Assembly (NCBI GenBank): GCA_030445245.1
Contig: JAUCSD010000001.1
Coordinates: 936,671 to 1,000,670, forward strand
Reading direction: 5' to 3'
From: Candidatus Saccharimonadota bacterium
Lineage (GTDB): Bacteria; Patescibacteriota; Saccharimonadia; Saccharimonadales; Saccharimonadaceae
Length of the DNA stretch: 64,000 bases
A program made the translations under genes and the position numbers. Below are positions 1 to 64,000 of the stretch, piece after piece. The notes beneath the pieces are model-generated. The model was not told where the DNA came from. It did no database searches and saw only the letters and a list, made by a program, of their open reading frames with translations. Numbering within the stretch: the stretch's first letter is position 1; each line of letters starts with the position of its first letter.

Positions 1-70
1 CACCACTAACAATCAAAACTGCAAGTAACAGCATGAGTTTTACGTATCGCCACAATCCCCGTTTTCCCAT
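1..70 (-). CDS. N-terminal fragment of a membrane or secreted protein (cut by window edge)
   Basis: The reverse strand opens with ATG at 70 and runs off the window after about 23 codons (begins MGKRGLWRYVKLMLLLAVLI). A short basic stretch followed by a hydrophobic run is typical of a signal peptide or N-terminal membrane anchor. No Shine-Dalgarno sequence precedes it. Function cannot be told from the fragment. It is divergent from the gene starting at 191. Confidence 0.5.
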   Translation of the reverse strand, partial: MGKRGLWRYVKLMLLLAVLIVSG

Positions 71-190
71 AAGCTTTATGCTTGTATTATCACCGATAGC
101 TAGTGAAAATACAACTAGCGTCACACCGACAAGTATAGTAATCTATAGGTAAGCATAAACGTAACTATATACGCATAAAAATACACGACC

Positions 191-1213
191 ATGGAACCTG
201 ATAAAAACACATCTACGGATCCCGAAAGTAAGCCATCAGTAGAAGAGCCGAAAGCTCCAGCTGATGCACTCAGTCGTACGCCAGATGATCTTGAAAAAGA
301 ACAGGCTGAGCAGAAGGCTTCAAATGCCGATCCAAATGCCTCTGCTGACCCCACCGAAAAGAAGCTCTCGCCTATCAAGCGTTTCTTCCGCAAGGTCAAC
401 GTTTACCTTTTGATTTTCGTGTTACTGGTCGTTGTTGCCGGCGTCTTTACGATCGTCAATTACTTAAACAGCCAGAAAACTCCGACTGAGGCAGGCATTG
501 CGAACCAAGGGCTCACAGCCGACGCCCTTAAACAGCTTGCGAATACCGATGCGACCGTTGGTGGCACGTCACAGACACTTACCATCCAAGGTAATGCCGT
601 CATTGCCGGACAAACGCTCCTGCGCGGCAATTTAAATGTTGCTGGTAATATTCAAACCGGAGGCAGTGTCCAGACTCCAAACCTAACCGTTTCTGGTACG
701 TCAAATCTTGGTACCGCTCAAATTAATAGCTTGCAGGTTGCCACCAATACTGCTGTGCAAGGTAGCACGACACTACACGATCTGAATGTTTCAGGTACAT
801 CGTCGTTCGGCGGTGCTATGACCGCTTCACAAATTACCGTCACGAGACTTATCCTGAGCGGCAATGCTGTCTTGCAGGTTCCAAATCACATATCCTTTAC
901 TGGCCCTGCACCGACCCGCAGTATTAATAACGGTGTGCTCGGCAATGGTGGCTCGGCATCAATCAATGGATCAGACACGGCAGGAACTATAAACGTCAAC
1001 ACAGGCAACAATCCAACCGCTGGCTGTTTCACGCATATTACGTTCCAGCAAGTGTATACTAATCAGCCGCACGTAATCGTAAGTCCTATTGGTAGCGCAG
1101 CTGGGCAAACACAATACTACGTTGAACGTGACAAAGACGGATTTAGTCTTTGCGCTAGTAGTCCTGCTCCCGCCAACCAAGTATTCGCGTACGACTACTT
1201 CGTCACTAATTAG
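191..1213 (+). CDS. Single-pass surface protein with repetitive beta-type ectodomain
   Basis: 340 aa. Residues 1-65 are charged and probably cytoplasmic. A hydrophobic segment near 71-92 (VYLLIFVLLVVVAGVFTIVN) is the only membrane span. Residues about 130-235 contain short repeats built on G-N-x-x-V and L-x-V-S-G-T-S-x-x-G, as in elongated beta-structured fibres or adhesins. The last 65 residues form a separate C-terminal domain with two Cys. It probably stands on the cell surface, N-terminus inside. No enzyme motif is seen and the ligand is unknown. The start is the first ATG; no clear ribosome binding site. The same design (anchor plus repetitive ectodomain) recurs at 9994, on the other side of the F1-like ATPase operon. 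Confidence 0.75.
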   Translation: MEPDKNTSTDPESKPSVEEPKAPADALSRTPDDLEKEQAEQKASNADPNASADPTEKKLSPIKRFFRKVNVYLLIFVLLVVVAGVFTIVNYLNSQKTPTEAGIANQGLTADALKQLANTDATVGGTSQTLTIQGNAVIAGQTLLRGNLNVAGNIQTGGSVQTPNLTVSGTSNLGTAQINSLQVATNTAVQGSTTLHDLNVSGTSSFGGAMTASQITVTRLILSGNAVLQVPNHISFTGPAPTRSINNGVLGNGGSASINGSDTAGTINVNTGNNPTAGCFTHITFQQVYTNQPHVIVSPIGSAAGQTQYYVERDKDGFSLCASSPAPANQVFAYDYFVTN

Positions 1214-1214
1214 A

Positions 1215-1665
1215 CCTACCCTGATATAAATTACAGAAAGACTGCTGCTTACTGAGAAAACAGGTATCACCTTTCTGAAGCATATTCGTTTCACCATCGA
1301 TAGTTAGCTCAAGCTCGCCTTCAAGTACATAGTGAATACGGCCTTGAATTTGCGCTCAGGATGATCGTGACCATATCAATCCTGTTTGATGAGTTCCTGT
1401 GGAGTTAGCTTGGTATATGTGCCGTGTATATCCCCATCCCAATAACTAAATTCCTCCCTCTCTCGCATCCACCCGAGCGGGAGCAGCGCCCCATTGCTCA
1501 GCAACGACAGCATCGGTAAGTGCTTGTCGGACTTTTTGTATCGGATCTTTTGATCTGAACCGCCCAATCTTTGTATCACTATAAAACACAACCGATAGTA
1601 GCCAAGCAAGATGCATACATATAAACGATAATTGAAGTGGGTACACAAGGCGCTTCGGCTGCAAT
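1215..1665 (-). pseudogene. Decayed SRPBCC-like plus cupin-like gene remnant
   Basis: Read on the minus strand, coding similarity hops between frames. The upper part (about 1665-1495) reads DPIQKVRQALTDAVVAEQWG, the usual start of an SRPBCC/AHSA1-type domain. After a frame change near 1490 it continues as ...MREREEFSYWDGDIHGTY... to a TGA at 1376-1378. Beyond the stop comes a GHDHPE metal-site-like stretch, then another frame change near 1350 leads into GRIHYVLEGELELTIDGE and LQKGDTCFLSK, which is a cupin barrel segment. At least two frameshifts and one stop separate the parts, so no intact product can be made. Family labels are my reading of the motifs; the SRPBCC part is less certain than the cupin part. 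Confidence 0.55.
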
Positions 1666-1986
1666 CGCATTATGCCAGATTAGGAAGCAACGGAACTTGA
1701 TTCACCGTCACTCCGAGGCTCTTCTCTACGCTTCTCACCTTCACCACGACTCACGACCGTAGTCCTAAATCCTGGTAAAGCAGATGACTGTGCGTCTACA
1801 CGTCCTGCGGAGGTCGCTCATATGCGACCTACCTACGCTGGGTTGTATACGCTGTCATCTGACCAGAGAAGTATGGAGTTTCTGGATTTTGCCTGGAATT
1901 CATATTCGCTCCAGGCTGCGAGCGAGAAGGACGCTGTACCTTGTGATGGGCGTTTCTCTTAAAGAGGGACTACTAACCTCTAAAGG
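1666..1986. other. Stretch with no supported gene
   Basis: About 320 bases between the decayed gene and the Cys-rich mini-gene. A 68-codon plus-strand frame (1784-1990) exists but has no ribosome binding site, no recognisable motif and an unnatural composition, and it overlaps the mini-gene stop. I see no RNA gene. It may be further remnant of the decayed locus. Confidence 0.4.
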
Positions 1987-2118
1987 CTAGCGGGCGCCGC
2001 AGCATGGGCATTTGTTGGTGCCTGGACACGTACAACTGCAACTGAGACAACCACCACTACCGCGGTCGCGCCCGTGCTCGTGGGTGCAACCACACTTCTT
2101 ACATGCATCCTTTGCCAT
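1987..2118 (-). CDS. Cys-rich metallothionein-like mini-protein (43 aa)
   Basis: 43 aa with ten cysteines, mostly as CxC and CxxC (KKCGC near the start, CLSCSCTC in the middle, CPCC near the end) plus two His. Such density suggests metal binding, comparable in style to bacterial metallothioneins, but no family is recognised. The ATG at 2118 is preceded by an unusually strong ribosome binding site (GAGGGGGTGA), which decides the start against a longer frame that opens at 2256 and overlaps the neighbouring gene. It is the last of a row of four small minus-strand genes (2686 to 1987) with short gaps, probably one transcript. The patch is visibly richer in G+C than the rest of the window. Confidence 0.65.
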   Translation of the reverse strand: MAKDACKKCGCTHEHGRDRGSGGCLSCSCTCPGTNKCPCCGAR

Positions 2119-2159
2119 TTTCTCACCCCCTCGTATGACTTGAAGGGACAGAAAGCGCA

Positions 2160-2297
2160 TCAGCTCGAAGACCGTGGCACTGGCGAGTGATCGCCGGCCT
2201 GGCATGGATCGCACACCGCTTGCCTTTTGACGTAGATTTCCACGCCGCAGACACACACCGTGCAGGTGCAGCGATGTGACTTGTTTTCATTGGACAT
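2160..2297 (-). CDS. Small Cys-rich protein with two Cys clusters (45 aa)
   Basis: 45 aa. Cysteines at 10, 12, 15 and 17 (CTCTVCVC) and at 29 and 32 (CDPC), with His 9 and 37, give a possible zinc-ribbon or treble-clef-like site. The ATG at 2297 has a near-perfect ribosome binding site (AAAAAGGAGGTGAGTT), exceptional in a window where most genes have none. TGA at 2160-2162. It lies 41 bases upstream of the 43-aa Cys-rich gene on the same strand. Function unknown; metal sensing, metal storage or nucleic-acid binding are all possible. Confidence 0.6.
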   Translation of the reverse strand: MSNENKSHRCTCTVCVCGVEIYVKRQAVCDPCQAGDHSPVPRSSS

Positions 2298-2337
2298 AAC
2301 TCACCTCCTTTTTGCTAGAAGGTTCCGTTGTCGCCCG

Positions 2338-2391
2338 TCAGTCGCCGTGCTTGATGCAGGGTAGACCAGTTCCGCAAGTGCACTCGTCCAT
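2338..2391 (-). CDS. Possible 17-aa Cys peptide
   Basis: A very short frame (MDECTCGTGLPCIKHGD, TGA at 2338) preceded by AGAGGTAGAG, an acceptable ribosome binding site. It has three Cys and one His and sits in line with the two Cys-rich genes downstream and the 86-aa gene upstream. Its size alone makes it uncertain; the context and the site in front of it are the support. Confidence 0.35.
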   Translation of the reverse strand: MDECTCGTGLPCIKHGD

Positions 2392-2425
2392 CTCTACCTC
2401 TCATCACTCGATGGAAGCGGAAGCC

Positions 2426-2686
2426 CTATGAGCCCAGCAATCGCTTCAAAAGCGACTGCTTGCCCGTACCAGCCGCTGCGTCGCGGATCATCCGTTCCGC
2501 TTGGCTCTGGCTGATCTTTCCAGCACGGACCTTGTCGCCGATCCGCTCGCGTGCGCGCTTTGCGTTGGCTCGAGAACCACCCTTTGCCTCGAAGGCCAGA
2601 TCAACCAGCTCTTGAGACTCGCGAGTCTTGGCCTTTAGCTCGGCAAACTCGCGCCGCCTGCGCTTTTCGCGCGACTCTCTAGTCAT
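2426..2686 (-). CDS. Basic helical protein of unknown function (86 aa)
   Basis: 86 aa, rich in Arg, Lys, Glu and Ala, predicted almost wholly helical (begins MTRESREKRRRREFAELKAK, ends KQSLLKRLLGS). The charge pattern suits RNA or DNA binding, but no family is recognised. The frame is open further upstream (to 3040), yet ATG 2686 is chosen because GAGGGAGAAGAAG lies directly in front of it and the upstream codons have poor protein character. First gene of the GC-rich row followed by three Cys-containing mini-genes. Confidence 0.6.
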   Translation of the reverse strand: MTRESREKRRRREFAELKAKTRESQELVDLAFEAKGGSRANAKRARERIGDKVRAGKISQSQAERMIRDAAAGTGKQSLLKRLLGS

Positions 2687-2902
2687 CTTCTTCTCCCTCG
2701 TGACCCGCGCCTTGCCAGGCACGGGAGTTCGAGAGAGAAACAGCCTAACCGTCAACCGTAATACCGTTTGTACATGGAATAGTGACTTACGAAGAAGAAT
2801 TCGCTCAGCGTTGTGTACGGTGGTCAGCGGCGAGCATGCAAGTGGTAAACTAGGCCACCCGCAAGACAGACGTAGTTCCGGGAATGACAACCCCGGGGCC
2901 CG

Positions 2903-2927
2903 ACCAGGACTGCGCGACTGTCCTGGT
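2903..2927. other. Perfect 8-bp hairpin
   Basis: ACCAGGAC at 2903-2910 pairs with GTCCTGGT at 2920-2927 around a 9-base loop. No T-run follows on either strand, so a simple terminator is unlikely. It lies in the possible leader of the 86-aa gene. Confidence 0.5.
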
Positions 2928-3071
2928 GCCACTCCCTTCAGCAATTCATTGCCGACGTCGATCGAGATTTGCATACTTCTTTCTCCAGTTTGGATCTCTG
3001 CATCACAACGACCAAGCTGGAAAGAACAAACTTCTAACATATTTCCTTGGTATGATCGCGAGGACTATTCC

Positions 3072-3100
3072 ATTTAATCATAAATGGCGAGAGGTATCAA
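3072..3100 (-). promoter_or_regulatory. Possible sigma70-type promoter for the mini-gene row
   Basis: On the minus strand TTGATA (3095-3100) and TTAAAT (3072-3077) are separated by 17 bases. It points toward the 86-aa gene, which would have a leader of nearly 400 bases. Confidence 0.35.
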
Positions 3101-3296
3101 AAATTCAGTGCTGAACCACTCACGGGGAGCACTGAGCACTCATCACCCCAACTCCAAACGGCCTCCAGTAGGCCACCTGGTAAATATAGAGTGTAACCAA
3201 GACAGCCCCCTAGCGCCTCGCTTGGCTATTCTATTGGTTGTATTTTATAGTGACTCAGAGTTTTGATATTGTAGGTCTGCTGGATTTTTTCTTAGT

Positions 3297-3352
3297 CTTA
3301 TCATAACAAAAATACCCTACTCATCGCATGATATTTCACGGTATATGATAAG
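3297..3352. terminator. Stem-loop after the ATPase operon
   Basis: CTTATCAT (3297-3304) pairs with ATGATAAG (3345-3352), and ATACC (3312-3316) can extend the stem with GGTAT (3340-3344) after a bulge. It begins 22 bases past the epsilon-like stop. No clear T-run follows on the minus strand, so it may protect the mRNA end rather than terminate by itself. Confidence 0.4.
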
Positions 3353-3373
3353 TTACCTTATGACTGCAAGGGC

Positions 3374-3687
3374 CTAAACATCAACAAACACGACGACACG
3401 GTTAGCTTTAACGTGCATGAGGGCGCGGGATATCTTAATGATCTTCTGACCTTCTGGCGACTCTATGACCAAGTTGCAGGGAACAAGCATACATAAAAAG
3501 TTATGATGCTTTGGCAGAATATCAAAGGGGCCTATATCGTTTACGGCGCTAATACTATAGCCGTCTCCTTCGTAGTAAACTTTGAAAGGTGCATAAACCT
3601 TAATGGCTATGGTCGGCTTGCCACCGTGAGTTTGAGCAAGCAGTTCAGCTGCACTTGCCTCTTGTGGCTGTTCTTTCTCATCCGCCA

Positions 3688-3688
<1 letters not shown>
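3374..3688 (-). CDS. atpC-like: F1-like ATPase epsilon subunit
   Basis: 104 aa. After a charged 25-residue tail comes the epsilon beta-sandwich: YAPFKVYYEGDG, then GPFDILPKHHNFLCML, matching the GPFDILPGHANFL signature of F-type epsilon. The C-terminal helical hairpin of ordinary epsilon (about 50 residues, inhibitory in many bacteria) is absent, so this is a single-domain form. In F1 this subunit grips gamma and touches the c-ring. Last gene of the seven-gene operon; its ATG overlaps the beta stop. Cytoplasmic. Because no ordinary c-ring is encoded here, its membrane partner would be the hairpin protein at 8855-9691 (inference). Confidence 0.85.
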
Positions 3689-6010
<2,322 letters not shown>

Positions 6011-6011
<1 letters not shown>

Positions 6012-7576
6012 TACTTCTTCTCCTTGGCTTTGTCATCGACGGGCGGAGCGTTGGTGGCAGCTTCTGCCCGTGCGGCCTCGTCAGCCTGACGTTTCTTTTC
6101 CTCTTCGGCTTTGGCGGCCTTTTCAATAGCTGCTCGTTTTACTTCGTCGATGGTCATCACTTCCGCTTTGAGCGCTGCTTCAAGCTCGTCGTAATTACCC
6201 TTCATGTCTTTGTCTTCTTGAAGTTTCGGCGCGTATTCGTGCACCTTTTCCTTGAGCTTGTCGACATTGATAATTTCCTCGGGACTGCTTCCCAAGATGA
6301 TGCTCATCAGAAATTGTTGCTCGGCAAAGCTATAGATTTCACCAATACCTTGGTTCATCATCTTGAAGAGGACTTTACCCTTATCGTAATCTGCCTGCGC
6401 CGCTGGGCTCAGTTCGGTACCAAAGTGAGCGTACTCCTCAGCCGTTCGATAGCCGGCAAGGGTTAGGTTAAGTTTATCTGCAAATCCTTTTTGTCGTTTG
6501 TTTTGACCGACACCACCCACACGTGTTACCGAGAGAGCCGTGCTGACTGCTGGGCGCATGGTGTCCTTAAAGATCTTCTCATCCAAAATCCACTGGCCGT
6601 CCGTGATCGACATAATGTTAGTTGGTAGGTAGGCGGTAATATCACCACCTGGCGCATACACAATCGGGACAAGGGTTTGACTAGCGTGATTTGATGCTGT
6701 TTTACCACCACGCTCAAGCAGACTCGAGTGTGTATAGAACATGTCACCTGGGTATGAGTCACGTCCCGGCGAGACACCGGCGATCAGTGAGATTTCGCGA
6801 TAGGCCTGGGCGTGGGCCGTTAAGTCATCATAGATTACCAATGTGTCCATGTTGAGTTTATGCCAGAAATATTCACCGTGCGCAGCTCCCACATACGGCA
6901 CGAGGTAGGTGAGAATCAATGACTCGAACGAGTTACTCACCACAACAACTGCTTTTTTAAGCGCGTCATTTTTCTTGAGCGTACTCACGAGTTCCGCCAC
7001 ATCGTGGTTACGTTTAGCGATCAGCACATAGATGACGGTAATGTCAGTGTTCTTCTGGTTAATAGCTACCTGCGCGGCGAGTGCCGTCTTACCCACCTTA
7101 CTGTCTCCGAGCATCGCCATACGCTGTCCACGTGCCAGTGAGTATTCGAGGTCAAGAATGGTCACACCCGTTTCAACCGGCGTATCGAGCAACTCACGCT
7201 CATAGAGCATTGGTGCAGAATGAAAAACATCCCATTCTTGGTCGGCAATGATCTCACCCTCACCGTCGATCGGCTCACCAAAAACATTAATCACCCGACC
7301 AATGAAATTCTTGCCAACAGGGATCATAATATCGCGTGCCTCAATCACACAGACTGCACCGATACGCAGTGGCGAAGGATCGAGTTTCATGACCACGACG
7401 TGGTCTTCGAGAACCTGGTGGACGTAGCCACGTGTATCATCTTCAAAGCGAACGGTTGCGTGCACGTTCGTTGGATGCAAGCCCCTGATACTCACCATAA
7501 ATGAATCAATACCAATAATCTCACCGACGGGATTTCCGTCGCTGACTAACGTATCGAATTTCTTACTGGTTGCCAC
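6011..7576 (-). CDS. atpA-like: F1-like ATPase alpha subunit
   Basis: 521 aa from the GTG at 7576, preferred over an ATG at 7615 because GGAG lies nine bases before it and the upstream start would overlap delta by 52 bases. The nucleotide-binding loop is GDSKVGKT (157-164) instead of the usual GDRQTGKT. The SVTRVGG motif keeps the arginine finger (Arg352) that completes the beta catalytic site. Also seen: SPGRDSYPGDMFYTHSSLLERGGK and LNLTLAGYRTAEEYAHFG. The C-terminus carries an extra charged tail of about 60 residues rich in Glu, Lys and Ala. It overlaps the delta stop. Regulatory/hexamer subunit in the cytoplasm. Confidence 0.92.
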
Positions 7577-8084
7577 GAAGCGTCTCCAGTTCCTTAACCA
7601 GTAGTTCGTGACCACCTTTGAGCGCCGCTCGAAGACTCAGATCGTGAACATGATTTGGCGTTCGGATGTAAGCACCGGCGATAAGTGCAGGTTGAAGCCC
7701 GACGGCAACGACTGTCTGGGGATGCACTGATTCGCGTAGCCACTTGGCAATTTGCTGCAAACTTTCGCCATCAGCAGGCACGGCAAAGGTCATGTGAATG
7801 ACCGGCGCATTTTCCTTGAGCAGATGCATCTCCTTGATGAGTTCTCCACGGTCATGCGCGCTCTCAAGCTTGAGATTATTTTGACTTATGAATTCACTCA
7901 GCTGTTGTGACATGGCAATTTCAGCATGTTCATCAGAGCCTACTCTTTCGCGAACTGAGTCTGCTGTTAGTTCGTTATCGACTCGCTCGAGTTCGTTCAC
8001 GAGACGCGAAACATCACCTTTACTCACTACATTGAGCGGTAAAATAAAGTTTGTGTGTGTTCTTTGTTGCTCGGACTCGTTCAT
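7563..8084 (-). CDS. atpH-like: F1-like ATPase delta (OSCP-like) subunit
   Basis: 173 aa. The C-terminal 70 residues resemble the delta/OSCP C-terminal domain: MTFAVPADGESLQQIAKWLR, then VVAVGLQPALIAGAYIRTPN followed by DLSLRAAL, the usual position of the D-x-S-x-x-x-x-L motif. The N-terminal half is helical and diverged. In F-type enzymes delta clamps the crown of alpha3beta3 to the peripheral stalk, so its presence argues that this machine has a stator. ATGA overlap with the preceding coiled-coil gene suggests coupled translation and a direct partnership with that protein. Confidence 0.8.
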   Translation of the reverse strand: MNESEQQRTHTNFILPLNVVSKGDVSRLVNELERVDNELTADSVRERVGSDEHAEIAMSQQLSEFISQNNLKLESAHDRGELIKEMHLLKENAPVIHMTFAVPADGESLQQIAKWLRESVHPQTVVAVGLQPALIAGAYIRTPNHVHDLSLRAALKGGHELLVKELETLRGNQ

Positions 8085-8833
8085 AGTTTCATGTCGTCCA
8101 CAATTGCTTGCTTGTTTGTCTCCATCTGTTGAATGATCGATGGTAATTGTGCCTTAAGATCGTATTGATCGCCGAGAGCTCCGAGCAGATACTGCTCAAT
8201 AATGCGTGCCATGTTGCTTTCAAACGCATTGATCAGTGACTCTTCTTGCTTGACGAGATTCGCTCGGAGGGTTGTCGCGATTTCTTCGGATTGTCTTTGG
8301 ACAGCTTCGACACTTTGGTTCAATGACAACATGGCGTCTTCCTGGGCTTTTTTAACTGCGGCCATGCCGTCCATATTTTCCTGGAACATAGTATCGACCA
8401 TGATTCTTTGATTAGCGATACTTTTTTGCAAGGTCGTACTCAGCTGTTGATGTTCTTGTTCTACAGCCTGCGCGCTCTGATTGAGTGATTGGAGTGCTTC
8501 GTCTTGTGAGGCTTTAAGTACCTGGCCATACTGGCTAAACTGGTCGTCGAGCTGTTTACTTATGTGCTCTTTGAGTTCGGTGTTAATTCGCGTGATGCTA
8601 TTATCAAGCCGGCCAACGACATGATCCTTGAGTTCATCTTTAATCTGAATGATAGTTGCATTAAGATCTTCTTTGAAAAGCTTGGCGTTTTCATTGATAA
8701 CGCTCTCAAAATACAAACGACCATGATTGCGTAACTCCTCATGAAAATTCTCGTCAAGAAAATGCCCTTCAAGGGCGGCTGCCTGTTCTTCAGTTAGTTT
8801 ACGTTTTGTTTTTTGTTTATGAAATAACCCCAT
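8081..8833 (-). CDS. Coiled-coil protein in the b-subunit position, no membrane span
   Basis: 250 aa from ATG 8833, chosen because AGGGGTGG sits in front of it; a GTG nine bases earlier is possible. No hydrophobic segment exists anywhere, unlike Fo subunit b. After a basic start the chain is long helix with heptad character from about residue 40 to 230. It contains a clear internal duplication with a period of 54 residues (DEALQSLNQSAQAVEQ... and EDAMLSLNQSVEAVQR..., each followed by TTL and a matching tail), and an older-looking shorter repeat before it (DELKDHVVGRLDN / TELKEHISKQLDD). By position, directly upstream of delta, it is the candidate peripheral stalk. How it would reach the membrane is not visible. 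A cytoskeletal or scaffold role is the alternative. Confidence 0.7.
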   Translation of the reverse strand: MGLFHKQKTKRKLTEEQAAALEGHFLDENFHEELRNHGRLYFESVINENAKLFKEDLNATIIQIKDELKDHVVGRLDNSITRINTELKEHISKQLDDQFSQYGQVLKASQDEALQSLNQSAQAVEQEHQQLSTTLQKSIANQRIMVDTMFQENMDGMAAVKKAQEDAMLSLNQSVEAVQRQSEEIATTLRANLVKQEESLINAFESNMARIIEQYLLGALGDQYDLKAQLPSIIQQMETNKQAIVDDMKL

Positions 8834-8854
8834 ATCAACCACCCCTTTTGTGCA

Positions 8855-9691
8855 TCATAGCTTTAATAGTAAATATACCGCAAATAGGCCAATAACTAAA
8901 ATCAGAATTGTTGTGAGGATAATCTCGATAAGAGCCCGGAAGATTGACTTCTTCGACATTGGATTACGACCGATTGAGATAACTCCGTTACGTACACCCG
9001 CATACAAAATGGCGATGGCGGCAACAATGCTCACGGCCGTAATGGCCATACTCAAATAGATACGAACCGGACTCACTTCTTTTTCAGCGATCGCTTTACC
9101 GATTCGCTCAAGAAAATCAGGTACTTTAGCCTTGGTGCTTACATCGTTTGGATTGTGCTTAATATCGATTGTGATTGGGATTGAACCTAGCTTAACGGTC
9201 TTATCTGTCTTTCCTGTAATATCTTTGAGCGTCGTGCTGCCAAGGATGATGGTTTTACCGTCAAATGGAGCATTTGCTCGGCCGAATACCGTCTTCTCCA
9301 CCGTTCCGGCTTTCATAGCAACACCGTTGATTGATGAGAGGGTGACATAGTCACCAATTGCGATTGGGCCATTTTGCGTACTCACCAGTACGTTATAGGT
9401 GCCAGATGGTGTAACGTAGACTTCGTTTTTAAGCGAACCGTTTGATAATGTCACGGTCAACTGGTTGCGATCTACCGTTACACCGAACATGTTCTGTAGC
9501 TCAGCTTGGGTAGCGATTTTGACGCTATTGGAATCCTTACCGGTCAGTTGGACGATCGTACCGTTATCGAGTGGGGTGTCGCTGGAATAACTCTGAACAC
9601 TTGCACCACTTTCTGCGGACACCGGTAAAAAGGCGACGGTAGTCGCAGTGAGAATAATCGCCAGGCTAAGAATAATTCGTGATACTTTCAC
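8855..9691 (-). CDS. Secreted protein ending in a c-subunit-like membrane hairpin
   Basis: 278 aa, GTG start. Residues 1-26 are a signal peptide (cleavage likely after VSA). Residues 27-205 form an extracytoplasmic domain containing GPIAIGDYVTLSSINGVAMKA, a motif of the G-D-Y-V-T-x-S-S type common in surface proteins. Two hydrophobic helices follow (211-231 and 253-276), joined by a polar loop with GRNP (241-244). This loop matches the R-N/Q-P loop of Fo subunit c, and the predicted topology puts it in the cytoplasm, as in c. The ion-binding carboxylate normally mid-helix 2 is missing; the only acidic residue (Glu256) is near the loop. First gene of the F1-like operon, so it is the candidate membrane partner (X0). 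Homology to subunit c is inferred from motif and topology. Confidence 0.7.
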   Translation of the reverse strand: MKVSRIILSLAIILTATTVAFLPVSAESGASVQSYSSDTPLDNGTIVQLTGKDSNSVKIATQAELQNMFGVTVDRNQLTVTLSNGSLKNEVYVTPSGTYNVLVSTQNGPIAIGDYVTLSSINGVAMKAGTVEKTVFGRANAPFDGKTIILGSTTLKDITGKTDKTVKLGSIPITIDIKHNPNDVSTKAKVPDFLERIGKAIAEKEVSPVRIYLSMAITAVSIVAAIAILYAGVRNGVISIGRNPMSKKSIFRALIEIILTTILILVIGLFAVYLLLKL

Positions 9692-9708
9692 AGTTTTTTA
9701 TGCTTCAT
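9688..9708 (-). promoter_or_regulatory. Possible 6-codon upstream frame coupled to the hairpin-protein start
   Basis: MKHKKL then TGA, with AGGGGT just before its ATG at 9708. The TGA overlaps the GTG start of the 278-aa gene (GTGA arrangement). That gene has no ribosome binding site of its own, so coupling to this frame is a plausible way to start its translation. Confidence 0.3.
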
Positions 9709-9732
9709 GCACCCCTATCATATACTGGGCTA

Positions 9733-9738
9733 ATTATA
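9733..9738 (-). promoter_or_regulatory. -10 element of the F1-like ATPase operon
   Basis: Consensus TATAAT on the minus strand with an extended TG one base upstream (TGGTATAAT). Transcription would start near 9726 and read into the seven-gene operon. No good -35 element; the extended -10 may compensate. Confidence 0.6.
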
Positions 9739-9866
9739 CCATAACCTGTATGCATTTTAGACCAGTTTGCCAGTGCTCTGCGTGGTGTAATTATCACCAA
9801 TTCATGTCGTACTATGACTCGCTAGAAAAACGTAGCAAAAACGACATACATAACACTTTAAAATTA

Positions 9867-9895
9867 TTGTCACGTGTTACCGCTAATGCTACAAT
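9867..9895 (+). promoter_or_regulatory. Sigma70-type promoter of the 812-aa surface protein gene
   Basis: TTGTCA (9867-9872) and TACAAT (9890-9895) with an ideal 17-base spacer. It predicts a start near 9902 and a leader of about 92 bases. Confidence 0.65.
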
Positions 9896-9912
9896 AAGAC
9901 TAAGCTTTTTGA

Positions 9913-10004
9913 TGGCACCACACATCTAAGTGAAATAAACATATTGTTCTCATCTAACAGATGTAGAAATAGAAATATATATAAACATAGAACATGTGGT
10001 GCCA
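9913..10004 (+). promoter_or_regulatory. Leader stem that covers the start codon
   Basis: TGGCACCACA (9913-9922) is the exact reverse complement of TGTGGTGCCA (9995-10004), which includes the last two bases of the ATG at 9994. A second, inner pairing overlapping the first arm (ACATCT at 9922-9927 with AGATGT at 9959-9964) is possible. The stem would hide the start codon of the 812-aa protein, so translation may depend on opening it (temperature, ligand, protein or antisense RNA). Confidence 0.5.
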
Positions 10005-12432
10005 CCTTTCCACCGGTATTGGGCTCCGTCGTTCGCTACGATTTGTAGCGTTAGCTTTGCTGTTTGTTGCGTTAACCACAACGCTATTATTAGCTCGTGT
10101 TTCTCACGCTACAGCCGGTACTAACAGAACGATAAACTTTCAGGGTCGCTTGCAGACTGCAGCGGGGGCCGTTGTTGCTGATGGGCACTACAATATGCAG
10201 TTCAAGATCTACCAGGATGGCGCAGGCACGGCAGTGGGCAATCCTGGCGGATCATTGAAATGGACAGAAACATACATCAATAACGGTGGGACAAATGGAG
10301 TCGATGTTAAAAACGGCTTCTTTTCCGTTAGTCTGGGTTCGCAAAACCCATTCGGAACAAGCGTGGACTGGAATCAGGACACGTTATTTCTCTCGATGAA
10401 CGTCGCGGGAAGCGCGTCAGCTTGTACGACATTTGGTACTTCTCCTTGTGGTGCCGATGGTGAAATGCTCCCAATGAAACGCATCACTGCCACGCCATAC
10501 GCTATTAACGCGGGTGCGGTAAACGGTAAGACGGCGGACAACTTCGTTCAACTTGCTCAAGGTGTCCAAACCGATGCTAGTACCAACACCAGTAGCATCT
10601 TCATCAACAAGACCGGTAGCGGTAACCTCATCCAACTCCAAAACACTGCAACTGACGTATTCACCGTTGATGAAACTGGTAACCTCACTCTTGGAAGCAA
10701 CGCGGATAAATCTATCTCGGTGGCGGTGGCCGATCCTAATACCGCTGGCAAACAACTGTCGGTATCCGGTGGCGCTGGCGGAAGCGGTTCAGGATCAACG
10801 GGTGGCGACCTCGCACTTCAAGGTGGAGCAGCTGGTGGCTTGAATGGTAACGGTGGAGACGTGACCATTAACGCCGGTGCGAAGACTGGGACGGGAACTG
10901 ATGGCTCAATCTCAATTGGTGCGAGCAATACCAGTTCAATAACAATCGGCAGTACCTCGGGTGCAGGAAATCAAAATGTCAGCATCGGCGCTAACAACAC
11001 TGCTGGCGGATCATCAAACGTTATCGTTGGTTCAGGCGGATCAGCGGATAGTGGTTCGACAACAATTCAAGCAAAAGACTCGGTTACCGTTAATACCGAC
11101 GGCGTTACTCGTGTTACCTTTGGTAATTCAAACACCGTCTACTTTGGTAACGGCGTTACTGCAGCCGCACCAAACGGCTTCACTCTTCAGGCAACCGGCA
11201 GTTCGACTGCTGGTGTCAGTGGTGGTTCACTCGCAATCCAAGGTGGTGACGCTAACGCCGGTAACACTAACGGTGGTAACGTGACAATCGCCGGTGGTAG
11301 CGGTAGCGGAACCGGCGCAAGCGGACTGGTCGTGATCAACACGCCAACCTTCTCGACAGTCACCAATGATGCAAACTGTTACGCTGGCGGTACAACGGTA
11401 GCAAGCAGTTGTACGATTAGTAACTCAACCGTCAATAACGCGGCGGCAGTTGTTGTCGGATTCAGTGCAACCGGTCAGACTGCCACTCTACCCGATCCTT
11501 CCATCACCACAGCTGGACGCATTATGTACGTGACGGCCGCTAATGGATCGGAAGATTTCACTCTGTCTATCAATGGTGGCGGTACTGATAATCACATTGC
11601 CATGCATAAAAATGTAACGGCAAGTCTGCTTTGGAACGGATCCGACTGGACCTCAACAACCGCATCCAACGCGCCGACGCCTTACTCGCTCGGCGGCAGC
11701 TCAAGTGGCGGCACACCAAACGTCCAGGTTGGTGACGGGGTAGCAAGTGGCGCACCGACATTGTTCACTGTTGACAAGGCATCATCTCCACCAGTTGTTA
11801 CTGATAGCTCACTCCTTGGTAGCATGTACTACGACACAACAATCGGTAAACTACAGTGTTACGAGGCTAAGGGCTGGGGGTCTTGTGGATCAAGTCCTGA
11901 CACCTTCGTCACCCTCAGTCCTGAGTACACGAATACGGTTACAAACGGTAACGGTATCGGCACCATGACCACTGACCTCTGTTCCGACACGCTTGATATC
12001 AACGACGGCACCTCTGGACAACCAACCATTTGTGGAAGCAATGAAACCTATAACTTCTACAATTGGACATCCTCTCAGGGTACCGCTCAAACCAAGAGTA
12101 TCTATGTTACCTATAAACTTCCGTCTACCTTCAAGGAGTTCTCAGCTGGACTAACCTCTCTCATGGGTCGTACTGACAGCTCAAATTCAAACGTCTCCTA
12201 CCAGATATACCGCAACCGTAACAGTTCTGGCATGACTGCCTGTGGCTCATCTATGCCAGTATCGACTGGCTCGCAGTCTACCTGGCAAACAAAGACCGCC
12301 AGTGGTAGCGAGGATCCATCGACCTGTAGTTTTGCAGCTGGTGATAGCATCGTCTTTAAGATCAACATGATCGCGAGCAGTAATGCCAACGCCTACATAG
12401 CGAACCTTGGCTTTACATATAGCAACAATTAG
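9994..12432 (+). CDS. Large secreted repeat protein (putative adhesin/fibre)
   Basis: 812 aa. A signal peptide covers about residues 1-41 (basic RRSLR, hydrophobic ALALLFVALTTTLLLA, then SHA). The mature N-terminus starts with NRTINFQGRLQ, a domain often found at the head of CPR surface proteins. Residues about 230-450 are Gly/Ser/Asn/Thr-rich repeats of the type GGDLALQGGAAG, GGNVTIAGGSGSG and SITIGSTSGAG, as in beta-helical or fibre shafts. A motif with SLLGSMYYDTTIGKLQCYE follows near 600, and a Cys-containing C-terminal domain ends the chain. No anchor is seen after the signal peptide, so retention at the surface is unexplained. Likely function is attachment to a host or surface (inference). 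It diverges from the F1-like operon with a 302-base shared control region. Confidence 0.75.
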   Translation: MWCHLSTGIGLRRSLRFVALALLFVALTTTLLLARVSHATAGTNRTINFQGRLQTAAGAVVADGHYNMQFKIYQDGAGTAVGNPGGSLKWTETYINNGGTNGVDVKNGFFSVSLGSQNPFGTSVDWNQDTLFLSMNVAGSASACTTFGTSPCGADGEMLPMKRITATPYAINAGAVNGKTADNFVQLAQGVQTDASTNTSSIFINKTGSGNLIQLQNTATDVFTVDETGNLTLGSNADKSISVAVADPNTAGKQLSVSGGAGGSGSGSTGGDLALQGGAAGGLNGNGGDVTINAGAKTGTGTDGSISIGASNTSSITIGSTSGAGNQNVSIGANNTAGGSSNVIVGSGGSADSGSTTIQAKDSVTVNTDGVTRVTFGNSNTVYFGNGVTAAAPNGFTLQATGSSTAGVSGGSLAIQGGDANAGNTNGGNVTIAGGSGSGTGASGLVVINTPTFSTVTNDANCYAGGTTVASSCTISNSTVNNAAAVVVGFSATGQTATLPDPSITTAGRIMYVTAANGSEDFTLSINGGGTDNHIAMHKNVTASLLWNGSDWTSTTASNAPTPYSLGGSSSGGTPNVQVGDGVASGAPTLFTVDKASSPPVVTDSSLLGSMYYDTTIGKLQCYEAKGWGSCGSSPDTFVTLSPEYTNTVTNGNGIGTMTTDLCSDTLDINDGTSGQPTICGSNETYNFYNWTSSQGTAQTKSIYVTYKLPSTFKEFSAGLTSLMGRTDSSNSNVSYQIYRNRNSSGMTACGSSMPVSTGSQSTWQTKTASGSEDPSTCSFAAGDSIVFKINMIASSNANAYIANLGFTYSNN

Positions 12433-12438
12433 TCTCTA

Positions 12439-12467
12439 TTGGTAGGCTATCCCTGTTATGCTAAAAT
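12439..12467 (+). promoter_or_regulatory. Sigma70-type promoter
   Basis: TTGGTA and TAAAAT with a 17-base spacer and an extended TG before the -10. It lies between the 812-aa gene and the 242-aa membrane protein and points at the latter. Confidence 0.55.
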
Positions 12468-12505
12468 GACATGAGTAGTTAGACGCTGGTTGTTTAGCGA
12501 GGGAT

Positions 12506-13234
12506 ATGGAATTCAAAAAACCAAATAGATATGGGAGGCAGCGACCAACACAGACTGGGTCACATCCTAATGACCCTACTCTTACACACCCCCGTGCCAC
12601 CCCTCGTCCAGCCCCTTCTCTTAGCACAACACCAGTTCAGTCACCCCACCTGGTAAGGCCAATCGTTGAAACCAAACCTAATAAGCCATCTTTGAAGTCG
12701 GCGGTCGTATCCTACACACAGCAATCACTCCATGACAGGAAGACGCTGGTTATCTTAGCGGTGGTTATTCTGTTTCTTATTACAGCCGGTGCATTTATCG
12801 TCCAACACAACATGACGAGCAATGCCGATGACACGAGTGTCTCAAAGGAAGCAGTTGATAGTCTTGAATACCAAACCATCTTACCTGAGGGGAAATCGAT
12901 TACCGACCTTGGCGGTTGGAAACGAGTCAGCCCAGCAAAAAGTGATCCAGTCTATGCTTATATTGACGAGATCGGAGCTGTTTCGATTAATGTGAGCGAG
13001 CAGCCGCTACCCCAGTCATTTGTTGGTAATACCGACGACCAGGTCGCTGAGCTTGCTAAAAAATTCAGCGCAACCAACAAGATTAGTGCAGGAGACATCA
13101 AGGTCTATGCCGGCACCTCGTCCAAAGGACCGCAATCAATTATCTTTACAAAAAATAGCTTACTTATCCTGATCAAGTCTCAGGAAAAAATTGATGATGC
13201 TGCTTGGATAAAATACATCAAATCGCTTAGCTAA
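12506..13234 (+). CDS. Single-pass membrane protein, Pro-rich cytoplasmic tail
   Basis: 242 aa. Residues 1-60 are Pro/Thr-rich and basic, residues about 77-97 (TLVILAVVILFLITAGAFIV) form the only membrane span, and the rest is an extracytoplasmic domain of about 140 residues with SLEYQTILPEGKSITDLGGW and a YAGTSSKGPQSIIFTKNSLL segment. No family is recognised. GAGGG lies only three bases before the ATG, so the true start may differ slightly. Preceded by its own promoter. Confidence 0.7.
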   Translation: MEFKKPNRYGRQRPTQTGSHPNDPTLTHPRATPRPAPSLSTTPVQSPHLVRPIVETKPNKPSLKSAVVSYTQQSLHDRKTLVILAVVILFLITAGAFIVQHNMTSNADDTSVSKEAVDSLEYQTILPEGKSITDLGGWKRVSPAKSDPVYAYIDEIGAVSINVSEQPLPQSFVGNTDDQVAELAKKFSATNKISAGDIKVYAGTSSKGPQSIIFTKNSLLILIKSQEKIDDAAWIKYIKSLS

Positions 13235-13298
13235 CCCCTTAGGTCACTTGTACTCACGTACTGATTCGCCGCTATTCGTATGTGGCCACGGCTAGCTG

Positions 13299-13889
13299 CT
13301 AGTGTGAGCTTTTGTATTTTGCGATAGACTGTGCGACTTTGCTGTCCGTCTTGAGGTTCTCAAAGAATAAAACCTGATCTTTGGAGAGAATCATCTTATC
13401 TTCTGGACCATGAATTTCATCACCAAGTTTGATGAGCTGGACGTCTTTTTGATCTGTCGAGGTCTTCTGAGGATTCTTAGAATCTGTCGTACTGTCACTT
13501 GTCTGTGTTTGAAGGTAATAGATATCAGTCAGTTGCATGTAGTCTTTGTCGAACGGTTTGAGCTTGCCGAAGTAGGTTTGGCCGTTAGTAAAGAAGACCG
13601 CCTGGTACTTAGCGCTGTCGATTGCCGTACCGGCACTTTGCATATTTGACCACATAAACCAGCCAATAACACCAAGAATAACGATAATAATTGCGACAAT
13701 AGGAAACAGGAATCGCTTCCACGATTTCTTTTCTTTTGGAGCGTGGTGTACTGGAGTTGCTCTATGCACGGTTGTTGGCTCCACGTTTACGGGTTGAGGT
13801 TCTTCTGGCTGTCGGCGTGGCTGCTCAGGTCGACTGCTGACGACCCTTCTATCTGGCGTTTGTTGCGCACGAAATGGTCCCCCATCCAT
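13299..13889 (-). CDS. Single-pass membrane protein of CPR type
   Basis: 196 aa. Residues 1-55 are Pro/Arg-rich and cytoplasmic, 59-80 (FLFPIVAIIIVILGVIGWFMW) span the membrane, and the outer domain has AKYQAVFFTNGQTYFGKL, a beta-stranded segment, then YMQLTDIYYLQ and LIKLGDEIHGPEDKMILSKDQVLFFENL. I know this F-F-T-N-G-Q-x-Y-F-G-K-L pattern as recurrent in Patescibacteria proteins but without a function. GGAG lies 11 bases before the start. Convergent with the 242-aa gene. Confidence 0.7.
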   Translation of the reverse strand: MDGGPFRAQQTPDRRVVSSRPEQPRRQPEEPQPVNVEPTTVHRATPVHHAPKEKKSWKRFLFPIVAIIIVILGVIGWFMWSNMQSAGTAIDSAKYQAVFFTNGQTYFGKLKPFDKDYMQLTDIYYLQTQTSDSTTDSKNPQKTSTDQKDVQLIKLGDEIHGPEDKMILSKDQVLFFENLKTDSKVAQSIAKYKSSH

Positions 13890-14200
13890 GTGTAGTTTTT
13901 CTCCAAATTACCCATTACTGTTGCATCAATAATATCACAACAAAGCCATTAGCGCGATCACGCAATAATACTTCTATGCTATGACATTTCTTCCTGTTCT
14001 TATTTTCTCTTACTCTCTGATATCTAGGTATGTTTCTTTTTAGGTGAGTGAGGTTTATATATGAGGAGGCCAAGGGGAAAGCGCCTTTTGCCTATCCCCA
14101 CCTATACCGTTTACTTATAGGGAAATGCCACGAATATTCGGCCATAACACCTTAAAGCAATGTAAAAAATGTCCACGCCCTTATGGACAAAATACCTCTT
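13890..14200. other. 311-bp gap without supported gene
   Basis: AT-rich, no frame with protein character apart from a 19-codon reading frame near 14060 that I do not trust. A weak GGGGA/TCCCC pairing near 14075-14100 could be part of a terminator for the gene ending at 14201. Nothing else is seen. Confidence 0.4.
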
Positions 14201-14749
14201 CTACGCCGCGACTTTCGTCGTGGGCTCCATGAGTCTACCGCTCCTTGAAAGATCTGGATCAGTACAGGCGGCAAGATTAAAACAGCATGGTCGGCGCTTG
14301 CCGGATCGAAGCTTTGAAATAGACACCTCAACTCGTCGCTCACGAGTCTCCATCTTACTGGTCGCATTTACCCAACGTATCCATTCCCAACGTGCCATTG
14401 GAGTGATCTTGGTCCAGAGATTTTGAACGGTGGGCGGGGCGGTGGCGAGAGCTTTTGAGAAATCGTCGGGTATAACTGGCTCCGGCCAATCTTTGCTGGG
14501 CTCAATCTCAAGCTTGACCGTATCCCCCGCACCAATGCCAATAGCTTTTTGTAGCTTTTCATCAACTTTGAACCAATGGCCCCACCTTCCATCTGGTTCC
14601 AGTACCTGCCCAAAATCATGACCGTTGATCATTCCTTTTACCATTACCTGTCCACGAGATGGCAGCTTTTCACTTGCGGTCTCGGGTAACTGTAAGATAG
14701 TCCATTTGTCGAGTGTGTATAGTGTCGCTTCAAAAATAATTGTCGACAT
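14201..14749 (-). CDS. DUF1905/YdeI-type protein
   Basis: 182 aa. Residues 1-95 match the DUF1905 fold (MSTIIFEATLYTLDKWTILQLP, then GQVMVKGMINGHDFGQVLEPDG and GAGDTVKLEIEPSKDWPE). Residues about 98-145 have the YdeI/OmpD-associated helix pattern PDDFSKALATAP, then WTKITPMARWEWIRWVNATS. Members are small cytoplasmic proteins, some linked to bacteriocin protection or osmotic response; the reaction is unknown. The last 30 residues are unusual and may be a local extension. TAAAG and AAAG precede the start but no strong ribosome binding site. Confidence 0.7.
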   Translation of the reverse strand: MSTIIFEATLYTLDKWTILQLPETASEKLPSRGQVMVKGMINGHDFGQVLEPDGRWGHWFKVDEKLQKAIGIGAGDTVKLEIEPSKDWPEPVIPDDFSKALATAPPTVQNLWTKITPMARWEWIRWVNATSKMETRERRVEVSISKLRSGKRRPCCFNLAACTDPDLSRSGRLMEPTTKVAA

Positions 14750-14754
14750 TTTCT

Positions 14755-16032
14755 TTACCCCTTGATTAATGCTTTATTTAAATGCGCCGCATATTCAATC
14801 AGTTTCTTATTACCAGATTTCTTAGCGTAAACGTGCATACGTTTGATAACACTAGTATACTTCTTAATCGATTCAGTGGTCAGGTTTGACCCGAGTTTCT
14901 TTTGCTCATCAAAAAACAGCGCCTCGTAACACTGACCGACTCGTACCTGATCATTACTATGCTTAAACGCCTTAATCGCATCATGATAGCGATGCGATTG
15001 ATAATAGTGAACCCCTTCGGACTCCCAGCTCTTTCGAGTTAACTCTTCTGCACCTGGCGCATATTTAGCAAAGCGCCGAGCTGCGACGTAGTTATGACGT
15101 TCCATCTCGTAAATCGTACCATTATGACCAACCATGCCAAGAAGCGTCACGTCATGACTCGCCGTCGCGAACTTTAATGCTTGATGATAATTATGGCGCT
15201 TCATCAGTGAATTGATTAGCTTATTGTAGGCAGCATCCAAATTACGCGTGACGATACCGCGGTCGTGTGACAGTATGAATGCAAAACGCGATGCTTGCAG
15301 AAAATTCTCCGCAGAGACCTCATGCGTGGATAGGTATGAATCGGTTGCATCCAGCAGGTTGACGCTAACGATCTCTTCGATCGGCAGAAGTGTACTGTCT
15401 TTTTGTTTTTCGTAGTCTGTAAATCGACCGGTAGTTGCTTCGATATCAATACCGCCGTAGTGCAGTGCAACGTGCCGTGGCAATAAACGAATCTGAAGAT
15501 CGCGTACATCGTAATAGCGTGAGTACAGATAAATATACAGCGTTACAATCTGATTACAGTCACCCACCAACTTCTCATGGGATGGATCACGCAGTAGTCG
15601 CCCAAACGAACTGGACTCGCGATACTCGTACGCGCGACGCTCCTGCGAGAAATAGTCCATCATCGCTTGTAGCAGGACTGCCTTTCTCGGATCAATAGCC
15701 GTCCCTGAAGTTACCCTATCAATGTGTGCTGTAACTGATTCAGCTGGCTGTGCGTTGTTTGTATAAAAGTGATCGAAATCATCGACAATTAGTTGCAGGT
15801 TGGCATACAGCTTTCTACGCTGGGACTTGCTCAGGTATCGGTACCCTTTGTATTGGTATTCTGTCCAGAGGTTAATAATAGCGATATTGCCCTGGAGCAA
15901 GCTGCCCAGTCTCGCTCGCGTTGCCGATTGATTGCTATGTTCGGTCAGTCCTTTGAAAAAGAGCCCCACTGACCGTTCGCGTACGTCAGCGTATGGTGCG
16001 AAAAAATAGAAGACACTGTCGATAAAGCCCAT
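14755..16032 (-). CDS. Transglutaminase-like protein with helical repeats
   Basis: 425 aa. The middle (150-205) holds a transglutaminase/SirB1-like core: GDCNQ with Cys159, then LLPRHVALHYGGIDIEATTG with His187 and Asp196, a plausible Cys-His-Asp triad (D-I-E-A-T is typical of the SirB1-type branch). The C-terminal 190 residues are helical pairs resembling TPR units (HNYHQALKFATA, HNYVAARRFAKYA, HRYHDAIKAFKHS). The first 130 residues are helical and unidentified. Could be a peptidase-like scaffold. Soluble, no signal peptide. TACACT (16039-16044) sits six bases before the ATG, suggesting a leaderless mRNA. Confidence 0.6.
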   Translation of the reverse strand: MGFIDSVFYFFAPYADVRERSVGLFFKGLTEHSNQSATRARLGSLLQGNIAIINLWTEYQYKGYRYLSKSQRRKLYANLQLIVDDFDHFYTNNAQPAESVTAHIDRVTSGTAIDPRKAVLLQAMMDYFSQERRAYEYRESSSFGRLLRDPSHEKLVGDCNQIVTLYIYLYSRYYDVRDLQIRLLPRHVALHYGGIDIEATTGRFTDYEKQKDSTLLPIEEIVSVNLLDATDSYLSTHEVSAENFLQASRFAFILSHDRGIVTRNLDAAYNKLINSLMKRHNYHQALKFATASHDVTLLGMVGHNGTIYEMERHNYVAARRFAKYAPGAEELTRKSWESEGVHYYQSHRYHDAIKAFKHSNDQVRVGQCYEALFFDEQKKLGSNLTTESIKKYTSVIKRMHVYAKKSGNKKLIEYAAHLNKALIKG

Positions 16033-16038
16033 AGTGTT

Positions 16039-16044
16039 AGTGTA
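16039..16044 (-). promoter_or_regulatory. -10 hexamer 6 nt before a start codon (leaderless)
   Basis: TACACT on the minus strand, six bases before the ATG at 16032. Confidence 0.45.
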
Positions 16045-16145
16045 TCAAACATCAGTACAACTTATCACCGCGGTAGTAGCATTTACCTAGCAAAAAGCTT
16101 CCGTACAAAGTTCTTTTACAGTGATAGGGTTAGCCCCTCCAGAAG

Positions 16146-16355
16146 CTAGGATTTGCCGTTCAAATACTTACCAACAACGCTTAGAGCGAATGAAGGCAAT
16201 ATGATGAAAACAGTTGCGAATAAGAGTCTTATGAGTACTTCGCTAAGAACAGAGTCTTTCTCGTCCGGACCTGAAGCCGTCAGAACGACTAAAATCCCCA
16301 GAATACCGAAGGCAATCGATGCATAGGTAAATACTTTTGTAGCTATTTTTTGCAT
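16146..16355 (-). CDS. Small two-span membrane protein (69 aa)
   Basis: 69 aa with two hydrophobic helices (about 10-28 and 42-62) joined by a charged loop (SGPDEKDSVLSEV). No family recognised. TATACT is six bases before the ATG and there is no ribosome binding site, so the mRNA is probably leaderless. The clear promoter supports it as a real gene. Confidence 0.6.
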   Translation of the reverse strand: MQKIATKVFTYASIAFGILGILVVLTASGPDEKDSVLSEVLIRLLFATVFIILPSFALSVVGKYLNGKS

Positions 16356-16361
16356 ATCTTT

Positions 16362-16367
16362 AGTATA
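16362..16367 (-). promoter_or_regulatory. -10 hexamer 6 nt before a start codon (leaderless)
   Basis: TATACT on the minus strand, six bases before the ATG at 16355. Confidence 0.55.
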
Positions 16368-16470
16368 CCAAACAAAAAGACCCTCCTTGCGAAGATTTTT
16401 AAATGTTATCTTTTGCTCGCATTAGTGTATATCTCGCAACCAGGATCCATTTCTTCAGAAATAGCGACTA

Positions 16471-16499
16471 TGGACATACATTAATTATAGTATTATGAT
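16471..16499 (+). promoter_or_regulatory. Promoter of the 72-aa membrane protein
   Basis: TGGACA (16471-16476) and TATGAT (16494-16499) with 17 bases between. It fits the gene at 16541 with a short leader. Confidence 0.5.
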
Positions 16500-16540
16500 A
16501 TTGATGTTCACCCGTTCAGAGCTTAGATCCTGGAGGAGCA

Positions 16541-16759
16541 ATGATCTTTCTTCTTCGTATCGTGATTCTACTGTTCGTGCTGGCCATTTCAATCAACCAC
16601 GGTGTGGAAGCCGGACGAAACACCAACCCCGGGTGGGGAACCGTCTGGGGTATCCTCTTCTTCGTCTTCTGGATCTTCGTCGCCAACATCGCACTGAACC
16701 TCCTCATCATCATTCGTCGGAAACTCAGCAGATGGATGGATGACAACACCTACTACTAG
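16541..16759 (+). CDS. Small two-span membrane protein with strong RBS (72 aa)
   Basis: 72 aa. Two hydrophobic stretches (about 2-18 and 35-60) separated by NHGVEAGRNTNPGWGT; basic-acidic C-terminus (RRKLSRWMDDNTYY). The ATG follows TGGAGGAGCA, one of the few consensus ribosome binding sites in the window, and the codons are GC-rich, as in the Cys-rich mini-gene patch at 2 kb. A promoter lies upstream and a terminator downstream, so it is a stand-alone gene. Function unknown. Confidence 0.65.
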   Translation: MIFLLRIVILLFVLAISINHGVEAGRNTNPGWGTVWGILFFVFWIFVANIALNLLIIIRRKLSRWMDDNTYY

Positions 16760-16798
16760 CTAGGTGCAGCCCCCTCATCGTATCGTTGCAGGCCCAGG

Positions 16799-16827
16799 TA
16801 GCCTCCGGTATGATCCGGGGGCTATTT
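16799..16827 (+). terminator. Rho-independent-like terminator
   Basis: TAGCCTCCGG and CCGGGGGCTA form a 10-bp stem (one G-T pair) with a 6-base loop, followed by a short T-run. It closes the 72-aa gene. Confidence 0.6.
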
Positions 16828-16936
16828 GCATGTCGTCTGGCACATCCTGCCACACTTTTTGAGTTTTTTAATAAGCAACGGCACCCTATACACAGTGTGC
16901 TAAAATGGTTATAGTAAAAAACGTTGGGAGACGGGT

Positions 16937-17638
16937 ATGTACGAGCAAAATAATGTAGAGTTTATGGGCGTATTGGTGGATCGACAATATACAACTGGTC
17001 AAAAATATGCCCAACTTGTATTCGAAACTGCCGAAGGTATTCGGCTATCACTCAGTCGCAATATCAACATGGTGCGCTCACTCAGATTAGGTTTAACCTA
17101 CAAAGTTAAAGGTCCTGAACACACAGTCGGACAAAAACGTTATGTTCACGAACCTACAGCAACACTCGTGTCTGGTGGTAAGTTATCCTTGATTTCCAAA
17201 CACTATAAAATACTCATCCCCGTAGCGATCGGCGTGATCGTTGTATTAAGCGGGGTGGGAGCTCTCGCATATGCCACTCATAGTACTAGCACCAGCACCA
17301 GTAGTCTGCCTGCAGTACATAAGGAAAAACCAATATCAAAGGTAGCACCCGTAACTACCAGTTCACAGCCAGCTTCAAATACAGCCTCGACCCTATCTAC
17401 CTCAACTCAACAACAGACTAAAACAACTCCAGTAAAATCTACTAAGAATAGTGCCCCTATTTCAACGACGACAACTGCCCCAGTGATCAGCGACACTACT
17501 GTTGCTCCTTCCGTTACGAATGATCCAGCTAGCCTTACCACTCAAGATGGCGCTAGCGGTACCATCCAGCCCGTCGTGGAAACTCCTCCAAGTGATGCTC
17601 CAGTACAGACCGATCCGAACCCACCTGTCGCTCCCTAA
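16937..17638 (+). CDS. Single-pass protein with Ser/Thr/Pro-rich outer region
   Basis: 233 aa. Residues 1-85 form a small beta-rich cytoplasmic domain (VEFMGVLVDRQYTTGQKYAQ, then IRLSLSRNINMVRSLRLG), perhaps OB-fold-like. Residues about 89-112 (HYKILIPVAIGVIVVLSGVGALAYA) span the membrane, and 113-233 are low-complexity Ser, Thr, Pro and Val, probably an extended cell-wall-spanning stalk. GGGAG lies eight bases before the ATG and an extended TGCTAAAAT -10 is at 16898-16906. No catalytic motif. Confidence 0.7.
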   Translation: MYEQNNVEFMGVLVDRQYTTGQKYAQLVFETAEGIRLSLSRNINMVRSLRLGLTYKVKGPEHTVGQKRYVHEPTATLVSGGKLSLISKHYKILIPVAIGVIVVLSGVGALAYATHSTSTSTSSLPAVHKEKPISKVAPVTTSSQPASNTASTLSTSTQQQTKTTPVKSTKNSAPISTTTTAPVISDTTVAPSVTNDPASLTTQDGASGTIQPVVETPPSDAPVQTDPNPPVAP

Positions 17639-17726
17639 TATTATGACGTGAGTATCTTTTCGGCGACTGGTTCGGATTCAGACGCTAAACCATAAAGAAT
17701 ACTTCACGACTGCTCAACCGCCTTGG

Positions 17727-18440
17727 CTAAAGTGGATTTTGGTTCATTCTAATAACTAGATTTTCCAATGTGGCGATCGTACCGTCAGTATTCATCTTGA
17801 CGTATACCAGCATACTCCAAGAATTGTTTGGATACTTATAGACCTGAACAATCGTTTGACTAGAATCATCTGGATTAACGATAGCAGAATTGATGCTAAC
17901 ACTATCGGGCAGATCTACATCTGCACTTTGAGGAAATAGATGAAGGCTATAACTACTCAAATAACCGTAATTGGGACTAAACATAGCAGAATTGTCCGCA
18001 AGATATTGATCCGCAATCGCTTGTCTCTGGCTTGCAGGTACAGCTTGTAGCTTTGCTAAGAAATCCTGATAAAGAGCTAAGACAGCTACTACAGCTGGGC
18101 GCACCTCTGCTCTACTTAAGTTCGTCGATAGACCACTTGAATCAACTGTTGGTTCTTTATTCGTAGCGGCATCGGATGATGAATTATCTGTTTTATTCTG
18201 TGAATCAATCGGGGTTCCATTATCAATAATAATTGGCGTCTTTTCTTTCTCGGCCTTAAGTGCAGCAGCATTGTCCTTATTCTGGGATGTAACTTCAATT
18301 TTATTTGCAGTAGACTTTTCATCTTTGCTTACAAAGTTCTTCCAAAACACAAAACCTAATGCGCTCAGTACGACAAGAACAATAGCTATAACAATAACGA
18401 CGTGCATACTGCCTGTTTGCTTAGAAGATGCTTTAATCAT
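17727..18440 (-). CDS. Membrane-anchored extracytoplasmic protein
   Basis: 237 aa. One N-terminal span (about 11-33, MHVVIVIAIVLVVLSALGFVF). A low-complexity linker rich in Asn, Asp, Lys and Ser follows to about 105. The C-terminal domain (105-237) begins with RPAVVAVLALYQDFLAKLQA and ends with beta strands (TIVQVYKYPNNSWSMLVYVKMNTDG). Not recognised. TATTCT is six bases before the ATG, consistent with a leaderless start. Confidence 0.65.
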   Translation of the reverse strand: MIKASSKQTGSMHVVIVIAIVLVVLSALGFVFWKNFVSKDEKSTANKIEVTSQNKDNAAALKAEKEKTPIIIDNGTPIDSQNKTDNSSSDAATNKEPTVDSSGLSTNLSRAEVRPAVVAVLALYQDFLAKLQAVPASQRQAIADQYLADNSAMFSPNYGYLSSYSLHLFPQSADVDLPDSVSINSAIVNPDDSSQTIVQVYKYPNNSWSMLVYVKMNTDGTIATLENLVIRMNQNPL

Positions 18441-18495
18441 GTACTAAGAATAGCACTATAACGCCTTTTTTATTATTTGTAATGTCTCCTAAAAA

Positions 18496-18533
18496 ATGAA
18501 AAAGATCCACAAAATAGTGAATCATTTTTTCAT
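18496..18533 (-). terminator. Terminator after the protease-fusion gene
   Basis: ATGAAAAA...TTTTTCAT outer stem with an inner GAT-CAC/GTG-ATC stem and AAAATA loop; on the minus strand it ends in a T-rich run. It lies 30 bases past the stop at 18563. Confidence 0.6.
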
Positions 18534-18562
18534 GGCTAAGCATATAGGTCATGGACCTAGGG

Positions 18563-19927
18563 TTACAACTTATTGTGATATCCTATTGTTTCCTCATCGC
18601 CATTAGTTGTAATAGTAATATTCTTCCAACCATTTACGCTAATGTGGCCGTCCTTCGCTAATTCAACTATCGGGTACTGTTGGCCGTTTAATTCTGGATA
18701 ATCTGCCCTATCAAATATTACTTTCGTACTCATTGACGGCCAAAGAAGCGCAGCATGACTATACTCAATTCCAGCAAAACTATCCGACATTATTCCGACC
18801 AAGCTCCCTTTCTCATTAAATACTGGTCCGCCGCTCATGCCACCATTTACTATTGCTCTCAGTTGAAATGTTGGAAATGATAGTCTCCCACTACCTCGCA
18901 TATCAACCTCTGTGACTATACCACCGGTTGTGTGTGAGTTTAAATTGAAGGTGATTATGTCATCTTTGTCTACTGTAGTGTCGGGGTAGCCAAAACCATA
19001 GACTTTACTACCAACGGTTGGTGGTTCAAGATCCATCGCCATAATCTTTACCTCATCTGGGCATTGCATTATATCTGCCGCTTGTTTGTTACCTGGTGCT
19101 AATTTTAGATACGCTATATCGGTACTTTGGGAAAGAAAACAATTGGTTATAAACCAGGATGCGTCACTTTTTTCATCCTCAGAAAGTTGATAAGCTAAAA
19201 GCTGGAATGGCATTGTGTGGTTACCTGCAATTGCGTTAATCCCGTTTTCTTCTAGGTGATGCGTTATCACATGCTTAGCCGTTACGGCCAGTCCTGGTCT
19301 AATGATAACTAATGTGCCCATACTCTGATAATTATCACCAGACACATATAATATTGGCGACACGAATTCTTTTATTGGATCCCAGCCATGTGATTTGTGG
19401 AATATAGACCCGTGGGCGACTACATTTTCAATCGCTTCGCGGAAGTTATTTTGTTGACCAGAATCTGGAAAAGGTATAGCCTCGGTGTTTCTGATGTGCA
19501 GTCCAGCTTGAATTACCTTATCGTATAAACTATGGAAAACGGTCGCGTTTATAAGCACCGTTCCGTCCTCTGGATTCAATTCTCTAACTTGGTTGATAAT
19601 ATTATCAACTTGAACCTTAATTAGTTTTTCTCTTTCTCTAGGGCTCAACCTCAAACTAATCGGCCCGGGCAAAGCATCAATCAAGTAATACCCATCGCCA
19701 TGAAACTGCTTGAGCAGTTTCTGTTTATCGCGACGGATCTCTAAAATATCAACATTGCGATAATCTTCATATAACGCTCGTATCAAATTTACAAACAGAG
19801 CGTCATGGCTTCTAACATCTTCATAATAGAAAAACCGCTCCATATTTTCCGGTGGAGCTTCTGCAATAAACAAGACTCGAATTTTCTCGGGTAAATACCT
19901 CTGTCTTGCTTGGTCGTATTTATTCAT
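18563..19927 (-). CDS. Fusion: UDG-superfamily-like domain plus trypsin-like protease
   Basis: 454 aa. Residues about 15-175 start with IRVLFIAEAPP and have the alternating alpha/beta pattern of the uracil-DNA-glycosylase superfamily (assignment tentative; VLINATVFHSLY would be a later core strand). Residues 190-430 are a trypsin/chymotrypsin-type protease with His219 (VTAKHVI), Asp270 (STDIAYLKL) and Ser365 (NGGMSGGPVF), an apparently complete triad. No signal peptide, so the protease is cytoplasmic, which is unusual for S1-type enzymes and typical of protease effectors in bacterial immunity (inference). The codons look more AT-rich than neighbours. It starts 54 bases beyond the 3' end of tRNA-Asn, a common integration site. 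Confidence 0.65.
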   Translation of the reverse strand: MNKYDQARQRYLPEKIRVLFIAEAPPENMERFFYYEDVRSHDALFVNLIRALYEDYRNVDILEIRRDKQKLLKQFHGDGYYLIDALPGPISLRLSPREREKLIKVQVDNIINQVRELNPEDGTVLINATVFHSLYDKVIQAGLHIRNTEAIPFPDSGQQNNFREAIENVVAHGSIFHKSHGWDPIKEFVSPILYVSGDNYQSMGTLVIIRPGLAVTAKHVITHHLEENGINAIAGNHTMPFQLLAYQLSEDEKSDASWFITNCFLSQSTDIAYLKLAPGNKQAADIMQCPDEVKIMAMDLEPPTVGSKVYGFGYPDTTVDKDDIITFNLNSHTTGGIVTEVDMRGSGRLSFPTFQLRAIVNGGMSGGPVFNEKGSLVGIMSDSFAGIEYSHAALLWPSMSTKVIFDRADYPELNGQQYPIVELAKDGHISVNGWKNITITTNGDEETIGYHNKL

Positions 19928-19980
19928 ACCAGACTAAGAAGTGAACTGGGAACCCGGTCTGGGTTTTTCACTGCTTAGTT

Positions 19981-20055
19981 TGGCTCCGGCAGCTGGGCTC
20001 GAACCAGCGACCTAATCGTTAACAGCGATCCGCTCTACCACTGAGCTATGCCGGA
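19981..20055 (-). tRNA. trnN: tRNA-Asn (GTT)
   Basis: On the minus strand a full cloverleaf is visible: acceptor TCCGGCA/TGCCGGA, D-arm with AGCTCAGTGGTAGAGC, anticodon loop CTGTTAA giving GTT, T-arm GCTGGTTCGAGCCCAGC, discriminator G and encoded CCA. 75 nt, no intron. An ideal promoter lies just upstream. Confidence 0.95.
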
Positions 20056-20066
20056 ATACTCCACGT

Positions 20067-20095
20067 ATTATACCTATATACATTAGGGTCGTCAA
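20067..20095 (-). promoter_or_regulatory. Consensus promoter of tRNA-Asn
   Basis: TTGACG (20090-20095) and TATAAT (20067-20072) with a 17-base spacer on the minus strand. Transcription would start just before the tRNA at 20055. Confidence 0.75.
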
Positions 20096-20101
20096 GGAAT
20101 G

Positions 20102-21835
20102 CTACTGATTCTGCAACGATTCAATTTGCCGTGTAAGATCGGCAATAGTTGCCCAGCTGCTGCCGTCACTCATAATCGTTAGAACATACGGACCGCTCGG
20201 GCTATAAACAATCGCTACATCATGAAGCAGTCCATCCAGAAAGCCGACTTTATCCGCTACCTGCGAGGAAGTACCAGCTGGAATACCCTGACGATAAATG
20301 TTGCGTTTCATAGCGTCCAGTAGTCTATCACGACTCGCCTGCTGGGTTAGTATTTGGCCAGACTGCAGCATGGCGTTGAACAAGCTTAAATCTCCAGCCG
20401 TAGTTAGTGGAGTGTCACCTTTGAGAAAGGTGGTATTTTTCAGACCCAATGCTTGAATTTCACTGGTGATAGATTTATAACTGATCTTCTGCAGCATTGC
20501 CTCAGCACAGGCATTATCTGATCGAACGATCATATCGTCAAAACACTTCTCTAAGTTGCGACCACCTTGAATCTGATCGGACCACTGCCACGAACCTTCT
20601 TCAACGCGTTTGAGGGCACTATAAGCGACGAATAGTTTGTATGTGCTCGCTGTCGTGAATGACTTATCATCCTGGTAGGAGGCCCGGCGATGCTTACCCG
20701 ATAATTCAACGAGTGAAATACCAAACGTACCGGGATGAGATTCGGCGTAGTTTTTAAGTAGTGCCGACATGCCAGTGTCGGTCGCGCTATATGAACGGGT
20801 ATATTCAACAGTTGGTGCAACTGATTTAGTAACGGCCGATACGGATGTCCGCTTTGAATCAATATATTCTTTTAACTGAGCTAGTGTACCTATAATATCC
20901 AATGTCTGACCTGACTGGCCATCTTGACGAGCGGTTTCAACGAAGTCATAGGTTGTTACTTTACTAACACCCGGCTTCACCGTGACACTGGGTGCTATCT
21001 GCTGATTGAGGTACACACCCGCTCGGCTACTATTGAATGCATAGGTCAACGTACCATCCTGTTCGCTCGCATCGAGCCAGCTAAAGACATCGGTGGCAGC
21101 AATAGTTCGAGTGGCCGACCCTGCTGTTATGGTTACGCCGCTACCTAGTTTGGCAGTAAGCTGTTTCACGAGGTTACTTGCCGTTTCGTTGGTGATTGCT
21201 GGTTTAATTACTTTTACTGGAATCGTGACCTTATTATTTGTGTCCGTTATTTTTGGTTTCACCGATGAAAGCCTGGCGATAACCGTAAACACCTCACACA
21301 TACCACCGTCATGTGATTTCACTACTTCAAGTTTATTGCCGCTAGCCTTGAATGAAGCGTTTTTTGGCTGGACACTGCACGAAGATCCGAGCTCACGATC
21401 GACATAGTTTTTTACAGCACTAGCGTTGTACGTGTACTGGGGATCTTGAGATGGCTTTGTTATCAGATTAGCCCATAACAAGGATCCTGGCAGCAGACGC
21501 AAGTACCATGGATAACTTATAGCCTCAATCCGATTTTGGTTGTTGACCTGAAGTTTGATGTCGACAGGTTTTGGTGAACGATATGCCGTCTCCGTTTCGC
21601 CAAAATAAATATCCACGGGAGTCGCCGCGTATCGCTTATCTAGTTCCGTGGCTACATCTTTTTTCTGCCAGCCGCCTACGGCTATATTATCAACTTGGGC
21701 AAACGGCAAGAGGCGAGACCCTGGATAGGCAATCTGTCCGATAATAACCAGTACTAAGAAGACACCTAGGCTAATCAGTAGTTGTTTTTTATGCAGTACC
21801 AACCATGTTTGAATTATTTTTTTCCACCTGTACAT
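20102..21835 (-). CDS. Membrane-anchored class A beta-lactamase-like serine hydrolase
   Basis: 577 aa. One N-terminal span (about 19-38). Residues 45-300 are two beta-rich domains resembling the peptidoglycan-binding/VanW N-terminal type (VDNIAVGGWQKKDVATELDK, then TYDFVETARQDGQSGQTLDI). Residues about 350-577 are the class A beta-lactamase-like fold with the nucleophile motif STYK, the SDNA motif and a KVG in place of KTG, in the usual order. Likely a cell-wall hydrolase or D,D-peptidase acting outside the membrane; true beta-lactamase activity is uncertain because the omega-loop Glu motif is not obvious. TATAAT is nine bases before the ATG. Ten bases separate it from the lexA-like gene upstream. 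Confidence 0.75.
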   Translation of the reverse strand: MYRWKKIIQTWLVLHKKQLLISLGVFLVLVIIGQIAYPGSRLLPFAQVDNIAVGGWQKKDVATELDKRYAATPVDIYFGETETAYRSPKPVDIKLQVNNQNRIEAISYPWYLRLLPGSLLWANLITKPSQDPQYTYNASAVKNYVDRELGSSCSVQPKNASFKASGNKLEVVKSHDGGMCEVFTVIARLSSVKPKITDTNNKVTIPVKVIKPAITNETASNLVKQLTAKLGSGVTITAGSATRTIAATDVFSWLDASEQDGTLTYAFNSSRAGVYLNQQIAPSVTVKPGVSKVTTYDFVETARQDGQSGQTLDIIGTLAQLKEYIDSKRTSVSAVTKSVAPTVEYTRSYSATDTGMSALLKNYAESHPGTFGISLVELSGKHRRASYQDDKSFTTASTYKLFVAYSALKRVEEGSWQWSDQIQGGRNLEKCFDDMIVRSDNACAEAMLQKISYKSITSEIQALGLKNTTFLKGDTPLTTAGDLSLFNAMLQSGQILTQQASRDRLLDAMKRNIYRQGIPAGTSSQVADKVGFLDGLLHDVAIVYSPSGPYVLTIMSDGSSWATIADLTRQIESLQNQ

Positions 21836-21845
21836 CTACTGTTCA

Positions 21846-22238
21846 TTATACATCGGTGACACCTAATCCAAGGATTCTCGCTGCCTCTTTTAGTGTACTA
21901 ACCTCATGGCGCACGGCATCATCATCTTTGCTCTCGAGTGATCGAGTGCGTTTGGTTATCTCTTCTTGTAGCCACTTTCCATAAGACAAGACAGGTGAAT
22001 CAGCGACTACTTCATCATCATTTTTCATAACCTCAAGTGAACGTGCAGAGTTATCTTTCTTTTGCAGCAATCCTCGAGCAATCAGCCCGTTAACATGAAC
22101 AGCCACAGTAGAAACCGACCGGTAATCGAGTGCTCGCATAATCTCTCGGTAACTAGGTCCATAACCATTACCTTTGATAAAGCCATCGATAAAGCTCAGT
22201 AGCTCACGTTGTTTCTTACTTGGTCGGTTTTCGGTCAT
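21846..22238 (-). CDS. LexA-type DNA-binding protein without peptidase domain
   Basis: 130 aa from ATG 22238, chosen because AGAAAGG precedes it; a start at 22265 would add nine residues and deepen the overlap with the upstream gene. Residues 5-70 match the LexA winged helix (SKKQRELLSFIDGFIKGNGY, PSYREIMRALDYRSVSTVAVHV, GLIARGLLQKK). The remaining 60 residues are a helical tail, and the S24 autopeptidase domain with its AxG cleavage site and Ser/Lys dyad is missing. So it cannot self-cleave like LexA and may respond to another signal or repress constitutively. Located between the polysaccharide ligase and the serine hydrolase, translated with overlap. Confidence 0.8.
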   Translation of the reverse strand: MTENRPSKKQRELLSFIDGFIKGNGYGPSYREIMRALDYRSVSTVAVHVNGLIARGLLQKKDNSARSLEVMKNDDEVVADSPVLSYGKWLQEEITKRTRSLESKDDDAVRHEVSTLKEAARILGLGVTDV

Positions 22239-23526
22239 ATATACCTTTCTTACCAGCAAGCGCAATACCGGCGAGCCCCCACCATACTATTGATACCGTA
22301 TCATCTACCCATACCGGCTGAAGTAATCCGATAAGTCCGAGGCCGATACCAGCAGCAAATACCCCGAGGCTGAGCCAGTCTTTTCGATCTTTCCATAATC
22401 GATAGAGAATAAGGGTGAATATAGAGATAAATAACCCTAATCCAAGCCACCCCACCTCATGAGCAATGAACAGATATTGATCTTCGATGATGAGTGGGCT
22501 ATCACTCCGGAGAGACGCTGACCCAGTACTGCCAATTCCTGACCCAAATGGTTCGTGAATCAAACGATCGAGGCCATAAGCCAGCGAAGCAACATGTTGG
22601 TCATTAGAAGTTATACTGCTACCACCATTTTGATTCTCATGTAGAAGTACATTTGAAATAAAACTGTTATCGCGACCAATAACCAAGCCACCGACGGCTA
22701 CACCGACGAGGAGACAGCCCACTATCCATGTCTTTCGAGAGATATACTTAGCGGTCGTTGTGAGCAAAACGATTGAGATAGCGACCAATCCCGCTACAAG
22801 TGCGCTTCTTGAATAACTGATCCATAAAGCTATCACGCTACAGAGTATAAAAATCGATGTAAGAATGAGTACTTTTCTCTTTCGTAGGTCAAGCTTCTTA
22901 TAAGTAAGTGCTGCTGTTATCAATCCGAGTACTATAACGACATATGCTCCGAGAGGATTTGGACCTCGAAGCGTACTATTTACTCGAATGAAGTCCGGAT
23001 TTTTATCAACAGTTAAGTACGGCATAATCGTACTCTTGTTATAGCCAATATGCGATAAAATATCGACCGGCAGTAGTAACTGAAGCGTCGCAAACCCTAC
23101 GACAACACAGGCGCCGATTACACCAGTCCATAACAAGCGCCTTCTATATTGTGGAAGTAATTTTACCGCCACGTACATAAGACCGAAAAATACAACATAG
23201 CGAAGGTCTATAGCTAAACCGGCCATAGTTACTAACAGTCCTCGACGGAAGACCACCGCCAACACAAGATGAAGCACGATATAGGCAGCAATGAGCTGAC
23301 ATACTTGGTCACCCACGACCAGGCGCCATACCCTACGTCGAGAGATAATAGTGATAGCTAGCAAGGCGGCTATAACGATCAGTATTTCTTTCCAAGACTT
23401 AATGAGTAAGCTCTGGTCGGGAAATAGTGTTCCTAGCCAGACACTTAAAGGAGCGTGTATGACGATGCCGGCAAATATAACTATCAGGATAGCAATAAAG
23501 CTTTTTTCGAGAAACGAAACTTTCAT
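22216..23526 (-). CDS. O-antigen ligase/polymerase (WaaL/Wzy family)
   Basis: 436 aa, about 12 hydrophobic segments. The large extracytoplasmic loop (about 265-330, with FISNVLLHENQNGGSS and LDRLIHEPFGSGIGSTGS) and the SRSALVAGL segment before it are typical of the Wzy_C/O-antigen ligase family. It would join or polymerise lipid-linked glycan outside the membrane, using products of the genes to the right. TACACT lies seven bases before the ATG, pointing to a leaderless message that also covers the lexA-like gene. Confidence 0.8.
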   Translation of the reverse strand: MKVSFLEKSFIAILIVIFAGIVIHAPLSVWLGTLFPDQSLLIKSWKEILIVIAALLAITIISRRRVWRLVVGDQVCQLIAAYIVLHLVLAVVFRRGLLVTMAGLAIDLRYVVFFGLMYVAVKLLPQYRRRLLWTGVIGACVVVGFATLQLLLPVDILSHIGYNKSTIMPYLTVDKNPDFIRVNSTLRGPNPLGAYVVIVLGLITAALTYKKLDLRKRKVLILTSIFILCSVIALWISYSRSALVAGLVAISIVLLTTTAKYISRKTWIVGCLLVGVAVGGLVIGRDNSFISNVLLHENQNGGSSITSNDQHVASLAYGLDRLIHEPFGSGIGSTGSASLRSDSPLIIEDQYLFIAHEVGWLGLGLFISIFTLILYRLWKDRKDWLSLGVFAAGIGLGLIGLLQPVWVDDTVSIVWWGLAGIALAGKKGIYDRKPTK

Positions 23527-23533
23527 TACCTCT

Positions 23534-23539
23534 AGTGTA
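23534..23539 (-). promoter_or_regulatory. -10 hexamer 7 nt before a start codon (leaderless)
   Basis: TACACT on the minus strand, seven bases before the ATG at 23526. The intervening AGAGGTA could alternatively act as a ribosome binding site. Confidence 0.45.
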
Positions 23540-23568
23540 GCGAAAAAATGATATAATAACAGCCATAG

Positions 23569-25005
23569 ATGCCATCTAAAAATACTAAATTCTATAGTCT
23601 TCTTCTGATTATCGCCGACTTCATTGTCCTACTCGGTGCGTTTGGTATTGCCTACATCCTGCGAGTCCAATACGATCCTCGCCCGCTCCTTACTCAGGTG
23701 TATGCGGTTCAGTACGTAACTACTTTTCTCCTCATCATTCCTTTTTGGTTACTGATTTTCGCTTCGCTCGGGCTATACCAATCAAATACATATAGTCGTC
23801 GGCTTGTTGAGTGGAGTAAAATCGCTATTGGTTCATGTATCGGTATATTAACTATTATCGGGTGGGAATATTTCAGTGGACAGCACGTTTTCCCAGCTCG
23901 ACTGGTTGCTGTCTATGCGCTTATCGGATCGTTCTTGCTCATTTTAGTTGAACGTGAGACACTTCGACTCTCAAGAAGTTTACTCTTTTATTTTGGCAAA
24001 GGAACGAGTCGCGTGCTTGTGATCGGTGACTCTGATGCGACACGCGATATCGCAGACAGCATATCCAACACATACAAGAGTGGCTACTCAATCGTTGCAA
24101 TAGCTGGCCCACGAAAAATCATACCATCTGGACTTGATGTAAAACACTTCTCGTCGATAGAAGCCGCCTTAAAAGAAATAAAGCAACTCGGTATCACAAC
24201 GATTATCCAGACTGATCTATACGACTCAGCCGAGCGTAACCAGCGCATTCTTGGTGCAGCGCAGATTAACCACATTAGTTACAACTTCATCCCTGGTGAG
24301 GCGGAATTCTATGCGGGCAAGAATACCGTCGATGTCTTTCTCGGCTACCCAATGATATCCGTCAGCCAAACACCGCTCATCGGCTGGGGTGCTATCGCCA
24401 AGCAAGTATTTGACGCTATCGTCTCCCTCCTGCTCATCATTGTCTTATCACCACTCTTTCTTGTCCTTATTTTACTGCAACTTATTTTGAATCCAGGACC
24501 AATATTCTATGTCAGTAAACGACTAAGTAAATTCTCTGAACCAGTACGTCTTATCAAATTTCGAAGCATGAATTCTAAATACGGTAAACGAGATGCTGCC
24601 ATTGACTTCCGTGAAATGGGACGAGAAGACCTAGCCTTGGAATATGAAAAGAACCGCAAGGTCGCAAATGATCCTCGGATTACACGCTTTGGCCAGTTCC
24701 TTCGCACAACATCACTCGACGAACTTCCACAGCTATTCAATGTTCTAAGGGGTGACCTCAGCCTTGTAGGACCTCGTCCGATCCTTCCACAAGAGACGAA
24801 TTTCTCACCAACCCGTACAGCCCTTCTTCATAGCGTTAAGTCTGGTGTGACGGGATTGTGGCAGGTATCAGGACGAAGCAACTTATCGTTTGATGAACGT
24901 ATCGAACTCGAGTTATTCTATGCTCAAAACTGGAGTTTTTGGTTAGATATAAAGATTCTCTTCAAGACCATCGCAGTCGTATTTCGTAAAAAGGGAGCGA
25001 AATAA
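23569..25005 (+). CDS. Polyprenyl-phosphate sugar-phosphate transferase (initiating enzyme)
   Basis: 478 aa. Four N-terminal spans (about 7-120), a Rossmann-like middle domain (about 140-260), then a fifth hydrophobic helix (about 283-310) and the bacterial sugar transferase domain: [50 protein letters not shown], and [21 protein letters not shown]. This is the WbaP/WcaJ layout. It transfers a sugar-1-phosphate to undecaprenyl phosphate at the inner face of the membrane and starts glycan assembly. TATAAT (23552-23557) precedes it. The GT4 gene follows after four bases. Confidence 0.9.
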
Positions 25006-25009
25006 AGAG

Positions 25010-26119
25010 ATGACTGCTCCTAAGATTGCAATCGTTCATGACTGGCTTACTAATATGGGTGGAGCGGAGCCACTCCTACTTGAACTCCATAAGCTTTATC
25101 CTAAAGCACCTATCTATACATCGGTATATAACAAAAAGGCGATGCCTGCGTTTAAGGATTGCGACGTTCGAACAACCTATCTCCAAAAGATCCTTCCGAA
25201 ATCTCTACGCTACAAACACACTCTCTGGCCTGTCCTTCGCGCATACGCCTTTCGCGCGCTCGATCTGAGTGAATATGACATTATCATTAGTACATCTAGC
25301 GCCGAGTCCAAAGCAGTAAAAAAACGTCCAGACGCCATTCACATTTGTTACTGCCACACCCCCATACGATATTATTGGAGTCACTATGAGGAGTTCAAAA
25401 AAGAGTTTAATTTTGGGCCATTCACCCTGTTCATACGGCCATTTATCCCCCTACTTGTGAAGTGGATGCGTCGGCTTGATCTCGAATCAATTGCTGGTAT
25501 CGATTACTTCATTGCCAACTCAACTATAACGCAACAACGCATCCGACAATATTACAACCGTGCGAGTACGGTCGTCTATCCACCGATTGAAACTGCTCGA
25601 TTTATGCCGCCACCAAAAACCAAACGAACCGGTTTTGTTGTATGGGGACGTCATGTACCTTATAAACGATTTGATATCGCGATCGAAGCTTGTAATCAGC
25701 TCGGTATCCCACTCACTATCATCAGTAGCGGACCCGACACGGAACGTCTTAAAAAACTGGCCGGTCCAACCATTACATTCACTGGTCGCATCAGTGACGA
25801 AGAACTCGTCAGGATTGCTCAACACAGCAAAGCATTCCTTTTCCCTAATGAGGAGGACTTTGGAATGTCAGCTGCTGAAAGTATTGCAGCAGGTACTCCT
25901 GTCATTGCCTACGCCAAAGGCGGTGCGCTTGATATCGTTCAAGATGGTGAAACAGGTATTCTTTTCGAGACACAATCAGTCGAAGGATTAGTCGAAGCTA
26001 TGAAGCGATTTGATACCTATACTTTCTTACCTGCGACGCTTTATCGTAAGTCGAAACGCTTTGACAAGAGTTTATTTTCTACAAAAATGCGAAAAATAAT
26101 CACCGACCAATACAAATAA
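25010..26119 (+). CDS. Glycosyltransferase family 4 (WbaZ-like)
   Basis: 369 aa, soluble. IVHDWLTNMGGAEPLLLEL at the N-terminus forms the acceptor-side loop; the C-terminal GT-B half has FVVWGRHVPYKRFDIAIEA and the EDFGMSAAESIAAGTPVIAY region with the E-x7-E motif, then GGALDIVQDGETGILF. It would add the second sugar (often mannose) to the lipid-linked product of the preceding enzyme. Four bases after the upstream stop, so in the same transcript. Confidence 0.88.
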   Translation: MTAPKIAIVHDWLTNMGGAEPLLLELHKLYPKAPIYTSVYNKKAMPAFKDCDVRTTYLQKILPKSLRYKHTLWPVLRAYAFRALDLSEYDIIISTSSAESKAVKKRPDAIHICYCHTPIRYYWSHYEEFKKEFNFGPFTLFIRPFIPLLVKWMRRLDLESIAGIDYFIANSTITQQRIRQYYNRASTVVYPPIETARFMPPPKTKRTGFVVWGRHVPYKRFDIAIEACNQLGIPLTIISSGPDTERLKKLAGPTITFTGRISDEELVRIAQHSKAFLFPNEEDFGMSAAESIAAGTPVIAYAKGGALDIVQDGETGILFETQSVEGLVEAMKRFDTYTFLPATLYRKSKRFDKSLFSTKMRKIITDQYK

Positions 26120-26145
26120 GCTTTTATACTTAGCTACTTGCGCCG

Positions 26146-27078
26146 TTACGCCAAGTGAACTGATTTATTAAGAAGAAAATTGTCGAGCGCAACTTCTAAC
26201 ATCTGTACGTTTGCTTGGGTCGTGAGGCTCGCAATATGAGGCGTAATAACTATTCGTTCATGTCTGAATAGTTCAGGATTGCCATGCGGTTCATTGAGAA
26301 CTGTATCTGCAACATACGTAAAGTGCGCCGATGCATTGAGAAGTTCAAGTACAGCCGTCTCATCTACAATTCCGCCTCGAGACGAGTTAATTAGAATGGC
26401 ATCGTCTGGCAGTAAAAGGAGCTTGCCTTTATCAATAATATTCTTGGTTTCATCAGTCAGCGGAAGATGGAGCGAGACAATAGTACATTGCTTGATCAGT
26501 TCATCTATAGAGGTGACTACGGTGATGCCCTCTGGTACATCGGCTGCGTTTACATAGGGATCATATACGAAGAATGCTTTATAGTTAAAGCTACTCAGTT
26601 TCTGATGAAGGAGTTTACCGACATTACCGAACCCGATCAGACCGATCATCTGCTCACTCATGGAAGACCCCATGAATTTGAGTCGGTTCCACTCAACAAT
26701 ATCTTGTTCGGTTAGCTGGTGTAGGTGGCGCAAGACAAGTAACATAACACTTACGACGTACTCAGCTACTGCATCCGCGTTTGCTCCTGCTGCATTGTAG
26801 ACAGCGATGCCTTCAGCCTTACAAAAAGCCAGATCGATATTATCTAAACCTGTTCCCACACGAATAATGCTTTTTAAATTGGGGAAAGATGTCTTGATTT
26901 GGTCGGTTACGCGTGTACCTGACCGAATAATAAGTGTCTCATATTGTTGCAACTCGCTACCCTCAAAGGATTTGGTGCCAGACACAACATGGAATGCATC
27001 TTGTGATAGTTTCACATTAACAATATCGAGATTAATAAGGTCCGGTTCCGTTACATATACGAGATGTGTCGTTATCAT
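26146..27078 (-). CDS. D-2-hydroxyacid dehydrogenase (3-phosphoglycerate dehydrogenase-like)
   Basis: 310 aa from ATG 27078 (an ATG 21 bases upstream is also in frame). The NAD motif is GLIGFGNVGKLL, and the catalytic set is present: Arg in NSSRGGIVDE, Glu in NEPHGNPELF and His in ITPHIASLT. This is the D-isomer 2-hydroxyacid dehydrogenase family; 3-phosphoglycerate dehydrogenase is the closest guess (VGTGLDNIDL), but no ACT domain is present. A sugar-acid or glyoxylate/hydroxypyruvate role is possible. TACAAT precedes the start by eight bases. Convergent with the GT4 gene. Confidence 0.82.
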   Translation of the reverse strand: MITTHLVYVTEPDLINLDIVNVKLSQDAFHVVSGTKSFEGSELQQYETLIIRSGTRVTDQIKTSFPNLKSIIRVGTGLDNIDLAFCKAEGIAVYNAAGANADAVAEYVVSVMLLVLRHLHQLTEQDIVEWNRLKFMGSSMSEQMIGLIGFGNVGKLLHQKLSSFNYKAFFVYDPYVNAADVPEGITVVTSIDELIKQCTIVSLHLPLTDETKNIIDKGKLLLLPDDAILINSSRGGIVDETAVLELLNASAHFTYVADTVLNEPHGNPELFRHERIVITPHIASLTTQANVQMLEVALDNFLLNKSVHLA

Positions 27079-27137
27079 ATTATTGTATTGTAGCATCATT
27101 GCTAAGCATTACCACGAAGGAGCACTTCGAGCTTCTA

Positions 27138-28958
27138 CTACTCGACAGTAACACTCTTAGCCAGGTTGCGTGGTTGATCGACATCGTTACCGCGAGCTAC
27201 GGCTATGTAATAGGCAAATAGTTGCTGCAATACGTTGAGTGCAATCGGTGCTAAAATATCAAGTTTTGTGTCCACGCGTACTACCGTCTCGGCATCAATC
27301 TCCTTGGCACTGTTTGTGATTGCCAAGACATGGCCACCTCTCGCATTGATCTCAGACAGCCCACTAATAGACTTATCGAATAACCACCCTTCCATAAGTA
27401 GGACGACTTCAAAGAAGCGATCATCCAATAGGGCAATTGGACCATGCTTGAGTTCACCGGTCGCATAGCCTTCGGCCTGGATGTATGAGATTTCTTTTAA
27501 CTTTAATGCCCCTTCCAAAGCTACGGGGAATAATGTGTCGCGTCCAAGGAAGAGCGCATGATCATAGCTGGCATATTTTTTAGCTACTTCTGCCATCTCT
27601 TTTTGATGCGTGGTGATTACTTTCTCGATTTCGTCAGGAAGCAATGCCAACTCCTCAACGTATTGCGCCGTTCTTTGGACGCTGACCCCTTTTGCCTGCG
27701 CCACCTGCACGCCGAACATCGTCAGCGCCGCCACCTGTGACGTAAAGGCCTTGGTACTGGCGACAGATATTTCCGGACCAGCATGCACGTATACACCACC
27801 ATCAACTTCACGAGCGATCGTCGAGCCAACTGCATTGATAATTCCAAGGGTAGTCACGCCACGACGTTTAACTTCCCGCAGACACGCCAGTGTATCAGCC
27901 GTCTCACCAGATTGCGATACTACGAGTGCTACGCTGTTTTTAGGCATATAGAAGGACCGATAGCGGAACTCTGACGCGATCACCACTTCAACGGTCAAAT
28001 TATCGACGAGCTGTTCAAGGTAGTAAGAGGCGAGTAAGCCAGCGTAATAGGCCGTACCGCAACCGATTATTGTCACATGTTCAATATCCTTTAACTGCTC
28101 GACAGTAAGGTTGAGGCCGCCGAGTTGAATACGTTTATCCTCAACGATTACCCGGCCGTTAAGGGTTGAACGAAGTGTCTGAGGCTGTTCGCTAATTTCT
28201 TTTAGAAGAAAATGATCATAACCTTGTTTTTGGATCGCTTGCATATCAACTTCGATTGTTTCAACTTGGGCTGAAATTGGCTGTGAGTTAAGATCTTGTA
28301 GCTCAACGCCGTCACGTCGACAAATTGCCATCTCACCATCATTTAGGTAAATAGCTTGGGATGTGTGACCAATAAGTGCCGAGGCATCGCTTGCAATCAG
28401 TGTCTCGTCTTTGCCGACACCGATGATAAGAGGACTTCCCGCTCGAGCCACGACTACCTCGTCAGGCTGCCGCGTTGAAACGACCGCGATACCATACGTG
28501 CCAACGACAAGCTGCAACGCCTTGCTTACCGCATCACATAATGACGTATCAACGCCATAAAAAGAATTAATAAGTGCAGCGAGGACTTCGGTATCCGTCC
28601 CACTAACAAAAGTGTGATCTTTAAGCTCGGCCTTCAGTTCCTTGTAATTCTCAATGATGCCATTATGCACCACATAAATATCGCCAGCCCTGTGCGGATG
28701 CGCGTTTATTTCTGAGGGCTCACCGTGTGTTGCCCAGCGAGTATGACCAATACCGACAGAGTCTTTGTTTTGATTGGTAGAAACGAGCTTGCCAAGCTCG
28801 GCAACTTTGCCGTTAGCTCGCAGTAGTGTTGCCTGATTTGAACCATCGATAGTGACGATCCCGGCCGAGTCGTAGCCTCGATATTCTAGTCGACGAAGGC
28901 CACTGAGTAATACATCTTGCGCATCACGTTTCCCAATATACCCAACAATCCCGCACAT
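27138..28958 (-). CDS. glmS: Glutamine--fructose-6-phosphate aminotransferase
   Basis: 606 aa, full length. Starts MCGIVGYIG with Cys2 as the glutaminase nucleophile; GHTRWATHG, SGTDTEVLA and SGSG-type glutaminase motifs are present. Two SIS domains follow (CGTAYYAGLLASYY and VSQSGETADTLACL; FLGRDTLFPVALEGALKLKE), and the chain ends with DQPRNLAKSVTVE, the family signature. It makes glucosamine-6-phosphate for peptidoglycan and the surface glycans assembled by neighbours. GGAGG lies nine bases before the ATG, an ordinary ribosome-binding-site start. Confidence 0.97.
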   Translation of the reverse strand: MCGIVGYIGKRDAQDVLLSGLRRLEYRGYDSAGIVTIDGSNQATLLRANGKVAELGKLVSTNQNKDSVGIGHTRWATHGEPSEINAHPHRAGDIYVVHNGIIENYKELKAELKDHTFVSGTDTEVLAALINSFYGVDTSLCDAVSKALQLVVGTYGIAVVSTRQPDEVVVARAGSPLIIGVGKDETLIASDASALIGHTSQAIYLNDGEMAICRRDGVELQDLNSQPISAQVETIEVDMQAIQKQGYDHFLLKEISEQPQTLRSTLNGRVIVEDKRIQLGGLNLTVEQLKDIEHVTIIGCGTAYYAGLLASYYLEQLVDNLTVEVVIASEFRYRSFYMPKNSVALVVSQSGETADTLACLREVKRRGVTTLGIINAVGSTIAREVDGGVYVHAGPEISVASTKAFTSQVAALTMFGVQVAQAKGVSVQRTAQYVEELALLPDEIEKVITTHQKEMAEVAKKYASYDHALFLGRDTLFPVALEGALKLKEISYIQAEGYATGELKHGPIALLDDRFFEVVLLMEGWLFDKSISGLSEINARGGHVLAITNSAKEIDAETVVRVDTKLDILAPIALNVLQQLFAYYIAVARGNDVDQPRNLAKSVTVE

Positions 28959-28995
28959 ACGTAGCCTCCATTTTTTTCTTGTACTCTATTGTAGC

Positions 28996-30828
28996 CTATT
29001 GCCCACCGTAGCCATAGCCGTAACCAGGGAATCGCACTGCTGGCTTATGGAAATTAGTGATCTTGAGTGGCTGCTCAAATGGCTTGTCGGCTGCAGCGAT
29101 ATAGAGCTCGCTATTATTCTTTGAGAGGAGAACGTACTTGTCACCATACCAACCATAGGCTGTGTCTTCGGATTGATTCGCCAGTGCTAAAGTATCTTTA
29201 CCGTCCTTGTCGCCAACAAAAAGGCTATTCTTTCCATCGCGTGATTCAGACCAAAATGTCTTTTGACCATTTGGCGACACAAGATAGGTCGGATAAGCGG
29301 TGTTATAGAACTTATCATCAGTGTTTGAAATACTTTTTACTGTACCGCCTTCATATTCGTAGTACGTCGCTGTCACATTATCAGCAGAAACTCTAAAATA
29401 AATTCCTTGTGGCTGATAGAGCGATGCATTAACAGTAATCTCGCGCTGCATCGCAAACTCCTTTACGCGTTGCTTCTGGCTACCGTCAGGATTAACAGTC
29501 ATAATGGCCGACTTTTTATCTGACGGTGCCGAAACGGACTGACCTTGATTCCAGACTTTTGTGTAAACTATTTTATTGTCCAATATATATGGATAGCCTA
29601 TCGACTCAGACTGATAATCGTAATAGTTTGAACCTGATGCTGTCTTCTCATCAAGAATCGTCAGTTTGCCCGTCTCGGCGTCATAACTTTTGAGTCGCTG
29701 TGTTTGACCGTCCCAGAGATTTGCATTATTGCGCGTAACAATGTAGATGAACCTGTGATCCGACCAGCCTACTAACTGAAAACTAGCATCACCTTCATCA
29801 ATGGTTTTTAGACTCCCCGATTTAGCATCAACAAGATAGAGTTGACCACTCTTTTTCTCATCTGCATCTCGTTTAGCCGAAAGTGCCATATAATTCCAAT
29901 CTCGAGCGGCGAGGAGAACTGTGTCATTATCGTTCTCGTTGCCCGTCCCTTCAACAACGACGCTGGCATTACTGCCATCAAGATAAGATTTCATCACATT
30001 GATTGTGCCGGTTTGCTTGCTCAGATAATACACATTTCCCACAGGTGTGAGTACGGCTTTGTTTGCATCAGCCTGATCAGTTACTTTAACTTCAATAGCT
30101 GTCTTATTGTAACCATCGAGACTTACCATGCCTTGAAGTGCTTTTTTATCTGCTGGTAATACAATTATCGCGATGCCCTTGTCGTCTGTCACTGCCGAGG
30201 TGTCATTTACCGTGATCGTTGCCCCGGCCAATATAGCATTAGTGATCTTATTGGTCACCTGGACTGTTACCTGCCGGCCTGTTGCCGCAAGTGACACATG
30301 AGCTTCTTTTGCCTCACTAAGAATAGGTACATCGTACGTCACTTCACCCGTTTTATAGTAGCCCTTCGCAATCTTAAGAGTGTAATGACCGACTGGCATA
30401 GCACCGAGTGTCACTTCGCCATTTTTGTCCGTCTTAGTATTTTTATCACCAACCGAAACTGTCGCTTGACTAACTGGCTTCATAGTTGAGGAATCCATGA
30501 CCATAACATGAATATCTTTCTTGATAAACGACCCGAGTATGCCATAGCGTGTTGTTGGCACGGCGAGAAGAATTGCCACAATGAGTACAACTGCAAAAAC
30601 GATTCCAGCAGCCTTGCCTCGTTTAGTGCTGAAAAAACGTTTGAGTCGGCCTGATTTCTTAACCGGCACGGTCGCACTATCGACAGACGCCTTTTCGTCT
30701 TCTGGCAATGAAGAGTCTTTCTTTTCTACCGCTTCCGTTGTTTCTTTTGGCTCTGAATCGTCGATTTTAGCGAAATCGTCGACATCTTCTTCAATCGCTT
30801 TTTTGGTTGTTTCTTCGTTTTTACCCAT
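28996..30828 (-). CDS. Membrane-anchored protein with two Ig-like modules and a propeller-like domain
   Basis: 610 aa. Residues 1-70 are acidic/basic and cytoplasmic; 73-93 (AAGIVFAVVLIVAILLAVP) span the membrane. Two carboxypeptidase-regulatory-like beta domains follow (IHVMVMDSSTMKPVSQATVS to about 180; VTVQVTNKITNAILAGATIT to about 265). From about 270 on, repeated strands such as NVYYLSKQTGTINVMKSY, GQLYLVDAKSGSLKTI, RLKSYDAETGKLTILDE and SLFVGDKDGKDTLAL suggest a TolB-like beta-propeller. Ends in a Gly/Tyr-rich tail. A surface binding role is likely. GGGGTGAAG precedes the ATG. Confidence 0.72.
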   Translation of the reverse strand: MGKNEETTKKAIEEDVDDFAKIDDSEPKETTEAVEKKDSSLPEDEKASVDSATVPVKKSGRLKRFFSTKRGKAAGIVFAVVLIVAILLAVPTTRYGILGSFIKKDIHVMVMDSSTMKPVSQATVSVGDKNTKTDKNGEVTLGAMPVGHYTLKIAKGYYKTGEVTYDVPILSEAKEAHVSLAATGRQVTVQVTNKITNAILAGATITVNDTSAVTDDKGIAIIVLPADKKALQGMVSLDGYNKTAIEVKVTDQADANKAVLTPVGNVYYLSKQTGTINVMKSYLDGSNASVVVEGTGNENDNDTVLLAARDWNYMALSAKRDADEKKSGQLYLVDAKSGSLKTIDEGDASFQLVGWSDHRFIYIVTRNNANLWDGQTQRLKSYDAETGKLTILDEKTASGSNYYDYQSESIGYPYILDNKIVYTKVWNQGQSVSAPSDKKSAIMTVNPDGSQKQRVKEFAMQREITVNASLYQPQGIYFRVSADNVTATYYEYEGGTVKSISNTDDKFYNTAYPTYLVSPNGQKTFWSESRDGKNSLFVGDKDGKDTLALANQSEDTAYGWYGDKYVLLSKNNSELYIAAADKPFEQPLKITNFHKPAVRFPGYGYGYGGQ

Positions 30829-30914
30829 ATAACTTCACCCCTTGTTACTTAAGATCATATTAGTTTTAGCATAAGCATGCAATAGGGCATAGCAATAATG
30901 AGTAAAACCGTCCG

Positions 30915-32690
30915 TTACTCTATGTAGCGTACCGTTTCTGGTGATAGACGAAGTAAACCTTCGTCATGACGTCGCTGGTCAAGATAATGTGCAGTAAACC
31001 CAATTGATCGACTAAGCACAAACAGGGCGTTGAAGAATTCAATATCAACTAACTCTTTTAGCTGCTCCTGACCGTACCCGAGTTCAGACTCCAAGATATC
31101 AAGCATAATTGCAGCGATTGCCCCGTCAACATTCAAGATGAGAATATCCTTCTTTGCTGTCGTAACATGTTCAACTGATCGTGCAAACATAAGATAGCGG
31201 TCACCGTTAGTGTTGCCGGCAAATTGAAGCAATGCCTGAACGCGAGGATCAGGTAGATCAACCCGATATTTCTTGTGGCCAATTCCGGGTATAGCTACAC
31301 CTTTTTTTGCAAAGTTCTCCGTAAATGTTCGTGCCGCTATTTCTTCCTGAACGCCTGCAAGCCAGTTGTCGGCAGCATCATTAATTGCCCCACCAAAGCG
31401 TGGTCCGATCGTCAACATACCGGCCGCCAGACTCGATACAAGATCTTTTCCGGCTCGTGCTGCCACGATAGTATTGATCGCACCTGATACATACGGACCA
31501 TGATCAACCAACATACGCAAGACATAATCGGTAAAATTGATAGCTCTCTGAGAGTCAATTTGCACGCCAAGGAGCATAGATAGGACAAGTGAAGCCATAC
31601 TCTGGCGCTCAATGGTTGTGAGTAAGTCACTACCAAGCAAGCTGGTTTCACCATGCCTATCACCGGATATGTGACTCACGATTAAGCTTTTGTGACGCTC
31701 ACCTATCGTATCGGATACCACCTCTCGCATTTCATTCTTATACAGGGCAAGTGTCGAAGCAACATCAGCGAAGGTTTCACAGACAGTAGCACCAGCTTCA
31801 CGAAGAATGTCTTTTTTAGCTGAAGCTGATTCGTCATGAGTAGCAGCAAATGCCTTAGCATGTCCGAACTGCGGCGGCGTTTCGAATAGTTCTGCTACCG
31901 TACCGGCGATGTACACGATTAGTTCTTTGGTCAGCTTCTTTTGCTCTATAAGTTTGGCAATCTCATATTCATCCACTCCACCAAGCTCGCCAAAATACAC
32001 GATACGCTTGGTTTGAGGGTCAGCTTCTGCTAACAGCAACGCGTCAGCTGGACTTGTTAATGGAAACCTATCTCCACCCAGTGCTAACCCGAATGAGAGA
32101 CCTAAACCAGCGGATGTAACCGTGTGGATCAACTCATTTACAATACCTCCGGAAGTTGAAACCACTGCGCAGTTACCAGGACTAATAATGTTAGCCGCCG
32201 ATATCTGCGCATGTTGCGTTCCACCGATAGCCCCCAATTTAAATCTACCAGGTAGCAATATGCCCACTGAAGAGGGACCAACAATGAGTATGTTTCTTTG
32301 TTTAGCTAATTTCAAAATTTCCAACGTATGGAATTCGGGAGTCTGTTCGGCAAAGATTGATCCTACTTTAAGATTAGGCAGTAGCTCAAATGCCTGTTTA
32401 CTCGACGATAAGACGCGGCGAGCTGATTGAACGTTAATAAAACCCGTGCACGCACGTTGTTGCTGTTGAGTAAGTTTTTCCAAACCTGATACGACTGGAA
32501 TGATAACTTCACTCTGACCCCAAAAATAGCGCTCTTGCTTACGACCACTCGCAACTATCGCCATAATGCTTGGCTGCTGCTTGCCAATTAAAAAGTCGTA
32601 GTCCAGCATCGACTGAATAATCCCCGAGTGCGAACCAAGACTAATAATTTTCATATCTTTTTCTGCACGCAGTTCATCTATCTGGATCAT
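30915..32690 (-). CDS. aclA-like: ATP-citrate lyase large subunit (AclA-type, citryl-CoA lyase part)
   Basis: 591 aa, the usual AclA length. Residues 1-320 are a CoA-binding/succinyl-CoA-ligase-alpha-like half with the phosphohistidine loop PQFGHAKAFA (His277) and YFGELGGVDEYEIAKLIE. Residues 340-591 are the citrate-synthase-like half with the three catalytic residues in order: His397 (DHGPYVSG), His472 (GIGHKKY) and Asp522 (LNVDGAI), followed by GFTAHYLDQRR. Together with the next gene it would cleave citrate with CoA and ATP to acetyl-CoA and oxaloacetate. Start ATG overlaps the stop of the small subunit (ATGA). The assignment to the family is strong; substrate preference in this organism is inference. 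Confidence 0.9.
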   Translation of the reverse strand: MIQIDELRAEKDMKIISLGSHSGIIQSMLDYDFLIGKQQPSIMAIVASGRKQERYFWGQSEVIIPVVSGLEKLTQQQQRACTGFINVQSARRVLSSSKQAFELLPNLKVGSIFAEQTPEFHTLEILKLAKQRNILIVGPSSVGILLPGRFKLGAIGGTQHAQISAANIISPGNCAVVSTSGGIVNELIHTVTSAGLGLSFGLALGGDRFPLTSPADALLLAEADPQTKRIVYFGELGGVDEYEIAKLIEQKKLTKELIVYIAGTVAELFETPPQFGHAKAFAATHDESASAKKDILREAGATVCETFADVASTLALYKNEMREVVSDTIGERHKSLIVSHISGDRHGETSLLGSDLLTTIERQSMASLVLSMLLGVQIDSQRAINFTDYVLRMLVDHGPYVSGAINTIVAARAGKDLVSSLAAGMLTIGPRFGGAINDAADNWLAGVQEEIAARTFTENFAKKGVAIPGIGHKKYRVDLPDPRVQALLQFAGNTNGDRYLMFARSVEHVTTAKKDILILNVDGAIAAIMLDILESELGYGQEQLKELVDIEFFNALFVLSRSIGFTAHYLDQRRHDEGLLRLSPETVRYIE

Positions 32691-33859
32691 TTACTTAGTC
32701 CTTCCAATGCCGAGCCGAGCGCCTCCACTATTGTTGTCAATGGATCGTAGACGCCACCTAGTATGCCATATTGTTCCAGCGTTGCACGGATGTTTTTAAG
32801 TCCGAGCTCCTGCCGTGGCCCACCGCGTCGAACATAGATCTTAACATGCTGAGCCGCCAACTGCTTGGCATTCGCATCAATTGCCGCGATCACCCCGCTA
32901 AATGTTGTCGCAATGTCTGTAAAGTTTGCTACCGCCCCGCCGATAAACAGTACTTTCCTTGGTGCTGGTGACGCCAAAAGCAACTCGAGAACTTCGCTAG
33001 TATATTTTTGTGCCTCGTGCGCCTGTGGATTACCGCTATATTCGCCATAGTTGGCCAGGCCTTTGCCAAAACCTTTGTTATAAATTTCATCAGCAATCAC
33101 GACGCTCGCGCCGCCGCCCGACAACAATAAAAAGATTGATCCATTTGGATTAATCACACTCAAGTTAAACGATGCAACCGAACCTTTATCGAGCAGTCGC
33201 ACTGCAGTTTCCTGCGAATACGTCGTCTTTTTTGGCTCACGTATATCACTATTTTGCCAGCTGCTCACAAAACTTTGACCAGCGTCATCAACCTCAATCG
33301 CCAGATCTAGTAGTAAAATTCCGTTGTCTGTTTGAATGTAAGGATTAATTTCGAGGAACGTGAAGTGATTTTGCTTGTAGCTTTCGACAAGTGCATAGAG
33401 CTGCTCGACAGTAAACAATGTTTGTTGAGCCAATGCGTCCCAGTCGGTCGCTTCGTTAATCGCAACGGTCACAATACTCTCGGGATTTGTTTCAATATCA
33501 ACACCACCATGCTTACTGAGGGATAAGTTTAGCCCAGTCCGGCCGTGCGATATCGAGATATAGCGTTCGGCTACACTATCATGGCTGACATAGGGCTCAA
33601 CAATAAAATGCTCGAATCCTTCACTGACATATTTTTTTACAATTGCAGCAATGTCCATTTTTGGCACATCGAGCACAACCAAGCCGCGCTTGAACCGACC
33701 CTTCACCGCTTGGTCGACTTTCACAACGTAGCGCGAGAAACCTGCAATAGCCTTCAGCGAGTCGGCAGTAGTATCGATTCCCCAGCCAATATAGGGCAGA
33801 TCAAGTGCATCATGGACAATCTTTTTTGATATATATTCTGACAATTTTCTACGGGGCAT
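32687..33859 (-). CDS. aclB-like: ATP-citrate lyase small subunit (AclB-type, ATP-grasp part)
   Basis: 390 aa, matching the N-terminal third of eukaryotic ATP-citrate lyase and bacterial AclB. Motifs seen: FIVEPYVSHDSVAERYISIS, HGGVDIETNPE, FTFLEINPYIQTDNGILLLDLA (metal and nucleotide binding), LLLSGGGASVVIADEIYNKG, LANYGEYSGNP, and VRRGGPRQELGLKNIR (citrate/phosphate loop region). It carries the ATP-grasp fold that phosphorylates the His of the large subunit. First gene of a two-gene operon. GGATAAAC precedes the ATG. The ATG neighbours an acyltransferase gene on the same strand ten bases upstream. Confidence 0.9.
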   Translation of the reverse strand: MPRRKLSEYISKKIVHDALDLPYIGWGIDTTADSLKAIAGFSRYVVKVDQAVKGRFKRGLVVLDVPKMDIAAIVKKYVSEGFEHFIVEPYVSHDSVAERYISISHGRTGLNLSLSKHGGVDIETNPESIVTVAINEATDWDALAQQTLFTVEQLYALVESYKQNHFTFLEINPYIQTDNGILLLDLAIEVDDAGQSFVSSWQNSDIREPKKTTYSQETAVRLLDKGSVASFNLSVINPNGSIFLLLSGGGASVVIADEIYNKGFGKGLANYGEYSGNPQAHEAQKYTSEVLELLLASPAPRKVLFIGGAVANFTDIATTFSGVIAAIDANAKQLAAQHVKIYVRRGGPRQELGLKNIRATLEQYGILGGVYDPLTTIVEALGSALEGLSK

Positions 33860-33868
33860 AGTTTATCC

Positions 33869-35140
33869 TTATTCGGTCGTGTCTTCTTCTCTCAGTAAGA
33901 ATTTATCACTCAAGCGTTTACGTACGTCAGCCCATACTAATAAAAGCTTGTCTTTGTAGTTGATCGCCAACTGCGGTAATGTGAATTCTCGTTTTCCTTC
34001 GTATATGTGAGCGATGGACTGCGAGAAACGAACTGCGGGTGCGTCAACATATCTTTCGAATAAAAACGTCGCTATTGCTAGGACAGGCACGGAACACGCA
34101 ATAGCTACAACAACTGATCGGTTATATCCCATAAATTGGTGAAAATAGAGAAATAGACCAGTTGTCATCGTAAATAAGATGGGGATATGTACTAGGTAAA
34201 GTGAGAAGGTGTATCTACCCAGCATACTCATATATTTCATTGAAAATACTTTGGCAATTTGCGTCGTTGTTAATACGGTAAATACTGCGATACTTGCACC
34301 TATGGTTGTGTATAGTACAAAATTATTAATGCCCGTTGTAACGGGTAATTCCAACGCTGAATAAATCGTATTCGTAACAGCCCCTACTGGAAAACCGCCA
34401 CAAAAAATAGCAATACCTACGAGAAGTACTGCGCTCAAACCGCGCTTCCTAGGTTGTAGATATCCTTTGCTATACAAATCTGCGAAAATCATGCCAATGA
34501 TAAATGGGATAAACCACGTATTAAACAAGATAACCAGCAATAGAGTGTAGGCGAACCATCGATGTTTTGAATGGGCAAACAACAATGCAAACCCAAACAC
34601 CAAAAACGAACCCACAAATTCTGACGTCATCGTCCATAGTACGTTGTTGTATGCGCTTTGGCCGCTAACGAATATTCCCCAGACAGCATTTCTAACAGCA
34701 TCAAAAAGACTAGGTACAAATGCCCAGTTCATTGCGAGCCATCCCGACTGCGTTACAACAGCAGCCTGTGTTGTATGAGATGCGCCCAGTTTAATCAAAA
34801 GATAACAAATAAGTACAGAGGCGAGCGCTGGCAACATAAGTCGGGTATACCGCTTCGTTGCTAAACTTTTAATAACAGACGGATCTTTCGTTTGAAAAAA
34901 TTTGATAGAAAGAACAAATCCACTCAAAACGAAGAATATAGCGACAGCAAATGTCCCTGAGAGCAGAGCCATGACTGGATTGCCATATAAGTTATCTTCA
35001 AAACGAGTATGTTGCACTAAAGTTGGATTGCCAATAGGCCCAAAAAATGCCAACAAATAGAATGCCAACAAAAAGTGATATAGCACGACAGTCACGGCTG
35101 CAAGACCACGTAATCCCTCTAACTCCTTGAAATGACGCAC
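33869..35140 (-). CDS. Acyltransferase 3 family membrane protein (OafA-like)
   Basis: 423 aa with about ten spans and a GTG start. MRHFKELEGLRGLAAVTVVLYHF carries the R-G-x-A-x-x-x-V-x-x-x-H signature of the acyltransferase 3 family, with the conserved His in the first span; AVAIFFVLSGFVLSIKFF follows. It would O-acetylate (or otherwise acylate) surface glycans or peptidoglycan outside the membrane, using an acetyl donor from inside. Its C-terminal 60 residues are basic and cytoplasmic. Placed directly upstream of the ATP-citrate lyase pair on the same strand, so possibly co-transcribed with an acetyl-CoA-producing enzyme. Confidence 0.85.
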   Translation of the reverse strand: MRHFKELEGLRGLAAVTVVLYHFLLAFYLLAFFGPIGNPTLVQHTRFEDNLYGNPVMALLSGTFAVAIFFVLSGFVLSIKFFQTKDPSVIKSLATKRYTRLMLPALASVLICYLLIKLGASHTTQAAVVTQSGWLAMNWAFVPSLFDAVRNAVWGIFVSGQSAYNNVLWTMTSEFVGSFLVFGFALLFAHSKHRWFAYTLLLVILFNTWFIPFIIGMIFADLYSKGYLQPRKRGLSAVLLVGIAIFCGGFPVGAVTNTIYSALELPVTTGINNFVLYTTIGASIAVFTVLTTTQIAKVFSMKYMSMLGRYTFSLYLVHIPILFTMTTGLFLYFHQFMGYNRSVVVAIACSVPVLAIATFLFERYVDAPAVRFSQSIAHIYEGKREFTLPQLAINYKDKLLLVWADVRKRLSDKFLLREEDTTE

Positions 35141-35190
35141 CTTATTAATAGCGTTATACCCTCTTCCTACCAGCTGATTATACCATGATA

Positions 35191-35337
35191 ATGGATGTTG
35201 TCAGGCTCAGTCATTATCAGGAATTGGATGTCTTCGCTAAAACTTACGGGCGTTTTCAGTACCAACCAAAAGTGAATACCCTCATCATGAAGCGGTTAAC
35301 TGAACTCGTTATTTATTTTTTGTGGCCTAAGGCTTGA
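35191..35337 (+). CDS. Possible small protein (48 aa)
   Basis: A 48-codon frame fills the gap between two minus-strand genes (starts MDVVRLSHYQELDVFAKTYG, ends YFLWPKA then TGA) and its end overlaps the convergent nucleotidyltransferase gene by 25 bases. TATACC is six bases before its ATG, like the leaderless genes of this window. No motif recognised. It could equally be a remnant. Confidence 0.3.
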   Translation: MDVVRLSHYQELDVFAKTYGRFQYQPKVNTLIMKRLTELVIYFLWPKA

Positions 35338-35765
35338 TTGATTCGCGTAGAGGAGTCGGCTTTTTCTACGCCCCCCACTCCGAAGATCATCTGTATACCT
35401 CTTGTTCTACACATAGCCGCCTCTGGACCAGGAATTGCTTCTGGGTCAACTCGGTCACCACCATTCGCAAAGATCAGTTCGTCCTGCGGATATCTATCGG
35501 CAAGCATGCTGAGTGTTTCCGTTACGGGATACCTTGGATCTTCTTTATCGATCGCAATGACTACCTCGTCCACATCCCGGAGAGCAGCGAGTAACCTTGC
35601 GCGATTCTGTTCACTAAGGATAATCTTACCTTTTTTTGTAATCTGTTGCATGTCGCTATTAACGATGACCACCAGCTTATCACCCATTTTTGCAGCTGCT
35701 TCAATTAAATCAATATGACCACCGTGCAGTGGGTTAAAGAATCCACTAATAATAACTATCTTCAT
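35313..35765 (-). CDS. Cytidylyltransferase-like nucleotidyltransferase
   Basis: 150 aa. Single-domain HxGH nucleotidyltransferase: GFFNPLHGGHIDLIEAAAKM at the N-terminus, then VVIVNSDMQQITKKG and SEQNRARLLAALRDVDEVV as in the RfaE2/glycerol-3-phosphate cytidylyltransferase group. GGDR near 103 and a C-terminal STRINQALG (S-T-R/S-S motif) fit. It would make an activated sugar- or polyol-phosphate for surface glycan synthesis. AAGGAG is well placed before the ATG. Substrate unknown. Confidence 0.82.
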   Translation of the reverse strand: MKIVIISGFFNPLHGGHIDLIEAAAKMGDKLVVIVNSDMQQITKKGKIILSEQNRARLLAALRDVDEVVIAIDKEDPRYPVTETLSMLADRYPQDELIFANGGDRVDPEAIPGPEAAMCRTRGIQMIFGVGGVEKADSSTRINQALGHKK

Positions 35766-35829
35766 ATTGCTCCTTGATTATTACCTTAGACATACTGATG
35801 TCGGTAGTATCTTATTATACTGCATATTG

Positions 35830-35835
35830 TATACT
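35830..35835 (+). promoter_or_regulatory. -10 hexamer 6 nt before a start codon (leaderless)
   Basis: TATACT, six bases before the ATG at 35842. It decides the start of the NUDIX gene against an upstream in-frame start. Confidence 0.5.
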
Positions 35836-35841
35836 ACCTTT

Positions 35842-36366
35842 ATGGAAATGAACTTTTGTCGGCGCTGTGGTGCCATATTGTCTCTGGAAAATGGTCATGT
35901 ATACAGATGTGAAAGTGGGCATACTATCTTTGCCAATGCTTCACCGGCCTCATGCTTATGGCTTCTCAACGATAAAAATGAGCTACTAGTAGTCGTTCGC
36001 GCTCTCAATCCCGGCAAAGGCATGCTCGATGCACCCGGTGGTTTTAATGATGGCGCAGAAACATTTGAGACAAGTGTAGCTCGGGAACTTGAAGAAGAAG
36101 TAGGCCTTAAACCAACGGACTACACCCGCCCACAATACCTGCTTAGTGACCTCGATGCGTACGACTATAAAGATGAGACGATTGATGTTCTTTGCTGTGT
36201 TTATCATGCACGTCTCATTGGTAATCCTCCGATCAAGGCACAGGATGATGTTGCAGAAGCACGTTTTATTGCCATAGCTGACATTGATCCGAGCATGATT
36301 TACTTTGATTCGGTACGTGAAGGATTCTTGAAGTTAAAGTCTCACATAGACCATGACTCTCATTAA
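35842..36366 (+). CDS. NUDIX hydrolase with zinc ribbon
   Basis: 174 aa. A small Cys motif FCRRCGAIL...CESGH at the N-terminus (NudC/NUDT12-like ribbon), then the NUDIX box GGFNDGAETFETSVARELEEE (G-x5-E-x7-REL-x-EE-x-G). It would hydrolyse a nucleoside diphosphate linked to another group, such as NADH-like or sugar nucleotides. The start at 35842 is preferred because TATACT lies six bases before; an in-frame start at 35767 would run through this promoter. Divergent from the nucleotidyltransferase. Confidence 0.85.
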   Translation: MEMNFCRRCGAILSLENGHVYRCESGHTIFANASPASCLWLLNDKNELLVVVRALNPGKGMLDAPGGFNDGAETFETSVARELEEEVGLKPTDYTRPQYLLSDLDAYDYKDETIDVLCCVYHARLIGNPPIKAQDDVAEARFIAIADIDPSMIYFDSVREGFLKLKSHIDHDSH

Positions 36367-36423
36367 AAAGATGAATGTTGTAAAAAATAAATACTTGATT
36401 GCTTCTGAATAATACAACAATGA

Positions 36424-37494
<1,071 letters not shown>

Positions 37495-37498
37495 CAGA

Positions 37499-38050
37499 TT
37501 GGCTACATCAACCTGGCAGACAAAATCATCAAAAATTGTCTATGAAAATCCTTGGATATTTGTACGTGAAGATAAAACCATCACACCCGATGGAAAGGAT
37601 GGTCTGTACGGCGTAGTTGAATCGAAAAACGAAAGTGTATTCGTCATTCCAATTGATGACAAGAATAATACCTACATCGTCCAACAAGAGCACTACACGA
37701 CCAGAGAACTTACATGGCAATGCGTGGCTGGAAGAACAGATGGCGAACCTATTGAAATAGCTGCAAAACGCGAACTACTTGAAGAAGCGGGACTCCGCGC
37801 CTCATCCATAATGATACTCAGTCGCGCCAGAACCGCAGCCGGTATTAGTACGTTCAGAAGCAACATCTGTCTTGCGCGCGAGCTAGAAACCGACATGTCA
37901 GTTTTCGATAAGAATGAGATTACCAAAATTAAAAAGGTCTCTCTTGATGTCGTGCGCGACATGATTCTTGCGGGTGAAATTACTGCCACGGAAAGTATTG
38001 CCTCCTTTTTACTTGCAATAGCTTACCTTGAAAAAGAAAAGAAGCTATAA
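37499..38050 (+). CDS. NUDIX hydrolase, ADP-ribose/sugar-nucleotide pyrophosphatase type
   Basis: 183 aa from a TTG at 37499, preferred because AAAGGCG precedes it by nine bases; an in-frame TTG at 37475 would overlap rfbB by 20 bases. The NUDIX box is GRTDGEPIEIAAKRELLEEA, followed by GLRA, and the N-terminus (KIVYENPWIFVREDKTITPDG) is that of the ADP-ribose pyrophosphatase group. It may control sugar-nucleotide pools inside the rhamnose operon (inference). Confidence 0.82.
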   Translation: MATSTWQTKSSKIVYENPWIFVREDKTITPDGKDGLYGVVESKNESVFVIPIDDKNNTYIVQQEHYTTRELTWQCVAGRTDGEPIEIAAKRELLEEAGLRASSIMILSRARTAAGISTFRSNICLARELETDMSVFDKNEITKIKKVSLDVVRDMILAGEITATESIASFLLAIAYLEKEKKL

Positions 38051-38051
38051 T
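38046..38051 (+). promoter_or_regulatory. -10 hexamer 7 nt before a start codon (leaderless)
   Basis: TATAAT, seven bases before the rfbCD ATG at 38059. Confidence 0.55.
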
Positions 38052-38058
38052 ATATAGC

Positions 38059-39468
38059 ATGTCAGACACGTCTTTAGAATTTAGCAAGCAACTCAAAAAA
38101 CACGAAACATCCATACCTGGCCTAATCATCTTCGATTTATCAGTTTTTGGCGATAGCCGCGGTTGGTTCAAAGAGAATTGGCAGCGTGAGAAAATGCTTG
38201 CCATTGGACTTCCTGATTTTGGCCCTGTCCAGAATAACTTTTCATTCAATGGCAAGCGCGGCACCATGCGCGGCATTCACGCCGAGCCATGGGATAAATT
38301 TATTTCTGTTGGCTACGGAAGCTTTTTTGGAGCGTGGGTAGATATACGCGAAGGAAGTGAGACCTACGGTCAAACGTTTACTGCTGAAATTGATGCGACA
38401 AAAGCAATCTACGTTCCTGCTGGTGTCGCCAACTCATATTTAACGCTTGAGGATAATACGGTTTATTCATATCTCGTTAATGATCACTGGTATCCAAACG
38501 CAAGTTATACGTTCCTAAGTGCAACTGATCCTGCATTAGCTATTGACTGGCCAATTCCCGTTGACGAATGGGAGATGTCTGAAAAAGATAAAAATCATCC
38601 GCTCCTGATAGATGTTACTCCTGTAAAATCAAAGAAAACATTGATTATCGGCGCAAGAGGACAACTGGGTCGTGCACTCGCTATTGAATTTCCAGATGCC
38701 GAACGGGTAGATCGAGATACTTTCGATATAAGTAACCCTACGATCATTTCCGAACGTCGTTGGCGTGATTATGACACAATTCTCAATGCCGCTGGCTACA
38801 CAGCAGTCGACTTAGCCGAGACCTCAGAAGGTCGACGAGATGCATGGCTAAGTAACGCTACAGCCTTAACTAATTTAGTTAAAATCGCAAACGAAAACAA
38901 TATTACCCTTGTTCATGTTTCGAGTGACTATGTATTTGATGGTACGGAAGCAATTCATACCGAAGATGAACAGCTGAGTCCACTTGGTGTTTACGCACAA
39001 AGTAAAGCTGCCGGCGACCTTATCGTTAGCACCTCACCTCATCACTACGTCCTCCGTACAAGTTGGGTTATCGGTGAAGGCAACAACTTCGTCCGTACGA
39101 TGGTATCTCTTGCAGAACGTGGCATCAAGCCAAATGTCGTTAATGATCAGATTGGGCGACTCACCTTTACCGAAGATCTTGCCAAAGGTATCAAGCATCT
39201 CATTAAAACACAGGCAGCCTACGGCACATACAACCTCTCAAATGACGGCGAACCAGTGAGTTGGGCTGACATTGCCAAAGAAGTATACGCACAGGTAGGT
39301 AAATCGGCTGATGACATTACTCCCGTTACAACGAGACAGTATTACGAAGGCAAAGATAACATCGCTCCTCGTCCACTCCAAAGCACTCTCGACCTTACTA
39401 AGATAACAAAGGTGGGATTCACCCCTCGTGATTGGAGAGTATCTCTTCATGATTACCTTAATAAGTAA
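38059..39468 (+). CDS. rfbCD: Bifunctional dTDP-4-keto-rhamnose epimerase-reductase (RfbC-RfbD fusion)
   Basis: 469 aa. Residues 15-185 are the cupin epimerase RmlC: DSRGWFKENW, GTMRGIHAEPWDKFI (catalytic His75), YVPAGVANSYLTL (the second His of the usual AHGF is Asn here) and VNDHWYP. Residues 192-469 are the reductase RmlD: LIIGARGQLGRAL, NAAGYTAVDLAE, SSDYVFDGT, YAQSKAAGD (Tyr-x3-Lys) and VNDQIGRLTFTEDLA. Together they turn dTDP-4-keto-6-deoxyglucose into dTDP-L-rhamnose in two steps. Fused forms of this kind are known in some bacteria. A TATAAT is placed seven bases before the ATG, so it may have its own leaderless start. TAATG overlaps the next gene. Confidence 0.93.
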   Translation: MSDTSLEFSKQLKKHETSIPGLIIFDLSVFGDSRGWFKENWQREKMLAIGLPDFGPVQNNFSFNGKRGTMRGIHAEPWDKFISVGYGSFFGAWVDIREGSETYGQTFTAEIDATKAIYVPAGVANSYLTLEDNTVYSYLVNDHWYPNASYTFLSATDPALAIDWPIPVDEWEMSEKDKNHPLLIDVTPVKSKKTLIIGARGQLGRALAIEFPDAERVDRDTFDISNPTIISERRWRDYDTILNAAGYTAVDLAETSEGRRDAWLSNATALTNLVKIANENNITLVHVSSDYVFDGTEAIHTEDEQLSPLGVYAQSKAAGDLIVSTSPHHYVLRTSWVIGEGNNFVRTMVSLAERGIKPNVVNDQIGRLTFTEDLAKGIKHLIKTQAAYGTYNLSNDGEPVSWADIAKEVYAQVGKSADDITPVTTRQYYEGKDNIAPRPLQSTLDLTKITKVGFTPRDWRVSLHDYLNK

Positions 39469-40742
39469 TGACTCATCCTGAGCTCCTCGTCCCACATACC
39501 TATGACTCGAATCTGAAGAAGCTTACAATTCGTGGTGCCACCGAATTTCCGAGAGTGCTATTTAGCATAGCCGATGATATTGAAATTCTCGATATGTCGT
39601 TCGGACATATGACCACATTACCCGATGATTTCAATCGATTATCTAATCTTAAGATAGTCTTCTTTTCATACAATGACTTTCAAGAAGTGCCCGAAGTCTT
39701 GGGTACTTGCTCAAACCTTGTCATGATTGGGTTTAAATCATGCAAAATTACTCGGCTCAGTGGTAAATCGTTGCCACTAAGTTTACGTGCGCTTATCCTT
39801 ACCGACAACCTACTCTCTTCACTACCATCATCCATCGGCAAGTTAAAACATTTACAGAAACTTACCGTCACTGGCAACAGACTCACCGACCTACCCCGAG
39901 ATATTCTTGCCTGTACCAACCTTGAATTTATTCGTATTGCCGCTAATCAATTTTCTGTGTTACCCGAATGGCTATTAGATCTGCCGCGTCTTGCTTGGTA
40001 TTCTGATGCGGGAAATCCCGGGAGCAAACCCGCGCCTCGCACGGATAATGCTCACACTATACCCTGGCACGATATTACTCTCGGTGAAGAGATCGGTAGA
40101 AGTCCAAAGAATATCGTTTACAAGGCTGTACTCACGGCGACAAATCATCCCTGTGCAATTAAACTATATGGCGAGAGTGTTACGGCCGATGGCTACACTG
40201 ATGACGAAATAGGAGCAAGTCTGGCGATAGGAACCCATGAAAATATCATACCTGTCCTGGGTAAACTGAGTGGCGCACCAGACGAAAAGCAAGGATTAGT
40301 AATGGATCTTATCCCGGAGGATTTTACATCGCTAGGTCTGCCACCTGACTTCAATAGTCTTATTCGTGACACATACCCACCCGATCAGATATTCTCAATT
40401 TCTTTTGTAGCCACGATTGTCAGAGGAATCGCTTCAAGCATACAACACCTCCACGATCGTAGCATCACGCATGGTGATATTTACGCTCACAACATCCTTG
40501 TTAACAGTGTCGGGCACCCTTACCTGGGCGACTTTGGTGCGGCAACACTCTACTCACAAGCAGCTAACCATAGGCGTGAAAATGTAGAAAGACGTGCCTT
40601 TGTTCATCTCGTTGGAGAACTCGTCGCTCAGTGTGAAGTAGCCAGAACATCTCAAGATATAAAGACCCATGAAATACTTGTATCATTTACCGACAAAAGG
40701 ACAACGCTCTCACTTACAGACTTCTATCACGCCTTACGCTAA
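39468..40742 (+). CDS. Leucine-rich-repeat protein kinase fusion
   Basis: 424 aa. Residues 10-175 hold about seven LRR units of 22-23 residues (LPDDFNRLSNLKIVFFSYND, LPSSIGKLKHLQKLTVTGNR, LPRDILACTNLEFIRIAANQ). Residues 200-424 are a Ser/Thr-kinase-like domain: CAIKLY (Lys232), ITHGDIYAHNIL with HGD in place of HRD (Asp337, Asn342), and LGDFGAA (Asp355). The Gly-rich loop is degraded (IGRSPKNIVYKA). Key catalytic residues remain, so it may be active. Cytoplasmic, no membrane span. It starts inside the rfbCD stop (TAATG) and precedes rfbA, so it is co-expressed with rhamnose synthesis; control of glycan production is the obvious guess. Confidence 0.85.
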   Translation: MTHPELLVPHTYDSNLKKLTIRGATEFPRVLFSIADDIEILDMSFGHMTTLPDDFNRLSNLKIVFFSYNDFQEVPEVLGTCSNLVMIGFKSCKITRLSGKSLPLSLRALILTDNLLSSLPSSIGKLKHLQKLTVTGNRLTDLPRDILACTNLEFIRIAANQFSVLPEWLLDLPRLAWYSDAGNPGSKPAPRTDNAHTIPWHDITLGEEIGRSPKNIVYKAVLTATNHPCAIKLYGESVTADGYTDDEIGASLAIGTHENIIPVLGKLSGAPDEKQGLVMDLIPEDFTSLGLPPDFNSLIRDTYPPDQIFSISFVATIVRGIASSIQHLHDRSITHGDIYAHNILVNSVGHPYLGDFGAATLYSQAANHRRENVERRAFVHLVGELVAQCEVARTSQDIKTHEILVSFTDKRTTLSLTDFYHALR

Positions 40743-40841
40743 ATCAAACTTACTATTGATGCGTATTGCCAAGTCCGCCAATTGAGTATCTGGGTCTTAC
40801 AAAGTAGCATGAATCTTGATAAAATAAGGACGACAGGATTT

Positions 40842-40859
40842 GCACTACATACATAGTGC
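40842..40859 (+). other. Short hairpin before rfbA
   Basis: GCACTA and TAGTGC (6 bp) around a 6-base loop, about 50 bases before the rfbA start. Could be a weak attenuator or chance. Confidence 0.3.
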
Positions 40860-40909
40860 GGGCTCTATACAATTATTTAGATCATAATCTTTTTGCGAGG
40901 AGATTCTAC

Positions 40910-41770
40910 ATGAAAGGTATCATATTAGCAGGTGGCGCCGGCTCACGTTTATGGCCCATCACTAAAGGAATAAGTAAGCAACTTATGCCAATTTACGACA
41001 AGCCAATGGTATACTACCCACTGACTACCCTAATGCTTGCTGGCATCCGTGATATCTTAGTTATCACCACACCAGAAGAACAACCACAATTCCAACGACT
41101 TCTTGGTAACGGCTCACAATGGGGCATTCATCTTGAGTACGCCATCCAGCCAACTCCTGATGGGCTAGCACAGGCTTTTATTATCGGTGAGGAGTTTATT
41201 GGAGACGAAAAAGTAGCCTTGGTTCTTGGTGATAATATCTTCCACGGCTCTGACCTTGGTAAGTCACTAAAGGGATGTACCGATCCAGACGGTGGAATAG
41301 TGTTTGCCTATCGCGTATCTGATCCTGAGCGATACGGTGTTGTTGATTTCGATGACAACAATGTTGCTATTTCTATTGAAGAAAAGCCGGTTGAACCGAA
41401 ATCAGATTTTGCCGTTGTTGGTCTCTATTTTTACGACAATGACGTCGTCGAGATTGCCAAAAATGTAAAACCAAGTGAACGAGGAGAACTCGAAATTACC
41501 GCCATTAACGAAGAATACCTCCGTCGTGGCAAGCTCAATGTAAAGACTTTAGATCGAGGCGACGCCTGGCTCGACACTGGCACTATTGATTCTATGACGG
41601 ATGCGGCTGACTACATTCGCGTTATCCAGCGTCGTACCGGACTTATTGTCGGAAGCCCAGAAGAAGTTGCCTACAAAGAAGGCTTCATTGACGGTCAGGA
41701 GCTTATTGAACTAGCCGATCCACTACGAAAAAGTGGGTACGGGGAATATTTACTTAGTCTTCAGAAATAA
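40910..41770 (+). CDS. rfbA: Glucose-1-phosphate thymidylyltransferase
   Basis: 286 aa from ATG 40910, set by GCGAGGAG eight bases before it. [20 protein letters not shown] carries the nucleotide-binding G-G-x-G-x-R-L, then [46 protein letters not shown] and GDAWLDTGT, all typical of RmlA. It makes dTDP-glucose, the first step of the rhamnose pathway. A strong terminator follows. Confidence 0.96.
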
Positions 41771-41794
41771 TACGACCCTCCTTGCATCCTATTC

Positions 41795-41831
41795 AAATTA
41801 AAGAGTGGTCACTACGACCGCTCTTTAATTT
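41795..41831. terminator. Strong bidirectional terminator
   Basis: AAATTAAAGAG/CTCTTTAATTT (11 bp) plus GGTC/GACC around the loop ACTAC, 16 pairs in all with one G-T. It ends rfbA on the plus strand and the membrane protein gene on the minus strand, whose stop lies inside the stem. Confidence 0.85.
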
Positions 41832-43504
41832 GGCACCATTATCCAGTATGTGCGACTGTAGACAACGACTTGTTTAATCTTGTAATGACTTTTAATGTAG
41901 GCATTAATTTTTCCAAGTGGCTTATCGAGAGATGTTGCTTGGACTGGATCATAGAGAATGACTTCTGGTCGTGTACGCTTAAGATCATCGATCGCTTGCT
42001 CCTGTTCTTTCTCCGTAGTCTCAAGTTCAAATGTCATAAAGCGCGTAGCATGCTTTGGCGCTAAATTGTAATAATAAGGCTGGATAGGATACGAGAATAT
42101 AGTCGTTGGATGAAGTGGCTTAACTGCATCATTAATCATATTTACTTCGGTGTACACTGCCGGGGTAACGTTCAGTCCACCTATTTCAAGATCCGTTAAT
42201 CCACGTGTCGACATAGTATCGAGCGTACTCGAAAAAGAGGGGTAGAGAATATAGATTAGAATAGAGAAGAAAGAAGTAATGACGGTCAGCACAATGGCGT
42301 TAGCGTCTTTCATTACCGTAACCTCCTGCATAGACGACCTCTTGGAATAAAGGGCCAAATATATAATAAAGGCACTTACGATCAGAATGATGCCGCTACT
42401 ACTCATGGCCGCCCAGAAAGAAATACTCAGAGCAGCCCCATAAAGTGCGAACCGCTTGAAACCCTGTTTTGTAAATTGAGCATTTTTAACATGGATAATC
42501 GCATAAAGCGTCAAGAAAATGAGTTCAGGTAGAACAAATAATAGATGTCCCGCGTCTGACCTTCCAAGTAGGGTTACGAGTCTCATAATACCGAATACGA
42601 GTAGGGCGCCTTCTACTATTCCTATTTTCCTGCTGCTATAGAAGATATAGAAAATAATGAGATACAAGACAAACACTATATAGAACATGGCATTCACATA
42701 GCTAATCGGCGGATAAACTAAGTCCATCGCTTGCGGCTGCAGGATAAATGCATAATAAAACGTATAGTACAGGAAGGTTGGAACATCTGACTGAGTAATG
42801 ACGTACAAAAGAAGTGGTAGGACGCCGAGTAGAGTACCTAACATAAGTACACCAATTCGGCGCAGCGCTAACTTAATAGTGTTCTTCTTTATCTGGAAGA
42901 GCTCCATAAGTCCAATCGCAACAATAGCCATGAGAGCCGCTTCTTGACCGAAAGTAAAGGCAAGACCAATAAATACGCCTGAGCAGACTAACCATATCGA
43001 TCGATGTTGCGCCACCCCTCTATATGATTGTATGTAAAGTACCACTGCGACAAGTGCTAATACAGTTCGAAGTTGTGCGTATGGTGGCAATGCTATCACT
43101 ATTAGAAGAGACAGGACGCCGAGGAGTACATATTTAAATCGAAGGAAGATAGCGAGCGCTGTGGCGAAGAAGAAAATATAGAGGACACGCGCTTCAAACC
43201 CGAGAGCGAATCGAACACTTGCCTGCTGATCTCCGAATATACGTATAAAAAATGACTGGAGAAAATAAGATCCAGGTGTTCTAAAGTGTATGAAATCTTT
43301 ATATATGACTTCACCATTTGCGAGGTTATGGGCAAAGCTAAAGAATGTAGAGCCGTCACCAAAATCAATCCCCTGTCTAAAGCTAAGATACGTCATGACG
43401 AGCCCCACGAAAGAACTGCCTAACACAATAAAGAGCCAAATAAGCACATCTCGACGACGTGCACCGGGGAAGTTTTGGCGAAAGATACTTTTTAACTTCT
43501 GCAT
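41825..43504 (-). CDS. Multi-span membrane protein, glycosyltransferase-like (GT39/ArnT type)
   Basis: 559 aa with about 12 spans. The first extracytoplasmic loop has DFGDGSTFFSFAHNLANG and KDFIHFRTPGSYFLQ, the position of the catalytic acidic residue in GT-C enzymes such as ArnT and Pmt. The C-terminal 120 residues are a soluble outer domain. It would transfer a sugar from a polyprenyl-phosphate donor outside the membrane. GAGGTAATAAC precedes the ATG. The neighbouring polyprenyl-phosphate-type GT2 (43576) could supply the donor. Confidence 0.7.
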   Translation of the reverse strand: MQKLKSIFRQNFPGARRRDVLIWLFIVLGSSFVGLVMTYLSFRQGIDFGDGSTFFSFAHNLANGEVIYKDFIHFRTPGSYFLQSFFIRIFGDQQASVRFALGFEARVLYIFFFATALAIFLRFKYVLLGVLSLLIVIALPPYAQLRTVLALVAVVLYIQSYRGVAQHRSIWLVCSGVFIGLAFTFGQEAALMAIVAIGLMELFQIKKNTIKLALRRIGVLMLGTLLGVLPLLLYVITQSDVPTFLYYTFYYAFILQPQAMDLVYPPISYVNAMFYIVFVLYLIIFYIFYSSRKIGIVEGALLVFGIMRLVTLLGRSDAGHLLFVLPELIFLTLYAIIHVKNAQFTKQGFKRFALYGAALSISFWAAMSSSGIILIVSAFIIYLALYSKRSSMQEVTVMKDANAIVLTVITSFFSILIYILYPSFSSTLDTMSTRGLTDLEIGGLNVTPAVYTEVNMINDAVKPLHPTTIFSYPIQPYYYNLAPKHATRFMTFELETTEKEQEQAIDDLKRTRPEVILYDPVQATSLDKPLGKINAYIKSHYKIKQVVVYSRTYWIMVPN

Positions 43505-43562
43505 TCGTTATTACCTCTATTCCTTATCAGTATACAATATAGTCGAGAAACCAAAAGTCTGA

Positions 43563-43568
43563 TAAAAT
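43563..43568 (+). promoter_or_regulatory. -10 hexamer 7 nt before a start codon (leaderless)
   Basis: TAAAAT, seven bases before the ATG at 43576. Confidence 0.45.
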
Positions 43569-43575
43569 AAAGTAA

Positions 43576-44286
43576 ATGAGCAAAAAGAGGATCAAGGTTT
43601 GCATTGTCATACCTTCTTATAATGAAGAGGCTGTTATAGGGGATGTCATCGACGGTGTAATGAACATCTTCAAGAAATCTGCCTACGATTTTGATATTGT
43701 CTGTATTGATGATGGTAGTCGTGACAAAACCGCATCCATAGCTCAAAAACACGGCGCTATTGTTATACGACATATTCTTAATATCGGCGCTGGTGGAGCT
43801 ACGGCAACAGGACTTAGCTATGCACAGCAGAGCGGTTACGATGTCGCCGCGACAATGGATGCAGATGGACAGCACGCACCTGAGGATGTTCTCAAAGGTG
43901 TTAAAATCCTAATAAAGGACGACGCTGACTTAATTATCGGTAGCAGACTTATTACCACTGAAGGTATGTCACGAGTTAAGATAATAGGTAATAAAGGCCT
44001 GAGCTTTGTAACGTACATACTTTTTGGAATCAACTCGACAGACTCTCAGTCTGGTCTGCGGATATTCTCACGAAAAGCACTTGTGAGTCTACGATGGAAA
44101 ACGAGTGGCTATGAGTTTTGTTCAGAGATGCTCTGGCGTGCGAAACAACAAAAGATGAAAATCAGTGAGTACTCTATCCAGGCAATTTATACAGAATATT
44201 CAAAAGCAAAGGGTCAAAACAACTGGAATGGTATAAATATCGTTAAATCGCTCCTCCGAAGAAGAGTTGAGGAAATGTTCGAATGA
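43576..44286 (+). CDS. Glycosyltransferase family 2, polyprenyl-phosphate type
   Basis: 236 aa, no membrane span. GT-A motifs: VIPSYNEEAVIGDVIDGVMN, CIDDGSRDKTA, ATMDADGQHAPED (DxD) and GSRLITTEGMSRVKI. This is the DPM1-like branch without C-terminal spans, which makes polyprenyl-phosphate-sugar at the inner face of the membrane. A DUF2304-like partner follows with a four-base overlap, a common pair. Probably leaderless. Confidence 0.88.
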   Translation: MSKKRIKVCIVIPSYNEEAVIGDVIDGVMNIFKKSAYDFDIVCIDDGSRDKTASIAQKHGAIVIRHILNIGAGGATATGLSYAQQSGYDVAATMDADGQHAPEDVLKGVKILIKDDADLIIGSRLITTEGMSRVKIIGNKGLSFVTYILFGINSTDSQSGLRIFSRKALVSLRWKTSGYEFCSEMLWRAKQQKMKISEYSIQAIYTEYSKAKGQNNWNGINIVKSLLRRRVEEMFE

Positions 44287-44633
44287 GATATATCATCCTA
44301 GTACTGCTCAATTTGCCAGTTATCCTATTGGCACTCGTAAACATTGTCATCCAATATAAAATGAAGAAAATGAGCGCGCGTCGCTTCCAGCATCAAATTA
44401 TTCTATGGATCGTCACCCTCATCGTTCTCGTAAGCTCTTTTCCAATCTATAATTATGCTATCGGCAATAGTCTCTTCGACTCTAGTGAATTAAGTTTATT
44501 CGATATCGCACAAACAACGGTAATTATATACATGGTATATAGTTTCAATAACCAACGGAGGCGAATCGAACAAAACGAAAAAATGATTCGCGATCTTCAT
44601 CAGGAAATTTCGATCAGATTAGCGGGTAAGTAA
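44283..44633 (+). CDS. DUF2304-like small membrane protein
   Basis: 116 aa, three hydrophobic segments (about 4-22, 38-54 and 70-87), then a charged helix (NNQRRRIEQNEKMIRDLHQE). Proteins of this layout are regularly encoded directly after polyprenyl-phosphate GT2 enzymes, as here, and are thought to anchor or assist them. Overlaps both neighbours by one to four bases. Confidence 0.7.
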   Translation: MRYIILVLLNLPVILLALVNIVIQYKMKKMSARRFQHQIILWIVTLIVLVSSFPIYNYAIGNSLFDSSELSLFDIAQTTVIIYMVYSFNNQRRRIEQNEKMIRDLHQEISIRLAGK

Positions 44634-45439
44634 TGGCGAAAGTAGATATACTCCTCACCTATTGGGGCGACCTCGACCTATTGAAAGAGGCTGTGAATTC
44701 AGTTATCGCTCAAACTGAAGATGATTGGCGTCTCTTAATTTTCGATGATTGCTACCCCTCCAAAGAGCCTGCTATATATTTCTCAACATTGACTGACGAT
44801 CGAATCGTCTACTACCGACATAAAAAGAACATTGGTATAACAAAGAATTTTAACTTCGCGCTTAAGGCTACTAAGGCAGACTACTGCGTATTACTCGGGT
44901 GTGACGACGTATTACTTCCGACCTATTTAGAAACGGCCCTGGCACACGTGGGTGATGCAGATATGTACCAACCGTCAGTTGATGTAATTGACGGACAGAG
45001 TAAGGTTTATCTTCCGCTTGGCGATAGGATCAAACGACTACTCCAACCGCGTAAAAATGGTATCTATTCTGGTGAAAAACTTGCAGCTTCTTTATGTACA
45101 GGTAACTGGCTTTATTTTCCTTCAATTATGTGGAAAACAAAAACAATTAAAAAATACGGCTTCGATACGAAATACAAAATTACTGAAGATGTCATACTCG
45201 AATTAGATATCATTAAAAATGGTGGCGTATTATTCTTTGATACATCTACCACATTTCACTATCGTCGTTTCGCGAACTCATTATCAAGTAAGGAGAAATC
45301 AAAAGATGGCATTCGTTTTAAAGAAGAAACGGACACCTATACTCACTTTACCGAAGCATTCAAAGATATGGGGTGGAAGCGAGCGTCACGAGCCGCAAAG
45401 TGGCATATAACCTCACGACTGCATCGAATGATTTCTTAG
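44633..45439 (+). CDS. Glycosyltransferase family 2
   Basis: 268 aa. DILLTYWGDLDLLKEAVNSV and LIFDDCYPS form the nucleotide-binding side, and CVLLGCDDVLLPTYLE holds the DxD equivalent. KNIGITKNFNFALK lies between. Substrate is unknown. ATG overlaps the upstream stop, making a three-gene run with the preceding two. Confidence 0.85.
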   Translation: MAKVDILLTYWGDLDLLKEAVNSVIAQTEDDWRLLIFDDCYPSKEPAIYFSTLTDDRIVYYRHKKNIGITKNFNFALKATKADYCVLLGCDDVLLPTYLETALAHVGDADMYQPSVDVIDGQSKVYLPLGDRIKRLLQPRKNGIYSGEKLAASLCTGNWLYFPSIMWKTKTIKKYGFDTKYKITEDVILELDIIKNGGVLFFDTSTTFHYRRFANSLSSKEKSKDGIRFKEETDTYTHFTEAFKDMGWKRASRAAKWHITSRLHRMIS

Positions 45440-45441
45440 AT

Positions 45442-46425
45442 TTACGATCCGTATTTACGTCTAACGGCAAATATGTACAGTCTCATGAAGAGTGAGTTCG
45501 GTAATACATCATATAAGAACCAATTTACGCCTCGCGCAGCCACAGGACGTGGAGCACTCCTCCATGGTGTCTTATTGATATATTTATCCCACAGAAAGCG
45601 TTGAGGATGATCATTGCCCTCTTCCCATGGCTTTCCCTTTATGCCAAACAGCGAATGTATTATTTTAGGAGAATAATAATTCTCCATCAGTGACTCGTAA
45701 CTATAAAAATAGTTGGGCTTTAAATCGTTTGTTTTAAGCAGCATTTTAAGATCATAAGCATAGTAGGCACTTGAGAAATTATAGGTTGAATCTAATGTCT
45801 TAATCTTACCCTTAAAAACTACATTGCAGAGATCTTGATCCGCAATCACATAATCGCTCTTCTTCTTTAGATGCTGTTTGAGTTTTTGTGTTGCGTCCTC
45901 AGCTATCCATTTTTTATGGTTAATAAGCATAATACCACAGTTATAATAACCATCGGTTTTACGCAATCCAATCGTCTGCTTATGCTCATTAAGCAAACAG
46001 TCATAGCTCATTGCCATGATATTATTTTCAAAATCTAATTCTATAAGTTCATCGAGTGGACCATTGATAATAGTGTGACCGTTAATAAACAACACTCTAT
46101 CGGTATTTAGTTTTAAGTCTCCGAACGCAAGTAGCTTGAGCCAGGTAATGTAAACACCATGCCATGGCTTAACTTTTAACTCTCCGAGGGTCTTATGATA
46201 TTTTTTGGCATCAATAAATTTTATATGACCGTTCTTGTAGTTACCCACAAGACTACGAAGTTTATCACGACTCTCTTTACTTATTTCGTAATCACAATAA
46301 AAGATATTCACTTCATCGAGGTGACCATTATTCTCAAGAAGAGACGCAATTGATGCCGCACTTACCATCGCATAGTTATCGTTACTCTGATAAAGTGTGT
46401 TGAGGATTTTTTTCTGTTTTACCAC
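45442..46425 (-). CDS. Glycosyltransferase family 8 with altered DxD
   Basis: 327 aa, GTG start directly after the rfbD stop with GGAGAGAT in front. GT8 landmarks are present: NYAMVSAASIASLLENNG, the NCGIMLINHKKW motif, ADQDLCNVVF, and IIHSLFGIKGKPWEE (H-x(n)-G-x-K-P-W). The metal-binding DxD, which should follow RVLFI, reads NGH (LFINGHTIING), so a normal Mn-dependent reaction is doubtful. It may be metal-independent, have a changed donor site or be inactive. Cytoplasmic. Translationally close to rfbD. Confidence 0.82.
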   Translation of the reverse strand: MVKQKKILNTLYQSNDNYAMVSAASIASLLENNGHLDEVNIFYCDYEISKESRDKLRSLVGNYKNGHIKFIDAKKYHKTLGELKVKPWHGVYITWLKLLAFGDLKLNTDRVLFINGHTIINGPLDELIELDFENNIMAMSYDCLLNEHKQTIGLRKTDGYYNCGIMLINHKKWIAEDATQKLKQHLKKKSDYVIADQDLCNVVFKGKIKTLDSTYNFSSAYYAYDLKMLLKTNDLKPNYFYSYESLMENYYSPKIIHSLFGIKGKPWEEGNDHPQRFLWDKYINKTPWRSAPRPVAARGVNWFLYDVLPNSLFMRLYIFAVRRKYGS

Positions 46426-47292
46426 TTACGATCTCTCCAAACTATCAATGTAGTCTTTCAGTAATGGCTCATAATCATGACTTTCAAATCCAGTTTTTTG
46501 AATTTTCAGAAGATTTAGGTCGCTATATGTTGGTCGTGGGGCAAATGGTTGTTTGTCCTTTTTATACTCATCGGTAGTTATAAATTTAACCCTGCTCTTG
46601 TCATGTCCCGCTAGCTCAAAGACTTCTGCGGCAATTTCTGCCCAAGATTTAATAGGGCCGTCGTTAGATATATTATATGTTCCGCTTTCTACATCATTTT
46701 CAAGTAAGTGTTCTATAGCTCGTACTATTTCCGAAGCAAAAGTCAGACGTCCAAATTGGTCATTAACAACTTTAGGATCAACCCTAAGGTTTGCCAGATT
46801 GTTCATCGTCTTAACAAAGTTATGGCCCTCGCCTATCACCCAAGATGTTCGTAATGTATAATGTTTGGGTACAAGACTTACGGCTATGTCGCCGGCGGCT
46901 TTAGTCTGCCCATACACTGAAAGTGGAGTGAATATCTCACCTTCTTCATGGTTCTGGAGAGTGCCATCGAATACATACTCTGAAGATACATGTATAAGAT
47001 TGATGTTGTTTGCTATAGCAACTTCCGCTAAATTTCGTGGACCGACAGCATTTGCGCTCCAGCTCATCTCTCGTCCTTCTTTTGTCTCTGAATGGTCAGC
47101 ATTAACATACGCAGCGGCATTAATAATGACATCGTAATCCGACCAGCTAATAGCCTTAACCTGATTGATATCCGTAATATCAAATTCATCTCTGCCCTTT
47201 GCAGTCGCATCTGGATAGCGTGCCACGAGCGCTTTTCCAAGTTGGCCGTTACGTCCTGTTATAAAAATTCTCTTTTCCTCAAGTTTCTTCAT
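46426..47292 (-). CDS. rfbD: dTDP-4-dehydrorhamnose reductase (second copy)
   Basis: 288 aa. IFITGRNGQLGKALVAR, INAAAYVNADHSETKEG, SSEYVFDGT, YGQTKAAGDIAV (Tyr-x3-Lys) and VVNDQFGRLTFASEIV match RmlD. It is a stand-alone relative of the C-terminal half of the fused enzyme at 38059. It either duplicates the last step of rhamnose synthesis or acts on another 4-keto sugar. TATAAT at 47302-47307 is nine bases before the ATG. Confidence 0.9.
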   Translation of the reverse strand: MKKLEEKRIFITGRNGQLGKALVARYPDATAKGRDEFDITDINQVKAISWSDYDVIINAAAYVNADHSETKEGREMSWSANAVGPRNLAEVAIANNINLIHVSSEYVFDGTLQNHEEGEIFTPLSVYGQTKAAGDIAVSLVPKHYTLRTSWVIGEGHNFVKTMNNLANLRVDPKVVNDQFGRLTFASEIVRAIEHLLENDVESGTYNISNDGPIKSWAEIAAEVFELAGHDKSRVKFITTDEYKKDKQPFAPRPTYSDLNLLKIQKTGFESHDYEPLLKDYIDSLERS

Positions 47293-47316
47293 ATACAGTA
47301 CATTATAGCAAACTAT

Positions 47317-48564
47317 CTAACGGTTAGTGTTGGCGACCTTTGTTAATGTTACTCTGTAAGCAATGGCTAGTAACGACACCTGGATAAGGTTGATGACCGT
47401 GAAGAGAGTAACGCCACTTTCTAAGCCATATTGTTTTATAAAACTCGCCGAAAATAGAGCGAGGAAAATATTTGTAACAAGCAAGATATAAAATTGATAC
47501 TTGAAGGAACGTATTATGGTAAATATATTTATAAATATAGAGACCATAGCATTAATAATTCCACCCGTGATAATAATGAACAGTGACAATTGATACGCAG
47601 AGAAATCGATACCAAATACTAACTCGAGTGCCGGTACTCCTATGACGTACGAGACGAGCAGGATGACCACACCAATCCCTACCGTTATGAGCATCAGACT
47701 GTTAACAGTTCGACCAAATGCAGCATAATCTTTCTTCTCGTAGAGTTTAGATAGGTGCACCACCTTTGGCTGTAGAATAAATGCCATGACAAGTCCAATA
47801 AGTGTTATTGGCATCGCAAGAATACCAAAGTAGCCTATCTGCTCTTGGTGATAAAGATCGACAAAGTATCGTGGAATATTTAATGAAAACATTGATAGAA
47901 ACACGACAATGAATACCGGCCATGTGCGGGTCATTATATAGACCGCATCCTTTATCGTTCGTCTGATCTGCGCGGGCATGATAACAGCAGCGGATAACTT
48001 TTGAACGATACGTAAGTCATATAATGCAATCAAGACAATATTTGCAGCTACTATACCTAGACAACTCAGTAAAATGTTATGTGTTATGAGATCAATCATT
48101 ATAAATAGGCAGAATCCAGTAATCGCCTTATAGGTAAGTGACTTGCCAACAATATATAATCTTTCGTGTACTTGTAGTACACCGTATATAGCATCTGCTA
48201 TCGATTCAATAACTTTAAATACCACGAGAGCAATGATGATACTGCTTTTATCTAAATCGTATTGATTTACACTTACGAAAATAAGTGTACCCACGAGTAC
48301 AACAACGGCTAACAGTAGTCTAACCATAACATAACTATGATGTGTAAATTCCCTACTCACATCAGAAACTTGATACGTTCTCCCTCCCCACATGCCAATG
48401 ACCCAGAAGATAATGGCTACCGAGAAGGCAAAGGAAAATAATCCGGAATCAAAGATACCATTGATTCGCGTTACTGCAATAAGAAGTAGGGGAGAAATTG
48501 CATTTTGAGCAAGTACGCCAATAGTGTTCCATATATAATCTTTTTTTAATGAAGCAGACGTCAT
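47317..48564 (-). CDS. Polysaccharide flippase (Wzx/MATE-like)
   Basis: 415 aa, about 12 spans distributed evenly, no large loops. SLKKDYIWNTIGVLAQNAISPLLLIAVTRI at the start and the paired-helix pattern fit the polysaccharide transport family. It would move a lipid-linked repeat unit across the membrane, so the locus has two export routes (this one and the Wzm/Wzt pair at 58.6-60.6 kb). ATG overlaps the stop of the upstream gene. Confidence 0.82.
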   Translation of the reverse strand: MTSASLKKDYIWNTIGVLAQNAISPLLLIAVTRINGIFDSGLFSFAFSVAIIFWVIGMWGGRTYQVSDVSREFTHHSYVMVRLLLAVVVLVGTLIFVSVNQYDLDKSSIIIALVVFKVIESIADAIYGVLQVHERLYIVGKSLTYKAITGFCLFIMIDLITHNILLSCLGIVAANIVLIALYDLRIVQKLSAAVIMPAQIRRTIKDAVYIMTRTWPVFIVVFLSMFSLNIPRYFVDLYHQEQIGYFGILAMPITLIGLVMAFILQPKVVHLSKLYEKKDYAAFGRTVNSLMLITVGIGVVILLVSYVIGVPALELVFGIDFSAYQLSLFIIITGGIINAMVSIFINIFTIIRSFKYQFYILLVTNIFLALFSASFIKQYGLESGVTLFTVINLIQVSLLAIAYRVTLTKVANTNR

Positions 48565-49973
48565 GGGGTGTATAAATAATATCGTTGATACGTAATAAAT
48601 AAAGCCAAAAAGATCAGCACAGCTATAGAAATGACTATCGCCTGTTTAAATTTTCGGCTGTCACTTCGCTGGATACGCACACCACCTGTAAATATCGTTG
48701 CAGCTGCAATAATGGCTATCGGTAAGAAATATCGTCCTTGTACGCCATATACGATATCAAAATTAACAGGTGTGTAGCCCATATATATCGCAAGATTAAT
48801 TGCGGTAAAATAGCCCGCACACAAAACCACAGCGAGCAGTTTCCATTTCTTCTCTATCCGCTTTGATTGTTTTACTTCCATATTAGTAAGGAGGAGGAGA
48901 CCTAGTATTACGACGTAGCCTCCCGTCATCCATAATGGATAGTACGTATCTGCAGTACCAAAGACACCAATAACTCCCCGTGTCTGTTCATCCCCATAGG
49001 GTGTCATGTATGAGTTCCATCCAACTCTTAGGATGCGAGTTGGATGAGAAATAAGTGTGTTGAGCTGTTGTTTGCTGTTGGCCCCATTTGGAAGATGTGG
49101 CGTAACAGTAGGATCAATCTTTGGGTTTGTCATCATGAACCAGCTGAATAGAGCAATGGCACATACAGCCGTTATACCACCTATCCACTTAAGATTGTCT
49201 CGTTTTGCTACAAGTAATATAAGAGGCAGGAAAAGGAATATGAGAGGCTTCACCAATACAATCCCGACCGCTATTGTGCCCAGGATGAGCCATTGATTTC
49301 TTGCTATTGTTTTTATCTGACGAAGATATAATACATATGCAACAAACAAGGCAAGTATCGAGTACGAAACGCTGTCTGCCGTCACCATTGACTGCTGAAA
49401 AAGTAACATCGGTATTAATCCAACAGCTACAAGAAGATATTTCTTATGGGGAATAAGTCTTATAGCAAAGAAAATAATAATAACCGAAGTAATCCCCAGT
49501 AATAATCTGGCGATATAGAGCGATATAAGCGGATTGGTGTTGAATAGATTTGCAACAAAAACACCAATCGCTGCTGGTAAATAAGGTAGAGGACTATATG
49601 TCACCATAAGAGGTTGGTACGTATGGCCATCGTTAAGCGGTAGCTTAAGAGCTTCTGAAGTACGATTGAACTCATATTTATCAGCCGTTTTGCCCCTTAG
49701 GTCATCATTATAGAATGTTGTCTTGGTTATATTATCTATAGATTTAGGTAATGAGACATTTGTGTTTGTTACTTCTATAGGTACGACATATCCATGAGCA
49801 ATATACTGTACTCGTACATAATGTGTTTCCTCATCGGGACCCTGAAATGGTGGAGTAATAAACACAAATCCAATGACACCTATTAGGGCTATAACGAGAT
49901 AGACTCGCTCAGGTATCGTTATCCAGTAAGCCATGGTCGTCTTAACGCGTTGAAAGATAGGTTTTATATTCAT
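48561..49973 (-). CDS. DUF2142 multi-span membrane protein
   Basis: 470 aa, about 12 spans. FITPPFQGPDEETHYVRVQYIAHGY holds the P-x-x-P-D-E-x-x-H pattern of DUF2142, with the acidic pair in the first outer loop as in GT-C sugar transferases. A role as a membrane glycosyltransferase for surface glycan is likely. It forms an overlapping pair with the flippase. TATACT lies 12 bases before the ATG. Confidence 0.75.
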   Translation of the reverse strand: MNIKPIFQRVKTTMAYWITIPERVYLVIALIGVIGFVFITPPFQGPDEETHYVRVQYIAHGYVVPIEVTNTNVSLPKSIDNITKTTFYNDDLRGKTADKYEFNRTSEALKLPLNDGHTYQPLMVTYSPLPYLPAAIGVFVANLFNTNPLISLYIARLLLGITSVIIIFFAIRLIPHKKYLLVAVGLIPMLLFQQSMVTADSVSYSILALFVAYVLYLRQIKTIARNQWLILGTIAVGIVLVKPLIFLFLPLILLVAKRDNLKWIGGITAVCAIALFSWFMMTNPKIDPTVTPHLPNGANSKQQLNTLISHPTRILRVGWNSYMTPYGDEQTRGVIGVFGTADTYYPLWMTGGYVVILGLLLLTNMEVKQSKRIEKKWKLLAVVLCAGYFTAINLAIYMGYTPVNFDIVYGVQGRYFLPIAIIAAATIFTGGVRIQRSDSRKFKQAIVISIAVLIFLALFITYQRYYLYTP

Positions 49974-50137
49974 AAACTACTCGTAAGTATATACCAATAA
50001 ACAATGGTTGGACACACTAGCAGAAACTATACGAAATAAGCTTGAATGTCCGCACCATTCCTCTTCCACTCTGGTAATTACAGATTCTTTTGAGGTATAC
50101 TTCATGTAATGGATATCGCTTTGGCTGGGGAATTACT

Positions 50138-52144
50138 ATGAAAAATATATATCACTACAGTGCCAACTTTCAAGATTACTTCAAAGCAAACGCAATGAGG
50201 CGTTGGCTACTTATATTAGCTATCCTATTGTTAGGGTTTTTTATTCCCCTAGTTGCACTTACAGTATCCGTCGTCGTATCATATAAACTTCTTCTATTAC
50301 TATTGAATCACAAGATATTTGATAGTAAGTTCTTTGTGTTTATTATTTCAATATTTTTTTACGTTCTAGTACTTCAAGCCGTTATCTTGATATCTTGGCT
50401 GTTTTCACATAACTTTCCGTTAACAATTTGCGGGCCACTGACATCAATCGTACTATTTGGCCTATATTACTTAATACAACCAACAATTAGTAAATCAGTC
50501 AGGCGACAAAAAAATGATTTTACACCAGCAAAAATCAAAGATATTATTCCTCTTGTCGTCTGTCTTCTTACTTTCATTATATTTGTGATATTCCCGATAC
50601 ATCACTCGGGGAGCAAGGGAATCAGCGGCATAACGGTATTAGTAAACCGGGTGATCGATGATCCTAACCACTTAGGAATGTTAAACGATAAGCTCCAGTT
50701 TAACCGAGGTGTTATTTTCGAGAGTAACGCTGAAGGACATACTAATACTAAAGGCGTCTCATTCTACCCCGCAGGCTGGCATTCGGCCAATGCTGTTATT
50801 ATAAAAGCTTTCTATCCCAGCATATCGACTGGCTCTGAGTCTCTTGTTGCATACGCAATAAGCAAGGTTTTCTGGTTTCTATTCCTCGTTTATCTTTTCG
50901 TCCGAACTATATACAGTCTCTACAGTACCTATTCAAAAGAAAAAGTATCAGCTGTCGTCTCTGCATGGATCGGTTTAGCTTCATTATTATTTGTCGGATG
51001 GTTTTTAATAGATCCATTTCTGGACGGCTTCTATAGCTTTCTACCTCAGTTGATCATCGTACCAATATTTGTGTTATCACTTATACAAATGTCCTTCTTA
51101 AATAAGAAGGACGGTTATGGGTTACTTAACGCACTCATTCTGCCTGCCTTGCTGTGTATGGGATCAGCGTTATCTTGGCTTCTACTTTTCCCGGTATTTG
51201 TTGGTGCTCTGTTAGTGTACGGCTTTAATCTACTATATCGATGGGGAGTTGTGAGCACGCTCAGAGACCTGCTCGCTAAGATGCCTCGCTATATATTTAT
51301 TCTTATATTGACGCTTATCCCAGTCATCGTACAGATTCTCACTTCCAAAAGCACTGGTGGATCTGTATCTTTTATACAAGGCATCCTCCTACCCGGTCCT
51401 ATTCAGACATACCCGACAAGTTTTTACGAATTCGTTTTTCTTGGTTTAGCAATATTTTTAGTGTTAGCGATAAAAAATACCAAAACAGACAGACTGCAGC
51501 CTATTCTTACGTATATCACGGTTATGGCGGCATTTGCAGCCCTCCTCTACCTGCTCCAGCTATACGCATCACAAGCTAACTTCTACTACTACTTCAAGTC
51601 CTTAGACGCATTTACTATAGCAGCCTCGATGATGTGTGTTGTAGGGTTTGCGTTTTTTATTAGTTGGGCTGAATCAAAAACATCTCGATCAACGGCATTG
51701 ATTTTATCATTCATGATCATTTTGCTGTCTGTACAATTTGTCTATACGAAACCACTTCTATTCTTGTACATACAAGGTGGTAGAGCAACCACAGCAATTA
51801 TGAATAAAGAAATATTTAATACACTAGAAACAAATTATTCCCAGCCTCATTACTATAATAAAGAGGTGACAATATATTACCCTAGTAGTAATCCTAATAT
51901 GAATGAAGTTGCTTCACGGCTCTTAAGTACAAACAAGCCATACGGAACCTGTTATGACTCAGTAAAGGGTGCTTCGTTCTCTGTTCGGCCTAAGGATTTC
52001 GATGTAGCACCTATTCTTCGTGACTGCGCCGACCCAGATATAAAGATTACCTACTACGTTGAGCGAGACTCCCTGGCGACAATGCAGAAGAAAATAGATG
52101 AGAACAACTTGCACGAAAGAGTAATACTAAAACTAATCGATTAG
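50138..52144 (+). CDS. Large multi-span membrane protein (GT-C-like)
   Basis: 668 aa from ATG 50138, chosen because GGGG sits seven bases before it; an upstream in-frame ATG (50090) lacks a site. About 14-16 spans, with one outer loop (residues about 165-225) containing KGVSFYPAGWHSANAVIIKAF and a C-terminal outer domain of about 110 residues. The layout resembles DUF6541-type proteins, large GT-C-like membrane proteins seen in actinobacterial glycan loci. Low-GC codons compared with the surface protein genes. Function inferred only. Confidence 0.65.
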   Translation: MKNIYHYSANFQDYFKANAMRRWLLILAILLLGFFIPLVALTVSVVVSYKLLLLLLNHKIFDSKFFVFIISIFFYVLVLQAVILISWLFSHNFPLTICGPLTSIVLFGLYYLIQPTISKSVRRQKNDFTPAKIKDIIPLVVCLLTFIIFVIFPIHHSGSKGISGITVLVNRVIDDPNHLGMLNDKLQFNRGVIFESNAEGHTNTKGVSFYPAGWHSANAVIIKAFYPSISTGSESLVAYAISKVFWFLFLVYLFVRTIYSLYSTYSKEKVSAVVSAWIGLASLLFVGWFLIDPFLDGFYSFLPQLIIVPIFVLSLIQMSFLNKKDGYGLLNALILPALLCMGSALSWLLLFPVFVGALLVYGFNLLYRWGVVSTLRDLLAKMPRYIFILILTLIPVIVQILTSKSTGGSVSFIQGILLPGPIQTYPTSFYEFVFLGLAIFLVLAIKNTKTDRLQPILTYITVMAAFAALLYLLQLYASQANFYYYFKSLDAFTIAASMMCVVGFAFFISWAESKTSRSTALILSFMIILLSVQFVYTKPLLFLYIQGGRATTAIMNKEIFNTLETNYSQPHYYNKEVTIYYPSSNPNMNEVASRLLSTNKPYGTCYDSVKGASFSVRPKDFDVAPILRDCADPDIKITYYVERDSLATMQKKIDENNLHERVILKLID

Positions 52145-52157
52145 ACTGTTACGTCTT

Positions 52158-52185
52158 AGCGATTTACTTCGGCTAGTAGATCGCT
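52158..52185. terminator. Stem-loop between convergent genes
   Basis: AGCGATTTAC (52158-52167) pairs with GTAGATCGCT (52176-52185) through nine normal pairs and one G-T, loop TTCGGCTA. It sits after the stop at 52144 and overlaps the last codons of the minus-strand gene. No T-run. Confidence 0.55.
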
Positions 52186-54539
52186 GACCCAGTAGGAAGA
52201 AGCGAAGCGGTCGATCGAGTAACGCCTGTGGTAATACCTCCATTGGCGCTTAACTCTACATACTTAGCCCAACTACCTATGGGATGGAGTACTCCCGACG
52301 TCAATTGGTTTATAGTTCCATCTGGAGTTCGAACAAATCCAGGAGCTGCCTCATTCTTAGTAAGAACATTACACGTTTGCGCCTGAAGTACTCGCGGAAC
52401 AGTACCACCGCTTAATGTCATCTTATACAGCGTCCCACTCATTCCAATGTAGTTTGTTGATCCGCACGTAACATATGATCCTAATACGGACGAGTCGACT
52501 GTATACTTTGCAAGAATTGAATCACTAATTGTTCGAATATCCATATTTATACCTAAATCTTTTGCCGGATCAAAGGTACTCATTGGTATCAAGTTATTAT
52601 AACCATCTGTCATATACACAGTAGCATTCGAAGGAGTCTTCACTAATCTACCCGCACCGACAATAATATTACCGGTTGGAATTGAGTTAATTAAATCATT
52701 CGTAACCCATCCAATATACGACTGACTTTCGCCAGTGATGGATTGTAAGTCTTCCATAGCCACAAGTGGACGCTTTTGCCCGCCAACGATGACATACACA
52801 GTTGCGTTATCATATGACTTAAGCAGCGATACAGTCGATAATGAACCCGTCCCATTCAACTTAGCGATTGTAGTAGATGGTAGTACTACGGGAGATATAC
52901 CGAGGGATGATGGATCCGGAACAAGCTTCTTGCCGTCACGTGTTATAACGTACGTCTTTCCTGTTTCATCAACGACACTACTATTCACGGTCTTAGGCGC
53001 AATCGTCAGTAAATCGATACTCTGATTATCAAGTTGCCCCATCGTAAACTGAGAGAAAGTATCGTCGACTGCCTGGGACACGGCTAACGGATAGGCTGTC
53101 GTATCGTCTGTGAATAGTTTTCTCGTCTGATCTTGACGACTTTGAGTAATAACATCCTTTCGGACAATTGGTTTACCGTATGGTAAATAGTTAAACGCGG
53201 CATCACTCAATAGGTTATATCCGACTGACAATCCAGCCGCGCTTAATGACTGATCGTCAAATACTTCTTTTTTGACACCCCCATCAATATAGTAAGTACG
53301 TCCACCCTTTGTTTTCATCCCCTTGGTCATTAGTGGGCCAGTAGAAAGCTTATCAACTTGGGACTGCGTTAACTCTGCCACCGATCCACAGTTACCACCA
53401 TAGGCGCTTACCATCGCGCATGAGTCAAAGGGTAGTTTTATATTTGAGTCATAGAAATATATAGTACCATCAGTTCCATGTATGAATCGACTTAAGAGAG
53501 AGCCTGTCGGTATGTTATCAAGATATGATTGCGAGACAAATCCTATTCCACCCAGCGCAGGAGCAGCTCCTATGAGACTCGTGTCCGCAATTGGGTATTT
53601 AACCTTATCACCAACGAGATATACTGTTGCATCATCTGGACTCCTGACAAAATTACCATTTGTCATGGTTGAACCAAACCACTCTTGCCAGAAGAAATAA
53701 AAGTTACGATTACCATATGCGCCACAAGGAGCCGTACCCGGATAGGAATTCAGAGCTGCATCATTGGGTGTATATGGCGTATAGATATACAAACTCGCCG
53801 TTGCGTAGTTCTGAATATACACATCCTTTGTACCGCAATTTGGATCCGGGCTATACTGAATGGTATTCCATTGCCCAGGAGCGTAGTTGTAAGAACCCAT
53901 ATGATCGTAGTAATAGCGTAGTTGCCAAGCAGCATATGTCATCTGTTTGTAAAAACCCGCTTTATCCGATTGGCAGTTTGCGGAGTAGCCTGGCCCGCTA
54001 TCTGGACAAGCATAGCCCATCGCATATTTGTATTGAGATTTCATTGGCCAAGAGTCACTAAATAGATTAAGCGACTCTTTTCGGAGCATAACGAGTAGCA
54101 CCTTTGGATTGATATGATAAGTTTGGGCAGCATCATAGATTATCTGTGCAGCACTCACACCACCACTAAAAGCTCCACCACCCTTTTCGAATGACGTTTC
54201 ACCTGTTGATGGATTTTCATAATAATTGTTAAGACAAACATACGGAGGCCCCGGCCAACCTTTGATTTGCTGGGCGTACTGTGCATTATTTAAGTTGCCA
54301 TAGCCTGATGGTTGAGTTCCCCAGGTATCGCATGCGGGTACGTGCGCATTAAGGAAGTTTTGAATATTACTGGGCCCACCCATACTACCTGGATCATAGA
54401 ATATAGCATCATCTATAATACGTCCTGGATCAAAACCTGACGCATTAGTAGCATTTGCATTGTTCGGTGGCAAAAAAACACTTCCAAAGAAAGAAAGCGT
54501 GAAGACAAACGCAAACGCTAGAATTAACTTACGGTTCAT
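52173..54539 (-). CDS. Secreted multi-repeat protein with lysozyme-like head
   Basis: 788 aa. Signal peptide 1-30 (LILAFAFVFTLSFFGSVF, then NANA). Residues about 55-290 form a globular domain with NPKVLLVMLRKESLNLFSDS, where the Glu after R-K is placed as in lytic-transglycosylase-like folds, plus several Cys. Residues about 295-788 are seven or eight repeats of some 50-60 residues built on A-T-V-Y-L-V-x-G-x-K-x-P-I and ending in I-P-T-G (examples VYLVGDKVKYPIADTSLIG, VYVIVGGQKRPLVAMEDLQ). Such repeats bind cell wall in known secreted enzymes (my inference). It overlaps the upstream 193-aa gene by four bases. Confidence 0.7.
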   Translation of the reverse strand: MNRKLILAFAFVFTLSFFGSVFLPPNNANATNASGFDPGRIIDDAIFYDPGSMGGPSNIQNFLNAHVPACDTWGTQPSGYGNLNNAQYAQQIKGWPGPPYVCLNNYYENPSTGETSFEKGGGAFSGGVSAAQIIYDAAQTYHINPKVLLVMLRKESLNLFSDSWPMKSQYKYAMGYACPDSGPGYSANCQSDKAGFYKQMTYAAWQLRYYYDHMGSYNYAPGQWNTIQYSPDPNCGTKDVYIQNYATASLYIYTPYTPNDAALNSYPGTAPCGAYGNRNFYFFWQEWFGSTMTNGNFVRSPDDATVYLVGDKVKYPIADTSLIGAAPALGGIGFVSQSYLDNIPTGSLLSRFIHGTDGTIYFYDSNIKLPFDSCAMVSAYGGNCGSVAELTQSQVDKLSTGPLMTKGMKTKGGRTYYIDGGVKKEVFDDQSLSAAGLSVGYNLLSDAAFNYLPYGKPIVRKDVITQSRQDQTRKLFTDDTTAYPLAVSQAVDDTFSQFTMGQLDNQSIDLLTIAPKTVNSSVVDETGKTYVITRDGKKLVPDPSSLGISPVVLPSTTIAKLNGTGSLSTVSLLKSYDNATVYVIVGGQKRPLVAMEDLQSITGESQSYIGWVTNDLINSIPTGNIIVGAGRLVKTPSNATVYMTDGYNNLIPMSTFDPAKDLGINMDIRTISDSILAKYTVDSSVLGSYVTCGSTNYIGMSGTLYKMTLSGGTVPRVLQAQTCNVLTKNEAAPGFVRTPDGTINQLTSGVLHPIGSWAKYVELSANGGITTGVTRSTASLLPTGSAIY

Positions 54540-55117
54540 TTTGTAAATTCTTTCGTGTTTGATGTGCCGGTGGCATTTGAAGAGCTATAGCTCAGGACAA
54601 CCTTCCACGTACCGCTTACAGGTAGTTCATCTGAGCTGAACGTCACTGCCTCGCAGGTTGTTGATGTCGGGTTTACGAGAGTGTTAGATTTTTTAGTAAT
54701 AGTGGAACTACCGTTAGTGAACACGTAAGTACATTCACCACCTTCTTGGGCAAGATTTGTAACGAAACCACTCGCATGTACGTTATTATTTGTGATGCTG
54801 GCATTTGTAAGTAAGACATTCACCGACTGCTTCCCTGAAGGTGTTGTTTCGGTAGGCGCATTAGGTTTATCCGTTTGATTGTTTTCTGTTTTTGAAGCTG
54901 GATTATCTAAGAGTTGCTGTGTTTTCTGTTTTTCAGCATCGCTACGTTCTAAATTCGTCATCTGTTCGCCACTCTCAATAGGCTGCTTCTTTTCTACAAA
55001 GGGAGCGTAGTGATTAACGAAGGCAATGCCTAGATATATAATTCCGGCCACGAGACATGCCGCAACTATTATAGCGATCACTTTTACTTTAGAATTGTGT
55101 TTTGTGTTTATCTTCAT
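54536..55117 (-). CDS. Membrane-anchored outer protein
   Basis: 193 aa. Basic start, one span at about 12-33 (VIAIIVAACLVAGIIYLGIAF), a Gln/Asn/Glu-rich linker to about 100, and a C-terminal beta domain (VNVLLTNASITNNNVHASGF to VLSYSSSNATG) with two Cys, probably Ig-like. It is translated just ahead of the 788-aa secreted protein (ATGA overlap), suggesting that the two work together at the surface. Confidence 0.65.
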   Translation of the reverse strand: MKINTKHNSKVKVIAIIVAACLVAGIIYLGIAFVNHYAPFVEKKQPIESGEQMTNLERSDAEKQKTQQLLDNPASKTENNQTDKPNAPTETTPSGKQSVNVLLTNASITNNNVHASGFVTNLAQEGGECTYVFTNGSSTITKKSNTLVNPTSTTCEAVTFSSDELPVSGTWKVVLSYSSSNATGTSNTKEFTK

Positions 55118-55228
55118 TTACAACCTATACTAGTTAGGATTCTACTAATGCTTATTATATAACAAATTATCTTTGATTACTATCACTTATAGGCTTATTC
55201 ATAGAGAATTTTCTTATAAAAACACATA

Positions 55229-55278
55229 GACGACAGCCCTCTCAGCTAAGGAGATTCATAAGGTGAGCAGATGTCGTC
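55229..55278 (-). terminator. Stem-loop after the rhamnosyltransferase-like gene
   Basis: GACGACA and TGTCGTC pair at the base, with inner CTCA/TGAG pairing; on the minus strand GTTTTTAT follows a few bases later. It sits just past the stop at 55283. Confidence 0.5.
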
Positions 55279-55282
55279 CTTG

Positions 55283-56278
55283 CTACTTCGTAGTATTGCG
55301 TTTACTCTCGAGTGAATGCTCACCAATAGCCTTACTATCATTTAACTTTATCGTTGCCGCAGCGTATATTCCTCGCCATTTTTCAATATGGAAAAATGGA
55401 TTTAAAATAAACCAATAAACTTTTCGCTTGGGTGAATACTCAGTATCCATAATCGTACGGATACCATCCTTTAAAGACCCTGTAATGATCATTTTTACGA
55501 TAGCCTTACGTGATGGCCGACGAACTTGTATACCGTTCTTACGAAGAGCAAGCGCTTCGTCGAACATGCGATGCCTATACTCACTGAGTTTCAAGTCATT
55601 AGAGTGGATGACGCTCGCTCGAGGTGCGTATACTTTAAAGTACCCTGCATCAATAATATCCCTTCCCAACACTTGATCTTCAGCATAATTGACATGCTTG
55701 TAGGGAAGAATTCCTGTTAGGTATGATCGACGAGCTGCCGAGTTTGAATCAGAATAGAAACTGATTGAATCGTATGTTTCCTTCTTTTTTACGAAGTCAT
55801 CCTTATAGAAAATTGTCGTGCCGAAGTCAGGACCAAAGTTACGAAAGGTAGAACGTATTTCGTACTTAAGCAAAGGAAAGCATTTTGGTCGTGGAACTTG
55901 TTTACCCATAACACCCACGATTTTCTCGTTGAGCTCGAATGGCTTAACCATCTCATACAGCCAACGAGGATGAGCTGGTATCGCATCATGGGAAATATAT
56001 ACAACAATCTCACCTCTTGCCTCATGCGCTGCATAGTCTCTCGTTTTACCGTGTCCGTATTCGCTATTGGGTATCTCAATAAAACGTATATTTTCATGTT
56101 TGCTCTCAAACTTCTTAATAATATCGACGGTATTATCCGTCGAGCCAGAATCGATGACGAGAACTTCATAATCAAAGTCAACTTTTTGTTTAAAAATAGC
56201 AACGAAGATAGCTCTGAGATGGTCCTGGCCGTTATAGGTAGGTATGACAATCGTCGCTTTTAACTTAGTGTCTTTCAC
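55283..56278 (-). CDS. Glycosyltransferase family 2 (rhamnosyltransferase-like)
   Basis: 331 aa with a GTG start. KATIVIPTYNGQDHLRAIF, VIDSGSTDNTVDIIKKF, GHGKTRDYAAHEARGEIVVY and ISHDAIPAHPRWL are the pattern of the RfbN/RfbF-type rhamnosyltransferases, in which the usual DxD is replaced by x-H/Q-D-A-x-P. It would use dTDP-L-rhamnose made by the rfb genes. Start lies in the stop region of the epimerase gene (TAATGTG), so the two are coupled. Confidence 0.86.
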   Translation of the reverse strand: MKDTKLKATIVIPTYNGQDHLRAIFVAIFKQKVDFDYEVLVIDSGSTDNTVDIIKKFESKHENIRFIEIPNSEYGHGKTRDYAAHEARGEIVVYISHDAIPAHPRWLYEMVKPFELNEKIVGVMGKQVPRPKCFPLLKYEIRSTFRNFGPDFGTTIFYKDDFVKKKETYDSISFYSDSNSAARRSYLTGILPYKHVNYAEDQVLGRDIIDAGYFKVYAPRASVIHSNDLKLSEYRHRMFDEALALRKNGIQVRRPSRKAIVKMIITGSLKDGIRTIMDTEYSPKRKVYWFILNPFFHIEKWRGIYAAATIKLNDSKAIGEHSLESKRNTTK

Positions 56279-56279
56279 A

Positions 56280-57218
56280 TTATTCCTTGCTAATTACTTG
56301 GCTTATATATTCATAGGTTGCACGCATGCCATCTTCAAGTGAAGTTTTCATTACTGGCTGACCAAACTCGTCTTTGAATCTTGTCGTATCTAAAACAACT
56401 TTCTTAACAAAGGTACTTGGTACGTCTTTACGGTCAATGACAGGAGATTTTCCGGATATGACATGCGCTACTTCAATAAGTTGATTTATGTCTGTACCAA
56501 TTCCAGATCCTATATTGTACGTGTCATACGTCGTCTTTTTCTCAAAGATAGCCGCTACCATGTCAGTCATGTCACGCACATACATATAGTCCCTTACCAT
56601 GGTACCATCTCCGAAAACAGTAATAGGAAGATTACGAGCGATACGCTCAAGAAAAATAGGTACAACGCCTTGCTTACGATGGAACGGTTGACGTTCACCA
56701 TACGGATTCGAGAGGCGAAGACATATCGAATTGAGCCCGTGTTTAACTCGAAAATAACGGAGGTAGTGCTCAATTGTTAACTTCCCTATAGCGTACGGGG
56801 AAACAGGATAGGGTGTATCTGTTTCTTTAAAATATGGAGTAGTAACATCGCCGTATATTGAACCGCCCGTTGAGGCAAATATTACTTTCTTAATATTTGC
56901 CTGTGCGCATAATTTAAAAAGCTCAACACTCATTCGTATGTTCGTATTGATATCGATCGAGGGATCATTATCGGCGGATGCAGGCGTCGTCGTTGAAATG
57001 AAGTGAAATACGTAGTCGATACCTTCGAGTGAACGTTCAAGATCATCTAAATTCAGATAATCACCTGCCGTAATTTCGATACGATCAGATGGATCAAACT
57101 GTGGCTGACGTGAGCTAAATCTGTCGAATGCCCGCACCGAGTGACCCGCCGTAATAAGCGAATCGACCAGATGACTTCCTATAAAGCCATTAGCACCGAG
57201 AACAAGAACGTTAGCCAC
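56280..57218 (-). CDS. NAD-dependent sugar epimerase/dehydratase
   Basis: 312 aa, GTG start. VLVLGANGFIGSHLVDSLI is the Rossmann NAD site; FASTGGSIYGD and SPYAIGKLTIEHYL provide Ser and Tyr-x3-Lys of the SDR core; LSNPYGERQPFHRKQGVV is the substrate side. UDP-glucose 4-epimerase-like is the best guess; dTDP- or GDP-sugar epimerase or reductase also fit. Overlaps the stop of the upstream WsaF-like gene. Confidence 0.85.
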   Translation of the reverse strand: MANVLVLGANGFIGSHLVDSLITAGHSVRAFDRFSSRQPQFDPSDRIEITAGDYLNLDDLERSLEGIDYVFHFISTTTPASADNDPSIDINTNIRMSVELFKLCAQANIKKVIFASTGGSIYGDVTTPYFKETDTPYPVSPYAIGKLTIEHYLRYFRVKHGLNSICLRLSNPYGERQPFHRKQGVVPIFLERIARNLPITVFGDGTMVRDYMYVRDMTDMVAAIFEKKTTYDTYNIGSGIGTDINQLIEVAHVISGKSPVIDRKDVPSTFVKKVVLDTTRFKDEFGQPVMKTSLEDGMRATYEYISQVISKE

Positions 57219-58464
57219 GTGAGAGTTCTCTATCTAGTACACCTAAGAATCGTTCGCCTGCGACTTCCCAACCATCTGCAGATACACTGGCGGCGGCTTT
57301 ATCCGCATACTTGGGAAGATTCTCTCGTTTTACTGTTTCGATAAGAGCGTTAGCAAGGGCTTGTGGAGATGGGTCGGTGTAGGAAATGAAAGGATTGTCA
57401 CTTACTAGCCGGTTATTAGGTGCGTCATTAACTACAGGTATTGTGCCGCAGGCGAGAAGTTCTAGCGGAAGAAGCGACATGTTTGTTAAAGACATAACGA
57501 GTGCAACTGAGCATTTATTATAAAGTTCAGGTAGCTCACTAATCTTTAATGCCGTGTGATTAACATACGGAAATGGTACATCCCACTCAGATACATCCCA
57601 ACCCGCAAGGTTGATGGTATATTCTGGCATCGCTTTATGAAATATCTCAAGTGCCATAATTCCAAGATCAAAACCTCGTCGCTCTGTTACCGGACGTGCA
57701 TAGAAAAATATTTCTTTTCTTTTTTCGGTATTAAGGACCTTATACAGATCTTTGTTGGCACCGAAGTCGTAATGATCGCATACCATACCGTACTCCATGC
57801 TTAGCTTGCTCGATAGCCAGCCGCCGGCAGTGATACCATGAAATCCAAATTTGTAAGTATTCTCCGCAAGTATGTAGTCGGTTCCCATTGGATAGAAGTA
57901 TGGCTCAAAGTCCTGAATAAAATACATTTTCTGTGCATTAGACTTTGCGTTAAATACCGGATAGGCAGTCTCCCATCCCGTCGCAAAGATAACATCAGCA
58001 TCCACCATATTACCGTCAAACTTCTTAAAAGTAAGGTTCTTTGCGTCTGAGTACGAACTAACATTCTCCTTCGCTTCGGCGATCGTCATATCATCAAAAG
58101 TACTATAGAGATAGATGTTATTCTTGTGTCCCATTTTATCAAGGAGGCTGATGAAGCGAAACATATTTTGATGTCCACCACCACCGCTAGGAGGAGACAT
58201 GACCCAGTTGATCGTATAGGGCGCTTTTATACCTTTTTTTGCAGCACTTGCGTCATATGGCTTCTCCGACCAATTCGCATCCATAACATTTTTTCGATCT
58301 ACAAGTGAAGTGAATTTGCGTTTGAGGGCAGGATTATTTGTACGTTGAATTTGTGTTTTTCTTAATTTCTTTAGACCTTTGATACCAAGTGAGACGGCAC
58401 CTTCATTTTTAAGAACACTGACACTTTTTCGTGCATATTTTTTCAAGCTACTTACTTTTACCAT
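57211..58464 (-). CDS. WsaF-like rhamnosyltransferase (GT-B)
   Basis: 417 aa from ATG 58464, chosen because TATACT lies six bases before it; a start six codons earlier would overlap this hexamer. INWVMSPPSGGGGHQNMFRF, KMYFIQDFEPYFYPMGTDY and the C-terminal FFYARPVTERRGFDLGIMAL, with LPLELLACGTIPVVNDAPNN, match the WsaF family of S-layer glycan L-rhamnosyltransferases. It likely builds a rhamnan chain exported by the adjacent ABC transporter. The N-terminal 60 residues are basic and helical, perhaps for membrane contact. Confidence 0.82.
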   Translation of the reverse strand: MVKVSSLKKYARKSVSVLKNEGAVSLGIKGLKKLRKTQIQRTNNPALKRKFTSLVDRKNVMDANWSEKPYDASAAKKGIKAPYTINWVMSPPSGGGGHQNMFRFISLLDKMGHKNNIYLYSTFDDMTIAEAKENVSSYSDAKNLTFKKFDGNMVDADVIFATGWETAYPVFNAKSNAQKMYFIQDFEPYFYPMGTDYILAENTYKFGFHGITAGGWLSSKLSMEYGMVCDHYDFGANKDLYKVLNTEKRKEIFFYARPVTERRGFDLGIMALEIFHKAMPEYTINLAGWDVSEWDVPFPYVNHTALKISELPELYNKCSVALVMSLTNMSLLPLELLACGTIPVVNDAPNNRLVSDNPFISYTDPSPQALANALIETVKRENLPKYADKAAASVSADGWEVAGERFLGVLDRELSRG

Positions 58465-58470
58465 AGATAT

Positions 58471-58476
58471 AGTATA
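58471..58476 (-). promoter_or_regulatory. -10 hexamer 6 nt before a start codon (leaderless)
   Basis: TATACT on the minus strand, six bases before the ATG at 58464. Confidence 0.55.
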
Positions 58477-58618
58477 TGACAAATTGCCTACTTTTACCTA
58501 GCGCTTCGGCCTTAAACCACAATATGTCGACAAGGGATATTGGCTAATAATACGGATCAGATAAATAACAATGAAGAGTTCGTTACCTCAATGCATAAGA
58601 GGTTAGCACTTGTAAATA

Positions 58619-59839
58619 TTAGTCTACGACGTCAAGAGAGTATTGAATTTTTGGATGAACGAGTACATTTGGCATATCCCAGCCAATTACGTTAAATTCA
58701 CAACCATCATCAATTCTACTCGATACATCTTGAGTGAGGGCGTCTCTCACCGTCACAGATACGAGATACTTACCATCGTTATACATGCCATCAAGCTTCC
58801 ATTTAATCGTGGCCGTTTGCCCTGCCTTAGCGGATTTCATCTTTCGTCCCGCAAGATGCGTATCGAGAGCAGAAATGATCGTACCTCCCGGGTTATTGAA
58901 TGTGAAAAGAATAGACGGGTTAGGTATATTCTCTTTGAATAGAACAGAGCTCTCTATCACAAAAGGTTCACCTGGTTTAAAAAGAGCCTTTTCGTTGCCT
59001 TCTGGATCAGTTATTTTAAAATCAACTATTTTGCTTGTGGTCTCAATGTTTTTGCCCGATAGTTGACGACGACGACTGCTCTTTCGTGAAGCGTTATCAG
59101 TGCTCTCAAAGTTAAGCCCACGGTAAACATCGGTTGCTGACTCTGTATCTCCGTCATAGATAACCTTGCCCTTACTTAAGACGATAGCACGGGTACAAAA
59201 TCGCTGAACAGCGCTCATATCGTGCGTAACAAGAACAACCGTTTTACCTTTTTGCTTTAATTCATTGAAGTAATCATAGCATTTACGCTGGAACGCCTCA
59301 TCACCAACAGCAAGTACTTCATCAAGAACAAGAATATCTGTGTCTGCCTGAATAGCAATCGAGAAAGCGAGACGCACTTGCATACCAGATGAATAATTCT
59401 TTAATTTCTGGTCCATAAAACGCTCAAGTTCGGCAAATGCGACAATCTCATCATAGATCTTAGACACTTCAGGACGAGAAAATCCAAGAAGGGCACCATT
59501 TAAAAAGACATTGTCTCTGCCTGATAGCTCTGGATTAAATCCAACTCCCAGCTCAATGAATGGTGTCAGTTTTCCATTAATCTCCACGCTTCCCTCATCA
59601 GGGGTATAAATACCAGAAAGTACTTTAAGTAATGTACTTTTACCACTACCATTGCGCCCCAGTATACCGAGAAACTCACCCTTTTTCACATCAACATTCA
59701 AACCTTTAAGCACGTGTTGAGTTTCATAACCTCGCTTGCCAAAGTTAATCACCATACCCTTTAGGGTGTTTTGTTTTTCATGAGGTAGCTTAAACGTCTT
59801 ATGTAAATGCGAAAGCTTAATTGCAACGTTGTCATTCAT
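58619..59839 (-). CDS. wzt-like: Polysaccharide ABC exporter ATPase with glycan-binding tail
   Basis: 406 aa. ABC core: Walker A GILGRNGSGKST, Q-loop region FIELGVGFNPELSGRDNVFL, signature YSSGMQVRLAFSIAI, Walker B ILVLDEVLAVGD and the His switch VLVTHD. Residues about 265-406 are a separate Wzt_C-type beta sandwich (VDFKITDPEGNEKALFKPGE), which in known systems recognises the finished glycan end before export. Partner of the permease gene downstream in coordinates (59843), which is transcribed just before it with three bases between. Confidence 0.93.
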   Translation of the reverse strand: MNDNVAIKLSHLHKTFKLPHEKQNTLKGMVINFGKRGYETQHVLKGLNVDVKKGEFLGILGRNGSGKSTLLKVLSGIYTPDEGSVEINGKLTPFIELGVGFNPELSGRDNVFLNGALLGFSRPEVSKIYDEIVAFAELERFMDQKLKNYSSGMQVRLAFSIAIQADTDILVLDEVLAVGDEAFQRKCYDYFNELKQKGKTVVLVTHDMSAVQRFCTRAIVLSKGKVIYDGDTESATDVYRGLNFESTDNASRKSSRRRQLSGKNIETTSKIVDFKITDPEGNEKALFKPGEPFVIESSVLFKENIPNPSILFTFNNPGGTIISALDTHLAGRKMKSAKAGQTATIKWKLDGMYNDGKYLVSVTVRDALTQDVSSRIDDGCEFNVIGWDMPNVLVHPKIQYSLDVVD

Positions 59840-59842
59840 AAC

Positions 59843-60643
59843 TTAAATATTCTCCGCAAAATACTTGGATTCTTTTCTGAAATACGCAATACCACCAAGA
59901 AGTATTGCGACTACAATAATCATAGGAAGGGCAACGTACAAGAATGATTCAAATATCGAGCTAGAGGTAACTGCCTGATGTGTGACGACATTATATCGAG
60001 CATCCTGCACAGCTTGGGCAATAGGGCTAAGAAGGAGAAGTTTTTGAACAAAGTCAGAAGTAATCATACTGAGGGGATAGATTATTGGGGTTGCGTAAAA
60101 TCCAGCCTGAAGAACAACCTCCCATACATAACTTACATCTCTAAACTTAACGTATGCGGCCGACAGAAAGAGAGATAGACCCAGAGCAAAGAGATATATT
60201 TCAACGATATTAAATGGCAAAAGGAGAATCGATGGAGATAGCGGCACCTGATTGATAACCATAAATATTCCAACAACAATAAGGTTAAGGCAAAGATTAA
60301 TAAGAGCCGATATGCTACTTGAAAAAACAATTATCCAACGTGGTATCCGAATTTTTCGAATAAGGTCACCTCGCCCCACAATTGAGCTAAGACTTTGTGA
60401 AGTTATTTCATTGAAAAAGTTCCATAGGACAATTCCCAGCAAAAGGTACACAGGATAATGTGGAACATCTTTACCTATTTTAAGGAAGTAAACGAATACA
60501 ATATAGAGAATGACGAAGAGTAATAAGGGCTTTAAAAGCGACCATGTATATCCTAGTACTGAGCCTTGATACCTTAATTTAAAATCAGTACGGACAAGCT
60601 CCGTAAGTAAAACCCTATTTTTTTTAGAAAGTATTCTGTCCAT
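59843..60643 (-). CDS. wzm-like: Polysaccharide ABC exporter permease
   Basis: 266 aa, six spans. ELVRTDFKLRYQGSVLGYTW and SLLKPLLLFVILYIVFVYF at the N-terminus, then NFFNEITSQSLSSIVGRGDLIRKIRIPRWI, are the ABC-2/TagG-Wzm signature. With the ATPase it would carry a complete lipid-linked polysaccharide across the membrane. TATAAT lies ten bases before the ATG; divergent from the GT2 at 60667 with 23 bases between starts. Confidence 0.92.
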   Translation of the reverse strand: MDRILSKKNRVLLTELVRTDFKLRYQGSVLGYTWSLLKPLLLFVILYIVFVYFLKIGKDVPHYPVYLLLGIVLWNFFNEITSQSLSSIVGRGDLIRKIRIPRWIIVFSSSISALINLCLNLIVVGIFMVINQVPLSPSILLLPFNIVEIYLFALGLSLFLSAAYVKFRDVSYVWEVVLQAGFYATPIIYPLSMITSDFVQKLLLLSPIAQAVQDARYNVVTHQAVTSSSIFESFLYVALPMIIVVAILLGGIAYFRKESKYFAENI

Positions 60644-60666
60644 CTTTTATTGTATTATAGGGAAAG

Positions 60667-61695
60667 ATGAATAATAAGTCGATAGAGCGTACTGCAGTTG
60701 TAGTACTTAATTATAAAGCAGCCGACGATACGATAGCGTGTGTCGATGCTTTAATGAAGCAGTCGATTTCAAACTTTACTATTGTTCTCGTAGAGAATGG
60801 TTCTCACGATGATTCAGTCGAGAAGTTTAAAAAGATAGAGATACAGTATAAATCAAGAATTGTATTGATATGTCACGACAAGAATCTTGGTTTTACTGGT
60901 GGGGTAAACGCCGGTATTCAATGGGCTCAAAATGAGAGGTATGATTATGTTGCCTTACTTAATAATGATGCCGTCGCCGATAAGCGGTGGCTTGAGATTC
61001 TCTTAAACAGAGCTGAGGCAAATGAAGAATGCGGTATCATTACAAGTCTTCTTCTTCATATGGACGGGAAAACAATAGATAGCACTGGCGAGCAATACAG
61101 CACATGGGGACTCTCCTTTCCACGTGATCGTAACAAAAAGACAGTATCTGCCCCTGCGGGTGGATATGTATTTGGCGCTACGGGGGGAGCCAGTCTCTAT
61201 CGAATGGATATGCTGAATGAAATCGGCATCTTTGACGACATATATTTTGCTTATTACGAAGATATAGACATAAGCTTCCGCGCGCAACTACGCAATTGGA
61301 AGATCTATTATGAGCCTTCAGCCGTAGCTTTTCATAAGCAAGGTGCCACGAGCAAAAAGATGCCTGGATTCACCGTCCAGCAGATATTTAAAAATCTTCC
61401 AATTGTCTTTATAAAAAACGTGCCTCGAGGCCTCCTCTTTTCAATCGGCGTTCGATTGTGTTTTGCCTATATGCTTATATTCATTAATGCCGTTAAAAAT
61501 GGCAATGCCTCATACGCATTTGCGGGTGTAGTTAAGAGCGTGCCAGGAAGCCTTCATGCGCTAAGATTACGAGGTGGCGTTCAACGTCATAAAAAGGTTC
61601 CAACCGCTTATATTAAGGATATGCTGTGGCGTGATCTACCCCCAGATCAAACAGGAATCCGTAAACTTCGTAAAGTATTTACAGGTAAGGACTAG
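60667..61695 (+). CDS. Glycosyltransferase family 2 (WbbL-like)
   Basis: 342 aa. AVVVLNYKAADDTIACVDAL, LVENGSHDDSVEKF, NLGFTGGVNAGIQWA, ALLNNDAVADKRWLE and YYEDIDISFRAQL follow the rhamnosyltransferase WbbL pattern. A conserved GATGGASLYRMDMLNEIG precedes the acidic catalytic motif. It ends with about 90 residues that include a weak hydrophobic segment. TATTAT and AGGGAAAG precede the ATG. The sucC-like gene follows after five bases on the same strand. Confidence 0.88.
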   Translation: MNNKSIERTAVVVLNYKAADDTIACVDALMKQSISNFTIVLVENGSHDDSVEKFKKIEIQYKSRIVLICHDKNLGFTGGVNAGIQWAQNERYDYVALLNNDAVADKRWLEILLNRAEANEECGIITSLLLHMDGKTIDSTGEQYSTWGLSFPRDRNKKTVSAPAGGYVFGATGGASLYRMDMLNEIGIFDDIYFAYYEDIDISFRAQLRNWKIYYEPSAVAFHKQGATSKKMPGFTVQQIFKNLPIVFIKNVPRGLLFSIGVRLCFAYMLIFINAVKNGNASYAFAGVVKSVPGSLHALRLRGGVQRHKKVPTAYIKDMLWRDLPPDQTGIRKLRKVFTGKD

Positions 61696-61700
61696 AACTT

Positions 61701-62771
61701 ATGCGTCTCCTCGAACATGAAGCTAAGGCTCTTCTACGTGCAAACATGATCCCCATTCCTGAGGGCGTGATCATCACGAAGCACGACACGCGTAGCTCTA
61801 TCCACCTACCTACCGTTTTGAAATCACAAGTCCCAGTAGGCGGGCGGGGTAAATTAGGTGGTGTTGTTGTTGTCAAATCTAAAGAAGAGCTTGAAAGTGC
61901 AATCGACACCCTTTTCTCGCTTGATATTAAAAACTACACGCCAAATGTTCTTTTAGCTGAAGAGAAGATATCGATTCTGCGTGAACATTACGTTTCCCTA
62001 TTGATCGATCGAGACAGTGCAAGTATCCGCCTAATTGCCTACAAAGACGGTGGTGTTGAAGTAGAGAATAATATCTCCTCACACGACTTCTTAAATATTG
62101 CGATTGATGAATCAACACTAGATAGTGACGCGAAACAGTTAGCTTCATATCTAGAATACGACATAAAACTCGTTCGCCCCCTCCTCGTCCATCTCTACGC
62201 GACATTTACACGTAATGATGCCACACTCCTAGAAATCAACCCCCTCATCTACACAACAGAAGGTACTTTAATTTGTGGTGACTGTAAGATGGAGCTCGAC
62301 GATGCAGCTCGTTTTCGTCATCCCGAGTGGAATTTTGAAGACAAGCCAAGCGACACTAACTTCGTTTCACTTGATCCAGACGGCTCCATAGCTACTATCG
62401 CCAACGGCGCTGGACTGGCTATGGCAACCGTTGATGCCGTAGCAGCCCGCAAGATGAAGCCAGCTAACTTTCTTGATATTGGTGGTGGCGCCAACACCGC
62501 AAGCATTCTGATAGCATTCAAACGGATTATGGAATTTAAACGGATTGATGCGATTGTTATCAACATCTTTGCGGGCATTACGCGCTGTGATGAGGTGGCA
62601 CGTGCCATTATCGAAGCAAAGAAACAGATCGATTCACTTCCCCCTCTATTTATTAGGTTGGCTGGCACGAACTTCGAAGAAGCCGTTGCCTTACTAGCGG
62701 CGGAGAATATAACAACAATGGCTTCGCTCGACGAGTGCCTTGCCGCTGCTAAGGAGGTGACTCATGCGTAA
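61701..62771 (+). CDS. sucC-like: Succinyl-CoA synthetase beta subunit-like
   Basis: 356 aa, slightly shorter than the usual 385-400. ATP-grasp part: LEHEAKALLRANMIPIPEGV, VLKSQVPVGGRGKLGGVV, TLLEINPLIYTTEGTLICGD and MELDDAARFRHPE. Ligase-CoA part: NGAGLAMATVDAVAARKMKP, ANFLDIGGGANTASILIAF and NIFAGITRCDEVA. All are hallmark segments. It binds the nucleotide and closes the CoA-ligase active site with the alpha subunit. Starts five bases after a glycosyltransferase and overlaps sucD. The reaction (succinyl-CoA to succinate with ATP, or another acyl-CoA) cannot be fixed from sequence. Confidence 0.9.
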   Translation: MRLLEHEAKALLRANMIPIPEGVIITKHDTRSSIHLPTVLKSQVPVGGRGKLGGVVVVKSKEELESAIDTLFSLDIKNYTPNVLLAEEKISILREHYVSLLIDRDSASIRLIAYKDGGVEVENNISSHDFLNIAIDESTLDSDAKQLASYLEYDIKLVRPLLVHLYATFTRNDATLLEINPLIYTTEGTLICGDCKMELDDAARFRHPEWNFEDKPSDTNFVSLDPDGSIATIANGAGLAMATVDAVAARKMKPANFLDIGGGANTASILIAFKRIMEFKRIDAIVINIFAGITRCDEVARAIIEAKKQIDSLPPLFIRLAGTNFEEAVALLAAENITTMASLDECLAAAKEVTHA

Positions 62772-63621
62772 AGAACTCTTCACTGCTAAAAATGTTATCG
62801 TCCAAGGCATTACCGGCTCCCATGGGGCTTTTCATACTGCTACTATGCGAGCTAGCGGAACCCACATAGTAGCTGGTACATCTCCAAATAAGGCCGGCCA
62901 GGTCATCGACGGCGTGCCAGTATACGCTACTATTCATGCCATTCAACAAGACCACCAAGTGGACATAAGTGTCATTTTCGTCCCCGCACCTTTTGCTAAA
63001 GATGCCATGATTGAAGCCATCGAAGCAAAAGTTCCCCTTATTATCTGCATTACCGAGGGTGTACCCGTACATGACATGCTCGAGGTGAAAAAACAAGCCG
63101 AGCAGAGTAACGTAACAATCATTGGACCAAACTGTCCCGGGGTGCTTGTACCAGGCATTAATAAATTAGGCATCATTCCGGCGAGCATGGGTACTCCTGG
63201 CAGAGTCGGCATCGTTAGTCGCTCAGGGACACTCACTTATGAGGCAGCCGCGGGCCTAACCGCTCGTGGTATTGGCCAAAGATACATTATCGGTATTGGG
63301 GGTGATCGTATCCAAGGTACTAATTTTATTGATTGTCTGCGACTATTCGAAGAGGACGACGAGGTAAGCTCGATCGTACTTATAGGAGAAATTGGCGGCT
63401 CGTCCGAACAACATGCCGCTGATTACATTAAATCCCATGTCTCAAAGCCGGTATACGCTTACATAGCTGGCCACTCAGCCCCTATCGGTATTCAACTGGG
63501 CCACGCTGGAGCAATCTTAGGGGGTGAGGGCGAGACAGCCGCTTCTAAAACGGAGGCATTACAACAGGCAGGCGTTACGACAAGTATAAGTATCGTTACG
63601 CTCATCGAATCAGTGAAGTGA
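62764..63621 (+). CDS. sucD-like: Succinyl-CoA synthetase alpha subunit-like
   Basis: 285 aa, full length. VIVQGITGSHGAFHT is the CoA-binding loop; SPNKAGQVIDGVPVY, CITEGVPVHDML, GPNCPGVLVPGINKLGIIPA, VGIVSRSGTLTYEAAAGL and LGHAGAI (phospho-His247) complete the set. A GAGGTGACTC ribosome binding site precedes the ATG, which overlaps sucC by eight bases. TGA stop. Together they form an ADP- or GDP-forming acyl-CoA synthetase; substrate-level ATP formation is likely. Confidence 0.95.
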   Translation: MRKELFTAKNVIVQGITGSHGAFHTATMRASGTHIVAGTSPNKAGQVIDGVPVYATIHAIQQDHQVDISVIFVPAPFAKDAMIEAIEAKVPLIICITEGVPVHDMLEVKKQAEQSNVTIIGPNCPGVLVPGINKLGIIPASMGTPGRVGIVSRSGTLTYEAAAGLTARGIGQRYIIGIGGDRIQGTNFIDCLRLFEEDDEVSSIVLIGEIGGSSEQHAADYIKSHVSKPVYAYIAGHSAPIGIQLGHAGAILGGEGETAASKTEALQQAGVTTSISIVTLIESVK

Positions 63622-63627
63622 TATACT
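63622..63627 (+). promoter_or_regulatory. -10 hexamer 7 nt before a start codon (leaderless)
   Basis: TATACT, seven bases before the ATG at 63635. It overlaps the region just after the sucD stop. Confidence 0.5.
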
Positions 63628-63634
63628 AATCTCA

Positions 63635-64000
63635 ATGACACATCGTAAAAAAATTAGCTTACTTATACCTGCTTACAATGAGCAAGAAGTGTTACGTCAC
63701 CTATACGAACGCCTTAATAAATTAGCTGGCCAAACACCAGATTATGACTTTGAGTTTCTATTTATTAATGACGGCAGTCGCGATAAAACACTTGATATTA
63801 TTAAAGGGTTCGCCGAAAGTGACCATCGTATTGCGTACGTGAACCTATCGCGTAATTTCGGCAAAGAGACGGCCATGCTCGCAGGTATTGATCACGTCAC
63901 AGGTGACGCCACGGTTATTATTGATGCCGACTTACAAGATCCACCTGAGCTCATTCCACGAATGATCGCTCTTTGGGAAGAAGGATATGATGACGTATAC
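63635..64000 (+). CDS. Glycosyltransferase family 2, DPM1/GtrB type (cut by window end)
   Basis: First 122 codons only; frame open at the window end. KISLLIPAYNEQEVLRHLYE, FLFINDGSRDKTLDII, YVNLSRNFGKETAMLAGIDH and VIIDADLQDPPELIP (DxD as DADLQDPPE) are the marks of polyprenyl-phosphate glucosyl- or mannosyl-transferases, usually with two C-terminal spans that are not in the window. Probably leaderless. Confidence 0.88.
   Translation, partial: MTHRKKISLLIPAYNEQEVLRHLYERLNKLAGQTPDYDFEFLFINDGSRDKTLDIIKGFAESDHRIAYVNLSRNFGKETAMLAGIDHVTGDATVIIDADLQDPPELIPRMIALWEEGYDDVY

Follow-up and report, generated by a model that had tools for sequence, protein, structure and literature searches.

A second F1 operon of Patescibacteria with a subunit-c-like, ectodomain-bearing protein: a probable ATP-driven motor acting at the cell surface

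The window, i.e. the whole stretch of 64,000 nucleotides that was analysed from a Candidatus Saccharimonadota genome, contains a seven-gene operon (positions 3374 to 9691, called X) for a second F1-type ATPase, the first gene of which encodes a subunit-c-like protein, Xc. The products of this operon probably form an ATP-hydrolysing rotary motor turning a c-ring that bears ectodomains and is unable to transport ions; we infer both the formation of this ring and its rotation. With a rotor subunit devoid of ion site, a domain on the outside and giant fibre genes alongside, X resembles an ATP-powered motor for turning something at the cell surface. No published description of the X system was found among the open-licence PMC papers. 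The available parts of a survey of ATP synthase evolution (PMC10656485), according to which 10 of 33 CPR have lost genes for the canonical complex and CPR may have minimal complexes, do not describe an X-like system. The genes and domains concerned in the window are the following.

8855..9691, minus strand: Xc, c-like putative rotor subunit of 278 residues (GTG start): signal peptide, then ectodomain, then hairpin at the C-terminus
9614..9691, minus strand: Xc signal peptide, about residues 1-26 (ending in VSA), from the sequence; helix 5-20 in the AlphaFold2 model
9155..9595, minus strand: Xc beta ectodomain, residues 33-179; fold like that of phage fibre and decoration proteins (AlphaFold2, Foldseek); same domain inside giant fibre proteins
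8861..9070, minus strand: Xc subunit-c-like helical hairpin, residues 208-277 (AlphaFold2, Foldseek, profile comparison)
8960..8971, minus strand: Xc GRNP loop, residues 241-244; R-N-P invariant in 145 homologues
8081..8842, minus strand: b-like coiled coil of the putative peripheral stalk; transmembrane helix lost in the clade of the window, kept in most relatives
7563..8084, minus strand: delta/OSCP-like subunit (Pfam OSCP, E 9.4e-5; NCBIfam delta, E 4.9e-7)
6011..7615, minus strand: alpha of the second F1; start codon possibly over-extended
5145..6011, minus strand: gamma (Pfam ATP-synt, E 3.9e-26)
3688..5145, minus strand: beta, catalytic residues intact
3374..3688, minus strand: epsilon, beta-sandwich domain only (Pfam ATP-synt_DE_N, residues 29-103 of 104)
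191..1213, plus strand: n0, fibre-like surface protein with a single N-in transmembrane segment; convergent to the X operon, conserved partner
9994..12432, plus strand: family n6, secreted fibre-like protein of 812 residues; divergent from Xc, conserved in the clade of the window

The AlphaFold2 model of Xc, calculated with 24 aligned homologues (pLDDT 81), contains an N-terminal signal helix (residues 5-20), a beta ectodomain (33-179) and two C-terminal helices (208-242 and 244-277) with the GRNP motif at the turn. The secreted ectodomain and the helix-loop-helix with GRNP in its loop, both announced by the original prediction, are therefore recovered in the model. The single Glu256 placed by that prediction 12 residues after the proline was also correctly read: it is the sole acidic residue of helix 2, at Pro244 + 12, and the usual c-site (P+18) of the window protein is occupied by an isoleucine, in agreement with the claimed lack of a mid-helix Glu or Asp. 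Charged residues flank the loop (R234, R242, K247, K248 and R253), and a cytoplasmic position of this loop, as in subunit c, would fit them. For the ectodomain, Foldseek returned phage decoration proteins and phi29 gp12; as modelled, this domain is fibre-like.

Neither Pfam nor NCBIfam returned a subunit c match above threshold for the window Xc alone, and a profile restricted to Saccharibacteria Xc did not reach subunit c in the PDB; in a first hhalign comparison of the Saccharibacteria hairpins with c, the loop alone was aligned (60%). For the Xc of locus L178, every NCBIfam match was subunit C (best E 2.5e-4, residues 215-271). When a CPR-wide profile of 24 Xc was used in a PDB hmmsearch, the first seven sequences were c subunits (best E 4.6e-5), and their alignment runs gapless through RNP and places a hydrophobic Xc residue opposite the Chloroflexus c carboxylate. 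With hhalign, the CPR-wide Xc gave 82-86% against canonical c versus 0.1-0.3% against subunits a, b and delta, so that the HMM-HMM comparison proposed as a check reveals a real similarity once CPR-wide relatives are used. Two Xc models, from different members and built on largely different alignments, were submitted to Foldseek, and the hairpin matched c-ring chains (9itt) with a TM of 0.88 and rmsd of 1.3 and 1.2 Å. Since hairpins are simple folds, a match of fold is weak by itself and becomes convincing together with the sequence and the loop. Judged from profiles and models, the hairpins of Xc and of subunit c are homologous, a link that needs the CPR-wide family, and the likeness first claimed from the hairpin is supported by profiles, loop and Foldseek alike. 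Among the hallmarks of a subunit c, Xc possesses the hairpin with an R-[NQ]-P loop and, CPR-wide, the profile similarity; the Asp/Glu of helix 2 is missing.

The homologues examined were 111 Saccharibacteria-type relatives (99 unique hairpins) and 34 more distant CPR relatives, i.e. 145 in all. G-R-N-P is invariant in 99/99 unique Saccharibacteria-type hairpins and R-N-P is present in 34/34 distant relatives, hence in 145/145 homologues, and the loss of the loop in relatives, named beforehand as a sign against the c-like reading, did not occur. An acidic residue between P+13 and P+25 is found in one of the 99 Saccharibacteria-type hairpins (a single Asp, at +17) and in none of the 34 wider CPR relatives; across the 145 Xc sequences, helix 2 has no conserved acidic residue. 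The lack of the carboxylate is in this way a trait of the whole family. At P+12, the position of Glu256, 58 of the 99 hairpins have a Gln and 29 a Glu; this position is not conserved, and Glu256 was rejected on this ground as a shifted ion site. The conservation of the loop and of the missing carboxylate in the relatives indicates that these features of Xc are not due to chance.

Xc is followed in the operon by the genes for the b-like protein, delta, alpha, gamma, beta and epsilon; consecutive genes overlap at all but one of the six junctions, where 12 bases separate them. The elements of an F1-ATPase are all found: the Walker A motif and the catalytic Glu of beta are kept in 112/112 sequences, the arginine finger of alpha is conserved, and gamma and epsilon are present. 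No subunit a occurs in the X operon, so that X does not have the subunit a of an ion-coupled F1Fo complex; the single subunit a of the genome belongs to the canonical operon. The epsilon C-terminal helices restrain ATP hydrolysis in many bacteria. The X epsilon, with 104 residues, has no room for these inhibitory helices, so that ATP hydrolysis should be favoured. The b-like protein has an N-terminal transmembrane helix in most relatives, absent in the clade of the window, including the strain TM7i. The position of gamma and epsilon downstream, the exact co-occurrence of Xc with the X alpha and the absence of subunit a strongly favour a role of Xc as rotor, and the c-like reading as a whole is reinforced by the full F1 gene set that adjoins Xc, a context absent from the original prediction. 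Promoter and terminator scans gave no better results on the operon than on shuffled sequences, and a PHROGs search returned one weak match only, of unknown function.

Elsewhere in this genome, which measures 1.16 Mb and is 99.45% complete, lies an ordinary operon with the genes for a, c, b, delta, alpha, gamma, beta and epsilon, which makes X a second and different F-type ATPase. Common to both systems are the five subunits alpha to epsilon, b, and a c hairpin carrying GRNP. However, the canonical c has 70 residues and a helix-2 Asp, whereas Xc has 278 residues and no carboxylate at the c-site; the canonical complex has a subunit a and an epsilon of 149 residues, whereas X has no subunit a and the shorter epsilon. 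In the alpha tree and in the beta tree, a branch (SH-aLRT 99 and 100) separates all the X sequences from the canonical CPR, E. coli and N-ATPase sequences of these trees, which contain no Mycoplasma sequences. The X alpha and beta form a deep group of their own.

Xc was detected in 28 of 61 genomes from different genera, and the special X alpha in exactly those 28. In a scan of named genomes, 198 Xc relatives were obtained and 80 were kept; in 76 of these 80 loci (a figure that includes loci cut by contig ends), Xc is followed by the X gene order in whole or in part, with all seven genes in most cases. Candidatus Saccharibacteria bacterium TM7i (L094, CP075337.1) is a cultivated carrier. A phylum-wide sample gave matches in 143 of 380 genomes, some being ectodomain-only matches inside giant proteins, and the same X operon was present in most loci from other CPR families. 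The X system is therefore widespread in Patescibacteria. In 17 of 36 X-bearing genomes, the single-contig G200, G291 and G324 included, no subunit a was found, and apart from X these 17 genomes showed no hint of another F1 alpha/beta pair; the PF00006 matches that remain are weak (at most about 100 bits) and are presumably Rho-type ATPases. With no subunit a and no other F1 pair, X should be the sole F-type ATPase of these genomes.

The genes around Xc point to surface fibres. The n0 gene is present in 23 of 28 X genomes and in 0 of 33 genomes without X, one of the 23 matches lying inside a giant protein. The n6 protein of 812 residues is a probable partner of Xc, by neighbourhood only. Giant proteins of 1885-1895, 1524 and 3226 residues contain the Xc ectodomain as well, and in one case it stands directly before a tip domain that n0 also has. 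Among 41 Xc genes from loci other than the typical Saccharibacteria ones, 25 have, no more than 3 kb away, a fibre-like ORF of 500 residues or more, as a raw count from a composition-based criterion without a random-position baseline. Some genomes have extra Xc genes without F1 genes, beside giant fibre genes; conversely, in G043, G037 and G054 (L057-L059) the X operon has no Xc of its own, the Xc gene lying elsewhere (in G037 and G043 at least, next to a gene for a giant fibre). Unlinked Xc copies beside giants and operons without their own Xc are the pattern to be expected were Xc to link fibres to a shared motor. A partnership of Xc with fibres is likely, on the basis of neighbourhood and shared domains. 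The conserved upstream genes n2-n5 were discarded as partners: n2, n3 and n4 are housekeeping genes (aminotransferase V, TatD and a class I, Met-type, tRNA synthetase), and n5, which has no Pfam match, was excluded by its place among them only.

In the proposed motor, alpha3beta3 would hydrolyse ATP and turn gamma-epsilon, as suggested by the intact catalytic residues, and gamma-epsilon would grip the R-N-P loops of a membrane ring of Xc hairpins, as suggested by the homology to subunit c, while delta and the b-like coiled coil would hold alpha3beta3. Having neither subunit a nor ion-binding carboxylate, the Xc ring should move no ions. The work would be delivered on the outer face by a crown of fibre-type ectodomains turning at the cell surface, with n0 and, elsewhere, giant membrane-anchored fibres as likely partners or load, and the function may be the gripping, moving or wrapping of material on a host or a surface. 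With less assurance, we incline to a broader reading in which X represents a third use of rotary ATPases, spread across the phylum: an outward c-ring rotor spinning or winding fibre-binding domains on CPR episymbionts and converting cytoplasmic ATP into work on the host cell. If true, X would be a natural rotary ATPase without ion coupling whose rotor reaches outside the cell, a route by which rotation is delivered from cytoplasmic ATP to the cell surface, and a concrete candidate for host handling by the ultra-small CPR bacteria. The "ATP synthase" genes of many CPR genomes would then not be those of ATP synthases, which changes the reading of energy metabolism where X is the sole F-type ATPase (17/36). 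The cultivated carrier TM7i makes the motor idea testable.

The nearest analogues of X appear to be the mycoplasma F1-like X0 and G1 ATPases. Like X, the F1-like X0 (Type 3) is a second F1-like ATPase beside a normal F1Fo, with seven genes, no subunit a and a surface task, and its Protein 5 has, per the text of the papers, the outline of Xc, i.e. a signal peptide, an ectodomain and two C-terminal transmembrane helices (PMC3369863, PMC12994834). On this model, X would not rotate a complete ring but would, through ATP-driven changes of conformation, push across the membrane or make brief contacts through it, a mechanism suggested for X0 with MIB-MIP; Xc would then be an adaptor comparable to Protein 5. 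We regard this as unlikely. The mycoplasma system is reported to have no b homologue and an alpha devoid of the N-terminal helix for contact with delta and b (PMC3369863, PMC12994834), and its clusters encode a protein with 12 TM helices and a small one of the cytoplasm. X, in contrast, has stator genes for delta and the b-like protein and lacks a 12-TM gene, that of the 12-TM Protein 1 being absent from the window operon and its conserved neighbours. Moreover, the hairpin of Xc is demonstrably subunit-c-like and its R-N-P loop is invariant; the retention of the c loop and of the stator in X argues for rotation over pushing. On the MMOB1660/MSC_0618-type families, X alpha/beta scored 328 versus a cut-off of 600 and 395 versus 570 bits, and were outscored by the canonical alpha/beta. 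Such scores, far under the cut-offs and below the canonical ones, indicate no special kinship, and on this sequence evidence X is not a member of the F1-like X0 families of Type 2 or Type 3. The available parts of PMC8406192 and PMC11864180 describe the G1-ATPase of the Mycoplasma mobile gliding motor (Type 2) as an F1-type motor whose motion is believed to reach a surface protein, in which it resembles X; it differs by its internal chains of twin F1 motors and an extra N-terminal domain of beta, and the same parts propose a transmission via MMOB1610/1650 and name no c-ring homologue. N-ATPases (alternate F1Fo) are also second F-type ATPases of their genomes, but have a subunit a, a c of ordinary size and another gene order; X was rejected as an N-ATPase, its alpha and beta being apart from them in the trees (SH-aLRT 99 and 100).

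The frequent vicinity of giant fibre genes to Xc, including its unlinked copies, would also suit a rotary secretion motor in which F1 powers the export or assembly of the giant fibres through a ring of Xc. This is a rather improbable explanation: the fibres bear ordinary N-terminal transmembrane or signal sequences, the X operon has no membrane export-gate genes and the export ATPases FliI and SctN are not known to have gamma, delta and b of the X type. That X is still an ion pump, Xc working with the canonical subunit a or binding ions without a carboxylate, is very improbable; the genome of the window does have one canonical subunit a, but 17 of 36 X genomes, some of them single-contig, have none, and helix 2 is without conserved acidic residue in 145 sequences. 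The divergence of the X sequences from the canonical subunits could finally evoke a decaying ATP synthase duplicate, to which we give almost no credence and which is ruled out by the phylum-wide conservation of operon order and catalytic residues; the loop is equally conserved, and alpha and beta form the deep group described above. The ATP-driven rotary motor acting at the surface is the reading that we retain as the most probable.

Several minor observations were made on the loci outside the window. In several CPR lineages, the giant proteins consist of an N-terminal MerR-type HTH, a TM segment and a fibre, so that a domain of DNA-binding type is attached to a fibre outside the cell. This architecture, usually with one TM helix and with up to about 2,800 residues of fibre, occurs in L171:1-2484, L192:10709-18001, L193, L194, L175-L178, L180 and L182, the HTH being Pfam-checked in L171 and L192 only, and the giant fibre of L171:1-2484 contains an intein splicing domain (Pfam, E 1e-22). 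In L130, L133 and L145, Xc is accompanied by the n0 and n1 surface genes with no nearby F1 genes. In the f104 genomes (L167-L170), one X operon is flanked by two different Xc genes; in f104 genomes, two secreted proteins (376 and 317 residues) and a multi-TM protein of 270 residues are also encoded between Xc and the b-like gene (L168:6364-9175), and these are possible surface or stator parts.

Follow-up and report, generated by a model that had tools for sequence, protein, structure and literature searches.

ATP-citrate lyase (ACL) genes aclA and aclB are used as marker genes of the reductive TCA (rTCA) cycle in metagenome surveys (PMC6662431). Within the CPR, an archaeal-like ACL bearing GHAGA has been described from a gracilibacterium, where the enzyme was called 'rarely detected in CPR' and citrate transporters were reported (PMC6851277), and aclAB has been listed as enriched in groundwater Ca. 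Saccharimonadia MAGs (PMC12577380). A reverse, ATP-yielding synthesis of citrate by ACL has been proposed for Desulfobacter postgatei, as cited in PMC9560492. The routes by which Patescibacteria, lacking pyruvate dehydrogenase, a TCA cycle and acetate activation, come by their acetyl-CoA are poorly understood. Here we describe an ACL pair from a Candidatus Saccharimonadota bacterium, found in a stretch of 64,000 nucleotides that is called the window below.

Organization of the ACL locus

As listed in Table 1, the two ACL genes belong to a minus-strand run with the order cytidylyltransferase-like gene, O-acyltransferase, ACL small subunit, ACL large subunit, carboxypeptidase-regulatory-like protein, GlmS and D-2-hydroxyacid dehydrogenase. 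The run sits inside a large glycan cluster of the window with dTDP-rhamnose genes, glycosyltransferases and an ABC exporter. The initial annotation had reported a complete ACL pair with an ATGA overlap and an O-acyltransferase gene just upstream on the same strand. Open reading frames, Pfam matches and solved-structure matches agree on the pair, and the upstream gene was found in that place. Both ACL genes are preceded by purine-rich ribosome sites, that of the second gene being of the GGAAGGA type, and the O-acyltransferase gene and the ACL pair are probably one transcript. A candidate promoter with an extended -10 lies immediately before the O-acyltransferase gene, although such sites are no commoner in the region than in shuffles. 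Every ACL-bearing genome of the order in which both genes were readable has this pair in an unchanged arrangement, and chance is therefore excluded. The initial annotation used the plant names of the subunits; in the Chlorobium convention (PDB 6hxj) alpha (AclA) denotes the large subunit and beta (AclB) the one with the ATP-grasp domain.

Table 1. Features of the ACL run, in order of transcription (window positions).
Feature	Position	Strand	Remarks
Cytidylyltransferase-like gene	35313..35765	-	Upstream of O-acyltransferase
Candidate promoter of run	35177..35204	-	CTGACA-16-TATAAT with TG, 11/12; pattern only, weak
Membrane O-acyltransferase	33869..35140	-	Pfam Acyl_transf_3; ends 9 bp upstream of ACL small-subunit gene
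ACL small subunit, 390 aa	32687..33859	-	ATP-grasp domain and citrate-binding domain
ATGA overlap of subunit genes	32687..32690	-	Small-subunit stop TGA shared with large-subunit ATG
ACL large subunit, 591 aa	30915..32690	-	SucD-like citryl-CoA synthetase part (phospho-His277) fused to citryl-CoA lyase part (His397, His472, Asp522)
Membrane-anchored protein, carboxypeptidase-regulatory-like repeats	28996..30828	-	Next gene of ACL run
GlmS (glucosamine-6-phosphate synthase)	27138..28958	-	In ACL run
D-2-hydroxyacid dehydrogenase family gene	26146..27099	-	Last of ACL run

Two other features of the same glycan cluster region were recorded. A succinyl-CoA synthetase pair (61701-62771 and 62764-63621, both on the plus strand) directly follows a glycosyltransferase gene, although the remainder of the TCA cycle is missing from the genome; SucC, with 290 bits, misses the family cut-off of 370, and SucD scores 369 bits, above its cut-off. 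The order glycosyltransferase-SucC-SucD is repeated in a second contig (L027, 488-3239), and the pair possibly provides succinyl-CoA for glycan acylation. At 38059-39468 of the window, RmlC and RmlD (dTDP-4-dehydrorhamnose epimerase and reductase) are fused in one protein of 469 amino acids.

Identity and active-site residues of the enzyme

The large subunit matches solved ACLs along both of its domains, with E values of 1e-104 for Methanosaeta (6hxi_B) and about 1e-100 for human ACLY, and contains PF00549 and PF00285 within one frame. The small subunit matches 6hxi_A at 2e-57 and Pfam Citrate_bind at 3e-51, with PF24948 and PF16114 above their cut-offs.

His277, His397, His472 and Asp522 are located in QFGHA, DHGP, GIGH and NVDG, respectively, and are invariant across 18 aligned sequences including the human and Methanosaeta enzymes. 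We take the phospho-His277, in GHA, to correspond to human His760, and His397, His472 and Asp522 to His900, His975 and Asp1026, the residues of citryl-CoA cleavage. The initial annotation had named these four residues as kept, which holds at the same positions throughout the patescibacterial large subunits (56/56, 55/56, 56/56 and 56/56 in the above order). When 30 other large subunits are added, the phospho-His, His472, Asp522 and Arg483 are each present in 86 of 86 sequences and His397 in 85. The ATP-site residues Lys47 and Arg55 and the Mg (metal)-site residues Asn172 and Asp185 of the small subunit are invariant in the 54 patescibacterial rows. The citrate pocket is formed by residues whose roles in the human enzyme we take as established. 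Gly276, Asn312, Phe313 and Arg345 were found in 54/54 patescibacterial rows and Thr314 in 52/54; the alignment with human ACL gives G309, N346, F347, R379 and T348 as their equivalents. Human Ser343 is replaced by Ala309 in the small subunit of the window, and other prokaryotic ACLs have Gly or Ala there. Every defining feature of ATP-citrate lyase (EC 2.3.3.8) that was examined is present in the predicted proteins.

We also considered whether the citryl-CoA lyase half is nearer to citrate synthase (GHKKYR/DPR versus GHRVYK/DPR) and rejected this, since PF00285 scores 73-84 bits in patescibacterial ACLs and 69-97 bits in other ACLs.

A patescibacterial clade with its own signatures

Scanning genome contigs for ACL relatives with a single sequence gave no match, while an alignment-based scan did. 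The closest named contigs come from Saccharibacteria and Levy-, Woese-, Roizman-, Magasanik-, Kaiser- and Uhrbacteria (45-72% identity); all others show at most 39%. In the tree, the 56 ACLs of the patescibacterial group form one clade (SH-aLRT 100) on a long stem branch, separate from the 30 sequences of archaeal and rTCA type. The clade is drawn from MAGs labelled patescibacterial or just bacterial, with one exception (L091). The ACL of the window groups with one that is 72% identical to it, from another genome of the same family. A tree proposed in the initial annotation for finding the donor group shows no recent outside donor, and the idea that the gene was recently acquired from an archaeon or an rTCA organism was rejected because the window sequence nests inside the patescibacterial clade. 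Saccharibacterial ACLs are spread over several subclades, interleaved with those of other Patescibacteria; the gene has therefore been repeatedly moved or lost within the group. According to the Citrate_bind profile, 25 of the 294 genomes of the order carry ACL.

The clade differs from ACLs elsewhere at both active sites, with GHAK versus GHAG, SGA[VLMI]N versus SGAHN and GHxKY versus GHR[IV][KH]. Lys279, following GHA, is present in 55 of 56 patescibacterial large subunits, and Gly stands there in 30/30 others. Position 405 is hydrophobic (V/L/M/I) in the clade and His in all other ACLs. Lys474-Tyr475, one residue beyond GIGH, occurs in 56/56. These changes could alter the kinetics or the substrate.

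The excepted contig, L091, is labelled Gemmatimonadetes and bears an ACL of the patescibacterial clade, probably through a binning error or a transfer. In a Woesebacteria MAG (L077:4001-5812) the large subunit lies in two frames, 4001-4957 and 4991-5812. The break falls precisely at the junction of the SucD-like part with the citryl-CoA lyase part, and the linker contains two in-frame TGA codons.

Gene neighbourhoods in relatives

Several genes of the run recur beside ACL in relatives. A homologue of the O-acyltransferase lies upstream of ACL in L056, a homologue (family F40) of the carboxypeptidase-regulatory-like protein follows it in L043, a GlmS gene stands directly after it in L056-L059, and a homologue of the cytidylyltransferase-like gene lies two genes upstream in L102. 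A GlmM-like mutase follows ACL in L032, L033, L035 and L061, with a GNAT acetyltransferase after it in L032 and L061, and MurB follows in five Levybacteria. At 12 of 43 patescibacterial loci and at 0 of 30 other loci, a GlmS, GlmM-like or MurB gene lies no more than 4 kb from ACL (p 0.001, ignoring kinship). The opposite holds for aconitase, found within 4 kb at 0/43 versus 15/30 (p 1e-7, ignoring kinship); aconitase and IDH adjoin none of 55 patescibacterial ACLs.

GNATs lie about 1-4 bases ahead of ACL in Saccharibacteria and Kaiserbacteria-type genomes. They make up 12 of 59 operon-adjacent genes versus at most 2 of 98 control genes at the same loci (p about 2e-4, ignoring kinship), the 12 consisting of 10 from one scan, one scanned separately and one near copy. 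Family A4 was found in Saccharibacteria and Kaiserbacteria and family A5 in Kaiserbacteria-type genomes; the link amounts to roughly two to four independent associations with two or three GNAT families, and the neighbourhood link as a whole comes from a small number of independent lineages. The GNATs next to ACL look like general and polyamine acetyltransferases, with no clear sugar enzyme among them. Their assignment as glucosamine-6-P acetyltransferases found no support, PDB profile matches favouring other GNATs.

In two distant lineages (L063:62-4004 and L094:452-4004), a zinc alcohol dehydrogenase gene and a 2-amino-3-ketobutyrate CoA-ligase-like gene (Pfam Aminotran_1_2, named by eye) lie directly upstream of ACL, which suggests a link of ACL with threonine/glycine and acetyl-CoA. 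In one patescibacterial MAG an AMP-forming acyl-CoA synthetase gene (L071:1072-2814) precedes the ACL pair at a distance of 26 bp.

Absence of partner enzymes from the genome

The genome is complete, consisting of a single contig of 1,164,240 bases (1.16 Mb; 99.45% complete by the tool's estimate), and the source bacterium is probably host-dependent. PF00285 matches only ACL in this and all 294 genomes of the order, where no citrate synthase was found. Aconitase (PF00330) was not found in the genome, although 14 of 14 control genomes were positive. The same was observed, with most controls positive, for pyruvate/2-oxoacid:ferredoxin oxidoreductase (POR/OFOR, PF01855), LDH/MDH-type malate dehydrogenase (PF02866), phosphotransacetylase (PTA, PF01515) and the AMP-binding family of AMP-forming acetyl-CoA synthetase (PF00501). 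No citrate importer was detected in the genome with the CitMHS family profile, which found matches in control genomes. ACL is an orphan in a complete genome in which none of these partners was found. The initial annotation had seen a paradox in an ACL without a TCA cycle, which is borne out by these absences. It had also presented ACL as surprising for the CPR, but reports of the enzyme from Saccharimonadia and from a gracilibacterium had already been published.

Although GlmS is present, full-length GlmU was not found in the genome, which has only GalU/RmlA-type N-terminal matches; on sequence grounds, the standard acetyl-CoA step of UDP-GlcNAc synthesis appears to be missing or replaced. Some other candidates were tried and rejected. 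The mevalonate pathway as a sink of acetyl-CoA was discarded, HMG-CoA synthase being found in 0 of 294 genomes of the order. For the E1 component of pyruvate dehydrogenase, E1_dh covers, among the matches listed, only profile positions of about 80-220, mostly in frames of about 290 amino acids, as in a split transketolase; the match of the window's own genome is weak and lies outside the matches listed. ACL and PTA never occur together in the 294 genomes, but by genus the p value is 0.42, and replacement of PTA by ACL was not retained.

Proposed role and alternative explanations

We propose that ACL, working in the forward direction, supplies acetyl-CoA from scavenged citrate for acetylation and for cell-envelope sugars. 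This is somewhat favoured by the data: the gene pair, the conserved residues, the clade, the missing enzymes and the altered neighbourhood are observed, and activity, direction, citrate import and product use are inferred. Weak points of the proposal are that CitMHS gave no importer, that full-length GlmU was not found, that the adjacent GNATs are not clearly sugar enzymes, that few independent lineages carry the neighbourhood link and that the active-site changes of the clade could alter kinetics or substrate. Citrate, ATP and CoA would give citryl-CoA by way of phospho-His277, and the His397/His472/Asp522 site would cleave citryl-CoA to acetyl-CoA and oxaloacetate. Because the genome contains neither citrate synthase nor aconitase, citrate must come from outside and would be imported from the host or the environment. 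Acetyl-CoA would pass to cell-envelope amino-sugar metabolism and to acetyltransferases, of which the O-acyltransferase that probably shares the ACL transcript is the most likely here; oxaloacetate would probably be transaminated to aspartate. Acetyl-CoA for glycan acetylation had been one idea of the initial annotation, and it is the one favoured by the repeated occurrence of the clade beside GNAT acetyltransferases and amino-sugar genes. The role is probably surface acetyl supply rather than carbon fixation, because the ACLs of relatives adjoin acetyl-attaching and cell-wall sugar genes. A bolder version, that the patescibacterial subfamily has become uncoupled from the TCA cycle as a dedicated, perhaps sole, source of acetyl-CoA from host citrate for surface glycans and acetyltransferases, is offered tentatively. 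If true, it would be a salvage route of an epibiont living on its host's citrate.

The other idea of the initial annotation, that ACL forms one branch of a partial or reductive TCA cycle like that of rTCA bacteria and archaea, has in its favour that ACL is the diagnostic rTCA enzyme and that aconitase stands in half of the non-patescibacterial ACL loci. In this genome it found no support and is highly improbable, given the missing aconitase, POR/OFOR, LDH/MDH-family malate dehydrogenase and citrate synthase and the lack of aconitase and IDH beside the patescibacterial ACLs. The enzyme might instead run in reverse, replacing citrate synthase and making citrate and ATP from acetyl-CoA, oxaloacetate, ADP and Pi, the citrate being exported or used as a chelator. 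The absence of citrate synthase throughout the order and the proposal for Desulfobacter postgatei (cited in PMC9560492) are in line with this, and the upstream pair of L063 and L094 could make acetyl-CoA from threonine. As for PTA, AMP-forming synthetase and POR, however, the genome offers no recognised source of acetyl-CoA, nor has it an aconitase to use the citrate, and the neighbours of ACL are consumers of acetyl-CoA, which makes reversal quite unlikely.

It is also conceivable, if unlikely, that the enzymes of the clade have come to use a different tricarboxylate or acyl substrate (e.g. a methylcitrate-like acid) as acyl-CoA ligases/lyases of ACL fold. The clade-wide changes at K279 (from G), 405 (from H) and K474 and Y475, the long stem branch and the lack of a known citrate source point that way; the citrate pocket, with four residues invariant and T314 nearly so, and the retention of all catalytic residues argue for citrate. 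Oxaloacetate rather than acetyl-CoA could be the wanted product, for making aspartate, pyrimidines or wall precursors of the diaminopimelate type. The genes after ACL in L063 are MurB and, beyond it, a diaminopimelate decarboxylase-like gene (read by eye), and MurB lies next to ACL in other Levybacteria too. The neighbouring genes of most lineages draw on acetyl groups or amino sugars rather than on aspartate, and we regard oxaloacetate supply as improbable. For the preferred forward reaction, the clade with its acetylation and amino-sugar neighbours offers a concrete, testable route of citrate salvage, and the presence of acl genes in a CPR MAG is no safe sign of rTCA carbon fixation.

Comparison with known ACL systems

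In the literature searched (subscription papers lay outside the search), no description was found of the clade's signature residues, of an orphan ACL or of a neighbourhood of acetylation and amino-sugar genes. ACL in the CPR is already known in kind, and the window enzyme is a distinct variant in an unusual setting. What is new here is one deep patescibacterial ACL clade with its own active-site residues, its orphan status and its changed neighbours.

The strongest solved match is the two-subunit ACL of Methanosaeta concilii (PDB 6hxi, 6znw), which shares the domain plan, the small-then-large order and the catalytic and citrate-pocket residues. It differs in having only 37-38% identity over the large subunit and a small subunit of 421 instead of 390 amino acids, and GHAK, SGA[VLMI]N and GHxKY set the patescibacterial clade apart from it. 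ACLs of rTCA bacteria and of Thermoplasmata and Cloacimonadota (the L099-L135 set) are the same enzyme family encoded by the same gene pair, but they form a separate clade (SH-aLRT 100) and often stand beside aconitase and IDH, as patescibacterial ACLs never do. The gracilibacterium enzyme likewise comes from a CPR genome, and citrate cleavage to acetyl-CoA and oxaloacetate was proposed for it, but it carries GHAGA and is most similar to archaeal ACLs, unlike the GHAK clade described here (PMC6851277). The aclAB genes of Ca. Saccharimonadia MAGs belong to the same class and were listed without analysis of role, clade or context (PMC12577380). An analogy in working is eukaryotic ACLY, e.g. plant ACLA2-HAT1 (PMC10241871), where acetyl-CoA derived from citrate serves acetylation, although that enzyme is fused or of plant type and its citrate comes from mitochondria.
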